A DNA stretch of 64,000 nucleotides from Diprion similis. Lineage: Eukaryota; Arthropoda; Insecta; Hymenoptera; Diprionidae. The stretch spans positions 186,001 through 250,000 of the forward strand of contig NC_060105.1 of the NCBI RefSeq assembly GCF_021155765.1. Direction: 5' to 3'. The position numbers were made by a program, and so were the translations under genes. Below the pieces are notes generated by a model. The model ran no database searches. It was not told where the DNA came from and worked only from the letters and a program-made list of their open reading frames with translations. Of this stretch, positions 1 to 64,000 are shown piece after piece (position 1 is the stretch's first letter; each line of letters opens with the position of its first letter).

Positions 1-3000
1 TTTAGTCGTAAGAATTGTCTGACATAGGACCTGAGTCTTACGTCTTGGTCTTCGCTATCGCCGTCGCTACTTTGTGAAGAAAACCCACTGCGCCTTAGAA
101 AATCTTCCAACTGGATAATTTCATCGCTGCATTCAGTTGGATACAGTTCTGAATTGATACGATTTTCAGATTCTTTCAATCTCTCTAAATAAAAAAAAAA
201 AAACAAAGATTCGTGTCATGAACAGAGCATCGGCAGGAATTTATTTATTACAGGTACAAAGTGTTAACATAATATTTTCCAAACCTGCATAATACAGGCG
301 CTCTTCTACTTCATCAACATCTTTTTCAGAATCAATCAATCTGCGAATTTGCTGTGACTGATGATCGTTGTTGAGATAGTAAGGTTCTTGCAGAGACATC
401 CTTTTATTTGTTTCAGGTGTGACTTGTTGATTTCCGACCTCTTTGAGACCTCCCATCTCGAACATGCTATATCTCTTGTTATTAGAGAGTTTGTTTTTTC
501 TCAAAATTCCTCTGGGAAGGGGAGGCCGAGGCGGTGCTTTTGTGTTGCAATGAGTTTCGCGGTCTCCGTGAGGCAGTGAAATGGACCGTTTAGGCAGGAC
601 TGGTGCGTTAATCTTTGGTTTACAGGAGGGCCTGTAATGCTTTGCATCTTGGGACGTCAGGCTTGCTTCGGAACTGGCACTGTCATACCGATATAAATAG
701 AGGGGATTGCTATTATTTGGTACACCTTGCTGATTGATCAATGAATCTGTTAAAATTGTTGAGGATCCTCTATAACCTGAAGATGGTTGAGTGCCTATAC
801 TACTGGCAGAGGAAATATTATCAGGAGTAACCTCATCGATAGTACGAGCACGGTGCCGCATTTGCGGAGATAAACAGAATAGTGGTTTTTTTGTTTCCTC
901 CGCTAGCTTGATATGCTTTGAGGCTTCGGGAACGTCGTGGAGAATTCTTTTATATTCCGCAGGTAATAGAAATGTCAGGGATTCCCAATCTTTGATATGT
1001 GAGAATCCACGCTGCTTCAAGGCGTCGAGGTCATTGCAGGAGAATGGCCTGCCGGACTTGTTGTACTTTCTCCATCTACTGCGATCCCTGTCGAAACACT
1101 GAGGTCTTAACGTGACTTTGTCAAATTTACCCTGGCCAAGTTGCAAAAACGACAAGTCTGGTAGAGTGTAATTTGGGTAAATAATATAAGCCGGCTTTTT
1201 TGCAATGGTAGTTTCACAAATCGATGGGTAATTTTTGTCATTGGTAAAATAGATTAATGATGTTTGGACGCTGTTGTCCTCGACTTGAGTGAAAACCTGT
1301 GTTCCAGTGGTTTTTGAAAGTGGCAAATTCTTAATGGCAAAGTTTATCTGTTCTGTATTTGATTGCGTCACAGCATCTTCCAAAAACGAATTTTCGTGTT
1401 TTTCGCACCCACTGCCGTCCATAGATTCAATTTTCGAAATGCTCTCTGACAATTCTTCAACAGATGCAGAGGACTGTAATTCTCCTTCAAATTCCTCCAA
1501 CAACGGGGATTGCTTCCTTACAATATTGTCAGAATCTTCACCAGCAAAAGTATGCTCTGTTCCTTTATTATTGTAATAGTCAGACTTTACCCAATTTATA
1601 GAAAAATCATTTTCCAAAGTCAAATTATTACAGGTATTATTGATATTACGCTGATGTATTTGAGTACGAGTTCCGCTACCACTGCCACTTTCACTGTTAC
1701 TTGTTGGCCAACCACTGTCGCTAGCTGAGCCCGATTGATCGAGTGTCATACTCATGCCCTCCGCACTCATACTTTTTTGCTTCATGAAACGTTTCACAAG
1801 GCTCAAATTTTGAAGCTTCTTTTTTGTCGAAATGTGGTCTATGCTCTCAGAACTATCTTCATTGATCGAACGATTGATTGACCCTGAACTTTGCAAATTG
1901 CCCACGTGATGATTTGATTCGGCAGAATCAACCTAGAAATATGTAGAAATCCACCATACATCAAAAATTGGAGCGAGTAGGTTATTGCAATAGGTTTTAT
2001 GGGCTCCATTCAAATTATAAAGGTTCAGAGTACGTACGGAAAAGTTAAGAGGATACCGGCTCAGCTCTCTAGTTTGCGTTAGGTCTGGTAGACTCAGACT
2101 TTTTTTATTCAAATTTAAATTCAGGTGTCCGTTTTCTTGAAGAAAATTGGGCATTGTATTATTGTTGCCAGATGGATGACGAGTCATAACATTATTTGCT
2201 GATCCATGTTTTAAGTTACTCCAAGTGGTGTAGACTTTAGAGTCTGATTTTGCCATTGACAAGCCCAACATATTTTTCAAGTTCAACTTTTTGTCATAAT
2301 AGAAATCTGGGATTTGACGAATATTTTGTTTTTCTGTAAGACAAGAAACATCATATGTGATGAGCAGATTAGCCACTTCAGTTACTTTACACTATAAATT
2401 CCATTTTCACCTAAAAATCATCAAGTCGGATAATTAATATTCAATTGAACATCACCTTGATTTTCAAAGTCTTGCGAACCATCGGAATACATAGTCATAC
2501 TCCCCTCAAAAGCAATTGTGTAGTTAATTTTGTTGTGTGCTTGGCACGTCAGTAAAACGTCTTCACAGTCCAGGGAGTCGACGCTGTAGCTGCCACCTGG
2601 TGGCAGAACAGGTGTCTCCTTGACAGGAGAGAAGAGTAGTGACGACTTGCATATGGACATGGTATCTGTTGTCGAACACGCAGAATCTTCTCCCTTGGGA
2701 ATAAAATTTTGTGCAATGAACTTTAACTTCCAGTTAGAAATGCAGAGTATACAAATATTGTGCACCTACCATCAGGGCTCTCTGTTACTATTTCCTCAAA
2801 TAAGAAGTACATAAATGAAGAGGCAATACTTATACTACGTTTGAATACTGATAACCTTGTGAATTTGTGCATTGCCACAGCACAAGCAGATAAATTTACA
2901 TGTATTCTATGTGAAACAATTAAATAACCTGATTTCTCTTTCTTAGCTAAGTAAGATGATTCAGGTAAGTTTACATCGTCGTGCAGAGGTATCTCCCAAG

Positions 3001-4116
3001 AATAAAGTTGTAATAATAATACACATTAAATTAGACACAATGTAAGAATAAATAGATCGTTTCAACGATTTTCTAAAACTATGCCCTGTAAGAAGAACGA
3101 CATTTGTTGTCTGAACTTTAATAGCAATGGTGAATCATGCGTAACGCTATTTGGGAGTTAGGGAATGGCGGAGAATGGCAGACCCACCATAATTCCTTCC
3201 ACTTTCAGTTAACAGCTTTGACTTAAAAATTGGCAATATTTCTTCAGACTTTTCGTATAAAAGACTCATTCATAGTAACAAAGAGTGGGGTAGAGGAGAA
3301 GGAGAAGGCACAAGATGTCACATGTTCGAACAATAAGTTAAGTAGGCCACATCTTCAAAATACTAGCATGCACATGTATCATACATGCTTATAAGCGGTC
3401 AGGTCTTCAAATCCTACCTGGCTGCTAGTATGGGGGCTGATGGGAGAATCAAAGTCAAGTTTTTCCATCATAGAGCCAGACATGCTGGCATATCTTTCCC
3501 TTTGATAGTTTGACTGGTACAGCAATAAAAATAAAACAACACATTGTATATCTACGCAGAAACCATTGTTTATACAAGTAATTGATTTTGACACATACAG
3601 TCAAAATCGCAATTGCGAAAATGAACAATATTGAATACTACTGATTGTCTCACCTCTGAGTGCTGCACAGGATCGGTACATATTACGGGAAGAGTGAGCA
3701 AAGAGTGGATGTCTGCAGTCCGGAAACTTTCCATATCAATTTCAGCAAAATTTGCATCAAGGTATCGACACTCGGCATCATATCTCAGGTCGTCACAAGT
3801 ATATGAAGCAGATAGCGAGGACAACACACTCGAGTGTACATGCAGCCCTGTGTCCCTGTAACTAAATTATGATTCTAATTTATCTTTCAATTTATCTTGA
3901 AATATGCAACAAAATTGACCTTGCATACAGTCTGAATGGTAATGCTATTGCACACACACATTACATATAGATGCTATGTATACTTTACCCACAATCGGCG
4001 AACCATTGATAATCCATGTTGTCGTGTACGAACTCTGAAGTTATGAGATCTTGAGACGACGGATCCATGGATGGGTTGGAATTGCAGTCAGATCCAGGTG
4101 TATGTGGTTCATCCAT
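1..4116 (-). CDS. Uncharacterised Ser/Pro-rich protein, C-terminus cut by window edge
   Basis: Seven exons join in phase on the minus strand: 3989-4116, 3654-3855, 3418-3513, 2456-2693, 2038-2384, 285-1932 and 1-184 (runs off the window). The chosen start is the first in-frame ATG (4114-4116); an upstream exon is possible because an acceptor-like CAAAG lies just before it. The first three exons give a compact, conserved-looking acidic block (QWFADCG, then CRYLDANFAEIDMESF), followed by a long Ser/Thr/Asn-rich and presumably disordered region. That region carries RSISLP (about 574-591), SLSLPDL (about 2082-2102) and a proline-rich PRPPLPRG stretch. A tract with WESLTFLLPAEYKRIL looks like a short folded segment. 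I do not recognise the family; a scaffold or adaptor role is only an inference from the RSxSxP and PxxP motifs. The donor at 284 (GTTTGG) and the acceptor at 2385 are weak, so these two junctions are the least certain. Confidence 0.72.
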
Positions 4117-5932
4117 GACAGCATCCCCTGACCCACCTTTGACAAAGTTAAATATACATCTATATCTGATATGAGAATAATAAGTTCCATTACTTTTTAC
4201 TGTACCTATTCGCACGCTAGAATGATTCTATTTGCATGGAATTTGTAAAGTAAAGCACCTGGCATGCTAGTCATAGTAAGATGTTGCGGTATTGTGCATT
4301 TTCTTCAATACGAAAGCAATTAGTTGTAGTCACTGAAAATTGACAAACAGTAGGTGACCGCAGGATTAAGTATTTATAGTCCTATTCATGCCATTATCGA
4401 CGTGAGTGAAAACGTGGAATTGCCAGTTTCGTTTATAAATGATAATTGTATTGGTGGCTGCGTACAGATGACTAGTCTCAGTTGAACGCCTCAGAAGCTA
4501 CACAATTATGTATGTACAGTGTCTATTTGCAAGGTAAAATGATCCCAATGGAATCACATTGGTTTCTCATAAAAGGTTAGCATGAGCCCATTCTACATTA
4601 TACTATTGCGAAACACTTGCAGGGAATCTCCTATCCCCTTGCTATCTGAGCCCCACATTCTACTGGAACGTGGACTGAACCCTTATTGCGAACTTTATTC
4701 ACCGGTCATGAAGCCTGTAATTCCTTTCATACAAACCTGTTTTCTGGTTGGTCAATTGGATACAACTGTAACGGAATCTAAAGGCGTATGCGATGAATAT
4801 ACTAACCTCTCTACGTGACAATGCAGATCGATTTACTACGCACGTATATATCATTGTGTTATAAGCGCACGCGGACGCGATGAGGCACCATCTTCGGCAA
4901 GACTGTCGATATCAACTCAGAGCACATGTTACGCTTGTTTTTTTCTCTTTGGACCAATATCCTCTTCAGAAAATAAAAACCAAATCAAATGTCTTAGTAA
5001 AGATTCATTTTACGCACAAAATGTGTCAAAGACAACGTCTGTAGATATAAATATGTATGTATACCTATATTACATACACAAATTGATGTCACTTCTTACC
5101 CCTGATTCGCAGATTTGACTATTCGCACTATTTTACGAATAAGAATCATGCGTTTATCATGGGACACATACAATGCGAGTATTTGGCAGTATCGCGCATT
5201 GTATCACATTTTGAAAAATTTCCTACTCCTTTTACAACGTTACAAATGATACGAAAGGCGAGAGTTGGTCGATGATTCCGCCACTCCGACGAGAGGCCAC
5301 TCGCGACGCCGTTGACTTCCAGAGCCACAGAACATACAGAATTCCACAAGCCATAAGTAGAATGCAGAAGCCATGACGAGACGACGCTACGGCTTCTGCA
5401 CACTTCTGCAATCTCCTTACGGCTTCTGAACTTGACACAAAAATCCATTGTCCATATTCCACAACCATAAGATATCGTAAATCCAGAGGAACAGCCCGAC
5501 GCGTGACAAGTAACAGCCAATCAGCAATTGACTTTCTATTGGACCTTGTATGGGTACAATGGAGACTTTGCCGTAACTTGCTACTGTTTGATTAGAGTCG
5601 CCCGAGTCCGCTGCATTTACGCTCTGTGTGACAGCGAATAAGAAGCACCAAATATGACAAGAAGCGGAAAGTTCCCTATGCAGGAGTAATATTAGGTTTA
5701 CTCCCTGTCGCTACGCTTGAGCGAAACATAAAAACAACTGATTGTGAAATCCACAGTGATGTGCCATTTCACTTCACGCCAGAGTTCTATCCCATCCATG
5801 TCATATTCTTTTTACTCTTGCTTTCTAGCAACTCGATAACTTGCCTGACGTCACGTGACCACCGTTCTTTTTTGGATTTTTTTGAACGCAATAGCGTGAC
5901 TCACATTAATAGCTATGCCCATGGCCATTGAT
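4117..5932. other. Intergenic, no gene seen
   Basis: This stretch lies upstream of the minus-strand gene at 1-4116 and should hold its promoter and any 5' noncoding exon, but I could not fix either. The longest open frames here (for instance 5146-5520 minus) have no splice context or protein-like composition that persuades me. A short hairpin with 9-bp arms (GCAGAAGCC/GGCTTCTGC) is visible at about 5362-5400. Nothing else is supported. Confidence 0.5.
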
Positions 5933-5938
5933 TATAAA
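5933..5938 (+). promoter_or_regulatory. Candidate TATA box
   Basis: TATAAA within TTATAAATGG lies 73 bases before the ATG at 6011, and a CACGTGACC E-box-like site lies about 85 bases further upstream. Spacing suits a start site near 5963-5970. It is tied to the low-confidence small ORF downstream and stands or falls with it. Confidence 0.35.
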
Positions 5939-6010
5939 TGGATATAAGCAGTCAACCAAAGAAAATCAATTGAAGCTCATCGTAGCCAGGCGAGAATCTG
6001 CACAAGGTGT

Positions 6011-6286
6011 ATGGGTACGAAAAATGTCTACCACCACCGACTCTGCTGTAGTCTCATGAGCCAGTTGGTAAGTACAGAGCACTGCCGTTACCTTCGCACC
6101 CTCGCCACTGATTTTAAAGGAACACTTCATACGTCAGAAGTCAGTAGTTATGGCAGTAGCAGCTCAGAAATCACACTCTCTGAAATAGTTGATACAAATT
6201 GTGGCAATCCGTACTTAATTACTGATTATTCAGACTTTAATAATTATGTTCCGGACAAACTTGGCGTTGAAGAAGCCAAACTTTAA
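6011..6286 (+). CDS. Possible small gene, 91-residue ORF
   Basis: An uninterrupted ATG-initiated frame of 91 codons follows a TATA box. The N-terminus is Cys/His/basic (MGTKNVYHHRLCC); the C-terminal half is acidic and Ser-rich (SEITLSEIVD, then VPDKLGVEEAKL), which reads more like a protein than random AT-rich translation. However, a strong donor (GTAAGT) sits inside the frame at 6069-6074, right after codons for MSQL. So the true product could instead be a spliced transcript that uses this only as first exon. AATAAA occurs at about 6428. I recognise no family. Confidence 0.3.
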   Translation: MGTKNVYHHRLCCSLMSQLVSTEHCRYLRTLATDFKGTLHTSEVSSYGSSSSEITLSEIVDTNCGNPYLITDYSDFNNYVPDKLGVEEAKL

Positions 6287-7942
6287 CGGTCATGAAAAAT
6301 TTTGAAACGGTTCGAAAAAATAGCTTCAGCATACAACATATTTTTTATAAATCTAAAGATTATCTGTGAGAAAGTGAAAGATGCAACTCTCATTGTCAAG
6401 GTACTAAATGTTCCTTCTCAAAATGCAATAAAATGTTTCTCAAAAAAGCTGATTACATGCACATGCACTATAAGCGTGCGTGCAATCGGTGTATGCTAGC
6501 GTCCCCGTATATGCATACGACGATCAGTGTCATTTATCTGGGTTTTGCGGCACTACTACAAGTATATATATCTGGAATCATGAGGACGATTGACTCCACA
6601 CTATGTGTTGAAAATACATCGCGCCATACCTATATGTTTCTTTACACATGTATTATCTGGTTGAAAGATTCAAATTCAGTCGTCAAATGATGTCTATTTC
6701 GTCAAATAATAATAAAATAAATATTCGTTAATCTAGGTATTTCTGGGCTTCTATGCGAATCTGTTAAACTTATAAGAATTGATATTTCTTGTGTCTGGAT
6801 ATTTAAGTACGTGTGAAAGGTCTAATTTTTCTGCATTAAGATGGTTGAGGTTTCCCTCCGTTCTACCATCTGCAAAAACGTCTCATTAGTATAGCTTATA
6901 ATTTCTTCGTCTATGGGTATAAAATTAATGTTGAAAAATTGAATTTAGAAGAGATAACCGACAATATCCTGTGTGAGAACGGTATGTGCAAACGAATATT
7001 GGTATATTCTACAGAAAAAAGCGTGTCTCTGATCTTTGATCCCGTTTCCAGATCTTACTGGAATTTATTGTCATACCTCAGAAAATTTGATTTCTTCGGC
7101 CCTTATGGAAAATAATATTTTCAAGTGATTATCTAATAAAATTTGCGAACATTCAAACGTTCCTCTCATGTTCACCATAGACAGGGAATGCCTAAATCTG
7201 GAATATTTCGTATACGTTCTGAAATTACAAACTAAATTTCTTCCATTATCCTTCGACATTCAATGCTATGCAGAGCATAATGCTGCCCATAGGCAATAGA
7301 AGCTCGATATTTAGCTGGTTCCTACCTTACCGTCGATCAGGCAGATTTCCTGTCATACGTGTATATCAACACTAACAAAAGTCACATCCTCCCCACAGCG
7401 CCGGGACGGAAACGAGGAGTAAATTGTACTCAGGCATTTATGGATTCAATTCGTGCGTTTTTAATGTAAGTACATTTAAGTATTCACCGCCCCTGACTTT
7501 GGAGTGGGTTTACTTGGTGGAAGGATTTGTTATCTACCAATTTCTGATAATTTGCCACTCCTACTGCTCCATGGGTGCGCAACTGATACAAGCATTTACT
7601 GTAAAATTCTGTATAGTTACGCCAACTGATTCGTGGGAAATATTGCGCTAAACTATAGCCATGTAAATATATATTTATCTTTACACAAAACACCACCTTT
7701 TTGAACGGAGCTCATTGTCCTTAGATACAGAATTACTACGACATACTTCACGGATTATCATTCGAGATAACTTGAATTGGAAAATTCTCTATAGTCGATT
7801 TTCCTTATCAAAATACAGAAAAAGAATCATTCTTAACCATTTCATTTTGAAGGTACTATATACGACTACATGTGTTACTCGTGTGTAGCTATAATAGATA
7901 TCAAATTGTGTGTTATATTCAAGGAAATGTAGATTAGCTTAC
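6287..7942. other. Intergenic, no gene seen
   Basis: AT-rich DNA. Downstream exons of the secreted-peptide candidate at 7943-8132 (minus strand) could lie here; frames at 7484-7696 and 7071-7259 on the minus strand were considered but show no convincing acceptor joined in phase. No repeats of note. Confidence 0.45.
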
Positions 7943-8132
7943 GTTTCTGTAAAATACAGTCACATTTCTCGCTCAGCTTCCGGTTATATGGGCGATGACG
8001 TCGCTTTCGTTTATTGCCTGACGGCGAAGCTGATCGAACCGGGCGCACGGGCTTGGACAGCGCTAGTTCGCTGCGCCCAACTGAAAACTCTGCTATCTTC
8101 ATTATGACGCACAAAAGAAGCACTAGCATCAT
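7943..8132 (-). CDS. Possible first coding exon of a secreted, basic peptide precursor
   Basis: From the ATG at 8130-8132 the frame encodes MMLVLLLCVIMKIAEFSVG, a convincing signal-peptide core. It continues with KPVRPVRSASPSGNKRKRRH, a strongly basic stretch with a furin-type RKRR, and then SEKCDCILQK. The exon ends at a good donor (GTAAGC, 7937-7942) in phase 1. Local GC and CpG content is higher than in the flanks. Signal peptide, dibasic processing site and a Cys-x-Cys start suggest a prohormone or growth-factor-like precursor, but no family is recognised and I did not find the following exon. A chance ORF remains possible. Confidence 0.35.
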
Positions 8133-8737
8133 TTGTTTACACACTTTGCAATGTCTTATTGCTACAGCATTATTGTCACTTATCTATCTTTCCACGAAAT
8201 TCCGATTTTGCTCACACGTACTACTTCTACAATGTACGCACCACCCTACGGATACATAATATGTGATTTGGGCGACACAACACAGACAGCATAATTGTAT
8301 TACTCAGTAATAATAATTGCTAATGTTTTGACTTTAATAACAGTGGATGATTTAATTGCTGTTCTTGCTATTATTATACCTCGCGAATTGTTGCACACAT
8401 TATACGTACGCCTATATGTATAGTACATACGTTAGACAGCTCAGAAATGAGACTCAACTGCCCGTTTCAGGGGACGCGTAGGTAAACAATTTTTTGTCAA
8501 GATTTGCGAAAGGTATTAACCAACACGTTGAATTTTTATAAAATATGAGAATCCAACTCTTGATCAAGTTTCAGAACACAATCTTGAGATCCGTGAATTT
8601 TTTACATTAACTTAGTATGTCGTATTCTATTATTGTTTTACTCCTACGGGTGTGGTCCGTTCCCTGCTCTAGTTGCGAAAATCGGTAATTAACACTTGCA
8701 CTCGCGTACGGCAAATATAGTCATAGATTAGACCAGA

Positions 8738-8766
8738 GTATATAGATATATATATATATATATATA
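8738..8766. repeat. TA dinucleotide repeat
   Basis: Nearly pure alternating T and A, interrupted once by TATAGATATA. Confidence 0.9.
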
Positions 8767-11700
8767 GTGAAGGCAATAGGATACGGCCGGGCTGTATGTA
8801 ATACTGTCCGCTTGTGTACGACGGCGATGAATGCGATAACGCAATATTAGTAGGTACTGCGGGCTACTCTCTGAGTCAGACTGAATCGCGATGGCACAGC
8901 GGCGCGGGAGTTCGTCTGCACACGACCCGACAGCACGACATGGCATCACGACGATGCACGGTTTAATCTCTATTAATAATACTCTCGGGCAAGAAATAGA
9001 GCCTGTATACTCGTTGCGCGTTACAGCGTCCTTATGCTCGTGCGGCGGCAGTGGTGGCGATTGTATATGTAGTAGTGTTTTTCCGCCCGCGCTCGCCGAC
9101 GAAAATCATAAAATTTTCGAAGTCGTATGCGGCACATGGAATAAGTAGTTATATACGAGCCAACACACTCAGATTCCCATGATTTTCGATGATTATCAAG
9201 TTTTCGGAAACTTATTACGATTAACGTTTTATACCTTTTTTGCGTTTCATCCGCATTCAAGGCTTAATACCCGCAAAGTACGGCTCGAACGAGATTATCG
9301 GAATTTAGAAGGGACCTTAATTGTTTGATTCACAGGGTGTTTCGTGACTCTATTGTGGGAAATTGTTTACTCCGCAGTATATGCACACATGCTGAGCATA
9401 TGATATGGTCTACCGGTAACGACATGGACGATCAGTTTTTTAAGTTTAGTTCAAATATAAATACGATGTTGCATTATTGGCATCACAATATATTATACCT
9501 GAGATTGGCGTACGCCTGTTACTCATACAATTCACACACGTCTTTCAAATTGTAATATCGTAATTTCATATTTGGCGGTACAGTGCGCCATCTTGTTCTG
9601 TAGTTTCATGAATGCATAATATTGTAAATGAATTTTTTTCATTGCGTTGCGTCACAACTGTCACAGGCGTTCTGATTGTTAATTAGCCCAAGACTCGATA
9701 TTACGTTATGAGATTGAAGCTAGTTTCGAGTAAAATTTGCAGCATCATGAATAAATATTTGCCGAATTTCAGAAAATGCTGCAACAAATTACAGGCACGT
9801 TTAGCTGCCAATTTAATATACTAGCTGTAGCCTAGCTACGGGTGGTAAGGTATGTTAGAATTTCATAATTACAAACATATTTGATCGCCGCTCGTAACAA
9901 GGCCACTGTCTGAACAAGATATACAATGACACCAAAGAATATTGAGATACGAAAAGAAAGTTTGTATTTTTACGGTTGATGCTAAGAGTTTCGGGTGATT
10001 CAACATTGAACAATTTATTATATACAAATAGTGATAATAATAATAACAGCAACAACAATGGAATTCATTGGCTCTGACTATTATTCACCACGATAGCTTC
10101 AGCGTAGGACTATTACAGCATACGAATTTTCGGAAAAATATTTTCGTTTGATTTTATTATAAGCCGTTGAATGTTAGATCACCCTGCAAACTGTTAGAAC
10201 CAGGCGCAGGACATTAATATTTTTCTAGGTACCTCCATATTCCTTGACGGTGCCAACTGGGTAATTCATCACCGCGGATAGTTATACTATAGTATATGGC
10301 CAATAACGTAGTACAGCTTACCCCCGACCCTATCACCTGATCCTCGAATCACATCAGTTACGGGAACCTGGAACGAAAGTATTAAATATATTTCATCACA
10401 AGTCAATGTGATAATGTATTATTATGGGCAACCGCTATAAATTTCAACTATTAGAATGGTATAAGTATATTTGGCAACATATTTTAGAAATTTCTCATCG
10501 TTTGATAAACGATGAACCGATTGGAAAGGAGGACTTTAGTATGTACATACGTATATATTATTATTTTGAGAAATAACAATATATATTATATTATGTTATG
10601 AATATATTTTGCATCTCCACTGAAGAAAAGATTGATTTGGAATACAGGTTTTCACATGCGACAATTATACTGGTATCGGTACACTGGCACTTCATTGCTG
10701 TAGAACGAAATAGTACCATGCGTATCGATCATAGGTAAGATGATTTGAAATTGGATGCAAGATTTCTTCTATAGCTTATATACGTTTAATTATAGTGCGA
10801 AGGTTTAGCTATTTTTGAGATTCCATTACCAAACGATTGTAGTGCTTCAACATGATACTACTTTTTTCATGGTTGCGACATTGTTCGGCGAAGCAATAGT
10901 TAAAACCGTAGACTTGCAGTCTATGTTATAAATATAAGAGGCAAGTCAGCAGAGCTGTGCATGAGCGGACAAACAATTGCAAAAACAAATAAGTTGCCCT
11001 TCACTAGATCATAATATAAATTACACAATAAAATTTACATGATGGCATTTTTTATTATCTGCATAGGGCATTTCTAATGGATTGTTTTTTGCAAGTGCTA
11101 TATGAGAGAAATTGATCTGAATGGTAGGAGGCTACAAAATGCAATGGTACTTGTCGGGAAGCATGAAAGCGTAACTTGATGGCATGAAGGAGTGCTGAAA
11201 TATCGCTGATATCTGTTAGGGTATATGGGATATAGTCTTGCAAACGAAACCGAAAAGGGTTGATGCAAGTGTATCACTATAAAACTCCGTACGGTTTGGA
11301 ATACCTCATGTGTGTAACTGAGAAACATGAGCCTTGAGGTGAAAGGGTAAATACGTATACTTACGTCTATCGCAAATTCATTCCATTACTTCTCTACTAT
11401 AAATTTACAGCAGTAACAGTATCGATGAAGTACTTACACTCATAATTGTGGATTGTGGGTGGTCTTAGGCATCAATATTCCTTTCAATATGCTCCTCGGA
11501 GTCATCACATTTCACACCGTTGATCGATTCATGCGGGAAGGAGGTATCAGTGTAAAAAAATATACTGCAGTTTTATTACGGATCTGGAAAGTACATGATT
11601 ACGTGAACCTTGTGAACAAGTGGATTCGGGGATGCATTCTGAATCACTGGAAACAGCCCCTCCCAACTTGCAACAGCCCTATGTAGGTACGGGGCGCGCA

Positions 11701-13018
11701 TGCTCATCGCAGTTCTTGTTCTACAACTGTGATGCGCGGCTCATTTTTCCTTTTGTTGAACCAACCCTTTAGATAAAACGTAATGCAATCACGTCTTCTG
11801 TTCATCTTAGTTCGTAGAAGACTGGCTCTTGTTATCGTTTTGCCGTTTTGAAAAACATTCCGTGATAAATTTAAACCGTAATTATATCTGAAGCAATTCT
11901 TTCTCAATTTAGTCTTGGTTTTGACTAAACCGTTGTTTTGCATCCTGGAACACCTACCCTTCAACCTTCGACCAAATAGCTTTGCGAACATTCGCTTGGC
12001 TACAGCCAGGGGTGTATGTATACCTATGGAGCATTCCACGTGTAATTGTCATGGCCAAAACCCTCACTCTCTCAGAACCGGTTTAAACTTTGAGTAATCA
12101 TTTATAGATTCTTATTCAAAGACGCTTATAAGGTAACAGTCAATGATATTATAGTTGGAAAGTCGACACCGTCCGAGTTTCAATCCAGGATAACTCAACA
12201 AAATGTAGGTAATACAAACAAATTATGAATAAAAAAGTTTAAAAATGACATGCAAAACAATCTGGTGGCAATTAAAAGTGGATAAGAAACACTAGATTTA
12301 AATTTTTTTAAAGATTGTGCTTTTTTTGTTGCGAATTTCAGAGATCACTCCGCTATCAGTGTAGTGAATCTTGTACGAATTTCATTACAGGACCGAGTTC
12401 AGTCTAAAAGGCATGAACTTTTTGCTGAAATAATTTGAAAAAAGTAGTGATAATTTTTCAGCGCGTACAGAGAACTTGAAATAAACAAAGTACAAAGTCG
12501 AAATTTTTTACAAAAAACCGTAGTCTTTTAAAAATCAGGAGTTTCCTGTTTTGGATTTTTCTAATTAATACTCAAGAAAATATTTCAAGTTCCAAATTCA
12601 CTCCGAACGGAAACTGTTTTCGTATACTTGCTAAGCTCTAAATATGTCTCCAAATAGCGATTTACCAAAAATCCCACATTTTCTTACTAGCCAACAAAAA
12701 CATTTCACAGTTTGAGTTGGTTCTACGAGGATGACGATCATTGCCTGGTCCATAGCCGGCAACTTTCATGGGGCTTGTGTGAAGGAACTCCACACTCGGA
12801 TTGCCGATTATGTGGAAATTCCACACCCTTAACGTGACTTTTATTCATGTAAAAATTACCTGCTACGGTAGTTTGCTCGCAACTAGAATTCCCTAGAATA
12901 GATTTTAAATGAATTGGTTGCAATAAAAATTGCATAGTCATACAAATTTCCGAATATTGGAGTGACTAAAGCAAAATCGGAAAAATCGAGAAAGAAACCA
13001 GATTTTACAACGACTTTA

Positions 13019-13038
13019 CCCCCCCCCCCCCCCCCCCC
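13019..13038. repeat. Poly-C homopolymer
   Basis: About 20 consecutive C residues. Its length is likely to be unreliable in assemblies. Confidence 0.95.
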
Positions 13039-13233
13039 GCCATCCTTGCTAATTCTACACCCTCAGTGAAGTCAAGTTGCCGGCCTTGGCTTGTCCATTG
13101 CACGTTAACTGGCCCTTATAGTTCATTTGAGGGCTTCAGGTATGCCGGAGTACAGTGAATTCTGACCTCCCGCGGTTTAGCGGTGAGAAATGATTTCCGT
13201 GGAAATGAGAAATGATGTTGACTCCGGTAACGA

Positions 13234-13390
13234 CTAAGGCTAAGTTCACACTGGTGCTGCGGCTCGGATGGGCGGTAACGCGGTAACTAAACAAAATGCA
13301 TGAAATATATTGTTCACTAGATTTCAAGCATTTTGATTGGTTACCGCTCGACCGCGTTCCATGGCACCGCATCCATGTGAACCTAGCCTA
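13234..13390. mobile_element. Short MITE-like inverted-repeat element (about 157 bp)
   Basis: The left end reads TAAGGCTAAGTTCACACTGG and the reverse complement of the right end reads TTAGGCTAGGTTCACATGG. The pairing continues inward with imperfect matches (GCGGTAACGCGGTAAC against GCGGTCGAGCGGTAACC). Two imperfect inverted arms around a short centre and no coding capacity fit a miniature non-autonomous DNA element. No clear target-site duplication was seen. Confidence 0.65.
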
Positions 13391-13599
13391 ACCCAGCGAG
13401 ATGAGACTCAATATTTTAACATCTAACTCACGGTTTGGTATCACGTTATATTCAGGTCAAAACCACTGAAACATAATAATACTAGAACGCTCACTGCGGT
13501 GGTGGAGGTTCCGGAGAGAGAGCAGAGAGAGCCTGCTCGGGGGTGAAAGGCTGTCTCTTTCTACTGGTTTCTACGCATGCGTGGAACAGCTGTCTGAAG

Positions 13600-13911
13600 C
13601 ACGGTCTTACATACAGGGTCCTGCAACGAACTGAAATTTGAGTGGTGGGGGTAGCCGCGTTATTGTCCAAATTTTTTGTGCCACTACTGGCCACTACGCA
13701 GCGCTGTCAGTTATTCATAGGCACGGTCTTACTCGTCTTACTTCATGTGCGTAACATTACAAAGTAAGGTTATATTCGCCAAATAATAATAATATTGAGC
13801 TTATGAATAAATCGTAGCGCTGCTTTTGTGGCCACAAGTTGTGCTTTTGTTTCGGACGGGAACTGACCACCCCCCACCACGTTCGTTGCAGGACCTGTAT
13901 GTAAGACCGTG
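13600..13911. mobile_element. TIR element, copy 1 of a family (about 312 bp)
   Basis: Terminal inverted repeats of about 32 bp, CACGGTCTTACATACAGGG at 13600 and its complement ending at 13911, match with one single-base indel. They resemble the TIRs of the element at 15071-15392. A further CACGGTCTTA lies inside at about 13722, suggesting internal rearrangement or nesting. The flanking 8-mers do not match each other, so no target-site duplication is preserved. No coding capacity. Confidence 0.7.
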
Positions 13912-13992
13912 AGAAACACACAGATAGCGGGCTGCCAGCAGAGTCATGCGTGCGCGCATGTGACGGTCACATCACGAACTTCCGATAGAATG
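13911..13992 (+). repeat. Dispersed direct repeat, copy A
   Basis: About 80 bp resembling 16436-16531 in the same orientation. The best block is GACGGTCACATCACGAACTT (one base differs at its right edge between copies), preceded by GCTGCC and TCATGC(G/A)TGCGCGCA. It starts exactly where the TIR element at 13600-13911 ends. Confidence 0.75.
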
Positions 13993-14750
13993 CTACCAGC
14001 AGAATAGCAGATACCAGCCCAGGGTAGCGTTTCATGTAGCATCCGATCATGCAAGATGCATGTTTCTGCAGAAGAGGTGATCTTGCAGATAAACTATACG
14101 GGTCTGTCTGATGTCACTCGCTACAGTATATAGACGACAGGATTGCTGTAATTCTACGCAAGATGTCGTGCTGCAGCCCGAACCGAAAACTTGCACGTTT
14201 TCAGGCTTCCACATATATGTTATGGGTGCATTCTGAAATCAGCTGACAGCGCTAAAAACTCCCTAGGACAGAGGCAAAGCGACCCACAAACCCGCCGGCA
14301 CAAAAGAGATAAAAGATTGTTGACAGCACTGAGAGCTAATTTCAGAACGCACCCTATATATATATGCGAACCATATTTGGTGCGACAAATTTGGCGGGAA
14401 ACTCGTGACTGAGTGCATGTCCGTGGTTCTTACCCCCTGAGGATGCATATACACCACATATTACATACATCACCTGATATTATTTTATGCGGTAAGTACA
14501 GTTTTGAAGTTATTTTTCGTGAAATCAGATGCGTTTATAGAGATTCGACTGCTTTTTCATGTCCATGTGGGTAGTTATATCCTTATTTTTGCAATATTTG
14601 GTAAGCTTTCATAAGTTATATTTTTCTTACGATATTATTCTTCCCACGTACTTTACGAGAACGTATGTATTTATTAAAGTGAAACTTTTATTACATCGCC
14701 ACAAGATCGCCACACATTTTTTCGTCCGACTATCGCGTCACGTAACGCGT

Positions 14751-15023
14751 GACGGGCGGCCGCAGAGTGGAGGTAAAGTGGTCGGAGCGGACGGGCGGCC
14801 GTAGAGTGGGGGTAAAGTGGTCGGAGCGGACGGGCGGCCGCAGAGTGGGGGTAAAGTGGTCGGAGCGGACGGGCGGCCGTAGAGTGGGGGTAAAGTGGTC
14901 GGAGCGGACGGGCGGCCGTAGAGTGGGGGTAAAGTGGTCGGAGCGGACGGGCGGCCGCAGAGTGGGGGTAAAGTGGTCGGAGCGGACGGGCGGCCGTAGA
15001 GTGGGGGTAAAGTGGTCGGAGCG
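14751..15023 (+). repeat. Minisatellite, exactly seven 39-bp units
   Basis: Seven head-to-tail units with the core GGGGGTAAAGTGGTCGGAGC. Variation is confined to GGCCGC versus GGCCGT and one GGAGGT in the first unit. Because 39 is a multiple of three, several frames stay open through the array and give repetitive peptides on both strands; these are shadows, not genes. The array is GC-rich against AT-rich flanks. Confidence 0.95.
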
Positions 15024-15070
15024 CGGAGTGGTAAATCTTGACGAAAATTTTCAGTTGCATGCGTACGATC

Positions 15071-15392
15071 CACGGTCTTCTACACAGGTCTTGCAACTAG
15101 GCAAGAAGCTCAATAGGAGGCAGTGACTCCACTATTGAAGCAATATCCAGGTGGCGTTGCGATCGAGGGATGTATAAACATAACCTCTACAATTCTTGAA
15201 CTTTATCATTCACGGTGACCGTTCTATTATTCTACGCCACGGTTTGAATTCAACGCTCGTGTAAAGCGCATGCGTGACTATCGTTATCTTTGTCGCACCG
15301 GGTATCCCTCGATCGCAGCGACCCTAGCGGCTTGGCACGTCAAGAGGACCACGTCGAGATTCACAGTTGCAAGACCTGTGTATAAGACCGTG
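15071..15392. mobile_element. Non-autonomous TIR element with perfect 8-bp target-site duplication
   Basis: The TIRs pair CACGGTCTTCTACACAGGTC at the left with its near-perfect complement at 15364-15392. The element is flanked by GTACGATC at 15063-15070 and again at 15393-15400, a perfect 8-bp duplication. Eight-bp duplications are typical of hAT and P superfamily insertions. No transposase frame is present, so it must have been mobilised in trans. The TIR family is shared with the element at 13600-13911. Confidence 0.88.
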
Positions 15393-15716
15393 GTACGATC
15401 CGAAGAAAAGTTTCACTTTCATCGTGGTTTCATACAACCACTCAACCGTTTTTTTTTATTTGTGATTTACGGAAATTTTTGACCTTATACTGTCAATAGT
15501 CTATTAATAGTTGCTATCAACAGTCGTATATTGTCGAATTCCTTTATATCGTCTGTGTAAATTTGATATTTTTTTTATTTCATATTAATTTATATAATCT
15601 TCCACATTATTGACAGCTTTTACGATGATTAAACTAAAACGAAAGGCTTTTACAGACCTCACACAACGCCAAGCCGAACCTGGCGAAGCAATACATGAAT
15701 CATGCATGTTCTGCGG

Positions 15717-16367
15717 CAGTAGGGATAGGAAAGTCGACTCTGATTTCGGTCAAGAATCGATCTTTTTATAAAAATAATCGACTTTTTGGAATCGAGTTGA
15801 ACCTGTCTCAAGTCGATTAAAATCGATTCTCACCCGCTGACTTCGACTTTTTTTATACGACACCATATGATGGTAGTATAGGTTGTACCGTTTTCATGAA
15901 TCGACTTTTTCATATTTTTTTCTATACTCAGTTAGTGAAGATATTTGGAATATTTAAATTACATATTTTTTATATTTTTATGTCTCATGGATAATTTATT
16001 GAAATTCTAAGCTGATATTTTAATGTTTTATTAATATTAAATATTTATTTTAATGTCTCACTTATGCTCAATGTAAATACTACAAACTTATTCTTGGTGG
16101 CATACTACGTGCAATTTTTATATAGAATAAATATATTTTATAAAATTAATAAGAACAATACTTGTGTGTGATTTGTTTAAATAAAATGTATAAATGATAA
16201 ATAAATTGCTTATTAACAATAAAGAAATAATGAGTTGTTAAAAAGTCGACTTGAGAGTCGAAAAGTCGACTTTTAGCAGTGATTAATCGACTTCGAAAAT
16301 TAAAAAATTCCAAGTCGATTCTAAAGTCAAACAAAAGTCGACTCTTTTCGCGCCATTTCCATCCCTG
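15717..16367. mobile_element. hAT-like non-autonomous element with subterminal GTCGACTT repeats
   Basis: The ends read CAGTAGGGATAGGAAAGTCG on the left and, reverse complemented, CAGGGATGGAAATGGCGCG on the right. CAGGGNTGGAAA is a common hAT-type terminus. Many copies of AAGTCGACT or ATCGACTT in both orientations lie near both ends, like subterminal transposase-binding repeats. The centre is very AT-rich and has no transposase. The flanking 8-mers do not match; a 7-base GCGGCAG occurs just outside each end but slightly offset. Confidence 0.65.
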
Positions 16368-16435
16368 CCGCAGCGGCAGGCACCTGTCGGAAGGCAATAC
16401 ATCACTGATCAACATTCGCAAGCTTCCTGCAACTG

Positions 16436-16531
16436 CGAAAACAGACACAGATAGTGGGCTGCCGGAAGTCTATGCGGCAGGGTCATGCATGCGCGCACAT
16501 GACGGTCACATCACGAACTTACGACAGAATG
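16436..16531 (+). repeat. Dispersed direct repeat, copy B
   Basis: Second copy of the repeat at 13911-13992, with one extra 10-15 bp insertion (around TATGCGGCAG). It lies about 100-250 bp upstream of the first exon of the SLC17 transporter, hence inside its likely promoter region. Confidence 0.75.
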
Positions 16532-16614
16532 TCACCTGGGAGGGAATGCCAGATGTAGAGAGGGGGCTGGCAAGCGTTGTTGCCGCGTAGAGGATGCGCC
16601 ATGCGCGATGAACA

Positions 16615-16787
16615 TTATTTCGCGTCGCAAGTTCAGTTCAGTTTAATCAGTGACACGGAAGTATCGGGACGTCGTGGTTGGCGGGAATTGTTGCAAACGT
16701 GGAAATACCGGCTTCAGCGACGTCGAAGCTGTTTGTGCAGGCTGGTTTTTTGAATAAAGTTCAAGTGATTATACGAGTCGACCAGAA
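16615..16787 (+). promoter_or_regulatory. Likely 5' UTR and start region of the SLC17 transporter
   Basis: GTTCAGTTCAGTTT at about 16631 contains two arthropod initiator-like TCAGT motifs. The following roughly 150 bases are GC- and CpG-richer than the surroundings and lead to the ATG at 16788. No TATA box is seen. Confidence 0.4.
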
Positions 16788-19700
16788 ATGTCGCTTGCAC
16801 AAATATTAAGGGGTGAGTCCTATAAAGCTGTTTTCTAACAAATCACGTATAGTATGTGCCATACAATGTATGGTTGTTTGAAAGAATACAAGTTTCTTTG
16901 TTTGCAATTATATGTTTATCAATATTTGCGATCACAGCCGGGAAGTGTCCCGATCGTTCTCTCTGTAGCAACAGTTGACCTTAGCCTCCAGTGTGATTGT
17001 AGCATCAATGCTCGCACTATGTAATTAATGCGGCGCGCCAAGATCCACGTTGCATCATCCCATCTACTGCACGCATGAAATTTTACTGTACGCCTATTTC
17101 ACAATGACTAATTGTCATTGCCGACCGAATTACCGATTCATACATCATTTCACTGATTTTCCCTATATTTCCATTCTCTGGCCATCACTAAGCACGGTCA
17201 GGGTATAGTGTAACCATCGTAATGCCATGTAATGGCAAGGCAGATCACAACTTTATGGCGCACACTATATCCAGTGAAACCAAACCGTAATTGCACGTCC
17301 GTGATATAGGGGGTAGTTTAGGGCGATGCAAAGCCCTTGATCTTGGGAAGTGTGATTGAGAATCGGGTAAAAAAAGAGCAACATAGTGATGATTCGACTT
17401 ACTGCCATAGTGATAGTCTTACTGCACTGGCAATGGTTTACCTAGCCCTTATCCAACAGCAATACCTGTAAACTATTGAAGAAACCCACTGTGCTCACAA
17501 TGCTGGTACATACATACAGTAATTAGAATCTGTCATACTTGTAGGTATATGGATAATTTTGTATACGGCTTAGGCGAAACACATAGTGTAACTGTTAAAA
17601 TCAAGGGAAAGTAACAAGCGTCACGAGCACTGCAGGCTGGTGCAGTGGAAACCTAGAATAGAATTCTCTGAGCCTTATCAGGTCTGATTGTAAGCGAGAT
17701 AATGTGAGATGAAGGGTGGGGAATCGGGATAGAATGGTCGTAGAAGGAAAAAGAGACAAATCAGTATGAACCAATGAGGAAGCACCTTCTAATGCAAAAC
17801 TAGCTATGTATCTTCATCGCCGATAAAATATCACAGGAACAATTAAGGCCTTTGCGTCTTTTAATTCCGAGATTGTCCTTAGAAAGGCCCTACACCTACA
17901 AGACAAGTCTAGCGAGCTGTCTTGAGACCGTCTTGAAAATCAGTAATGAATACGAATACCGGCCTAATTTAAATTTCAAAGTCCCTAGTCAAACCGACAT
18001 CGAAATTCAATGATATTATCCGAACAAGTATGACGTCTAAAATCCTTCAAGCTCATGCGCGCCTATACTAGTGCCAGCGAATTTATAACAATCATAAGCT
18101 AAACAATTATTTTAATCCGATAATATATTACGTCAAACGAGCCCGGATAGTTCTACGCAAATAGAAACGATAAGAATCGTATATAAATATTTTTAGTATT
18201 CAAAAAAGTGCCTTGGGATGTTTATATTAAGTTTTATATACGTCTGCCTCTATTGGATTACTCTCGTGATTATATTGCAAATATCTAATTAAAAAGTGCA
18301 CATTTTCATCGAATTTGAGAAATAAGTCAATTCCAGTGACTGTTTGGAAAGCGTAAGGAAGTTATATATATCTCTTTATATGTAAAAATGTACCAATCGT
18401 ATGAGTTGCGGCGAGACAGTATAGGGCCACGAAGTAAGTTTACGCGTTATTCCATGTCTAATATTTAACTCCCGACTCAACCATAAAGTTAACTTTTTTG
18501 ATCTGAAAAACGGAACGAAAGTGGAATATTTTTCCCGCTTAACTTTCTTTCCATATCTAACGGGAAAAAAGTCTACTTCTTCTAATCTGATAATCTCGTT
18601 TTTCCCGCAAAATGGAAGTATGATAGAGTATATTACAAATTAATGTGTAACGTCTTAGCTCTTGGTATGTGACATTTGATGATGATAACGATGACGGTGA
18701 TAATGATGATGAAAAAAGAATATTCTTGAGTGTGGGAGCTCCCCCCAACCCTCCAGTGGCGGTTTCGCCCTTGCACCCCAACCACGGCCTGTGGGCCAGG
18801 ACCCGCTCCCGCGCTTTGACTCCCGCCGGGCTACTTCCATGTACTACTTGTATTCGGTGTTTAGATTTACTCTTCTCTTCTTTTCATCAGAAGTCAATAC
18901 GTAGCGAGTAGTCACACTTGAATCGTAATAGTATCATATAGGTATACAACGTGCATTACCCACCGATTACCTAACTTATCTAGGTAATGTGACCACAATG
19001 AGGAAAACGTAAACAAAAAATACAAACTGCTCAAAAAGGGCACCACCCGCTTGTGCTGCGGTCGACATAGAACGCTTAGCTTCTGTGCATGAGTGATTCC
19101 CACTTTTTGAGTCAATAGATGTGGCCAGAGTTGAGTCAGGAATAAAGTCCTATATATAACACATGAATAAAGTCGATTATTCCCTTGTTACAAAATGAAC
19201 TATTAGTCTTGAATATCTGTATACCGGTATGTCGGTCCTAGGAAGAAAAAGAGACCAGTGTCGTTTACGTTTCAAACAATATTGCATGTACACTGAGAAT
19301 GTATCAAGAGAAATTCTGAAAAATTTCTGTATTACATTTGAAGATGTTGTTTCTAGCTTTATAGGTTTCTCAAGTTATGCTATAAATATAATGCAACCCT
19401 TGGAAGAATGAATGTTCATGATAATATTTTCACATTTGAAATTATAATGATATGAAAAGTTGCGCTCATGAACTATTCAGTGATCGTTTATCAATAAAAT
19501 AAAAATTTTCGATAATCAATGACCATTTTCGTTCCAACTATCTAGTAGATTCGTTTTTCGAGGATGCAACAACGAGTATTATGAGATAACATAAGGTTCC
19601 ATCTCGTGGTCCTTGTGATCAAATTTTCTATAGCCGTTGTATTACACGTAATTCAGTATATAAACGCCATACGTGTTTATTTTGGGAACTCAATCGCGCC

Positions 19701-22700
19701 TTACTTACAAACGCAGATGCAGGTCTCAACGAAACGTGCTTACATAAGACACTGCAATTGGTCAGACTTACGATTAGGCGTTATATATAATGCCAACTAA
19801 GCCCCGCTGTGCGTAACGTTACTGTCCAAACAATGCCTTGACTGAATATATTATTCTTCCGTATACTACTAGTTCGTATGGAGGTTCCTTGTACGTACTT
19901 GCACCATCAATTACGTTTCTTCTAACACTTTTCGCAATTCTTTCAAGAAAAACTATAACTTTTCTTCATGTATATGGATATAGCCTGATGATATTGTCTA
20001 TTATTAATGTGCTCGAATGATCGTACACCTAATATGTCTGTTTACACTGGGATATGGACTAATGATTGATGGTTTTTTAAATCGTCGATATATCAAAATG
20101 GTATCGGTAATTCCTAATCTGAGCCCACAGAGTTAGATAATCACACTTACTGAACGGATTTCGACCAAGCCGAAAAAATACTAATGTTGTAATTACAATT
20201 CGCAAGGTATATGCTATCGCATACATAAAATGCAGGTATGAAATATGTAAAAACTTGTTAGATTATGATAGTTTGTTTGCAAGGTTTTGTATCCACCAAA
20301 GAGAAATACGAAGTTGACCATACCTTGAATCCTTAACTCGAAGAGGGTATAGGTATCAGTTTTACAAGTGAACAGTTCTATCCAAGTTGTTTTGCACATT
20401 CGGCGGCCTCAAATATTCGAGTAGGATAGGTTCGTTCCTGTACGGATTCATTTCTACAGATTGACGATTATGGAAAAGATCCTGCACCGCTCGCGGCAAA
20501 GGTTCCATACATTATCCCTAAAGGTTGTGCCTTATAGGTAAACTGCGTTCTATAAAGGGTCATTCGTTCATTGAAGAACATCGAGTGCGATCGAATAACG
20601 CAGCCGTCCTACCTGGCAGTCTTAAGAAAGTAGAACAACAGAAAGATAGAATTGAATGTAATAATGTTTAACAATTAGGATTAAGTTTGAGCAGAGATAG
20701 GAGCAGAGTAATCTATTTGAATGCGCAGGGATTTTTAAAACATAAAGATGAAATATTGAGAAACATCAGATGAGTGACGGGGGAGCAAAAATATATGTTG
20801 GGGAAATTAAATGAGTGCTCTCTCTCGCTCAATAGCGGATATCGCGTTCAGGAACGAATTAAAATTAACAATAAGACATTTTTTTTTAAACTTTCAATTT
20901 TTACAGAAAAAATATAACCTACTCATGTAGAAGCGGCGAATGTAAAAACGAAACCGTAGGCATACACTGGTAGTGGCATACTGTGGCATGTAGAATCGAA
21001 CCTATAGAAATTCTCGCTGTCTAACCGTTCCGGACAGAATCTGTTTTTCCTCGTAAAAATGTGTCTAAAGTAGCGGACACAACTGCCGTAAAATAACGTA
21101 AGACATGAATGAAACACAAAATATAACAAACTAAGATGATGTGAAATAATTCCAAGTTGAACGAGCATAACTGTTGTTTCAACATTCCTATGATACCGAT
21201 TGTAGCTATCGCTCACGAACAATTGTAACCGTGCTAACAATCTTCCATAGGGTATGCAAATATGACTGTTACGCTTATATCTACATGACACATCGGTCGA
21301 CGGATGTATAATTATAATCTATCACTTCGTTGCCGTCGTTGTTCACCAGTACGAGCAAAGCGTCGTGTGTTTGTATGGCGGAGGTATTTCTGGCAAAGGA
21401 AAAGGGTTTCAATTGAACGGCATTGATGTTTGGTTTACTGGTCCATGAAATTCTAATGAAAGTCATAGAGCCAGTGATAAAACACCTGGGTGATACAATA
21501 TAATTCAATTCACACTTACCATTATGATGACTGCACGTGCTAACCCGAGCGAATCATCTGAACTTCGCCAACACAGCACAACGCTTGTATGTATTGATAT
21601 GTAGATAGTCAATCGTCATTCCCTATATACAGATGCTCCCTGTAATTGGAGTTCCTTTGACGTATTTGAAAATAGCATGTTGCCATCCCAGCATTTCCAA
21701 GGCTATAATATAAGTCAGATTTTATCTGTCGAATTGTATCGTATCATGTTGCAGCTGCACGAATAATCATCCTGCAACAACGTATCAACGGTGTACAATG
21801 TAATTGTCTCAACGCAAACTAATGTAGGGCATCAAGTATTAATTGCTACGCGGATGAACCGTGTATGACCATCTAGCATAGAGATGGTCAAACTCGACTG
21901 TACAGGTTGTATTATTTTAATCGCCTCAGGCCGATTACACCAAAGCTAAGGAAGATAAGAAAAAATTTTTGCCGCAAAATATTTAGGGTTCGAGGCGAAA
22001 AAGAAGGTGAGACTATCATATTTTCTGCAAGTGGAGGCGCCAAGATAAAGTGAAGGTCGACTTCGTTTTAAAAAATTGTTTTTTTTAATAAAACAGTACC
22101 TATATTGTTACCATCGGCATTCGAAAGGACATTAAATTCTGGGTCTAAAAGTACGAAACAGTACATACTCATCACCTAATCTCGACCGGTGATGAGAAAC
22201 AAGCCTGTCAAGTTGCTACGGAACAAGATACCGGTAACTCGTCAGTTCTATGGAAATACTCGGGGACTCAAGTATTCTAATACCGGATGTTGTCAGAATA
22301 GTTCTCTACATGGAGTGTATGAGGTTGGATGAAGGGCAATAGGAATGTTTGTATCGTATTTCATTTATTTGCTACCAAAAAATACAAAATAAATTGCGCC
22401 ATTTTTAATTGATGCCTATTCAAATGCTGATGGAAAAAATATACTGTTTCATTTGAGAAAAAAAAACCAATTCGACCTTCACTTGACCTTTGCGTCTCCA
22501 CTTATTAAAAATCTGACACTCTCATATTTTTTCCTCCTTCGAAAACTAAATATTTTATAGGAAACATTTTTCCGTAACTTGCTTAGTCTCGGAGTGATCG
22601 GTCTGGGGCGATTAAAATGAAACGCCCTGTATAATTGTATCATACATTATACAGATATATGTAGACGGGCAGCACATGAAGAGTTCAACTGCACATATAT

Positions 22701-25700
22701 CATGTAGAAGTATGTGTAGATTATCTGAACAGCCATCATTATTTTAAATAAAAGGTCAACTCTCGCGGCAATGTCAACACGCGCGACGTAACAAGTGATT
22801 GTATAACTTCAGCGCTTGAATACTGAAGAAGATACTTCTTTAATTACATGTTGTAACCCACCATGATACGAAGATATACTGACATAATGTAATATGTTCT
22901 CGATGCGGGGCGTGCGTTTCGACCCGAAGTTTCGTACATAAGTTATCAAGTACATAGTATACGCTGCACTTTTAATTGCACATGCACACGTACTCTCCAC
23001 GAGAATTGAAGGATCAGTTATATTACTCCCTGCATACATTTTTTTTTCTTCAAAAGGTAATAATTCGGCTGTAAATGGTATACCTTTGTATACAGGTTGC
23101 AGTTAAATTTTAGTAATAGTACCGTTATAAGGAAGTGCAATCTTATAACCTGAATATTTGACCAAAATTTGGGTGAATTAGTTAGTTACGCTACAAATTT
23201 AATGATGAAAGGATAACTATAAAGTCATTTGAAATCGTAAATCGAGAATCAATGATTGGAAAAGATTTACTTCAGTATTAATCTCACAATCAGTTATACA
23301 TTATATTTGCCATACCCGTTGAAAAACGTATAGATGAATTTTTACTATTGGTCGTTTTGTACAATATTATTTTCGCTGAAACTGTTCAATTATACATTAG
23401 TTGCTGATTTCTGTAGCGATATGAACTGTCGTAAAAACTATTGAACTTTCGCCGTTGGAGCTTCTTTCCCACGCACGATTCTTGCTTATTTATCCAACAA
23501 GTTTTAAATAGTATTTGTTCGGGAATTTCGAGGGAAACCGCAAAGTTTTGAAATCTCGATTAATCAATCTTGATCGAAAACTCAATTCATCGCTATCGTG
23601 AAGTTCCGATAACACATTCTTCACGGGACACACCAATGCGACTATAATTTCTCGATTTGCTTAAAGTTGAAAGTCAAAATAAAACTTCACAAAAAAAGTG
23701 GTTTGTATTGTAATTTGCATAGCAACTTCCTTTTCCTACACTCCTTCGATAACCATGGAATTTAAAAAAGATTTAAGATAAGAATTCTCTTGCAAAGAGT
23801 TCTTCGAAAAAGGTCACTTTGATTTTTTTGGAAAATAATATCACAAACAGACCAGTATGGAACATGATTGTTTAAAGCTGATTAAAAATAAATGGTCGAA
23901 GCTTGATTGTGAGTTCAAATTTGAAACTGATTGAAAAGTTGTACAGTTTTACTGATGTGTCCATCTAGAGGATGCTATAGTCAGTCTCTAACGAATACCG
24001 GGTAAAATGTTACCTATTCTGACTATCAAAATCTACATGCAGCACTGATGCGAGAATGCGGCAGTCAGCGCGACGTCTACATGCAATGCCAAAGTAAGTC
24101 TAGGAGATGTCTACCTGTTATAAGTGGCAATTGAACTATATCGGAATATCTTGGCATTATCGTCGGGTACAACAAAACTTTTTTCGGACATTTGTATTCG
24201 GCATTGAATGTAGAATTGCACTGGCTTCGGTATTCTCGCATCAGTACTGCATGTCAGGTTTGATGCTAGTAAAAATAAGTAACATTTCAACGCGGTCGGT
24301 AAGGCTGACTGTACCATTCTCTTGATAGTAAGGTTGAAGTTCGTATAACGTTATCATAACGCTGCGTTTGTAGAATTACTCGTTATTTCGCAACTTAAGA
24401 ATTGCCACAAATTCAGTAAAACCATAATACAGTAGATATTATAAAACACTCAGATTACGCAAATTCATCTCTAAAATAATTACGAAGTTGCGAAATAGTG
24501 ATTTTTATTTCAATGCTTACGGTTAGTTAAGTCAACGTCGTGAACTTCATTCCACCGTTCTTGATGAGGGGTATAGTATAAATATTCAATCGTTTGTAAG
24601 TCAACTTGAGGCTAAATATTGAACTGACCTACAGTCATCTTTCGATTTACCGTAACTCAGTGTAGGTAACAACTTGAGTTTTCGGTGAAGCTTCATCGAT
24701 CGAAACCTTAGTACATACATCAACATGAAATCCCGTAAAAACCCCTGTGATCATTTTTCTTTTTCAACCCGCGTTGGATGGGGTATACTGTATGATCGTT
24801 AGGTTTTGCAAGCAACTTGTACGTTCATTCCATTACACTATTTATAGCTATGTACCCTGCAATAATTGAACATGACCAGGAATCTAAAGAAATCGTTGTA
24901 TTATCATTTATTTACAGAGAAGATCCCTCGCCGAGGCATCCTCGGAGCCATGATGTTTCTTGCTTGTATGTTTTCTTACTTTATACGGACAAACATTTCC
25001 ATTACCATCGTTGCCATGGTCATTCCCACAGAAAAAAAAAACGGGACAATCATAAAGGATGTGAGTCTTTTTTATTTATAATAGTTATTGATGAATAGTT
25101 ATTGATGAATATCGCGCTCTGAAATTTTATAATTGTGTACTTCATCGAAAGTTCAACTTCGAACAATGTATACCGGGTCTCACACTAATTTTCGACAAAA
25201 ATTCATAGCCATGTAATATTTGTTAATTATTGCGATCACAGCATGCATTCATTCTGTACAAAACCAGCTGCTAACTATTTTAATCCCAGGACCTTTCATT
25301 ATTCAAATATCTAACGACAAGATGAGCTCGCTCACTTTAACGTATGTATCAAGTATTTTTTTAGTATCATTAGCAGTAAATCAAGAATTTTTATAACAAA
25401 CTTTTGGTATTGCGCAGAAGAAATTTCCTACTATGTAATTAACCCTCCGCGGTCACTTGGGGTCGATACGACCCCAGAAATCAATATATTTCATATGGGA
25501 CAAAAAATAACACTGACCACGAAGAGTTAATAATCCATTAATAATGATATCATCTATTAAAATGAAAGACCCGTGGGGCCCGAACATTTTCGGATACGGG
25601 ATATAAAATAACATCACTGGTCGCACTACACTACATTAACACTCAATAGACTTATATTACGAATCAGCCATCTGATACTTATTACGAAAATGATGGAATA

Positions 25701-28700
25701 TGTGGTCATAAATGAATCCTCTCTTTAGCATGGTGAGCGATATGACTGGAACGCACACGTTCAGGGAGCTGTACTAATGGCTTACCACTGCGGCGTAGTA
25801 CTGTCTAGTATTCCAGCCGGTATGTTAGCAGAAAAATTTGGAGGTACCAAGGTTGTCGCGTAAGTCTGAAATGTTCATCCTATTGGTTAAGCATTCATAC
25901 ATTACATGTGTTATTGAGTGAAATTTATTCATCATTCCGAAGATTTAAAATTAATTATCTGTGCAACGGAAATTATATAACATAGAAGAAATGTATAATG
26001 AATTAAAAAAAGTTATTCGTATAGTTGACGTTGTATAAAAAACTGTCAGTCGATTCGAAGATAGTGGTGGTAATTACCCTCTTTGAATTCATAATCAGGG
26101 TGTATATAATGTAATATATAAAAAATTTGAAGACCAGAAATTTGATGAAACTTTACTTTTATACATGTACAAATTGTAAGCGTATATTGTTGGTTCGGCA
26201 GATTGGCGACTCTAATTCCTGCACTACTGAACCTGCTCATGCCATGGGCATCTAGTGTTCACTACATGTTCGTTATCGTCCTGCGGTTCCTGATGGGATT
26301 CTTCGGGGTTGGTTTATGATAGATGTCCAGATATGTAGATTTATCTCAATAGACATGTCCAATACATCTGCATGCATACATACATAATACTGGGATTAAA
26401 TATGGAAAAAAGCCACCTCGGCGCCTACAGAACGACAACGGGGCGCTACAATTTCGCGCGTGAGATGGAAAATTGTAACTCCGGTTGCCTATCTGTAGGC
26501 GCAGAGGTCGCTTTTTTTCACGTTTAAGCCCAGTATGTATAACATATGTATATGTATTAAGAAAGAGATATGCCGCTACTTCGAGCTCTAGGCCTTACAC
26601 AGTCTACGTTTCATGTCCAGCCAGCGATCTAAAGTCTTACCCCTTGCCCACAGAGTGCTGTTTACCCGGCTCTACACGCCATGATTGCCAGATGGGTGCC
26701 ACCCAGTGAGAAGGGAATGTTCGTATGGGCTATGCAAGGTAATTATGTACGCATTTTGTAAACTTGTAACAGGTTTCGGTTACCCCCAAATCAATTCTAC
26801 ACGTCGAGGAATTTTCGAGCAAAAAATATCCAGTCGTAGGATTCTGCAGTTATTGACATTTCAGTGAGCGTATAAATGATTCCATCAACCTCACAGCTAT
26901 ATCCATCCGGCGATGAAAAGTACACGGGTATTAAATCTAATTGAAAACTACAGTAGGTACTTATACTTTTGTTGTTACACAAAGTCGGTAGAGCGAATCC
27001 CTACAAATAACGGACCGTCGGGCAACCACAAAAGAACTAACGAGAAGCAACACCGTAACAGTCATAGCCCTTCCCGCAACGACATTTTCGCGTCATTTTC
27101 GCCTGAAAATATTTTCTTTACGGCATGGGAATTGAAAAGTCCACTTTTTGTGGCAGTTTTCGTTCCGTAAAGTGACGCTTTATACGGTAGCGAACAAAGT
27201 CGCGGAATAAAGTTTTTATCCCGCAGTTTTGATGCGCAGTTCGAAGTGCGCATCCCAAACTGCCGAATAAAGTAGCTTCGTCGAACAGATCGTGACATAC
27301 CCTCACTCTTCGTTTTGCTTTTCAATGCCCATACCGTAAACAATATTGTATGTGGCATGCCCGTAAACTATTTTTTTGGCTCGGATAATTTCAGTACTCG
27401 CTTCCGGCTTACCTTCAGCTCGTCCTGAAATCTTTATCCTTGCCAAAAAAAAACAGGCGGTTTACGGATATGCCACATAAATAGCTATTTTTTGCCTTTT
27501 TTGCCCAGCAAAGTTGGGCTTCATAGCTGTGACGTTTATCTTTATCGTGCGTGAACTATCTGCAACGATGTTCGATGGGTGTTTTACTGTTGATGGACGG
27601 GAAAATAGATTTTACAAATCATCGAACTGATCTGTCCGGAGATTCTTTCGGTAAGAATGATGTAAGCTCATCTATTCGGTTTTGTTGTTTACGGTGAAAC
27701 GAAGCATCATGGGTGATGTCGAATTATCGATGTCATATTGGAAATATAACTCACGATTCTCGTGTTATTACGCCGCTGAGTAATTTCTTCACGTAGTTGT
27801 TGAATTTTTTTGAGAAAATCGCAATTACGAGTGAGAAATTCTACAATAAAAAAACAGCAGACCCAGAGCTGACGGACAAGCATAGTATCAATTTTGTCTG
27901 TAACATCGGTTGGAAAATACATTCTTTGTTATATTTTTTAATACCCGGAGAATATTAACATTTGTTTTTACAACTCTCATGGTAGTATGTAATAGTTTAG
28001 AAAAAATTTATCTTATAGGTAGGAAGGCAGGGAATTATTTTTGATATGAAGTCCCGTCTTGTAATTTAGGCTATGACTAACAAGAAACTGAAGAGGCAAA
28101 CTGCGTACGAGTACAGGCTGTGCGCCTACGCAACAGTGCATATTGATGCTCATCAATTTAATACTCCGATGAAACAGTTACGTAAAAGATCTCTACGTAA
28201 TGGTGCGGAATTTGCGTTACATTTCTGAATGTAATCGACGCTGCCGTGTCTTCTCTTTCATGTTACAAGTAGGTATCATTCGCTTCTCCGCAGGTGGACC
28301 TTTCGGTACCGTAGTCACGTTTACTCTTTGCGGTCTAGTGATTGAAGCTTATGGATGGGCAGCTGCGTATTACGTGACCAGCGGACTCATTCTCGTATTT
28401 TTTGCCCTCTGGGTATACCTGATACATGACACACCCGACGGGCATCCGAATATCACAGAACGAGAAAAGGAATTTATTAAGAAACAAATTGGAACTAGCG
28501 TCAACAAGCAAAAAGTATGCAGGAATAATGATACAGATTATACCTAATATACCTGTATAGTGTATACAGACTGATGAAAGCTTTAGCTCGAATTATGTAA
28601 TTCTCGATTAATCCAATTCGCAGGTAAAGCCTCCTGTTGTCGCTATCATCACGTCGCTTCCATTCTTGGTCTTACTTTGGGCCCACTTTGCTAACATGTG

Positions 28701-30337
28701 GGGAATCTACTTCATAGCCACAAACGGGCCAATGTATACGCTCGGGGTTCTTGACTTTGACATGAAATCCGTGAGTATAATATGTAATATGACTTGTCAA
28801 GCGGTCACGCAAACAGTCACGTTCACATGAAAATTTGTTCGAATGGAATGTTGGTAACTTAAGAGGATTTGATTTTAAGGGTGGCATTACGACCGGACTG
28901 CCTTACATTGCCAGACTCGGGGCTGGTGTCTTATTTGCCGCTGCCGGAGACTACTTACGGAGAAAAAAGTACTTGACGGTCGTGTGGTTGCGCAAGATTT
29001 TCATGATTTCCTGTAATCTATTAAACGTACCTACCAGTCCTTTATTTTGTATATACCTACGTTTACTTCGCACGTGTAGCTTGCCGTCGGAATTTGGAAT
29101 TTTATTTGGCCACTCCTGGCCTCGATATCAGTCCACGCACAAGAATTTCGTGTTCACTTTGTTGAAAATTTTTCACGTGGAAAGAATTTCACAGATTCAT
29201 GAGGGAGATTGCGATATTTTTTCATGATTTTTTTATAACGATTTTTTCAGTATTTACTTGGAAATTTTCAAGTAATTTTTCACTTCAATGTACCTAGCTC
29301 TTCTCGTCCTCATCAGAAGTGACGAAATAAATGTACTTTAATCCCCGTGTAGTAAGGTATAAAACGTTGGTATACACATAGTGTCTCATTTCAAACGTAC
29401 CAAGTGAATATCTGGGAACCTAGAATAGTTGCAGAAAATTTTTTTTAGAATGCAGTTTCATGATTTTGAGGGGAATAAAATTTTTCATTGAATTACAACC
29501 CCCGGTTCAGACACATCCAATTCTGTCGAGCCTTTGCTAGGTGATGATGAAATCAATAATCGCAAGGTCTGTTAGTCTTAAAATCATGAAGCCATCACTT
29601 GAATCCTTTAGCTGCAGTTCTTCTCATTTCTGAGATATTTAATTGGTCCGTTTATCACGGTTCTTCCTCTAGAGACTAAATTACGGCTATTGATTGCATG
29701 GCTGGGTTTGAAAAAGTTGTCTATTTCTCTTGTCTATGCAGCTCACATGGCCCCAGCTTTGTGTTTACTTGGTATGACATACGCGGGATATGACAAAATC
29801 TGGGCAATTATAATGATGGTACTGGCCTTGGCTTTCAACGGCGCCGCCTGCCAGACAAGTCTCCAAAATCACCAAGATCTGGCACCCAACTACGCGGGAT
29901 CTCTTTATGGTGTAATGAACACGTTCGGCAGCTTTACCGGGTTCATTATTCCCGCTGTTGTCGGCGTTTTAACCAATAAGCGTGTACGTACAAACGTGTA
30001 TTTAATACGAGTTTCGACTAGCAGCGATTACGGCGTCCAGTTTCATGCTTGTACGCGAGCATATAAGCAATAATTGTATTTATTTCAATCGATTCAGAAC
30101 ACCGTGGAAGCGTGGCGTCCCATGTTTTGGATTTCCGCAATCGTATTTACATCCGCAACCGTCTTGTTTTGGCTCTTTGGCTCGGCGGATATTCAGCCGT
30201 GGAACGACATGAATAACAAAGGAGGAGTTGAAGAAGCTATTTCTACCATCCCCGATGAAGAGAAGAAAATGACAAATGGCAACAAAGAGGCTCAAGTCAT
30301 GTCCGATGAGGAAGAGGAAGAGAACTCCCGTCTTTAG
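16788..30337 (+). CDS. SLC17-type major facilitator anion transporter (putative inorganic phosphate cotransporter/sialin-like)
   Basis: Ten coding exons join in phase: 16788-16812, 24918-25060, 25729-25859, 26202-26307, 26654-26738, 28294-28514, 28624-28770, 28880-29012, 29742-29983 and 30098-30337, giving 491 codons including the stop, the usual SLC17 size. The short first exon (MSLAQILR plus one base, donor GTGAGT) was chosen because its phase exactly fits exon 2; an ATG at 24872 is a weaker alternative start. Exon 2 starts RRGILGAMMFLACMFSYFIR (TM1). Later segments include YPALHAMIARWVPPSEKG (the TM4 loop typical of SLC17), GGPFGTVVTF and NHQDLAPNYAG with MNTFGSFTGFIIP (late helices). The cytosolic tail ends in an acidic run, DEEEEENSRL. 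SLC17 proteins move phosphate, sialic acid, glutamate or urate, usually coupled to Na+ or H+; the substrate here cannot be read from sequence. The first intron is 8.1 kb and holds a foldback element. Confidence 0.92.
16813..24917 (+). other. First intron of the SLC17 transporter
   Basis: An 8.1-kb intron inferred from phase-compatible exons at both ends. It contains the TA-flanked foldback at 21901-22631, a GC-rich patch at about 18735-18845 next to a short GAT-rich repeat (18675-18713), and several open frames (20923-21291 and 21281-21508, both minus) that I do not count as genes. Most of it shows nothing I can name. Confidence 0.6.
21901..22631. mobile_element. Long inverted-repeat (foldback/MITE) element with TA flanks
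   Basis: Left arm about 21903-22150 and right arm about 22400-22629 are inverted, diverged copies of each other. The termini are CAGGTTGTATTATTTTAATC and CAGGGCGTTTCATTTTAATC, directly flanked by TA on both sides, as in Tc1/mariner-type insertions. Matching blocks inside include AAATATTTAG, GTGGAGRCGC and GTGAAGGTCGA. There is no transposase frame. A transcript of the host intron would carry a long, imperfect hairpin. Confidence 0.8.
25439..25530. mobile_element. 92-bp piggyBac-type MITE in SLC17 intron 2
   Basis: Begins TTAACCCTCCGCGGTCA and ends TGACCACGAAGAGTTAA, inverted copies matching at 14 of 17 bases, with TTAA at both outer ends. TTAA target sites and TTAACCC termini are characteristic of piggyBac-type elements. 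Inside, TGGGGTCG and CGACCCCA form an 8-bp hairpin with a 3-base loop (25459-25477). Confidence 0.75.
26388..26535. mobile_element. 148-bp TA-flanked MITE in SLC17 intron 4
   Basis: TIRs of about 40 bp, CTGGGATTAAATATGGAAAA on the left and CTGGGCTTAAACGTGAAAAA on the reverse-complemented right, continue through GCGCCTACAGA in both arms. TA directly flanks both ends, the mariner-type signature. No coding capacity. Confidence 0.8.
27347..27484. repeat. Short inverted-repeat element in SLC17 intron 5
   Basis: Arms of about 26 bp, TATGTGGCATGCCCGTAAAC and the inverted TATGTGGCATATCCGTAAAC, separated by roughly 80 bp. Likely another MITE remnant; target duplication not identified. Confidence 0.65.
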
Positions 30338-32286
30338 TCCCTTATTAGGACGTAAAAAAAATATAAGTGGTCCCACTAATCACCTCGTCTCTCAATAAGG
30401 ATTGTTCTAATTGTACGTCAGTTCAGCATTCGCCTACTTGCAAGCGAATACACATGCTGACGTTCTTATCCGGAGTAGTTCGCAAGCGTCTGCGCGACAC
30501 TTGTGTCGCTTACGTGGATATTTTTTCTCAATTATATTGTCGGTGGACCGACCACCTATTCTCCTTAGATTTTTATATTTATTTACGTGTATACATGGTG
30601 AATTCGTAACGATGGGAAATTATAGGGTGTATCATGTACGTGTGAATTTTGTATTCTCGTACGTTTTTGGATAAGGTTTTATAGTACAATCAGAACCACT
30701 GTACGTCGTATGACGTATGGCGATATATGTAACCAGCTTAAATATGCTAGGGGATGCAGTGCTTTTTCCAATACTGTAAAAATGCACTGAGGAGAAATTG
30801 AAGATATAAAATTTGCACACGCGCAGTACATTCTAACATTTCTCGCCGTCAGAGTCTCGATACACACTACACTTTGTCAATTCGGTTCCGGCAGACAGTA
30901 AATGTTGTTGAATTACGAGAAACCATGCACGATCTTTAATTCTTAATGGTAAAACTACTATTGTTTTTTTTCTTAGCGTGCTTGTTAGTGAGCTGCTTCT
31001 CATAACTCTATATTCTTAATATCCAAAGTTATTTTTGATATTGCGTCACTTTCTTTGACCTAACTGCCCTCCTTGAACCGAATGGAGAAACTGTACCGTA
31101 CACACCTTCTCTGACGAATTGTCAAATCTGACCGGCGTAGATTGATTATGTCGTTGATATATTCCAGTACTGTGTACTGATGGCAGCTAGAAACGCATAT
31201 GTTTTCGGCTGTGCAAGTACGTTCTAATACGTGGATACGTGTAGGTGTTACATGATATTCCCGACCAAGCTGCTATACAAGTACATGGATAATTAGTCAG
31301 ATGTACCATATAATAGATTAATAGATAAATACGTGCCAGACAGAAGCGCGAGCTACAACTAAAATGCTGGTCGCGCTCCTTACTTATATTTTTTTACTTA
31401 ATCGGAGAGAAAGAGAATGACCAAATGATCAAGAATCAAAGGAAGACGAAATATTACTGATACTAGCGAGCACGGAGTCGATTCTAAAGAGTATTAATTC
31501 TACTTCAAAACGTAGCTTAAAATATGCCATATAATGTATTACCACCTCATTGGACCGTCGGTCCGCAATTCGAGCAAGTGTCAAGGCAACAGCTGTATGT
31601 ACGAATACATGGTACAAGCTGCCGAATTTTGAAAACGCTTGTGTCCTACTCTAGCTACTTGGTGCTTAATAATTTTCAAAACCTGCTTCACTTGAGATTC
31701 GGCCGATCAGAGGTTCCTGCTCTTTGGTATAGCCTTGCACACCGATGCGTAATTTCGTGCATGCTAGATGCAACCAGTACGTGCCATTCCATATATATTG
31801 AAACTGTCAATCAGTAGATCATTCAATCGTTAGAGCTTCGATTGTGAGGCAATATATTTAAACAACCGCTGGATGGGGAGAAGGATCCTTTTGTGAATAT
31901 CCTTTGTGGAATATACTAGGCATTTATTCCTAATAACAATTAGGTTTTGCGTCTTACTTTATTTTATAATTATTATGTATCATTTCAAATATCTATTATT
32001 ATAGAGCGGTTGTCGACGCTTCAACTGTATGAGAACGCAATTGAATGTGATTTTCGATCAAACCATTGTTACAATAATAATTATTTTTTAAGAACACTTG
32101 GACCGTGAGAAAAACTAATTTCCATTTCATTGCATTACGCTTTTGTTGCTGCTTTCAACGACTCAAAAAATGGTATGACATCGAACTACCTATATTTTAA
32201 TTGAATAAGTGATATTTACTTTTTGAAAAAAACAAAGAATAGTAAAAATGGTACACGGGTGATACAACCCAGGTTTTAGTTATTGA
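30338..32286. other. Intergenic between convergent genes
   Basis: About 1.95 kb between the stop codons of the plus-strand SLC17 gene and the minus-strand gene at 32287-36057, hence shared 3' flanking DNA. I see no gene, and no clean AATAAA-type polyadenylation cluster that I would assign with confidence. Confidence 0.55.
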
Positions 32287-35200
32287 CTAGCTTTTATTTT
32301 TTCGACTCGACAAATGGATAATCGGAACAACCTCGAGGCTCTTACTGTACAGCTTTTTACCAGAGTCCAATTCTCTCGACTTACGCTCGCTGAGCTTGAC
32401 AGTTTGAACCCTATGCAGTGAATTACTCATGCCCCCATTCCACTTTGCTCCATCCTTGCTCTCCTCCTTGGTTATCCCGGATGATTTGCTACAGATTACG
32501 TCAGCTGCCAGTGCGGTACTTGTCATTCCTCTGCTCCCTTGCCCCCTCTTCACAGTGGGTCTGTCACGATTCATCTGGCGTTCGCAGGTACAGTCGCTGC
32601 ATGATTCTTGATTTCGGTTGAAAATATTTTTTAGAATACGCAAAGCCTTTACAGATTGTATGGGCAAGTTGCATCCACTCCTTGTACGGTCCTCTTTATA
32701 TTGTATTCCAGAGATTTGCGTCGCCGAAATTGGGTACGGGTTTATGACGGTGCCGCTGCCACAACTGTTTGAACCTACTACGTGAGGGCAGAAAGTTGGA
32801 ATTCTCAGACAGGAAATAAAACCACAATAACGCCTAAAAATTCGAACGTACATTATTACGATGTATGTACAGTATTGGTGCAGTATGTACATTAAGGTGT
32901 CCATTATTTCCCAAGTTGGTTGTTTTCTTGCTGCCGCCCCCTGAAGTTTTCGCTTTTGCCCTAAAAAATAATATAAAGCTCTTAATTTTCAAGTTAAATC
33001 TGCCACAATCATGTTATATCCCTCATTTAAATAACATGGGATTTTTGTACTTTTTAGAATTAATTTTTTATCTTTAGAACAAATATCAGTACAGCAATGA
33101 TCGATACATATTCCTGTAGGAAATTGAACGCTCTAAAAAAGAGGTCTGTTATAATTTTGCGATAAATGTACTCCTTTAAAAGTTATTCGAGGTCGAATTA
33201 TCGTTCATGGTAAATTTCATAGTTTTTTAAGTTTTGTCATAATTTCCCACAGGAATATCCATCAATCATTGCTGTACTGATATTTGTTCCAAAGATAAAA
33301 AAATTAATTCCAAAAACTGCAAAAATCTCATGTTGTTTAAATGGGAAATGTAACATGATTGTGGGATTGTGGTTTAAAATAAAAATTAGAAGCTTTTTTT
33401 GGTGTGATATTTTTTTTTTAGGGCAAAAACTAAAACTTTAGGGGGCGGCAGCAAAAATAAAACCAACTTGGGAAATGACGAACACCCTAATGTACACTAT
33501 AATATTCACCCAAAATTTCGGGTATAATTTTACATTTACACCATGGACTGCACATTTTTTATACAGGCATTTCAGCACGGTGTTTCCTACTTTGTTCTTG
33601 AATAACACTTTCTATTGCATTATACTCATAATACGTATCTGATTACATAGAATGCCAAAAAATTCTACACCATAATACTCGGCGGGTGTATAAGTGTACT
33701 GCCCTTCAAATATCTTACCGCACACCGACCACGCATCAGGAGTAAATGTAAAGCCGTGCACCATTCTTGCCCATTCTTCCAACGAATCTGCAGCTGGCGA
33801 ATGATTATTGTCATCCATGAAACTGATCATTCACGGGTTTTCTGTTCTAAGTATCGAGGGATCAACCTACCTGCCAGTTTCGTATTCGATGGTTGAATGC
33901 AGTTGGATTTTCGTCTCTGGGTTTCTGGTTTGTCCAGAATTGAGCTAGACGTCGAGGATGAAGTGCAAGCTCGAAGGTTGGCTTCTAAGAGGAGTTGCGT
34001 TCTTTTGGATGCAGCTGATATGGCCACTGTGTGAAATTGACTTGATAGTGTAACGGAAGGCTGATTTTCGCTGGTTTTGGATGGTGTTGCCATCACGTAA
34101 CAGGGGTTGTACGCGATTAAAATATCTTGGGTCCTGAGTATCTTCCCATGAATTTCTTCCCTCCTGACTCCAGGTGGACCATTCCATTCTTTATCAACAT
34201 TAGCCACGCAAACGGAACACTCTGAGCGCCTTACGCAAGTCGAGCAAATTGTTTTTTTAGGTTCATTCAATTCTACTAGGTCTGGCACACCAGCCAATCC
34301 GGTTTGTGTACTTGTGCTGAACGATGCCACGGCTTTGTTCTCCAATAAATCTCTCAGTCGTCGGGTTCTCGCGCCAAGTATATCATCCATTGGTTTACCT
34401 GTGGTATAAAAATTAGTTGCACGATATGAGACCGAGTCAACTTTGAACTGGTTTCTCCGCGGAATTTCTGTGCGAAGGGGCAGCGAAAGACTGTAAACAG
34501 AACACGTCAAGTTTTCTGGTAACCCCCCCCCCCCCCCCCTCTCACCCCTCGGCCCCCTTGAATATGTTAAAGTTTTCACCAGAGACGGCGTGTTCACCGG
34601 ATTTTATTTGGAAATGATTTTTTTAAGACAAGTTAGTTTTATCGGAGCCTAGTTTTTGAGATCTACAAGCTCGTTGTCACGGTGGTAACACTGGCAGATT
34701 GTAGAAAATCTTCATAGCAATGGTCCCTATCCAAGAATTAATACAGTAATGAGTAATAGTGGGCATGAAACTAACGTGATGCCCCTTCTTGGCGGATCGC
34801 TGCAACTTTTTCAGCTACAAACACCGACTTCTTTAGCAGACGGCCTATGATATCAGCGGCAACGGTAGGGGCTTTTTGGTGTATTTCAAAGTAAGTGTTA
34901 CACAAGAGAACCCCAACGACTGATAATACTATTACCGACGATTCGAAGGTATCGACAATGACATCGAGCCGTAGCTTTCTAAGTATCTCGTCGTTCGTGC
35001 CCTCGAGTACTTGGCACGATGCCAATGTCTGTACCATTTCATCCCTGTACGGTAAACGGATTTGACCAGCGCATCTTTCGACCACCTCGTTCAGTATCAA
35101 GTCCGCCGTGACCAGTGGACGAATACCGTTTTCCAAGCATTCCTCAATGATATCGCGCAGAAACGATTTTATTGCCGTCCACTCGGTAAGTAGACTTGTG

Positions 35201-36057
35201 TTGGATTGCCTTGGCTCGCAGGTCAGAATGGTTTGCGTGTCTGCATCGAGAACAATCTTTCCAAGATCGTTATAGTATTTGATATAAGTTTGTATCTCTT
35301 TGTGCTTGAGTTTAACTCCGGGAAAACTACAGCCGGGATCAGAGAGCCAGAATACTCTGTTCATTATGTGGTAAAGAATGTCCGTGACATAGGCGTCCGC
35401 TTTCGCGCTTTCCACTACGTTGTGATCTTCCAGCAAATCTTGCGCCGTGACTCCCTTAGTTAAGCGGTCAATAACGCGGACATTCGACGTATTCGGATCG
35501 AATTTCATAACAGTCTGTATAATTTCGGTTATTTTCTCTGCTACAGGTATGATTCGGTCGTTCATTATTCCTGCAACATTGAACCTTCAAGTAATTCCCA
35601 TCTTTGGCAGGTTTTGATCATTTGTAGTACATTATTGGTTTTATTACAACACAGCTGGAGATTATTATAATATGTGATTACTTGCGATATCCTCGAAATT
35701 GTGATCGTGTGGACATATTCTTCCCAAATACATTGTCTGCGTTGCTTCATCTTTATACTGGGACGGCAATTCGACTTTGGGTACACCCCGAAGGTAAGTT
35801 TGACATTCCACATCGCTGCAACTTATCCGTTTCTCTAACTCTGCAATAGTTATCAATAAGTCCCGTCTCATCGTTTTGAGCTGCACATTGCGTCTGATCA
35901 TCACATTGTCGACGCCCAAGACTAGGGGAGTGTCGCTCGCCCCCGATATCAATGTTGTTTCAGTTATTGTGCGAATCCCAGCATCTTCTTGGGGGGTTAT
36001 GGTTATCAACGTTTGCGTCCATGACTCTTCATCTGCTTTCACCGTTCCTTCCTGCAT
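32287..36057 (-). CDS. Uncharacterised 752-residue protein with multiple TQT/IQT motifs and a CxxC-x5-CxxC motif
   Basis: Five exons join with consistent phase throughout: 35682-36057, 34776-35570, 33871-34398, 33719-33787 and 32287-32777, for 753 codons including the stop. The start ATG at 36055-36057 is the first in frame. Four TQT triplets (residues about 14-16, 106-108, 237-239, 421-423), two IQT (143-145, 218-220) and one CQT (85-87) are spread over the first 425 residues; TQT is the anchor of LC8 dynein light chain binding peptides. Residues about 130-390 look helical and folded. Residues 442-454 carry CxxC-x5-CxxC, possibly a small zinc-binding loop. The C-terminal third is basic and Ser-rich. 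I recognise no family; dynein-linked or ciliary/sperm function is inference from the TQT anchors only. The gene lies 643 bp downstream of, and on the same strand as, the mannosidase stop. The small 69-bp exon has a good donor (GTAAGA) and acceptor (GCTGCAG). Confidence 0.8.
32893..33489. mobile_element. Long inverted-repeat foldback element in an intron, TA-flanked
   Basis: Left arm about 32895-33130 and right arm about 33244-33487 are inverted copies, with about 110 bp between. Ends read TAAGGTGTCCATTATTTCCC and, reverse complemented, TAGGGTGTTCGTCATTTCCC. Clear paired blocks include CAGTACAGCAATGAT/ATCATTGCTGTACTG-type stretches and the GGGGGCGGCAGCA motif near both ends. The element lies wholly in the fourth intron of the gene at 32287-36057, so the pre-mRNA should fold into a long near-continuous duplex. 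No transposase frame. Confidence 0.88.
34523..34539. repeat. Poly-C run in an intron
   Basis: About 17 consecutive C bases inside the second intron (34399-34775) of the minus-strand gene; on the transcript it is a poly-G run. The apparent long reading frame crossing it is not coding in this model. Confidence 0.9.
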
Positions 36058-36700
36058 CTGGATCTTACGTGAATTCGATTTAGACTTTCGCTATCCGCCA
36101 ATAGGTATAATTATCTAGCAACTGGAAATTTTACTGGCCATGGCATAGCATAATCCTAACTACGATTCGACCATTTTTTGTCATTTGCGTTGTATACCAT
36201 AATAATAGCTTCAGAGAGTCACTTCGTAAGTCCGATGCAGCACAGTGGGGTTAAATTGGGAAAGAAGGCTTATTTACCTTTGCCTACAATAAATGGCTAG
36301 TCGGCCCTTCTTAGGCCGTTCACTGTCTTAAAATGATCAAAGTGGTTAATTGCATTAGGAATTGATTTACAAAATTATTCTTCCTTTGATGTGAAAAAAT
36401 GTCACCTGGATGATTTGAACATCCTCTCTGAAGTAGGTACAATATTGACATGCGACCGTGTAACGATTCGCAAGTTTACACGTGTATATATGTATAGACG
36501 ATATGGAACAGCAATAAATGCAAATATGTATGTATTGTATAATTGCGATTTATTTATTTATAGAAACAATATTTAATAGATATTGGGTACATATATCGTT
36601 AACTTTCCTTCGTTATATATACATATATACATATATGTACACGATTTACACCACAGATGTGCTGGGCATACGCAAACCAATATCAAATCAATTAATTGAT
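36058..36700. other. Short intergenic gap between two minus-strand genes
   Basis: It holds the 3' flank of the mannosidase gene and the promoter side of the TQT-motif gene. A TA/AC-rich microsatellite-like tract lies at about 36610-36645. No other feature is supported. Confidence 0.55.
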
Positions 36701-39700
36701 CTAAATTTCAATGACAAAAGTACGAATCTCCATCGGATGCAGAAGAATGTTGATAGCTTCGTCGCTGACGTGTATCGATCCTGCATCGGCATCTCTCACA
36801 TTTTCCCGTTCACGGTGTACTTCGTTCGAATCACTTACCCACCTTAGACGCTCTGACTCGTTCAACCACTGATTACCTCCCAACGTTGTTTCCCGCGCAT
36901 TCTTTACCGTGAAGGGAAGGAAAAGATCCTGTGAAACGTGAAAAGAGTTGACATTATCGGCATACGCTAGCGCTCTGGGAGTATACTAACCAGGTGTGAC
37001 AGCGATGTCGCCCGAAATACACGGAACGTCTCTTGAAACCGCCCGGTTCGAGCCACACATGAGGTGACCGCCAGTGCGAACACATGCACAAGTTTTCGTT
37101 CGCAGGATTTGTCTGCTGGGCTTGACTCAGGTAAAAGTTGTGCATGTGTTAGTTATAACGGCGGTCAACGCGTGGCTCGGACTGGGCGCCTTCAAGGAGC
37201 GTTCCCTGTTTATGTTGTATTATAGCTGACCTTGATATTGATTTCCACTGGGTGAGAGTATCTTGTGTCTTCACCAATTTCAAACATGTGCTCAAGCCTG
37301 AAGAGTAGTCCACCATCTTTCCATGGCTCCAGGCTCAAAATACGCACATTCGGGGGTAGCTGCTTTGTAAGGCCAGATCCCTAAAAGATAATAACATAAT
37401 ATGGAGTTTCGATGCGATGTTCGCAGATTGTCAACGTAGAAACAGACTCGCCTGCATTCGATAATGATGACGCCATTCCTCAAAAGTTCGACCGGCCGCC
37501 GGGGATATGAGGATGCACGGAGGATTCAATAAATTCCAGGCCATCTGCTTTTCCATTAAGATAGTTGAGCTACGGACCGAATTGGTCCCCGTTATGATTT
37601 GGTGCCGGCCACGTACGACCAGTCCCTTGCCGTAGGCTATCTCGTTCAAAGCTTCACCAACGCCGAAAGCATCATCATGCAATATCCTACGATGTAGCTG
37701 TAGGATCACCGCGTGTATAGCAGGTATTATACTTATACGTACATTAAATATACCCAACCTACGGAACTATATTGAAGACATCCAAACTTATTCTGTGCAC
37801 ATAGTATTTACCATCAATTCCACTTGGCCGTCGTTGAGACTGGAGCCACCCTGGGCTCGGTCGTTCAGGACGCTCATTCTTAACTTATTTATTCTGTCCT
37901 TGATAGTGACTTTGGCGGTGATGGGGTAATAGTTACCCGCAACAGGTTCGGCGAGCTGCAACGTCCAAGTAGGCCGGAAGTTTTTCTCGCGTCTTAACAT
38001 TTCGCGACCGTTGCTGTCGGTATAAAACACATTTTCCGTGGCCAGGTTGCTAGTGTAACTTGTTATGATTTCCTTGCCAACTTTATCACTACAAAAGGAA
38101 GCAAATATCATTAATGGTACCATAATTATATGGAATCCAAATGGTCGATAATCACGTACTATGTATGAACGGGTTATAAAGCATTTGATTTTTATTTATC
38201 GAGATTGAAGCCAATATAGCTGCAGAGTTGTACACCAAGTAGATATACGCGTAAAATTTAGAGATAACTCAAAAGATTGACTAGAAACCCTGGAAATCTG
38301 GTCAAGTCGAATAAGTTACGGAATTTGGAAAAAATAACGTCATTTATTGGTTGGTGAATACGATCGCGATGGACGTAACTATTAAATAGTACTTGGAAAG
38401 TACTTGTAAATTGCGTAATAGCATGTTTCCAAAGTACATATATTATCGCTATGTTCTACAATTATAAAGAATGTGGCGACACGCAAGCTACACTGTAAGC
38501 TGGTACTCACTCGACGGGGATTGGACCGACTAGCCAATCATACTCTATATAATCTTCACCTGTGTAAAGCCTGACAATCTGACTGACCCATTCGTTAATC
38601 TTCACATGTATTTCCTGAACGAGTGGACCTGCGAATAAAAGAAGCAGCTCATACATGCTATAAAACACAATCCTAAAGGACAATTCATTTGTTTTATTTG
38701 TTTATCTTTAGTTTTCATTGATGTAATTCTATATTTAGGATACTGTTTTACCCTTATAAGTCTGGTTGCTGCCAACATTTGTTAGATTCTTGGGGGTAGC
38801 GTCTTTGGGCCTGAATATGTATGCTCCGGAGGAGCGAGTTACGAATTCCTCATTATTGCCTTGGCTGCTTTCGTAATAGTGGAAGGATTGGGTGATTCTC
38901 ATGTTTGTAACACCCGACTTGATTTTTCGCAGAGCACACGTGCTTCCGTCATCGGTCATTGAGACGTTGAAGAACTGAGTAGCAAGAGAGAGAACATATA
39001 ACAAATTTCTTAACTAATAACAGTGTCGCATACAATTTGTGAACGATTAGCACTGGAACGAACCTCATTTTGTATCGTCGCTTCGGACAAGCTTTCGCTG
39101 CGTACGGGTTCAACAGTCTTGTTACCTCTAGTGACGTAGTAAGCTTGATAACCGAGAGCTTGGATATTTTTGGCACGAAAAACTAATTCGTTGACCGCTG
39201 AACTCTCTCTGCCGGGAATTGCCAGGACTTCAGGTGGTATTGGAATAATTTGTGTGGCAAGATTAGCACCTAATTCAAACGCAAAACGGACATATAAATT
39301 ATGGCTTCTTTTACATACATTCTGGTAAACGTGCAAATAGTTACATTTGTTTATGTCCGGCAAATATTGATTAAAAAAATAGTCGTCCAAAGGCATATTA
39401 GCGAACCACATACAAATAGTACAAGGCATTGTATTAAGAGCATCAGACGACAACGGAGTTCTGATTACCCGTTTTTCGTACATTCTCCAGAAATATTGTT
39501 GTCCGACCGATGAGTTGGAACTTTGCGGCAATCTTTATGTAACGCATAGTGCTCATTTATGAACAGCTCTTTCACGTGCTTCGATAACATACCATTGGCA
39601 GCTACTTTTGTATTCGGCATTTCTACGCAACCGATGATTTAACGATCGTCATCCGTCATATTTACCAGTGAAGTCTCGAACGACGTATGAATTGCCTGTT

Positions 39701-42700
39701 ACGGGAATGCGAACAAAGCTCGAAACCACTCTACTTTGCGGATTGTACAGAGTCAGGACAAAGTTTTCATTTTCTTCCGTGTACGGGCAAGAGCTGATGT
39801 TTAGTTGGTAACAGGTGTAGAAATGAACTTCTGCACCCTCGCGAGATCTGCTTTGGTTCCTTTTTGAAATCAAGTTTCTGCAAAAGAGGTCTCAACTGTA
39901 CTTCATTCAATCTCAGTCATACGTGATACCATACCCATAGGTAACTGTAATTATCAGGTGTAACGTTGCAAATCGCTGAACGCAAGTATATCGATTAATT
40001 TGAGATCTTCCGATACTGCACAAGCTAATTTCTATCGCGCAGGATACACTTATACACGGTACGAGTGCTGACCAACTCTTCTGCGGCATGTAGATAGACC
40101 CAGACGCCGTTTTTATCTCGACTTACAGGCGTTCCGTGTTCACCTTGTGCCAAAGAAATGTATCCATACGTATACGTTATGTATGGTATAGGTTTTAGCT
40201 GCAGACGGGGGAGGCCCGAGGACGCAACCTCCGTTTACGCCCATGTTGGATAATATACTAATTAGTTTCCCACAAAGTCTGCCTGTGACTCGGGTGTGTC
40301 ATCGGTGTACTTACCCAAGTGCATCTGATAAAATCCGTTCTCCGCCCTTCATAGCTTTGGATAAAATTCTCGCGTAATCCTCAGCAACCTGCTGCTTTTC
40401 GGTTCCAGTAATCGCATCATGGTGTTGAAGTACACCCATCGCTTCACGAAACGGATTCAGGTAAGTTTCCGACGACGATATATTAGTCAATGCTGAAAGC
40501 TGCTTCGATATCTGCAAATTTTTAAATTGCATAGCTATGAATTTGTATCAGCTAGATCTGAATCGCCGAGGATCATAACGAAGAAGCCACACAACTCAAG
40601 TTGAACGACATTTGGACAGTGTATTTCAGTTTATACGTTACATTTGTATGTTGCGCTGTGTAAAATTTTACAAAAGCAAGACAACGCTATAAAAAATACA
40701 TACGTTCCGGAAGCCGAAGGTTTCAAGATAACTTACCATCAAGATAGTTCCGCGCCAAGTTGCTCATACTCTATAAGAGCTGTTAACTATGTCTAGTTCA
40801 TTGTACTATTTGAAAGTAAACTAATTTTTCATTTAATGATCAATTTCTAGTTCAGATTGTAAATTTTTCTATTTTCAATCTAGATTTGATAAAATTCTCC
40901 ATTTTCTGTTATGAATTAAGCACTCACTGAAACATTCGACCAGCCTTGAATACCAGCTGATATGGATAGGTTGACGTACCTGGAGGTAATTGTTTCCCAT
41001 TCTCTCGTAAAATTTTATTGTTGGCCTCGAACTGTAATATCCTGACCAGTAGGTGTGGGGGTCGCTGGCGTAAGGAAAGAAGTCATCAGACTTGGTTGGC
41101 CAAGAAAGGGCCAGCTCGTTGACGGCTTTCAAGTAACAGGATGGTGTCGAGTAAAACACATTTACTGTACTTCCGTGGCGGTCGTTTGTGTATCTGATAA
41201 TAATGGTTCACTTGATTTATGATTATATTATAAGCTTTAATTAATCGTCGTCTAATCATTTCAATAGACTTTATTTCCCAAGCAAAAGGAAAAGAAACAA
41301 ATCTCCATCAACTGATTTGACGGTATAGGCATAAATAGCGAAATGGATTTGGAACAATACGGTTCGTAAAATGTCATCTCACCAAGAAATAAGTAGAAAT
41401 GTAATTCAATCAGTGTATACTGTACATACGTGGCTACATTTATATCTATATTTTACCTGATTAATTTATCCAAATTTTTGAACCACAGTTCTGCACTTTG
41501 ATAATTGAAATCATCCCCCATAGTCATGATAATGTTATTTGTTCGATAAAAACTTTGTTGCGTTTCTGCAAAAACCAGTAACTGCGCCACCTGCCAAGTT
41601 GTCTATATTATACATTGCTCACCATATCGTTTGTATTACACATCGCTTTCCCCCCTTCCCATCCACTCCTGCCTACCCCCTCTGTGGTATCTATCACGAT
41701 CCTTCATAGAAATCCCTCCAAAGAATGATTTCAACTAACATTTTAGTAATGACGTACTAGGCTGCCTAGATTCAGTTTCCGGAAAAATTCTAGGAGCTAA
41801 AATTAGATTCAATCAGTAAGTAGAGTACCTCAGCAGTTTGTCCAAGTTTTTGTACCACGTTTCCGCAACTTGATACGTGAAATCTCCTCCCATCGTCAAT
41901 ATGACATTATTCGTTCGGTAATATTTAGACTGCATCGTGGCGTACTCGACAAGCGACGAAATCTGGCAACGAACGTTAGAATTTAGTTGATCGAACGCGA
42001 TTACGGAGTGTATGAAGTGAAAACAGGTGGCGAAACTGTTGATAACTTTTCAAGTCTTTACATTGGGTTACTATGCGATGTATACAAATATTTGTCAGAT
42101 CATAAAAATAGTCAACAAAATCGAATAATAAGACTAATTTTACCGGGTGCAAATCTATAGTTGGCATTCAAACTTAACATGGACTTGTTGTTCCATTGTT
42201 TCGACAATTTTCTAAGAGGGGCAGAAAGGGAGGAAAGAGTATGTATATATAGGTGGCACGAGTAGGCCAACAAACGCCGATGAATGATCATTAGAGTGAA
42301 ATACATGAAGAGATTACCACTGGCGTTTGTATAATTTAAGTATAGATAATCGTGATTGTTACCCTACGGTCAACATTGTAGTCGGGACTTTCAGGATCAT
42401 CAACGATTGGCTCGTCTGCACAGAGTATGTCGAAACAAAACCCAGGCGGAGGACTGTAAGTGTTGAATAGGACGCTCGTGAACAGATCAGCCTTCTTTCC
42501 TACAAGAAAATATTGTCCGCTGTGATTGTTAATTGGCATGGCTAACGATAAGGGTGAAAGGAAATTGTTTAAAAATAAGTTATCTGAATTGCATCCGCAT
42601 ACCCAAACTGTCACTCCCTTTCCAAATCATTTCGGCTGTTTTCTTATCCATGCGATTTCTCTTATCCTGATAATCCAGTCTACCGAAGAAGAGACCGTCG

Positions 42701-45700
42701 AAGCCCATCTGAGCGAATAATGAGGCCTGCTCCCTCGAGTGACCAAAGGGATCTATTTGCCATCCAACGTGGGGGCGTGCACACGATCCGAATGTGTCAT
42801 TAAGACGCCTATGGCGAGAACGGGAAGAACAGGTAATTGTATTGAGCGGTTGCGAAAAAACGGTGCTGTTAGTTCTGACCTGGCGTTGAGGCGAAATATA
42901 TATATATATTGTGCTTAATAAGTAATTATTGAATACCAGTTTCTGTATCCGTAACAACTGTTTTGGGTTAGTATGATGTATATTATATGTATAGCCACAC
43001 AATATGAAGTCACTTGAAGGAGAATCTAAATCACGGATGCGCATTGATGATGAGAATAATCTCGACTGAAATCTCATCAGTGATAATAGGTTGAAATATA
43101 TCGGCTTTGCGGTCTTTTCTAGAAAAAAATATTTCTTTACCACGTGCTTGGAAACGCTTGAAAGCATTTTACCTCTAGAATTAACACGTGAATATCTAAA
43201 CTTTGCACCTTTATAAGTGCAAATTCTTCCATTGTTAATTCTAGAGCAATACTCGTTTATCGTCGCTGAGAATCTGCCGAATGTATGTGTCGTTGGTAAC
43301 TATACGGGGATATTTATTTGTTTCTGAACACGATTGCAACTGGTGCAGCCGTTTTATTCGGTGCCTGCATAATAAACGGCTGGCTCTAACTCGGGTTTCG
43401 CGTTTAGCAACGAATAAAAATCCATGCGCGTACATTCATAACGTGCAGCTCAGATGAATATGACATACCTGAACCCCCAGGTGAACTGATCGATGATTGA
43501 TTGATAATGAGTGACCGCCTCGTCATTCATGCTCCATGCCCCGCTTATTATTTCCAGCCGACCTTCGTCAATGAGCCTCCGAACATCGGTCTTAACTCGG
43601 TCATTTTGATACGACCACCACTTCCACAGATAGGCGGTCTCCACGTAAATAAACCTTGACATTTCTTTACTTTTAGATCAAAACTATAAAATTAAGATTA
43701 TTGAAATAGCGATGTGTCAATAATTTTTGCAGTAGGTTTCACCGCCACCTTGAAATTCTTTAACCACCAAGTCTCGCGATGTTTCCACAATTGAGAGTGT
43801 TGTATAGGTAGGATATAAATCAGTTGGGAATACCATATATCTACAGTGGCGTTGACATATGCAATAAGTGACAAGTCATTATTTCTTAGATGTACCGCTA
43901 CATTGCTCCAGAATTAAAGTCTACTTGCCGCGTGCGGCCAATTACACGCATTCAACTCCCGCAGGATTCTACACTTCTCTAAATTTAGCACAGACGATAA
44001 ACTCCAAATATCGTACGTACATACTACGTACGTGCAGTACCTACAATATTAATTGATTAACTTTATGCAGATTACCTTCTGTTTGGATCTTCAAGTAGTT
44101 CGTGGATCACGCTGTCTAGAATGTATTGGACTCCAGCTTTTGCAATCAAGGGACGACCTCAAAAATTAATGTGTATTATTAGAAATGCCTTGATCAGTCT
44201 AATATTCCGTACGGTTAATATGTAACTCGTAGAACATTGCTTTTGTGTAAAAATCCCTGTGAGACACTCTTGTCGAAACTTTGGACCCAATTTACATATT
44301 AGCTGCTTTTCCTCTATGTGGTGTTTAAAAGTTTCATTTGTTTTATGCAAAGTCGACTGCATATCTTCGATATTGCGAAACGAAGAGTCGTCAACTTGAC
44401 TATCAAATTATCCTGCGATAGTCACCCTCGGGCATTTAATATCAAATACGTATTTTAGTCTGTATATCATACGTAATCAAATTGGTTCTAATTGTATTTA
44501 ATATTATACAAATATAAATTTTTAAACATTCCGTAGATGATCGCACTTAATTATACGCAACTATGCATGCATCGTTAGGGTGGTCCTTGATCTGGGTTAG
44601 GGAAAGTTTTCGTCGTGACACCTACTAAAAACTGTCTAAAATTTCAACGCCCTGCATCGATGGAAACTTACACATCATCCAGCTTGGATCCGTCCCATTA
44701 AGGACTCATTCTCAAATACCGGAAAAAAAATTCTTTCAAGAAACTAAATTTTTCTTATTACGAACCTCAAATTTTTTCGATTGAAAATACAAACGCAACG
44801 CAACATTGTTTTCGGCTTACGATATGTATCCCATAGAAAAATTGTACTTAAACCACGAGAAGAATAAACTTTCTAGTCGCAAATTGTACTTTTCAATAAA
44901 CGACTAGGATTTCGCGAGGATGAAAATTTCGTCTCTCACAAAAAATGTTTGTTCGTATAACTGAGAATCAATGACTGATGGAGAAAATATGCGCTTGGTG
45001 GTGGACCGGATGCCCAGTGACAAAGGGGGTTAAAATTTCAGGCAATAATGTTTTGAGCACTCGTATCGAGAAAAACTTCTTCGAACCCAAATTAAGGCCC
45101 GCCCTAAGATGTCGTGCATGATTCCCTAACGCGAGTCCAAAGTCTGTCTGTGATATTGCATAAATTAACATACATCGTACGTGTAAATATGGTTCGCACA
45201 ATTGCAGTAATCAGCCTATTCTTAGAGTATACAATGTAATTATAATTGTGTGACAATCAGTGCAACGTGTCAGACTTATTGTCAATCGAAAACGTTTTGA
45301 TTTTTCAGGCTTGAGAAAATTTAAAACTAGGCAATAAACGATTGGATGATGTATGTACGTTATACAATGTATTTGTAGTATAGGTGACAGCAAATGAAAT
45401 ACTCACCACCCCAGTAATACTGATCGACTGTTTTTAACCAGCCAACATCGTCATGGGTGTGCGGAATCAAATGAATATTTAATTTGTGTTGGCTGAGTTT
45501 TGGACAAGCCTGTAATTCGATGTCATTATGCATATGATTGGCGGTAACATAATACATAATTCACTAGATAAATCCTAAACCGTGCTACTATTGTTTTATG
45601 ATTTGCTGTAACGTTGATCAAGTCCACGAATTCCTTTCGTATATGTACCTACATCCAGTCAGTGTTCAAATTACATGATATATGAATGATAGCAAATAAA

Positions 45701-46057
45701 ATACTACAAAATCAAAACTCGAAGTTAGTCACTTGATAACCACAAGTCTTCAAAGTTTGTCGTCATTTGAAATTTTTCAACGGCCAGTCTACGTCCGTTA
45801 TAAATATATATATATATCTATGTCCGGTCTATGTTGAAATTATACGATATACTAAAGATAGCAAATAATATACAACACGATCGAAAGACGCAGTTACTCA
45901 CTTGATAGCCACAGGTCTTCGAACTTTCTCGTGATTCAAAATTATTTAACGGTGTTGCGCCACATTCTTTTCCAACCCAATAAAACAGGAAAGCGAATAA
46001 CAATAAGAATTGTGGAACGTAAAGCGGCATCTTTGACATCCTCGACGTGGCTGCCAT
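36701..46057 (-). CDS. Lysosomal alpha-mannosidase, glycoside hydrolase family 38
   Basis: Seventeen exons per transcript, all phase-checked: 45902-46057, 45407-45509, 44076-44157, 43469-43654, 42603-42808, 42363-42499, 41829-41962 (or 41457-41590), 40980-41193, 40315-40511, 39666-39877, 39064-39269, 38752-38974, 38511-38628, 37812-38088, 37452-37697, 37231-37380, 36701-36928; 1024 residues, close to mammalian lysosomal mannosidase. A signal peptide (hydrophobic core [13 protein letters not shown]) directs it to the secretory/lysosomal route. Catalytic elements seen: HTHDD (69-73, zinc ligands), QIDPFGHS with the nucleophile Asp195, MGGDF with the acid/base Asp317, and [10 protein letters not shown] with a zinc His. 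It hydrolyses alpha-linked mannose from N-glycans. C-terminal signatures include YTDSNGRE and QGGSSL. The start is the first ATG giving the signal peptide. Oddities: a GC-AG intron after exon 15, an alternative exon 7, and a decayed copy of exon 1. Confidence 0.97.
41457..41590 (-). CDS. Mannosidase exon 7b (mutually exclusive pair)
   Basis: Also 134 bp, bounded by TTGGCAG and GTAAAA. Encodes [10 protein letters not shown], then [15 protein letters not shown] and ends NLDKLI plus two bases. By my count about 25 of 44 residues equal exon 7a, with no stop or frameshift, so it is under coding constraint. Including both exons, or neither, would break the frame (134 is not a multiple of three), so they must be used alternatively. 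Confidence 0.88.
41829..41962 (-). CDS. Mannosidase exon 7a (mutually exclusive pair)
   Basis: 134 bp, bounded by TTGCCAG and GTACTC. Encodes [10 protein letters not shown], then [15 protein letters not shown] and ends NLDKLL plus two bases. It starts in phase 0 and ends in phase 2, exactly like exon 7b. It contains the acid/base Asp and a conserved Trp-Tyr-Lys-Asn segment. Confidence 0.9.
43173..43246. repeat. Small nested palindromic element in mannosidase intron 4
   Basis: Outer arms CTCTAGAATTAACA and TGTTAATTCTAGAG are perfect inverted copies. An inner pair TTTGCAC/GTGCAAA surrounds CTTTATAA. The intact palindrome suggests a recent tiny MITE or a structured intronic RNA segment. Confidence 0.7.
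45650..45792 (-). pseudogene. Decayed tandem duplicate of mannosidase exon 1 end
   Basis: About 140 bp resembling 45827-45965, the 3' part of coding exon 1 plus the start of its intron. The codons for KTCGYQ are conserved, followed by GTGACT in place of the functional donor GTGAGT. Upstream of them the frame has a TGA, so the copy cannot carry the reading frame from the signal peptide. It sits inside the first intron, between exon 1 and exon 2. Confidence 0.75.
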
Positions 46058-48567
46058 GCAGCGATCCCTGCTCGACAGGAAGGGACTAAGCAAGATGACC
46101 GAGTCCGGCGTCTGGCCCACCGATACTTAAGCTCTCGGCGTTTCTCCAATACACCCGCGCCAAGTCCACAACTACGTGTCAAACACATAAGCACGCACAC
46201 ATCATACACGGATTCGTGTATAAAGTATATGAACCGTGGTGTACACAAACATACCATATCCCGCGGCTAGCGCTGCGTGACTTTTCCCCCTCTGTTATGA
46301 CAAACGCGTATTGTACGTACAAGGTAAAGTCACTCGTCATATTATGTATAACGACAATGTCTTTTCTATACGGCCAATACAAGCACCTTACGTCGATTTC
46401 GCATGACAACGACAAGTCCTTATCTCTTGAAAGGTTATCGTACGGGATGGCCTGGAAACGGACTTACGCACACAGATTTATACACGTTATCAACCTACCC
46501 CGGTTCTCCTATATTGGAAACAACCAGATTTTCAAGTTACCACGCGTTTCGTTAGTCTGGCCTTATATTCATTTCTCACCCGGTTCAGTTTCATGTAATA
46601 AATAAACAACCTCAGAACGGAATACTTACACTGTAGAATTTCCAAGATCAATAGGTCCACCTGTACATATAGTAGTTACAATGTTGAGTAAGTGTAAAAT
46701 GAAGTCAGATGAATAATTTTCATTAATAGGACTGCGTAAAATTACAATTTTGGCGAAGAGGCGTCACTTGAGATGCGAATACAGGGCTGAGGCAGTTTTC
46801 CCCTGCCGATATCCTTACTGCAGACACATATATTATCAATCATACAAACTGAATGTTGTTACTTCTGATATCAATCATCATTTTATAGATAACCGGCGGT
46901 GACCTGATCTTTCTGACGTCGGGCATCCGGTGGATGGACGTATAAAATTTTTATTCTCTATCAGTGAATACAACCTATTTAACCTTGTTTACTGACGGTA
47001 AAGTCTGTAAGGTTTTTATACTTACCGCTAAACGTGGAATTGAAAATATTCAAATACATACTTATATTTTCTTCAATTATCGCGTATAGACATGACCCTA
47101 GATTATGATTTCAGGCATTCAGCAAACACCATTAAAAGATGATCGGATTGACTCAGTCGTAAATACAATAATTTTGCTGCAATTTTTTAACTGTCGATTT
47201 CAAGGTCCTCAGATTAGTCGCAACAGTTTCTTTTTTCAGAAAACCGGCGGCACATGTACTGCCAAACTTAATCCTAGCGTTTCTCAAAAACGACGAAACA
47301 AAAATCCAAAAGAAGCCAAAGAACTTAAAAACTATAAAGTGTTTCAGGAAGTGTGAAAGGAAAGAATGAAATATCCAAATTATTTGCTTTTAGATCACAT
47401 TATACATATAATATGGATGTGTGTATAACAGATGAAAATGCATTGGGATAACACTGGCAAAGGCATAACGATAAACATCTTCACTTATAATTATGCATAA
47501 AATGTATATAGTGTACAATAGGTGATTAGTGAACAAAGCAAATAGAAATCGTAAGTCTATATCTGTAAATGTAGAGTTTTTTTAACGTTATGCAATTTTG
47601 TACGACCTTGCACGTAGTATATTTCTCATGTACGTAACTGTGTCAGTGGCAGAATAGACGATTAACGTTGTTAGGGAAAATAATCCAATTAAAATTATGC
47701 ATTTGAAACTCAGGTCTCGCATATGTATACATAATTGATAAATATTTTTTATAAGTGATTTTTCTGCGAGTAAAGTCGCAGTCTTGCTGATGAGGTGGAA
47801 GTTGTCGATGAGTCGGTTGTGCAAACACAGCCGGTTTGGTTAAGCCCAAAGAAAACGGAGTGATTGGCATGCCGTTGTAGTATAATGCTTACAGAAGGAA
47901 GGAGAAACGTATTTCTGTACTATATCGTGGGCTTAATGTACCAAACCGGTTATGTCGAGATCGACGGATAATATTCGCATTGCTAAAAATCTGAATATAC
48001 AATCGATTCTTGAGGCCTACCAAAAGTTATTGGTCTGTAATACGTGTGCGCTTGATCCCAGCCTCGTGGGGCGGTGTTGTAGTTTGACAATCGCTGGTAA
48101 CTGTTCAATTTCGGTCCTCGATATTCAGTATTTTCGTGGGCATTATCTCCTGTAACAATTCAGACATCTTCCAATTTACCATTATCATGTAAATATTCAA
48201 CACTTGCAGCGTATGTCTATCCATATCGTAAAGTATGCATATACATAGTATCCCTACGTATGATAATACTGCATTTACAGTAATAGGAAGGAGTTTGGAA
48301 AACAGTGACTGGAAACCGAAGGTTTGAAAACAAATAGAAAAGAGAAATTCGTCGGTAAAAATTGTATAATCAATATCATGCTGATTTCCGACAAATCTAA
48401 CTAAGTGTTCTCCATTAGACGAGTAGTCATTAACGATCAAGCCAATCAAATATAACACTCACATTTTTCAGATAACATCATGAATCATACCAGGTAATGG
48501 ATGATAGTCCGAAGTCGTAGGTACATACATAGGCACGTTAGAGTAGAGGCATTTGTTAAGAAAATCA
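46058..48567. other. Intergenic; mannosidase promoter side, no gene supported
   Basis: The first few hundred bases should hold the 5' UTR and promoter of the mannosidase gene. A plus-strand frame ending at 47356 follows a good acceptor (TTTTTTCAG at 47239) and encodes a basic Lys/Arg/Asn-rich tail, but no upstream exon was found. The long frame 46216-46605 (plus) does not look like protein. Confidence 0.45.
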
Positions 48568-51500
48568 TCAGCTCGTACATACGTAAACGTATAAAATGGG
48601 GTGAAACATCAAAGCAGGAATCAGCAAAGGTGAAGCAGGAGACACAAAGCAGAAAGCAAGAAGCGGTAGCCAGCTCATTATTTTCCGCAATTTAGGTACA
48701 TGTAACGACACGTCGGTGCTCGGTAGGAATCCTTGAACGAAGGACTGGCCAATACCCTTCGCTACCGGATTCCGATTGTACTGGCATCTTCGTAAGAACT
48801 CAATTGGCATAACAACTTCTGCGGTGGAAAAAGAAAAGCAGCCCACTGCCCCTCCATTATAATTGGCGAGTCTCCAAATATTCCCTGTGATTGGCCAGTC
48901 CTTCTTTAGGGTTCGGTACACATTTTTTACATCGGGTGATTTACCGCGAATTCGCGAGAACGTATAGTGCATCAACTTGCCTACATCCGGTGAAATGTCA
49001 CTAAAGGGGCATAGTTCCGGGGATGCACCGGTGGGTATTAGATTTTGCAGTACCGGCGTGCGGCGAAGTTGTTTTATTGTCTGCAAAATGTCCTCCTCCG
49101 AGGCAACCATTGCCAAAACAAGAGGGTTGTCGTTGGTGTCGGCTGGAACCAGACTCGCGGGCGTTGTGTCCGAAGGCTTCTGTGGCCGGCCGTTTGCCCG
49201 TACGCAACAGCTTCCGCTGTCGCAAAACTCTGAGACAATAAGTTCCCCCTGTCTTTCGTACGCCTCGTTCTCCTCGAAGGTGCAGATCGATTGAGTCGTG
49301 GATTCACTTGCATCGGTACTACTACTGTCGTCGGTAGTCGATGTATCATCGTCGTCGATGTATTTCAATCTCCAGCCCCGTTGGCGAGAATTCTCGGAGA
49401 CACTGTCATTCAGTGAAATCCCGGGACTAACGTTAATATATGAACCTGGGGCTGCGTCGTCGCCGTAATTCTGATCTGATGTCCACTCTTCTTCCTTCAT
49501 CACCGGAATGCACCCGTTGACACTTCCATCTTGTCGACATGTCTCATTCCAATGACTGAGCCGTTCAATATCTTCGTTGCGCTTGATTGTCGAAACGTAA
49601 GTGCGACCTTCGAAATAACGGGATATCATTTCGTTATCAAAGTTACCCATCTGCGTAGCAATCTTGTTCGGGCAGTTCTGTTTGTAATGCATAACAGGTC
49701 GGCAGGTCTTTTCAAATTCCTTGATCAATTGTTTGACCGGTATCGGTGTGTACTCGTTATTAGCACCATTCTCGCATTGGTCATACTCGTTCCTCCCAGA
49801 TTGCCCATCAGCGGTATTATTTTTACTGTTCATGTTGTTGATGCCACATTCCTTGTAACCAACGTGTTGGCGGGGATTGGTCTTCAACCCGGGGGTGAAA
49901 ATCATTTCACCGTTATATGAGTCGTGGTACGGGGTACCGCGGGATGCGTAGAAATATTTGGTCCGATTAGCAGGACTACGAGAATTTTTAAACCCTGCAG
50001 GATGCTCGACGGTCTTCCGTTTGATAGCAAAGTTTTTTTTAGGTTTTGCGGTATCTTTCTTCTCTCGGCGATTTACGGTGTTAAGTTCAGTGCTATCCAT
50101 AGCGTGTACCTGAATGTTTTTAGTTTCCTCGAGTCTCGTCCCGTTGTAACTACCTACGTCTCGTTGGAATTGAACGTAACGGTTTCCTGAAAAGTTTCAA
50201 ATTGTGATGGCATTCACGTATTATTGTAGGTATACCAGTGTATACCTACATGCCAAGGTGAGACGGTACACTCCCATACCTATGTATATTGTTCTTAAGA
50301 ATCGGAATAATAGTTGTAAAACAATTAAATTGTCCTCCACAGTTGTGAATAAAGGGTATACCTTATGGTATGGGTACAATATGGGACATTGAGTGTTCAG
50401 GCATTGTTTTTTTCAGTTCTATCATTGACTGGGCTAGTACGCCTTGACTGCAATGCAATGCAATGTAATACAAGCCCCGAGCAGGTCATCCACATAACAA
50501 ACACCGAATGCGTGAAAATATTCCTAACAACGGCTGGTTTGAGCTGCGATGTAAGTGTTATTGCGTGTGTTGCTAAGGTTAATGCGTCAATTTTGAAAAA
50601 TTTTACGGTGTTATCATATCTGAATTTCAAGTTTTCACATGCCTGCTACAGGCACTACCGTCACTCATTCTATATTTATACTGCACCTATCGTACTTACC
50701 GCGCGCGGGGGCCAGCGTAGTTTCAGGAGAAAGCGAAAGATCCAGGGTAAAAGGGTTGTAGAACGGTTGGCACGTCGTGTTTGTGGTCGCTTTAACTGTG
50801 TTGTCCAATGATCCGGGAATCAACAACGGGTCCAACATTGGTAAAGCCGAGTTCTCTTTAACGTCTGCTTCCTGCAAACAACCATTGATCACCAGTTATT
50901 GTACATTCTGTTCAATGCAGATCTAACTAGAAATTCAGGAGCGCGTAGAGTCATTGATATAGGGCGAGCCTTCTTATGTTTTTGAATCTTCATATTGCGG
51001 GTTTTTTAAATGGCGAGGAGGATACCTACGAACCTGTTTAAATTTTGGGGTAAAAGGTGCTGTGATTGTCTGAGATTGATCTTTCTCCACCACCCATTTC
51101 TCGGACCTTTTCCTCCGTTTCGCAAAGATTTCTGCACCTGCAGCAGTGAATAATAATTATTATTATAGTAATATTAATAGTAATGGTAATAATAGTATTA
51201 GTAGTATTAGTAGTAATAACTACAACAACAGCAACAGCAATAATAATTATAATAATAATGGTTGCGTGAATAATTTTGTTAATCCAAACAGTAGGTATTG
51301 TCGGGTACGGCAGATGTCGCAAACGAACTGAAGATACTCACCGCGACCCTTCTGATTGTTAAGATCGCGAACAATGTCGAATAGCTTTTCCGGATGTGAA
51401 GGGGTTTCTTCGATATTTACTTCTTCCCCGAGAGCCTGGATACCGTGGATATCCAGCACCTTTCCGTTCGGATTCATCACGCACTTGAGTGGAATCTTGT

Positions 51501-53700
51501 CCTATGCAATAGGTAACAATAAATCTTAAATCGACGAACTTGAGTTTTGTATTCAGTTTAGAACTTGCAGGGGGAAGGTGGTAAGCAGCACGCTTCGGTA
51601 CCATCTTGCAGCCTAGCCCCGGGTGTTCCTGGACTTCTTATCAATAAATCATTATTGTTACAACTGTCGGATTATTATCTGGTACTTACCTTGCAAATCA
51701 TCGAGATCGATTCTGGCTCGTCTCCACTTTCAACCCCTGCAACGAAATATTTATTGAAATACTTTCGACGTATTCGTGGCTGAACTGTGTCCCTCTTGAA
51801 AAATAAAAGCAAACATAAATTAAAACTGATTCAGATTTTCTCTTAATCTTGATCAAATTTTTGTGCTGAATATATCGGATTATATTGCTTTTTACATGGT
51901 ACTCTGTAATCAGTGATGATGTAAGTTGAGAGATAAAAGGCTTTGTCATCTCGTATCGCTTACCGTTCCCATCGTGAATCCATTTGACGGATCGCTTCTT
52001 TCGGTTAACGTACATAGATTGTCCTTTGCTCTTCATATTCTTTGCATCACTTAGCGAATGAGAAATGCGCCTAGCCAGCTCCACCTGATCCTCGACCGTT
52101 GGATGCGATGGTGCGTAGAAATATGAAGATGCATACATTTTTTCTTGAAAGAATAATCGACTGCTATTATGCACATACGTATAGGTCTATAGCTTAATCT
52201 CATTTCAATTCATATGATAAAATGCCCGCACAATTCTTATATTCGTGTTAGATGAGAAACTACAAATTTATAGTGGTATACATGTATACTGTATATGTAT
52301 ACTGTACAGGTATTCTGCAATTGTATAATAACCCTGCATTTTTTATTTTTTTCATTTTACATTTAGTTAGACAGTAGATTTGACGTTGTGAACTTCCGCG
52401 TAGCTGGGCTAAGCTTAGTTTTAGCCTTCAACCTCAAATCGGGCCCTGCGTAACAAAGTTTCGTTTCATTGACATCCTCAATTGACACGTCTGTGTGTGT
52501 GTGTGTGTGTGTATGTACCTATCATTGTAATATACAATTGTGCTACACGATCGCATGCGGTAGAAAAAACAATGATCCAAGGAGAATCGATCGGCAGAGT
52601 TCGTAATTATGCCACATACTTAATTGTATACGCAGTAGAATATGCATATCAATTGTAGCTTACTGTTCTTTGCGTGAAATAACTCGTCCGAATCATTGGC
52701 AGGCGTAAGTAATTTTTGTAAATCAATTCTTTTAGTTTCACCTCCGTCCTGAAAAATATACAGGTTTCTATCAACCGTCTTACATTGTATATTGTATAAT
52801 ATTTACAGGATCAACGTCATTATATTATCGATCACTCTATATAGCGACACGAAGAAAAGAATAGAACACGGACGAGAAAGAAAAAATAGTTCATAGTACA
52901 GTATCAGTTGTGTAGTATCCAGGTTTATAAAATACATGTATGTGCGTTCATTGACAAACATCGAAGTATTACGCTCGTCAAGATGTCATTCGTTTTTCTG
53001 AATATGGCACAGATATCGACAGCAAAGAGAATTTTTACGTGCCATGTGCAGTGCGGGTTAGTAGAAAGACACGGCCACTTGTCAATTTGGTCGACACAAT
53101 AAATACAAAAGATGAAGCCTTAGTGTCGAAACATTGCATAAAGTGAGCAAATGCGATCAAAATATGAAAGCGAAGGCCAAAATGAGGGACATGAAGTTAC
53201 AGCATCCAATTATCGCCGCATAAACTTGGCAAATGGGTCAATAAATAGTGAATTTTACACGACGTTGCTGCACTGATTTATATAGTTGCTACTAACATAG
53301 TAATATCTATTACGATTGCTGGAGACAAAAAATTTTAATCGATTCAAAACACACAGTGGAATAAGGCAATGTCCAATGGTTCCGCAGTGCGCTTCATGGG
53401 TCTAGAGTAATCGGTATTCTTGAGCGATATATTAATCGGTCTATCAGAGGAGACTTACTTACCATGTCGACGTGGAGTATTTTGGTTGTCAAATTCTCAA
53501 GAAAATGCCTTTTTGCTGGATCGTGTATGTCTGATGGTTTGAAACCACGTGAACGAATTACAACATTATCAGCTGAAACGCTTCGTTGCAAACAATTATT
53601 CTCACGCAAGGTGTAGTTGATACACTTGTATTCCGGATCTTTGACGTTTGCCGTGAAATATGCGGCTTTGCTCAGAATATTTCTGTTCTTATTATTGTTT
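48568..53700 (-). CDS. Actin/Z-disc-associated-like protein with two basic motifs (synaptopodin-2-like), 5' end missing
   Basis: Eight exons join in phase: 53463-53700, 52664-52748, 51964-52143, 51690-51736, 51342-51501, 51034-51137, 50700-50871 and 48568-50186, at least 867 residues. Exon 1 of this model begins in phase 2 after a CTACAG acceptor, so at least one more exon lies upstream. VEDQVELARRISHSLSD is followed by KGQSMYVNRKKRSVKWIH, and further on GAEIFAKRRKRSEKWVVEK. The paired pattern of x-M/I-[YF]-x-[NK]-RRKxx-x-KW recalls the repeated basic motifs of synaptopodin-2/CHAP and of muscle Z-disc adaptors; this is from memory and not a database result. The large last exon is charged, Asn/Ser-rich, with SRSPANRTKYFYAS-type text then a more compact, Trp- and Cys-containing segment at about 48720-49000. 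A donor-like GTACCT at about 48700 means the 3' end could be spliced further. Confidence 0.7.
51147..51263. repeat. AAT/AAC trinucleotide repeat abutting a splice acceptor
   Basis: Long run of AAT, AGT and AAC triplets on the plus strand; on the transcribed minus strand it reads TTATTA and ends ten bases before the CTGCTGCAG acceptor of the exon at 51034-51137. It makes up most of the intron's 3' half. Confidence 0.9.
52491..52512. repeat. TG dinucleotide repeat
   Basis: About eleven TG units, in the intron between the exons at 51964-52143 and 52664-52748. Confidence 0.9.
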
Positions 53701-55333
53701 CTGTAGAAATGCAAACTGTTCATTTTTCAAACTATTGCAAATCAGAGACGAATTGTGGTCTATCGATCGTTATTAATAATTCAGGGGCACATTCTGGAAA
53801 TTCTAAATTAAGTAAAAAAATTTCATTTATATTCGTCCATAGCTGTTCTTCTAGATTTCATACAATAAAATCCTGTAAGCAAACTGGTAATCTTCCTAGC
53901 AATTTCTGAGTGCAGGCACCTGCCGGCCAATTTCGATTCAGAGCCAGGCAGAGTTGTATTATTATACCGCGAGGACGGATATTTCACGTAGGGAGAAGTC
54001 TACCCTGATTAAAAGATCAGCCTATAATATTCAAGCGATAGTGTAGTGTAATTGCCGTAGAAAGGGCCCGTATCTGTATATTTTATACTTTGAAATTTGG
54101 AAAGAAAATTAGCTATTCAACAGAGATTCCGCACAATTTTTAAAAATATTTCTCGACTTCCGGTTACTAAACGGTGATAGCTGAAACTTGGAAAAAATTT
54201 ATAATTTTCAGAATTGTTAACGATTTTCCCTACGATCTAGTACACGACCATTCGTTTTCAATTTATTATAATTAAATGCCCTGTTACTTAGATATAAATC
54301 CTTTAAAAATTTTTACTTGGTCGTTTAAATGATTTTTTTTTTATACCTACAAGTCATTTTTATACTCGTTATAGGATTGAAACAATCATTTTAACTACGT
54401 AGGATTTGGAAATACGCAAACGTATGTTTTGAAATGGGAAACGCGGCTTTTTCCTGGCTTTCACGGTTGCCTAAAAACGGAGGACCCATACGGTCAATTT
54501 ATTGATTGAACTTTTTGTATAACTTTTTTTATAACCGACATTGACATGAAAGAATTAGGCCTATCTTGACGTATCGCTCCAGGATTACATCAATGTTTTC
54601 GAAATAGGGTAAACTTGGGGGCTTGAAAAGTATCAACTAATCTCTGGTTTTATGTATAAGTTAAGTTTCCAAATCCAAAACCTGATAATTACATATAACT
54701 CATGGCGGTGGATCAGTTACGGAATTAGCACAAGCGTGCAGGTGTGCACGTGAAAAGCGTAGCCTCGGCGACCCCACTTTTGTCAACATCGGGTACCGTC
54801 GTGTACTACATAAATTTAGAGATGAAATCGGAGTTCGAGCCTGTCTAGGGTCACGGCATGGCGGCATCTCCAATTAGACTGCTTCGCGAATCTACTAGAT
54901 GGTAATTACAATGCGATTTCTATACGGCCTACAATACGACCACGCAGAACGTAACTTTCTATAAAATAATATTTAAAAATTTAAGCCTAATGCAGTACGT
55001 AACTAGGTATAATTTAGGGAGAAGCTGAACTTGGCCACGACACTTTATCCATGGATTTACAATTTGAAAAACATATTAGTTCCGTGCAGAATCTCAAACC
55101 TAGAAAGGTACACTTTCGCAGCCGATCACCAACAGTGCAGTACTTGGGTGTAAGCCACCGGGTCGATTTCAAGAAACAGTGGTTTCGGCTGCAATCAAGA
55201 TTTCTTCACAAGTCCAACGCAATATTTTCTGTCGAACGATTAGGAATGCACAAAAGTAGAATAATGTTGCATTTTGTAGGAATTCGTAACAATTGAATGG
55301 TTTTTTCTTTTTTGCGCCTGGTGGCGAAAAAGT

Positions 55334-55354
55334 ACTGGGTGTGCCACACCCAGT
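55334..55354. repeat. Perfect 10-bp palindrome with 1-base centre
   Basis: ACTGGGTGTG, one C, then CACACCCAGT. Could be a cruciform-prone site or the relic of a tiny inverted-repeat element. Confidence 0.8.
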
Positions 55355-55767
55355 GTACCGTTCTAGAGTTAAAAGGCTCGTGAATAATTGAATTTATTGC
55401 CACGTTATTGCGTGGTATAGGTATATCGCGTGGAAAGAACTTTGCAAAGTTCTTTACTATCTACATGAGCACATCATTATCACGTACTACTACATCGCAT
55501 AATATTGCAGGCGCATCTATGGCGCACCTCTGATGACAGTATTGGATCACTAAAAGGATACATTCTTGCGACAGTTGTTCGCAAATCATAAAACTGCGAG
55601 CATGTGGCAGTGAATCGCGCTCTATTATAGCTATGGCACACACACGTCATGTAGTATCGTGCACCCTGTCATTGCCAATTGGCACGGGTATGAGGCTAGC
55701 TGTCGCGAGGGACGCTTAGTAAAAGCTAAGCTAAATATATACCCGTAACGTAATACCGGACCATCGA

Positions 55768-55835
55768 TAGAACGAAAGAACGAACGAACGAACGAACCAA
55801 CGAACCAACGAACCAACAAACCAACGAACCAATCA
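55768..55835. repeat. GAAC/CAAC tetranucleotide repeat
   Basis: Runs of GAAC followed by CAAC-type units (AACGAACGAACG, then CCAACGAACCAACG). Imperfect at the right edge. Confidence 0.9.
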
Positions 55836-58820
55836 ACTAGCGAATGAAAGATCGAACGAACTACGTAGGTATATATATGTATATATATATGATCATCAAA
55901 AATATATGACAGCTAATAAAACAGTTCGACGGCCGCCACGACTGTGTTTTTCCAAGTCGACGCACACTAACCCAAACACTGGAGCCCCGATTTCATCCAC
56001 ACGAAGAGAGACTTGATGTTGATGGAATCGGGGTCGCTCAAACCCATCTTCCGCCATAATAATATATGCCCGTACAGATACTGCAACCCCCGATCAAGAA
56101 CTGAGGTAACTGGGTGCTTATCAAGTACATGAGAGTCTTGATCAAATCGGGTATGTTCCGCTCACGAGTTCCGAGTGTTACGATTTGTATTCGAAACTCA
56201 ATTTGCGAACGACCACCGCCCAAAAAAATTTATGACCAAACAAATAAAGATGTAAGAAAAAATAACGAGTAAACAAAGACAACATTAACGAAGTTATGCA
56301 TGTTGGATGAAGTATTTCAGCACTTAATTTATTGTTTACAACGGTTACTCTAGCTGTCCATTCAAAAAATAATATTACTGGTATGATCAAAACTCCGGCA
56401 ATAGGCCTATGGATCATTTATCGTAATAATCGTACCAAAAATCTGTCCCAAATTACAAATACATATACAAGCATTAGCAAAAACAAAATTTTTAGATCAA
56501 AAAAATGTTCCTGTTTCGTTGTTCTGACAATTTTTTTTTTATGCACCCCGAAGAATCTTTCCCTCTAGTGTACGTATATCAAATATGCAGGGACATTCGA
56601 TAACTAAACGAATATCCCGATAGTTATAATGTCTTGTTATCCTCTGAGGGAGCGTTGAAAGCGCTTTTACATTCTTTCCTTAATGGCAACACCAAACTGA
56701 TAACGGATAACATTAATTATTTCATTCGAACTCAGTCAGCTATCTCTATTTATCTCAGGTGCAATTTGAACAGCATAAAATTACATTCAGAGAAAAATAT
56801 ACTTGTCACATTGCTATGTATACGCGTGATGCGAGCGCAATGATTTATTCATCCCAAAAAAACTATAACGTGATACTATGAGTTCAGTTTTTTCTATTGT
56901 TGAGAAGTTATTGTCATAGTATTTCAGTCCTTCGATTTCTTTCAGTGCATAGATTCCGATATTATTATTACTTTTGATGTTGCTTTTTTTAGGCAATTTC
57001 TTTTTGTATCACATACTCCCATTTTTCCTCTAGAATTTAAAAGAAGTACTGTAAAAAGATCGAGTAGAATAAATCTGTTATTACAGAAATTTTAACAAGT
57101 TTCCGTTTAATCTGTCCGCAACTTGTTCTCTACGTGATGTAACTTTACGCTATCAGATGGACCGGATAATGTAATGGGAATGAATTGGTTGAAACTTTGC
57201 GTGCAATTTTACCTTCGTGCTCTATAACCCTAATTTAATCACGCTGCAGATATATTACAACATATATTCGCGGATATACGAAATAATTGCCCTGACGTTA
57301 CGGTTTGTGCTATTGATATGATACTTGGTGGTAAGAAACCGATATGTGAAATGCAACTAATCCTACGTAAATTTAAAAACATACGCATAATGATGCCGGT
57401 GAACATTCCCATCGCATTGGAATTTTAACTAACGGCAAAATCAGTTGGTTGTAGGTACTTAAGTAGATGTGTACAATTAATTCATGTCGTGCACGTACAT
57501 ATGTATACATATAGTATGCACCCGCCTTATATACATCTCGTTTGACTCCTATCTTTCATGTCTCTGCGTATAAATTTTATTCCTGTTTTATGCGACCACT
57601 ACGGAGTGTTTGTTCGTACCTAGCCGAGACCGACTCGATTCTAAAACATGCGAAGTAAACGAGATTCGTTTTAATGTCGTCCAATCCAAATTTCACAAGA
57701 AAACTGATTACCTGATGCGAAAAGCAATCGAAACGAATCATTTTCGTTATTTTCAATATGTCTTCGCATTTGATTTTTTTTCTTTCTAATTTTTAGGTTT
57801 GAATTACCACCAATCTCAATTGCATCCACTCGTTATTACCCAATTTCATTTCTATTCATTCCTATTCGATCCTTCTGTAAAAATTAAATTTTTCCTGGAT
57901 AATTCCAGGCGAATCCATTACCATTCAAATATAAAAAATCTGAAAGATATCAAATACGTGGACACATATTCAAACCAATTAAACGTTAAATTCAGATTGA
58001 TTTTCGTATAACGTAATCAGTTTTTTTGAAAAATTCGGATGGGCGAATCCTGGAAATGAATAGGTTTAATGCGTTTTAATCCTTCTTAATTTACTGGGAA
58101 TTCAAGCATAGATTTTTGCACGAATTCGAGAATGTATTTCTATAAACAAGTAACCGATAGAAATGGTTCAAGCACTATCGCACAGAACCGAGCCTGAATT
58201 TACAAATGCGGAGGCTTATCAAAGTTTGGATACTTCAGTTTGAGAAAGAGGAACGAAGCGCATTTAGAAAACAATACTTATGCTAGGCAGTGGTAGCTGG
58301 GATATGCTAATAATATCAAAGTTGCATGTAAAAACTGTATGCAAAAATTGGGTTGCTACGGCGGAAAAGCTGGGCCACTCTATTTCGATGTCTGACGATG
58401 TTGTTGCGATACTCTTGTAACATCATACATCTACAAGCAATATTTCCGAAAACCAACGGCTGATTTGAAATTCGGTTTATTATAATATTAATTTATTCTG
58501 CGATTGGAAGTTTGCACAGAGATAACTTTGAATTTGATAACGTCGCACTTACTATGTCGATTACTATCACAATTACTATACCGATCGGCTATATTACACG
58601 ACGAACTGCTTTATAATAGCGTAGAGCGTACGTTCCAACTTCCCGGCTGCTCAGGACGCCGCGTTTTACAGAAATAGAACATCACAGAACGATGCAGAGC
58701 GACACCTTCGAGTCATTTCGATACCTATGCAAATGTGTATGTGAAGATGTACACATACCTCATTGTATATAATCATTGTGTGTATGGACACAGAGGTAGA
58801 CACGGCGCACGCTCTCCCTC

Positions 58821-58847
58821 TCACACATACACACACGCACACACACC
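58821..58847. repeat. AC dinucleotide repeat
   Basis: Interrupted CA/AC tract; the open frames across it give Val/Cys/Arg repeats that are not genes. Confidence 0.85.
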
Positions 58848-58992
58848 TACGATGGCGAACGCACGCGCGCGTATGTGGCGTGTATTTATACCGAATATAA
58901 TGTAAACGGTCGTATGTTATACTATGTACCTGGATCTGCACACTTATACTACCTTTCTCTTTCTCTTCCTTCTTACTACTATCGGTGTTTCT

Positions 58993-59041
58993 ATTTCTCA
59001 ATCTCTCAATCTCTCAATCTCACTCTCTCTCTCTCTCTGTT
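58993..59041. repeat. TCTCAA and CT repeats
   Basis: Three to four TCTCAA units pass directly into an uninterrupted CT tract of about 24 bases. Confidence 0.85.
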
Positions 59042-59317
59042 TCTTTCTCTATCATTTACTTTACGATATTCAATAATAATATTGAAAATTCCCGAAAAAA
59101 AATGCATTCTATGCTTTCGCTCAAGTTTGTAGATGATCCCGCAGTATGATATACACTATTCATCTGTACATACACGCATGATCTAAAAGCTGTAAAATTA
59201 AAATGAACGATAATGATGCAATAGGCTCGGAATAACAATAGTTACAACGGATTTATTATTGATAAGTTTTTCAATTCAAAGAATATAAAAGCATTCTGAA
59301 GCACTGAAAAGATTTAT

Positions 59318-62300
59318 TCAGTCCCAGTCACTTATTGTCATGTTGCGAACGATGTCCGTATCCTCATTGGAAATTACCGTATCAATAGCTTCGGTTTTGT
59401 CATTCCTTAGATGTCCCTTTAGTTTTTTACTTTTACTCGTGGCAATCATTTTCATTTTTTTCGCAGAATCACCGTTCGTTGAGTATTGATCGTTGTTACT
59501 GAGAATATCTTCCTCAGATTCCTCGTGTTCCTGTGGAACGGAAATTTTTTGCTTCTTAGATCTTTTCAGCGTAGGCAAATTGTACTCTGCGATTTGGTCA
59601 TTCTGTGTTAGAGTTTTTAGTTTACGAGACTCATGAACTTTAATCCATGACTCATAGAATTGTGACAGAGGGGTGCTCGCTGTTTTTATGGTATTTTCCC
59701 AATTTTGAATTTGTGCTGTATCACTCAAGTCTACAATGATTCTAGCCCTTGATTTTTCAATGTGTGCAGCGTTCTCTTGGATTTTCTCGACGAGCTGTTT
59801 AATTTTTCGGCAATAGTTGGCTACACGGCACACACTCAAGAATTTTTTCAACTGAAATAAATCAACAGTCATATATTTCGGTTTAAGTAATGACTTACTT
59901 AAGTATAACAAGCTGCATCAGAGAATGTAGATGAAAATTAAAAATCCATACCTGGGCAATGCATGGCACATAGATATCGGGAAAGGCTATGGAGTGACTG
60001 TCCTTTGTGGCGTTCTCAAGAATCAATTCACAGATAGTATCCATCACAACGTCAGTATACCCGTTTTCTTGCATTTGAGACTTTGAGGACCTAAGAATAC
60101 AGGTGAGGGATACAGGTTTCATTGAAACTTGTTTATGCCTTTTGTTGAAGTCATGTGAGTTTAGTATCTGAAATGGTTTGAATTAATTACTGTCAATACA
60201 ACCCAGTTCAGACTAGACAATAGGGTTTCTATAATTTGTTACGTTGTTAGCATAAGCCTCGTGGTCGTACCTCTAACAGGTATGGCAGTACTGGAATAAA
60301 AGTGCCAGTGCTCTTCGATAACTTTATCAGCATTGATATGCAGTGAAATCTCAATGGGTAATACTGCGCAGTTGGTATCGCTTTCATAGTCCCAATAATG
60401 ATCTACAAATAATGAGAACTATGTGATTAATTGTTGGTACGGCTTGTGTATCCGACTACAGATTAGTACTACGATATCCAGGAAGGTGATGCAAAATCAG
60501 TAGTAAATTAGGAGATAAGTATATTAGTAGGGATAACAATATTTTTAGTTTGATATTGTATGTTTACTTTAGTTTCTAGTTGTAATCAAGAATAGAACAA
60601 TATGATATTAACTACACGCGGAAGGCTGTGCCTGGATTGAATAAAGAAATTGTGAGAGCTTCATAGTTATGATAAAAGGAATATGTAAACAGGTGACTAG
60701 TGCAAGTAGGGCAATAGTCGTAAATGAAATAATTAGAACTTACCTGCACTACAGGATATAATAAATCCCGCAAACCAGATCGAGGTTTAGACATCGAAAT
60801 CAATTCTGCCCATAATTGCAGGGAATTTGTAAATTGCCAGTTGTACAGTGTTTGAAAATTTTCCTGCAAACCCAATTGACATTGAAACAACATAAAAAAA
60901 AAGTGTTACAGGTATGCTTGACAACATTACTTTTACCTTCCGTTTTAAAGTTGTAGCATTTCTCAAGTGAATCGCTAGTTGACGAATATAAAGAAACGCA
61001 TGCTTGTACGAAAGATCTGTGTTCAACAGGTATATCTCAGCCAGGGAGCGCCTTGTAAAATTTATGCCTGGCAATGTAGAGGGGGATACAAATTTTGCAT
61101 TCTCCACATATTTAACATACATTGTCTGGAATATGCCAAGTTTTATGAAGTATTTATTTACTAGGTATTACTAAACCTAGATTTTGCAAGGAGATAACTG
61201 ATTCTTTTACCTTATAGAGTGTTTCAAGCTGCATGTTCTTTTGTGTGGTGGCTAGACGTAATATACTTAAGAACGATACGACCCGAACACTTTCCTCACT
61301 CGTTGACCAAAATTTTAACAAGATCTTGAGTAAATGCTTAATTAATATCGAAAATGATTGGAAGTAGGGTAACATCTGATGAACGTGTTTAAGTAAAATC
61401 GTTAAAATATCTGACGATGTGACGTTTTCCAAGATCTGAAGGGATAGTAAATAAAAAGTCATTAGCTTTGGTGACATGATTACAGGTAACTTTCATAAGA
61501 TACCGAAAAGGTTCTTGCATTCAGGATCGATTTCGTTATTTTTTCGGCAGTGCTGCTATCAGTATGTGTATTTATAAACTTTCAACTAAGAAAGCAAATT
61601 ATGCGAGTTGCATACTTCAACTTTTCACTATTTGAAGATACATAGGCTGGTTTTTTAAGACATCCATTCATGGAAATACTACTTTAAAGATAAGGTACCT
61701 GGTACTTACACTGATCAAGTCTCTCAAATAATGTTTTAACACATTTTTCACTTTGACGAATTTCTTGGCTCTATGAGGTTCAAATCTTGCATCTTCGGTC
61801 AAGTTTAGGAATTGCTTCAAAGCAAATGGAAGTTCCATTACGCATAATTGTACGATTCCATTGAATACTGTGGCAGAAAACATTATCAATATATTAATTT
61901 TAAAAAAAATCGCAATTTTTATAAGTAGATATGCTTTGGAGAAATTCTCAATTGTACCCACTTGCACTTCCCTCGACTTTGTAGGGCAGATTTACAGAGT
62001 CTTCTGGACTGCTAGTAATACTGAGGAGTGCAGCATGCAACGCCTCTGTAAGACACTTGATAGTTGCCGATGTACTAGAGACACATACGATTGGAAAACA
62101 TTGTAAACTTGAGTTGGATGTTGTTAAATGTTCATCGAGAATATCTGTATAACACGAATTGGTTGGAACTATATTTCTATATCCGTTGGTGATTCTTTAG
62201 CATACCGATCAGTTTTGATGTTAGTTTGCCAAGTTTTCAGCAACTGCCAGGTGACTTTCTTGGTTTGTCCTACAGCTTGGGTTGTCGTAGCATCTTCAGC

Positions 62301-63009
62301 CTCGAAGTCACTTTCGTCACTGGCAATCTAGAAATTTAATCTTGCAATATCGCAAAAGACCACTTAACAGATACTTAAAAATAGAACAAGGCATTTGATA
62401 CAATTAGTATATAAAATTCCTGGAAGATTCAGGTGCCTTCAGTGGATGAAACTTTCTTTGGAAGTTCAATGTCCACTGAGACATCATGTATAAGTGAAAA
62501 TACCGTACGTCCAGATTTTCATTTGGAACATGCCTACAGCTGTTCTCGTCATCTTCATCGTCCTCTTCATTCTCATCTGATAATTCAAAGTCCAATAAGT
62601 TTGTGTCATTCTGTTCCAAAAATTTATAAAACTCTGGATCAGTATCTTTCAGCTTCATTAATGATTTTTTGTGTTCCATCGGGTCAATTTCACTGCTGTC
62701 ACTGTCGCTCTCATAGTTGTCTTTAGCTTTTCTGTTGCTACGTTGACCGACACCTAGCTGATCTAAAAAGTCATGAAAATGTTTGGCTGTGGTTCTTGTC
62801 TTTCAAAATTTAAACAAAAAACATCAATTCTCACAAAATGTACCTTTGGGCGTATCCTCGTTTTCCTCGTTATTTTCATCATCAAAGTTCAATCCAAAAA
62901 AGTCATTGGTGCTCACTTTGCTAAAATCTCTTTTGACTCTCGATCTCTGATTCTTCTGACTTTTGTTTTTATTTGGAGGACCAGCTGGTTTCAGTTTCAT
63001 TGCTAACAT
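59318..63009 (-). CDS. Nucleolar complex protein 2 homolog (NOC2/NOC2L), 60S ribosome biogenesis
   Basis: Eleven phase-consistent exons: 62844-63009, 62509-62762, 62206-62327, 61962-62074, 61710-61867, 61211-61435, 60937-61125, 60744-60863, 60271-60402, 59952-60167 and 59318-59851; 742 residues, against about 750 for the human protein. Family hallmarks seen: [19 protein letters not shown] near the N-terminus, [49 protein letters not shown] with [10 protein letters not shown], and [20 protein letters not shown] before a Lys/Asp/Ser-rich tail ending SDWD. NOC2 pairs with NOC1 and then NOC3 to escort pre-60S particles from nucleolus to nucleoplasm; the helical repeats match that role. The start ATG (63007-63009) is the first in frame after a TCTCTAG acceptor, implying an upstream noncoding exon. 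Confidence 0.97.
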
Positions 63010-64000
63010 GAACCTTTTCACCTAGAGATAAATGTAAATTGATACTAGCTTATTTCTTGAAATCATATTTAAGCTCAAATATTGGTTCAATTACTATTGG
63101 TGACGTTATGTGACCAAAATTGAGATGCACTCAAACAAAATTGAGGTTGGGAAATACTCTTTGAGGGCAACTGATTGGGCATTCCACGAAAGGTATCCAT
63201 TAATATCGGAAGTTGAGATTTTAGATATATTTCATAATACTGTAAGAGATCAGGAATTTTCTCATGTTGTTGTTGCCTAAGTACCACGCACGAACACGTG
63301 CTCACACTAGTGCCGGTGTCTGTTCACCTCACGATCAGATTGAAATCATGACACGTTACTATGCTCGGGGTATTTTTTAAGAGACTCTTGTGCGTGGAAT
63401 GGATATTATTCACAATAAATATGAGAAAATCACACATTATATTCAAGATCAGATTTGTTCTTTTATTTTTACTGCGTTAACAGGATCAAGAACTGAGGAC
63501 TTGATATCAGCGAGGCACAAGCCAACATAACCTTGTCAAACGAATGCATGAGATTTGGTGCTTCAACATCTTCATGCTAGGCATACGTTCCTGTACATGT
63601 AAACCGGTATCACGAAATATCGAAATTATGGAAGAAATGTTTTGTATTTTACCTTTATTAGGCAGCAACAAACGTTCTTTTTCAATTTCCCTGAACTTGC
63701 AACGAATGGCTAACAGGTGACTGGCGGGGCAAGTTCTCTAAAACTTGCTCGGACAACACATAGGCTCAACCGGCTCAACCAAATTCTTTTGGAATCGAGA
63801 AAAAGGGTCCGGCGATAATGACAGTGCACTACATTTACCGCTTTACTCGTGAGGTTTACAATGATAGTTGAGTTGGTAATGGCAGGGAATTTTTGTACCA
63901 ATAGTCCCTGGGCTGTCACTGGCTGTCACTCGCATAGTGTTACCCCTGCAGCTGGCTGTCGTCAGTCAATTCGGTTGTTTGTGCTAGTATAGTATCCTCA
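63010..64000. other. Upstream flank of the NOC2 gene
   Basis: Likely holds a 5' noncoding exon and promoter of NOC2. The minus-strand frame 63087-63305 is near it but has no phase-compatible junction. A repeated TGGCTGTC motif (three copies) lies at about 63914-63960. No further gene is supported. Confidence 0.5.

Follow-up and report, generated by a model that had tools for sequence, protein, structure and literature searches.

Exons 7A and 7B of a lysosomal-type alpha-mannosidase gene in Diprion similis: a probable mutually exclusive pair around the acid/base residue

Mutually exclusive exons are well known in insects, where, in the tandem arrays of Dscam, Mhc, nAChR alpha6 and other genes, one homologous exon enters each mRNA. 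Docking and selector RNA pairing is one known mechanism of such splicing, though not an obligatory one. In human ketohexokinase a one-of-two swap of exons 3a and 3c (KHK-A/KHK-C) alters substrate affinity. For lysosomal alpha-mannosidase, an excerpt of PMC4006722 describes six Drosophila genes, LManI-VI, and a fly without a direct MAN2B2 homologue. No report of mutually exclusive exons in an animal alpha-mannosidase was found by title or start of abstract in the literature surveyed, of which coverage was partial, and neither the word 'mannosidase' nor four fly LMan gene numbers occur in the main text of PMC3228551 or PMC3303723; two further papers surveyed deal with a fungal swainsonine-pathway transcriptome and with the transcriptome of the pig lung artery. 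Absence in print is not thereby established, and two isoforms may already be present in database gene models. Here, we report a tandem exon duplicate, 7A and 7B, that very probably serves as a mutually exclusive pair in the lysosomal-type alpha-mannosidase gene of Diprion similis.

The window analysed is a stretch of 64,000 nt of contig NC_060105.1, to which all positions refer unless a genome coordinate is given. On its minus strand, from 46057 down to 36701, lies an apparently complete lysosomal alpha-mannosidase gene with 17 exon positions, which translates into 1024 amino acids with a terminal stop and no internal stop when either version of exon 7 is joined in. This model was made by hand, the borders of exon 17 having been read off and the start codon being a choice. 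The introns around the exon pair have GT-AG borders. Intron 15 (37381-37451, minus strand) has an apparent GC start, CAG/GCGAGT, and would be a GC-AG intron; the border was assigned there so as to keep exons 15 and 16 in frame. Two neighbouring frames were noted from their translations: one on the plus strand at 25000-30340, which we take to resemble a major-facilitator transporter, and one on the minus strand at 59300-63000, presumably resembling a NOC2-like nucleolar protein.

The lysosomal alpha-mannosidase identity proposed in an earlier note on this DNA is borne out by domain score and by the closest structure sequences. Test pieces of 161 amino acids containing the A or the B version scored 61.9 and 59 bits, respectively, against the GH38 N domain (cut-off 25 bits), and matched the jack-bean enzyme at 7e-39 and 3e-39, the bovine lysosomal enzyme at 3e-30 and the fly Golgi enzyme at about 2e-13. 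Judged by these matches the gene is a lysosomal-type GH38 alpha-mannosidase (subgroup B), nearer to the lysosomal-type than to the Golgi enzymes. The translation also contains candidate nucleophile Asp and zinc-ligand motifs, matched by eye to known motifs. Searching the genome with the GH38 N domain gave at least 10 matches, the seven over the cut-off all lying at the present gene (C1) and at two further places (C7 and C8), and those below it comprising one inside the lysosomal-type gene and two weak ones; the C domain gave at least five matches at the same three places. These counts are lower bounds, and a search by exon could overlook a divergent gene. The two further loci (C7:2715647-2716621 and C8:26721047-26721715) carry PLGDDFRY at the acid/base site, where the fly Golgi enzyme has PLGDDFRF, and by this motif they look, by eye, Golgi-type. 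A second lysosomal-type gene was not found by these exon-wise domain searches, with their lower-bound counts, so that no other gene was seen to supply a second form; nor was a MAN2B2-like gene evident among the three GH38 loci found, MAN2B2 not being one of the queries.

Exon 7 is present in two copies on the minus strand, and direct comparison confirmed the coordinates, the lengths of 134 nt and the identical phases that the earlier note had given for them. The upstream copy, 7A (41829..41962), is open, has the borders cag/ATT and GAG/gtactc and encodes GGDFTY; the downstream copy, 7B (41457..41590), is likewise open, has the borders cag/GTG and CAG/gtaaaa and encodes GDDFNY. Each has a phase 0 start and leaves two bases of an Arg codon at its end, and each fits in frame between the shared exons 6 (42363..42499) and 8 (40980..41193). 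Intron 6, upstream of 7A, measures 400 nt (41963..42362), the intron between the copies 238 nt (41591..41828) and the intron downstream of 7B 263 nt (41194..41456). The copies agree at 25 of 44 residues, as had been counted before, with RTNN and the Asp that follows TMG(G/D) among them, and at 84 of 134 bases, differing at the other 50. A change from Y-W to F-W had also been described, but the order was reversed, the actual change being W-Y to W-F (TWYKN / LWFKN). Each copy was found once in the 269-Mb genome and is the other's only strong relative: 7A as query matches 7B at E 1.8e-12, and 7B matches 7A at E 1.6e-12. Given these reciprocal matches at E of about 2e-12, likeness by chance is not a sensible explanation. 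A match of 7B on C6 at E 1.68 was set aside as chance, no GH38 context being recognisable by eye in the frames there. Two scans each of a viral and a bacterial contig collection for orthologues yielded no usable locus, although one of the viral scans reported a single relative, with no locus attached.

Transcripts including both copies reach a stop at codon 357 and those skipping both at codon 326, numbered from the first ATG of the gene model. With translation cut short in either case, inclusion of one of the two is the only productive outcome, and the frame rule put forward in the earlier note holds. Alignment gave no third copy in any of the three introns that flank or separate 7A and 7B (179, 178 and 54 of 200 shuffles equalled the best scores), and a resemblance near 42210, seen by eye, was dropped with the best intron alignments at chance level. 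The 120-nt flanks upstream of 7A and 7B resemble each other no more than by chance (64 of 200 shuffles were as good), and the 120-nt downstream flanks show a weak likeness (9 of 200). At its start (41582-41590, minus strand) 7B reads GTGGCGCAG, with a second AG 9 nt inside the exon; this is a possible in-frame alternative 3' splice site whose use would drop Val-Ala-Gln.

Both copies look to be under coding constraint as judged from their substitutions. The bovine and jack-bean enzymes agree with each other at 23 of the 44 exon residues, of which 7A has kept 17 and 7B 19. In 5000 neutral simulations, in which one copy drifted from 7B (starting at 19 of 23) until its third positions matched at 20 of 44, the mean number kept was 3.9 and the maximum 12, and 13.5% of the sequences stayed open. 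This null lets only one of the copies change and follows a simple substitution scheme, neither of which we expect to matter, the gap between 12 and 17 being wide. The comparison uses two outgroup sequences. Identity between the copies is 62/88 at codon positions 1 and 2 and 20/44 at position 3 (Fisher p 0.0075), and the NG86 method gave a dN of 0.34 and no value for dS.

Identity to the bovine enzyme is 22/44 for 7A and 24/44 for 7B, and to the jack-bean enzyme 20/44 and 25/44, respectively; over the stretches compared, exons 6 and 8 are identical to the bovine sequence at 26/43 and 37/62 residues. Neither copy appears to be decaying, since bovine identity is similar for both. As the divergence between the copies, with 25 of 44 residues shared, about equals that of each copy from the bovine enzyme, the duplication is probably old, with the caution that this comparison covers only 44 residues and that duplicates can evolve fast. 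Since 7B stands slightly closer to the outgroups, the more derived of the two may be 7A.

The acid/base aspartate assigned in the earlier note is present in both copies and aligns with bovine D319. It is exon residue 27 and residue 317 of the protein in both isoforms, mapped by counting along gapless alignments, in which it corresponds to index 270 of chain 1o7d_A; the numbering as 319 follows because bovine Gln321, named in an excerpt of PMC13204073, falls on exon residue 29, a Q in the alignment. D319 is given as the acid/base catalyst of the human lysosomal enzyme in an excerpt of PMC11898060, and D341 of fly Golgi mannosidase II, from an excerpt of PMC12550843, aligns with the same residue. 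Differences between the copies are unevenly spread, with 11 in the first 14 residues and 8 in the last 30, two of the latter flanking the catalytic Asp. Residue 316, immediately before it, reads Gly (A) or Asp (B) (Ser in the bovine, Asp in both the jack-bean and the fly Golgi enzyme), and residue 319, two positions after it, reads Thr (A) or Asn (B) (Gln in the bovine and jack-bean enzymes, Arg in the fly Golgi enzyme). In the excerpted text of PMC13204073 the ionisation of Asp340 of the Golgi mannosidase, the counterpart of residue 316, depends on the state of Asp341, and Arg343, the counterpart of residue 319, holds substrate, while bovine Gln321 is called non-interacting. The two differing positions map to the neighbour of the acid/base residue and to a holding site, which makes linkage preference and pH fair guesses; if the isoforms differ in function, effects on pH response and on the holding of substrate are the most plausible candidates. 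The Thr/Asn change at 319 may be of little effect if the lysosomal residue makes no contact. A change in metal use, also suggested in the earlier note, found no support, as the zinc shell of the human enzyme in simulations consists of H72, D74, D196 and H445 (excerpt of PMC11898060), all outside the exon 7 segment. One sentence in the excerpted part of PMC11931667 counts D319 among the zinc ligands; since both copies contain this Asp, a role of that kind would not distinguish the isoforms either.

The splice sites of the two exons are of uneven quality, and their values fall inside the range of the other exons of the gene. The pyrimidine tract of the 3' splice site of 7B reaches 8/20, ranking 13th of 14 sites scored, and that of 7A 12/20; pairing of the 5' site with U1 was scored at -5.7 for 7A (9th of 15 scored) and -8.3 for 7B (3rd). 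As to how one exon might be chosen, simple steric exclusion is ruled out by the 238-nt intron, which is too long, and mixing with U12-type splicing was rejected, since the U12 5' consensus is lacking at the borders of 7A and 7B. RNA pairing among the three introns gave energies reached by 14, 35 and 3 of 60 shuffles, none clearly beating the shuffles; the borderline case (3 of 60) pairs the 7A-7B intron with the one downstream of 7B. These pairings give no convincing signal of competing RNA structure, and the intron between the copies is if anything less folded than its shuffles (z +2.3). The same intron has nine overlapping GGG words, with a cluster of G-runs at 41650-41716, located 65-126 nt upstream of 7B; its density of such words is 3.78 per 100 nt, compared to at most 1.14 per 100 nt in 13 other introns (14 of the 17 in the model were examined). 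This cluster, spotted post hoc and equalled in number by 80 of 2000 base shuffles, is only a lead to a candidate splicing element.

Three other readings of the exon pair were weighed against these observations. One exon could yield nearly all of the enzyme, the other being rarely used or recently retired and still intact-looking, a reading to which the weak pyrimidine tract of 7B and the weaker 5' site of 7A lend some colour; a long-retired copy would not, however, keep 17 or 19 of 23 residues while third positions are identical at only 20 of 44, and although a retirement in the very recent past would still fit these counts, we regard this reading as improbable. The early ends at codons 326 and 357 could also mean that the pair is mainly an off-switch, in which regulated skipping or double inclusion sets the enzyme level through nonsense-mediated decay. 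Yet early stops arise from any exon length indivisible by three, and one skippable 134-nt exon would do for such a switch, which needs no second, protein-constrained copy; to this explanation we give very little credence. That two haplotypes or paralogues were merged into one locus by the assembly is extremely unlikely: no point in its favour was found, and the copies, with 50 differing bases out of 134, were each found once in the genome and share one gene with distinct introns.

Mutually exclusive use of 7A and 7B is the reading we prefer. Sequence features of such a pair were found at this locus, the exons being adjacent, homologous and equal in length and phase, both being intact and apparently constrained, and inclusion of both or of neither being non-productive. 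We infer that the spliceosome would link exon 6 to one of the two copies, and that copy to exon 8, and that enzyme would be made only from these one-of-two transcripts, those with both or neither running into an early stop. Two enzymes would result, having the rest of the protein in common and keeping the acid/base Asp, with the stretch preceding it and residues 316 and 319 different. The changes at 316 and 319 could tune the pKa of the acid/base residue and the holding of the sugar beside the scissile bond. A further step, that the swap produces two enzymes with a division of labour, one having taken over the core alpha-1,6 cleavage preferred by mammalian MAN2B2, is speculative and on present evidence unlikely. 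If true, it would mean that a catalytic site has been retuned by alternative splicing, perhaps long ago and in common to an insect order. The exon swap at the acid/base stretch would offer a natural mutant pair for the role of neighbouring residues in pH optimum and linkage choice.

By its sequence features the locus fits a kind of system that is already described. Unlike in Dscam, Mhc and nAChR alpha6, the product is a soluble lysosomal hydrolase and the exchanged segment holds a catalytic residue, and the choice of one exon per mRNA is a prediction from sequence. As with exons 3a and 3c of ketohexokinase, part of an enzyme would be swapped, but enzyme and fold are different, and exon 7 of the mannosidase itself carries the acid/base residue. 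The bovine (1o7d), jack-bean (6b9o) and fly Golgi mannosidase II (6rpc) sequences share the domain and the acid/base Asp, each having a single version of the segment, in contrast to the two found here. Lysosomal alpha-mannosidase belongs to a disease-related enzyme family, and the locus contrasts with the six gene copies of the fly described in the excerpt of PMC4006722: the same GH38 subgroup B enzyme would be diversified in both insects, in the fly by duplication of whole genes, whereas here a duplicated exon was found within one gene.
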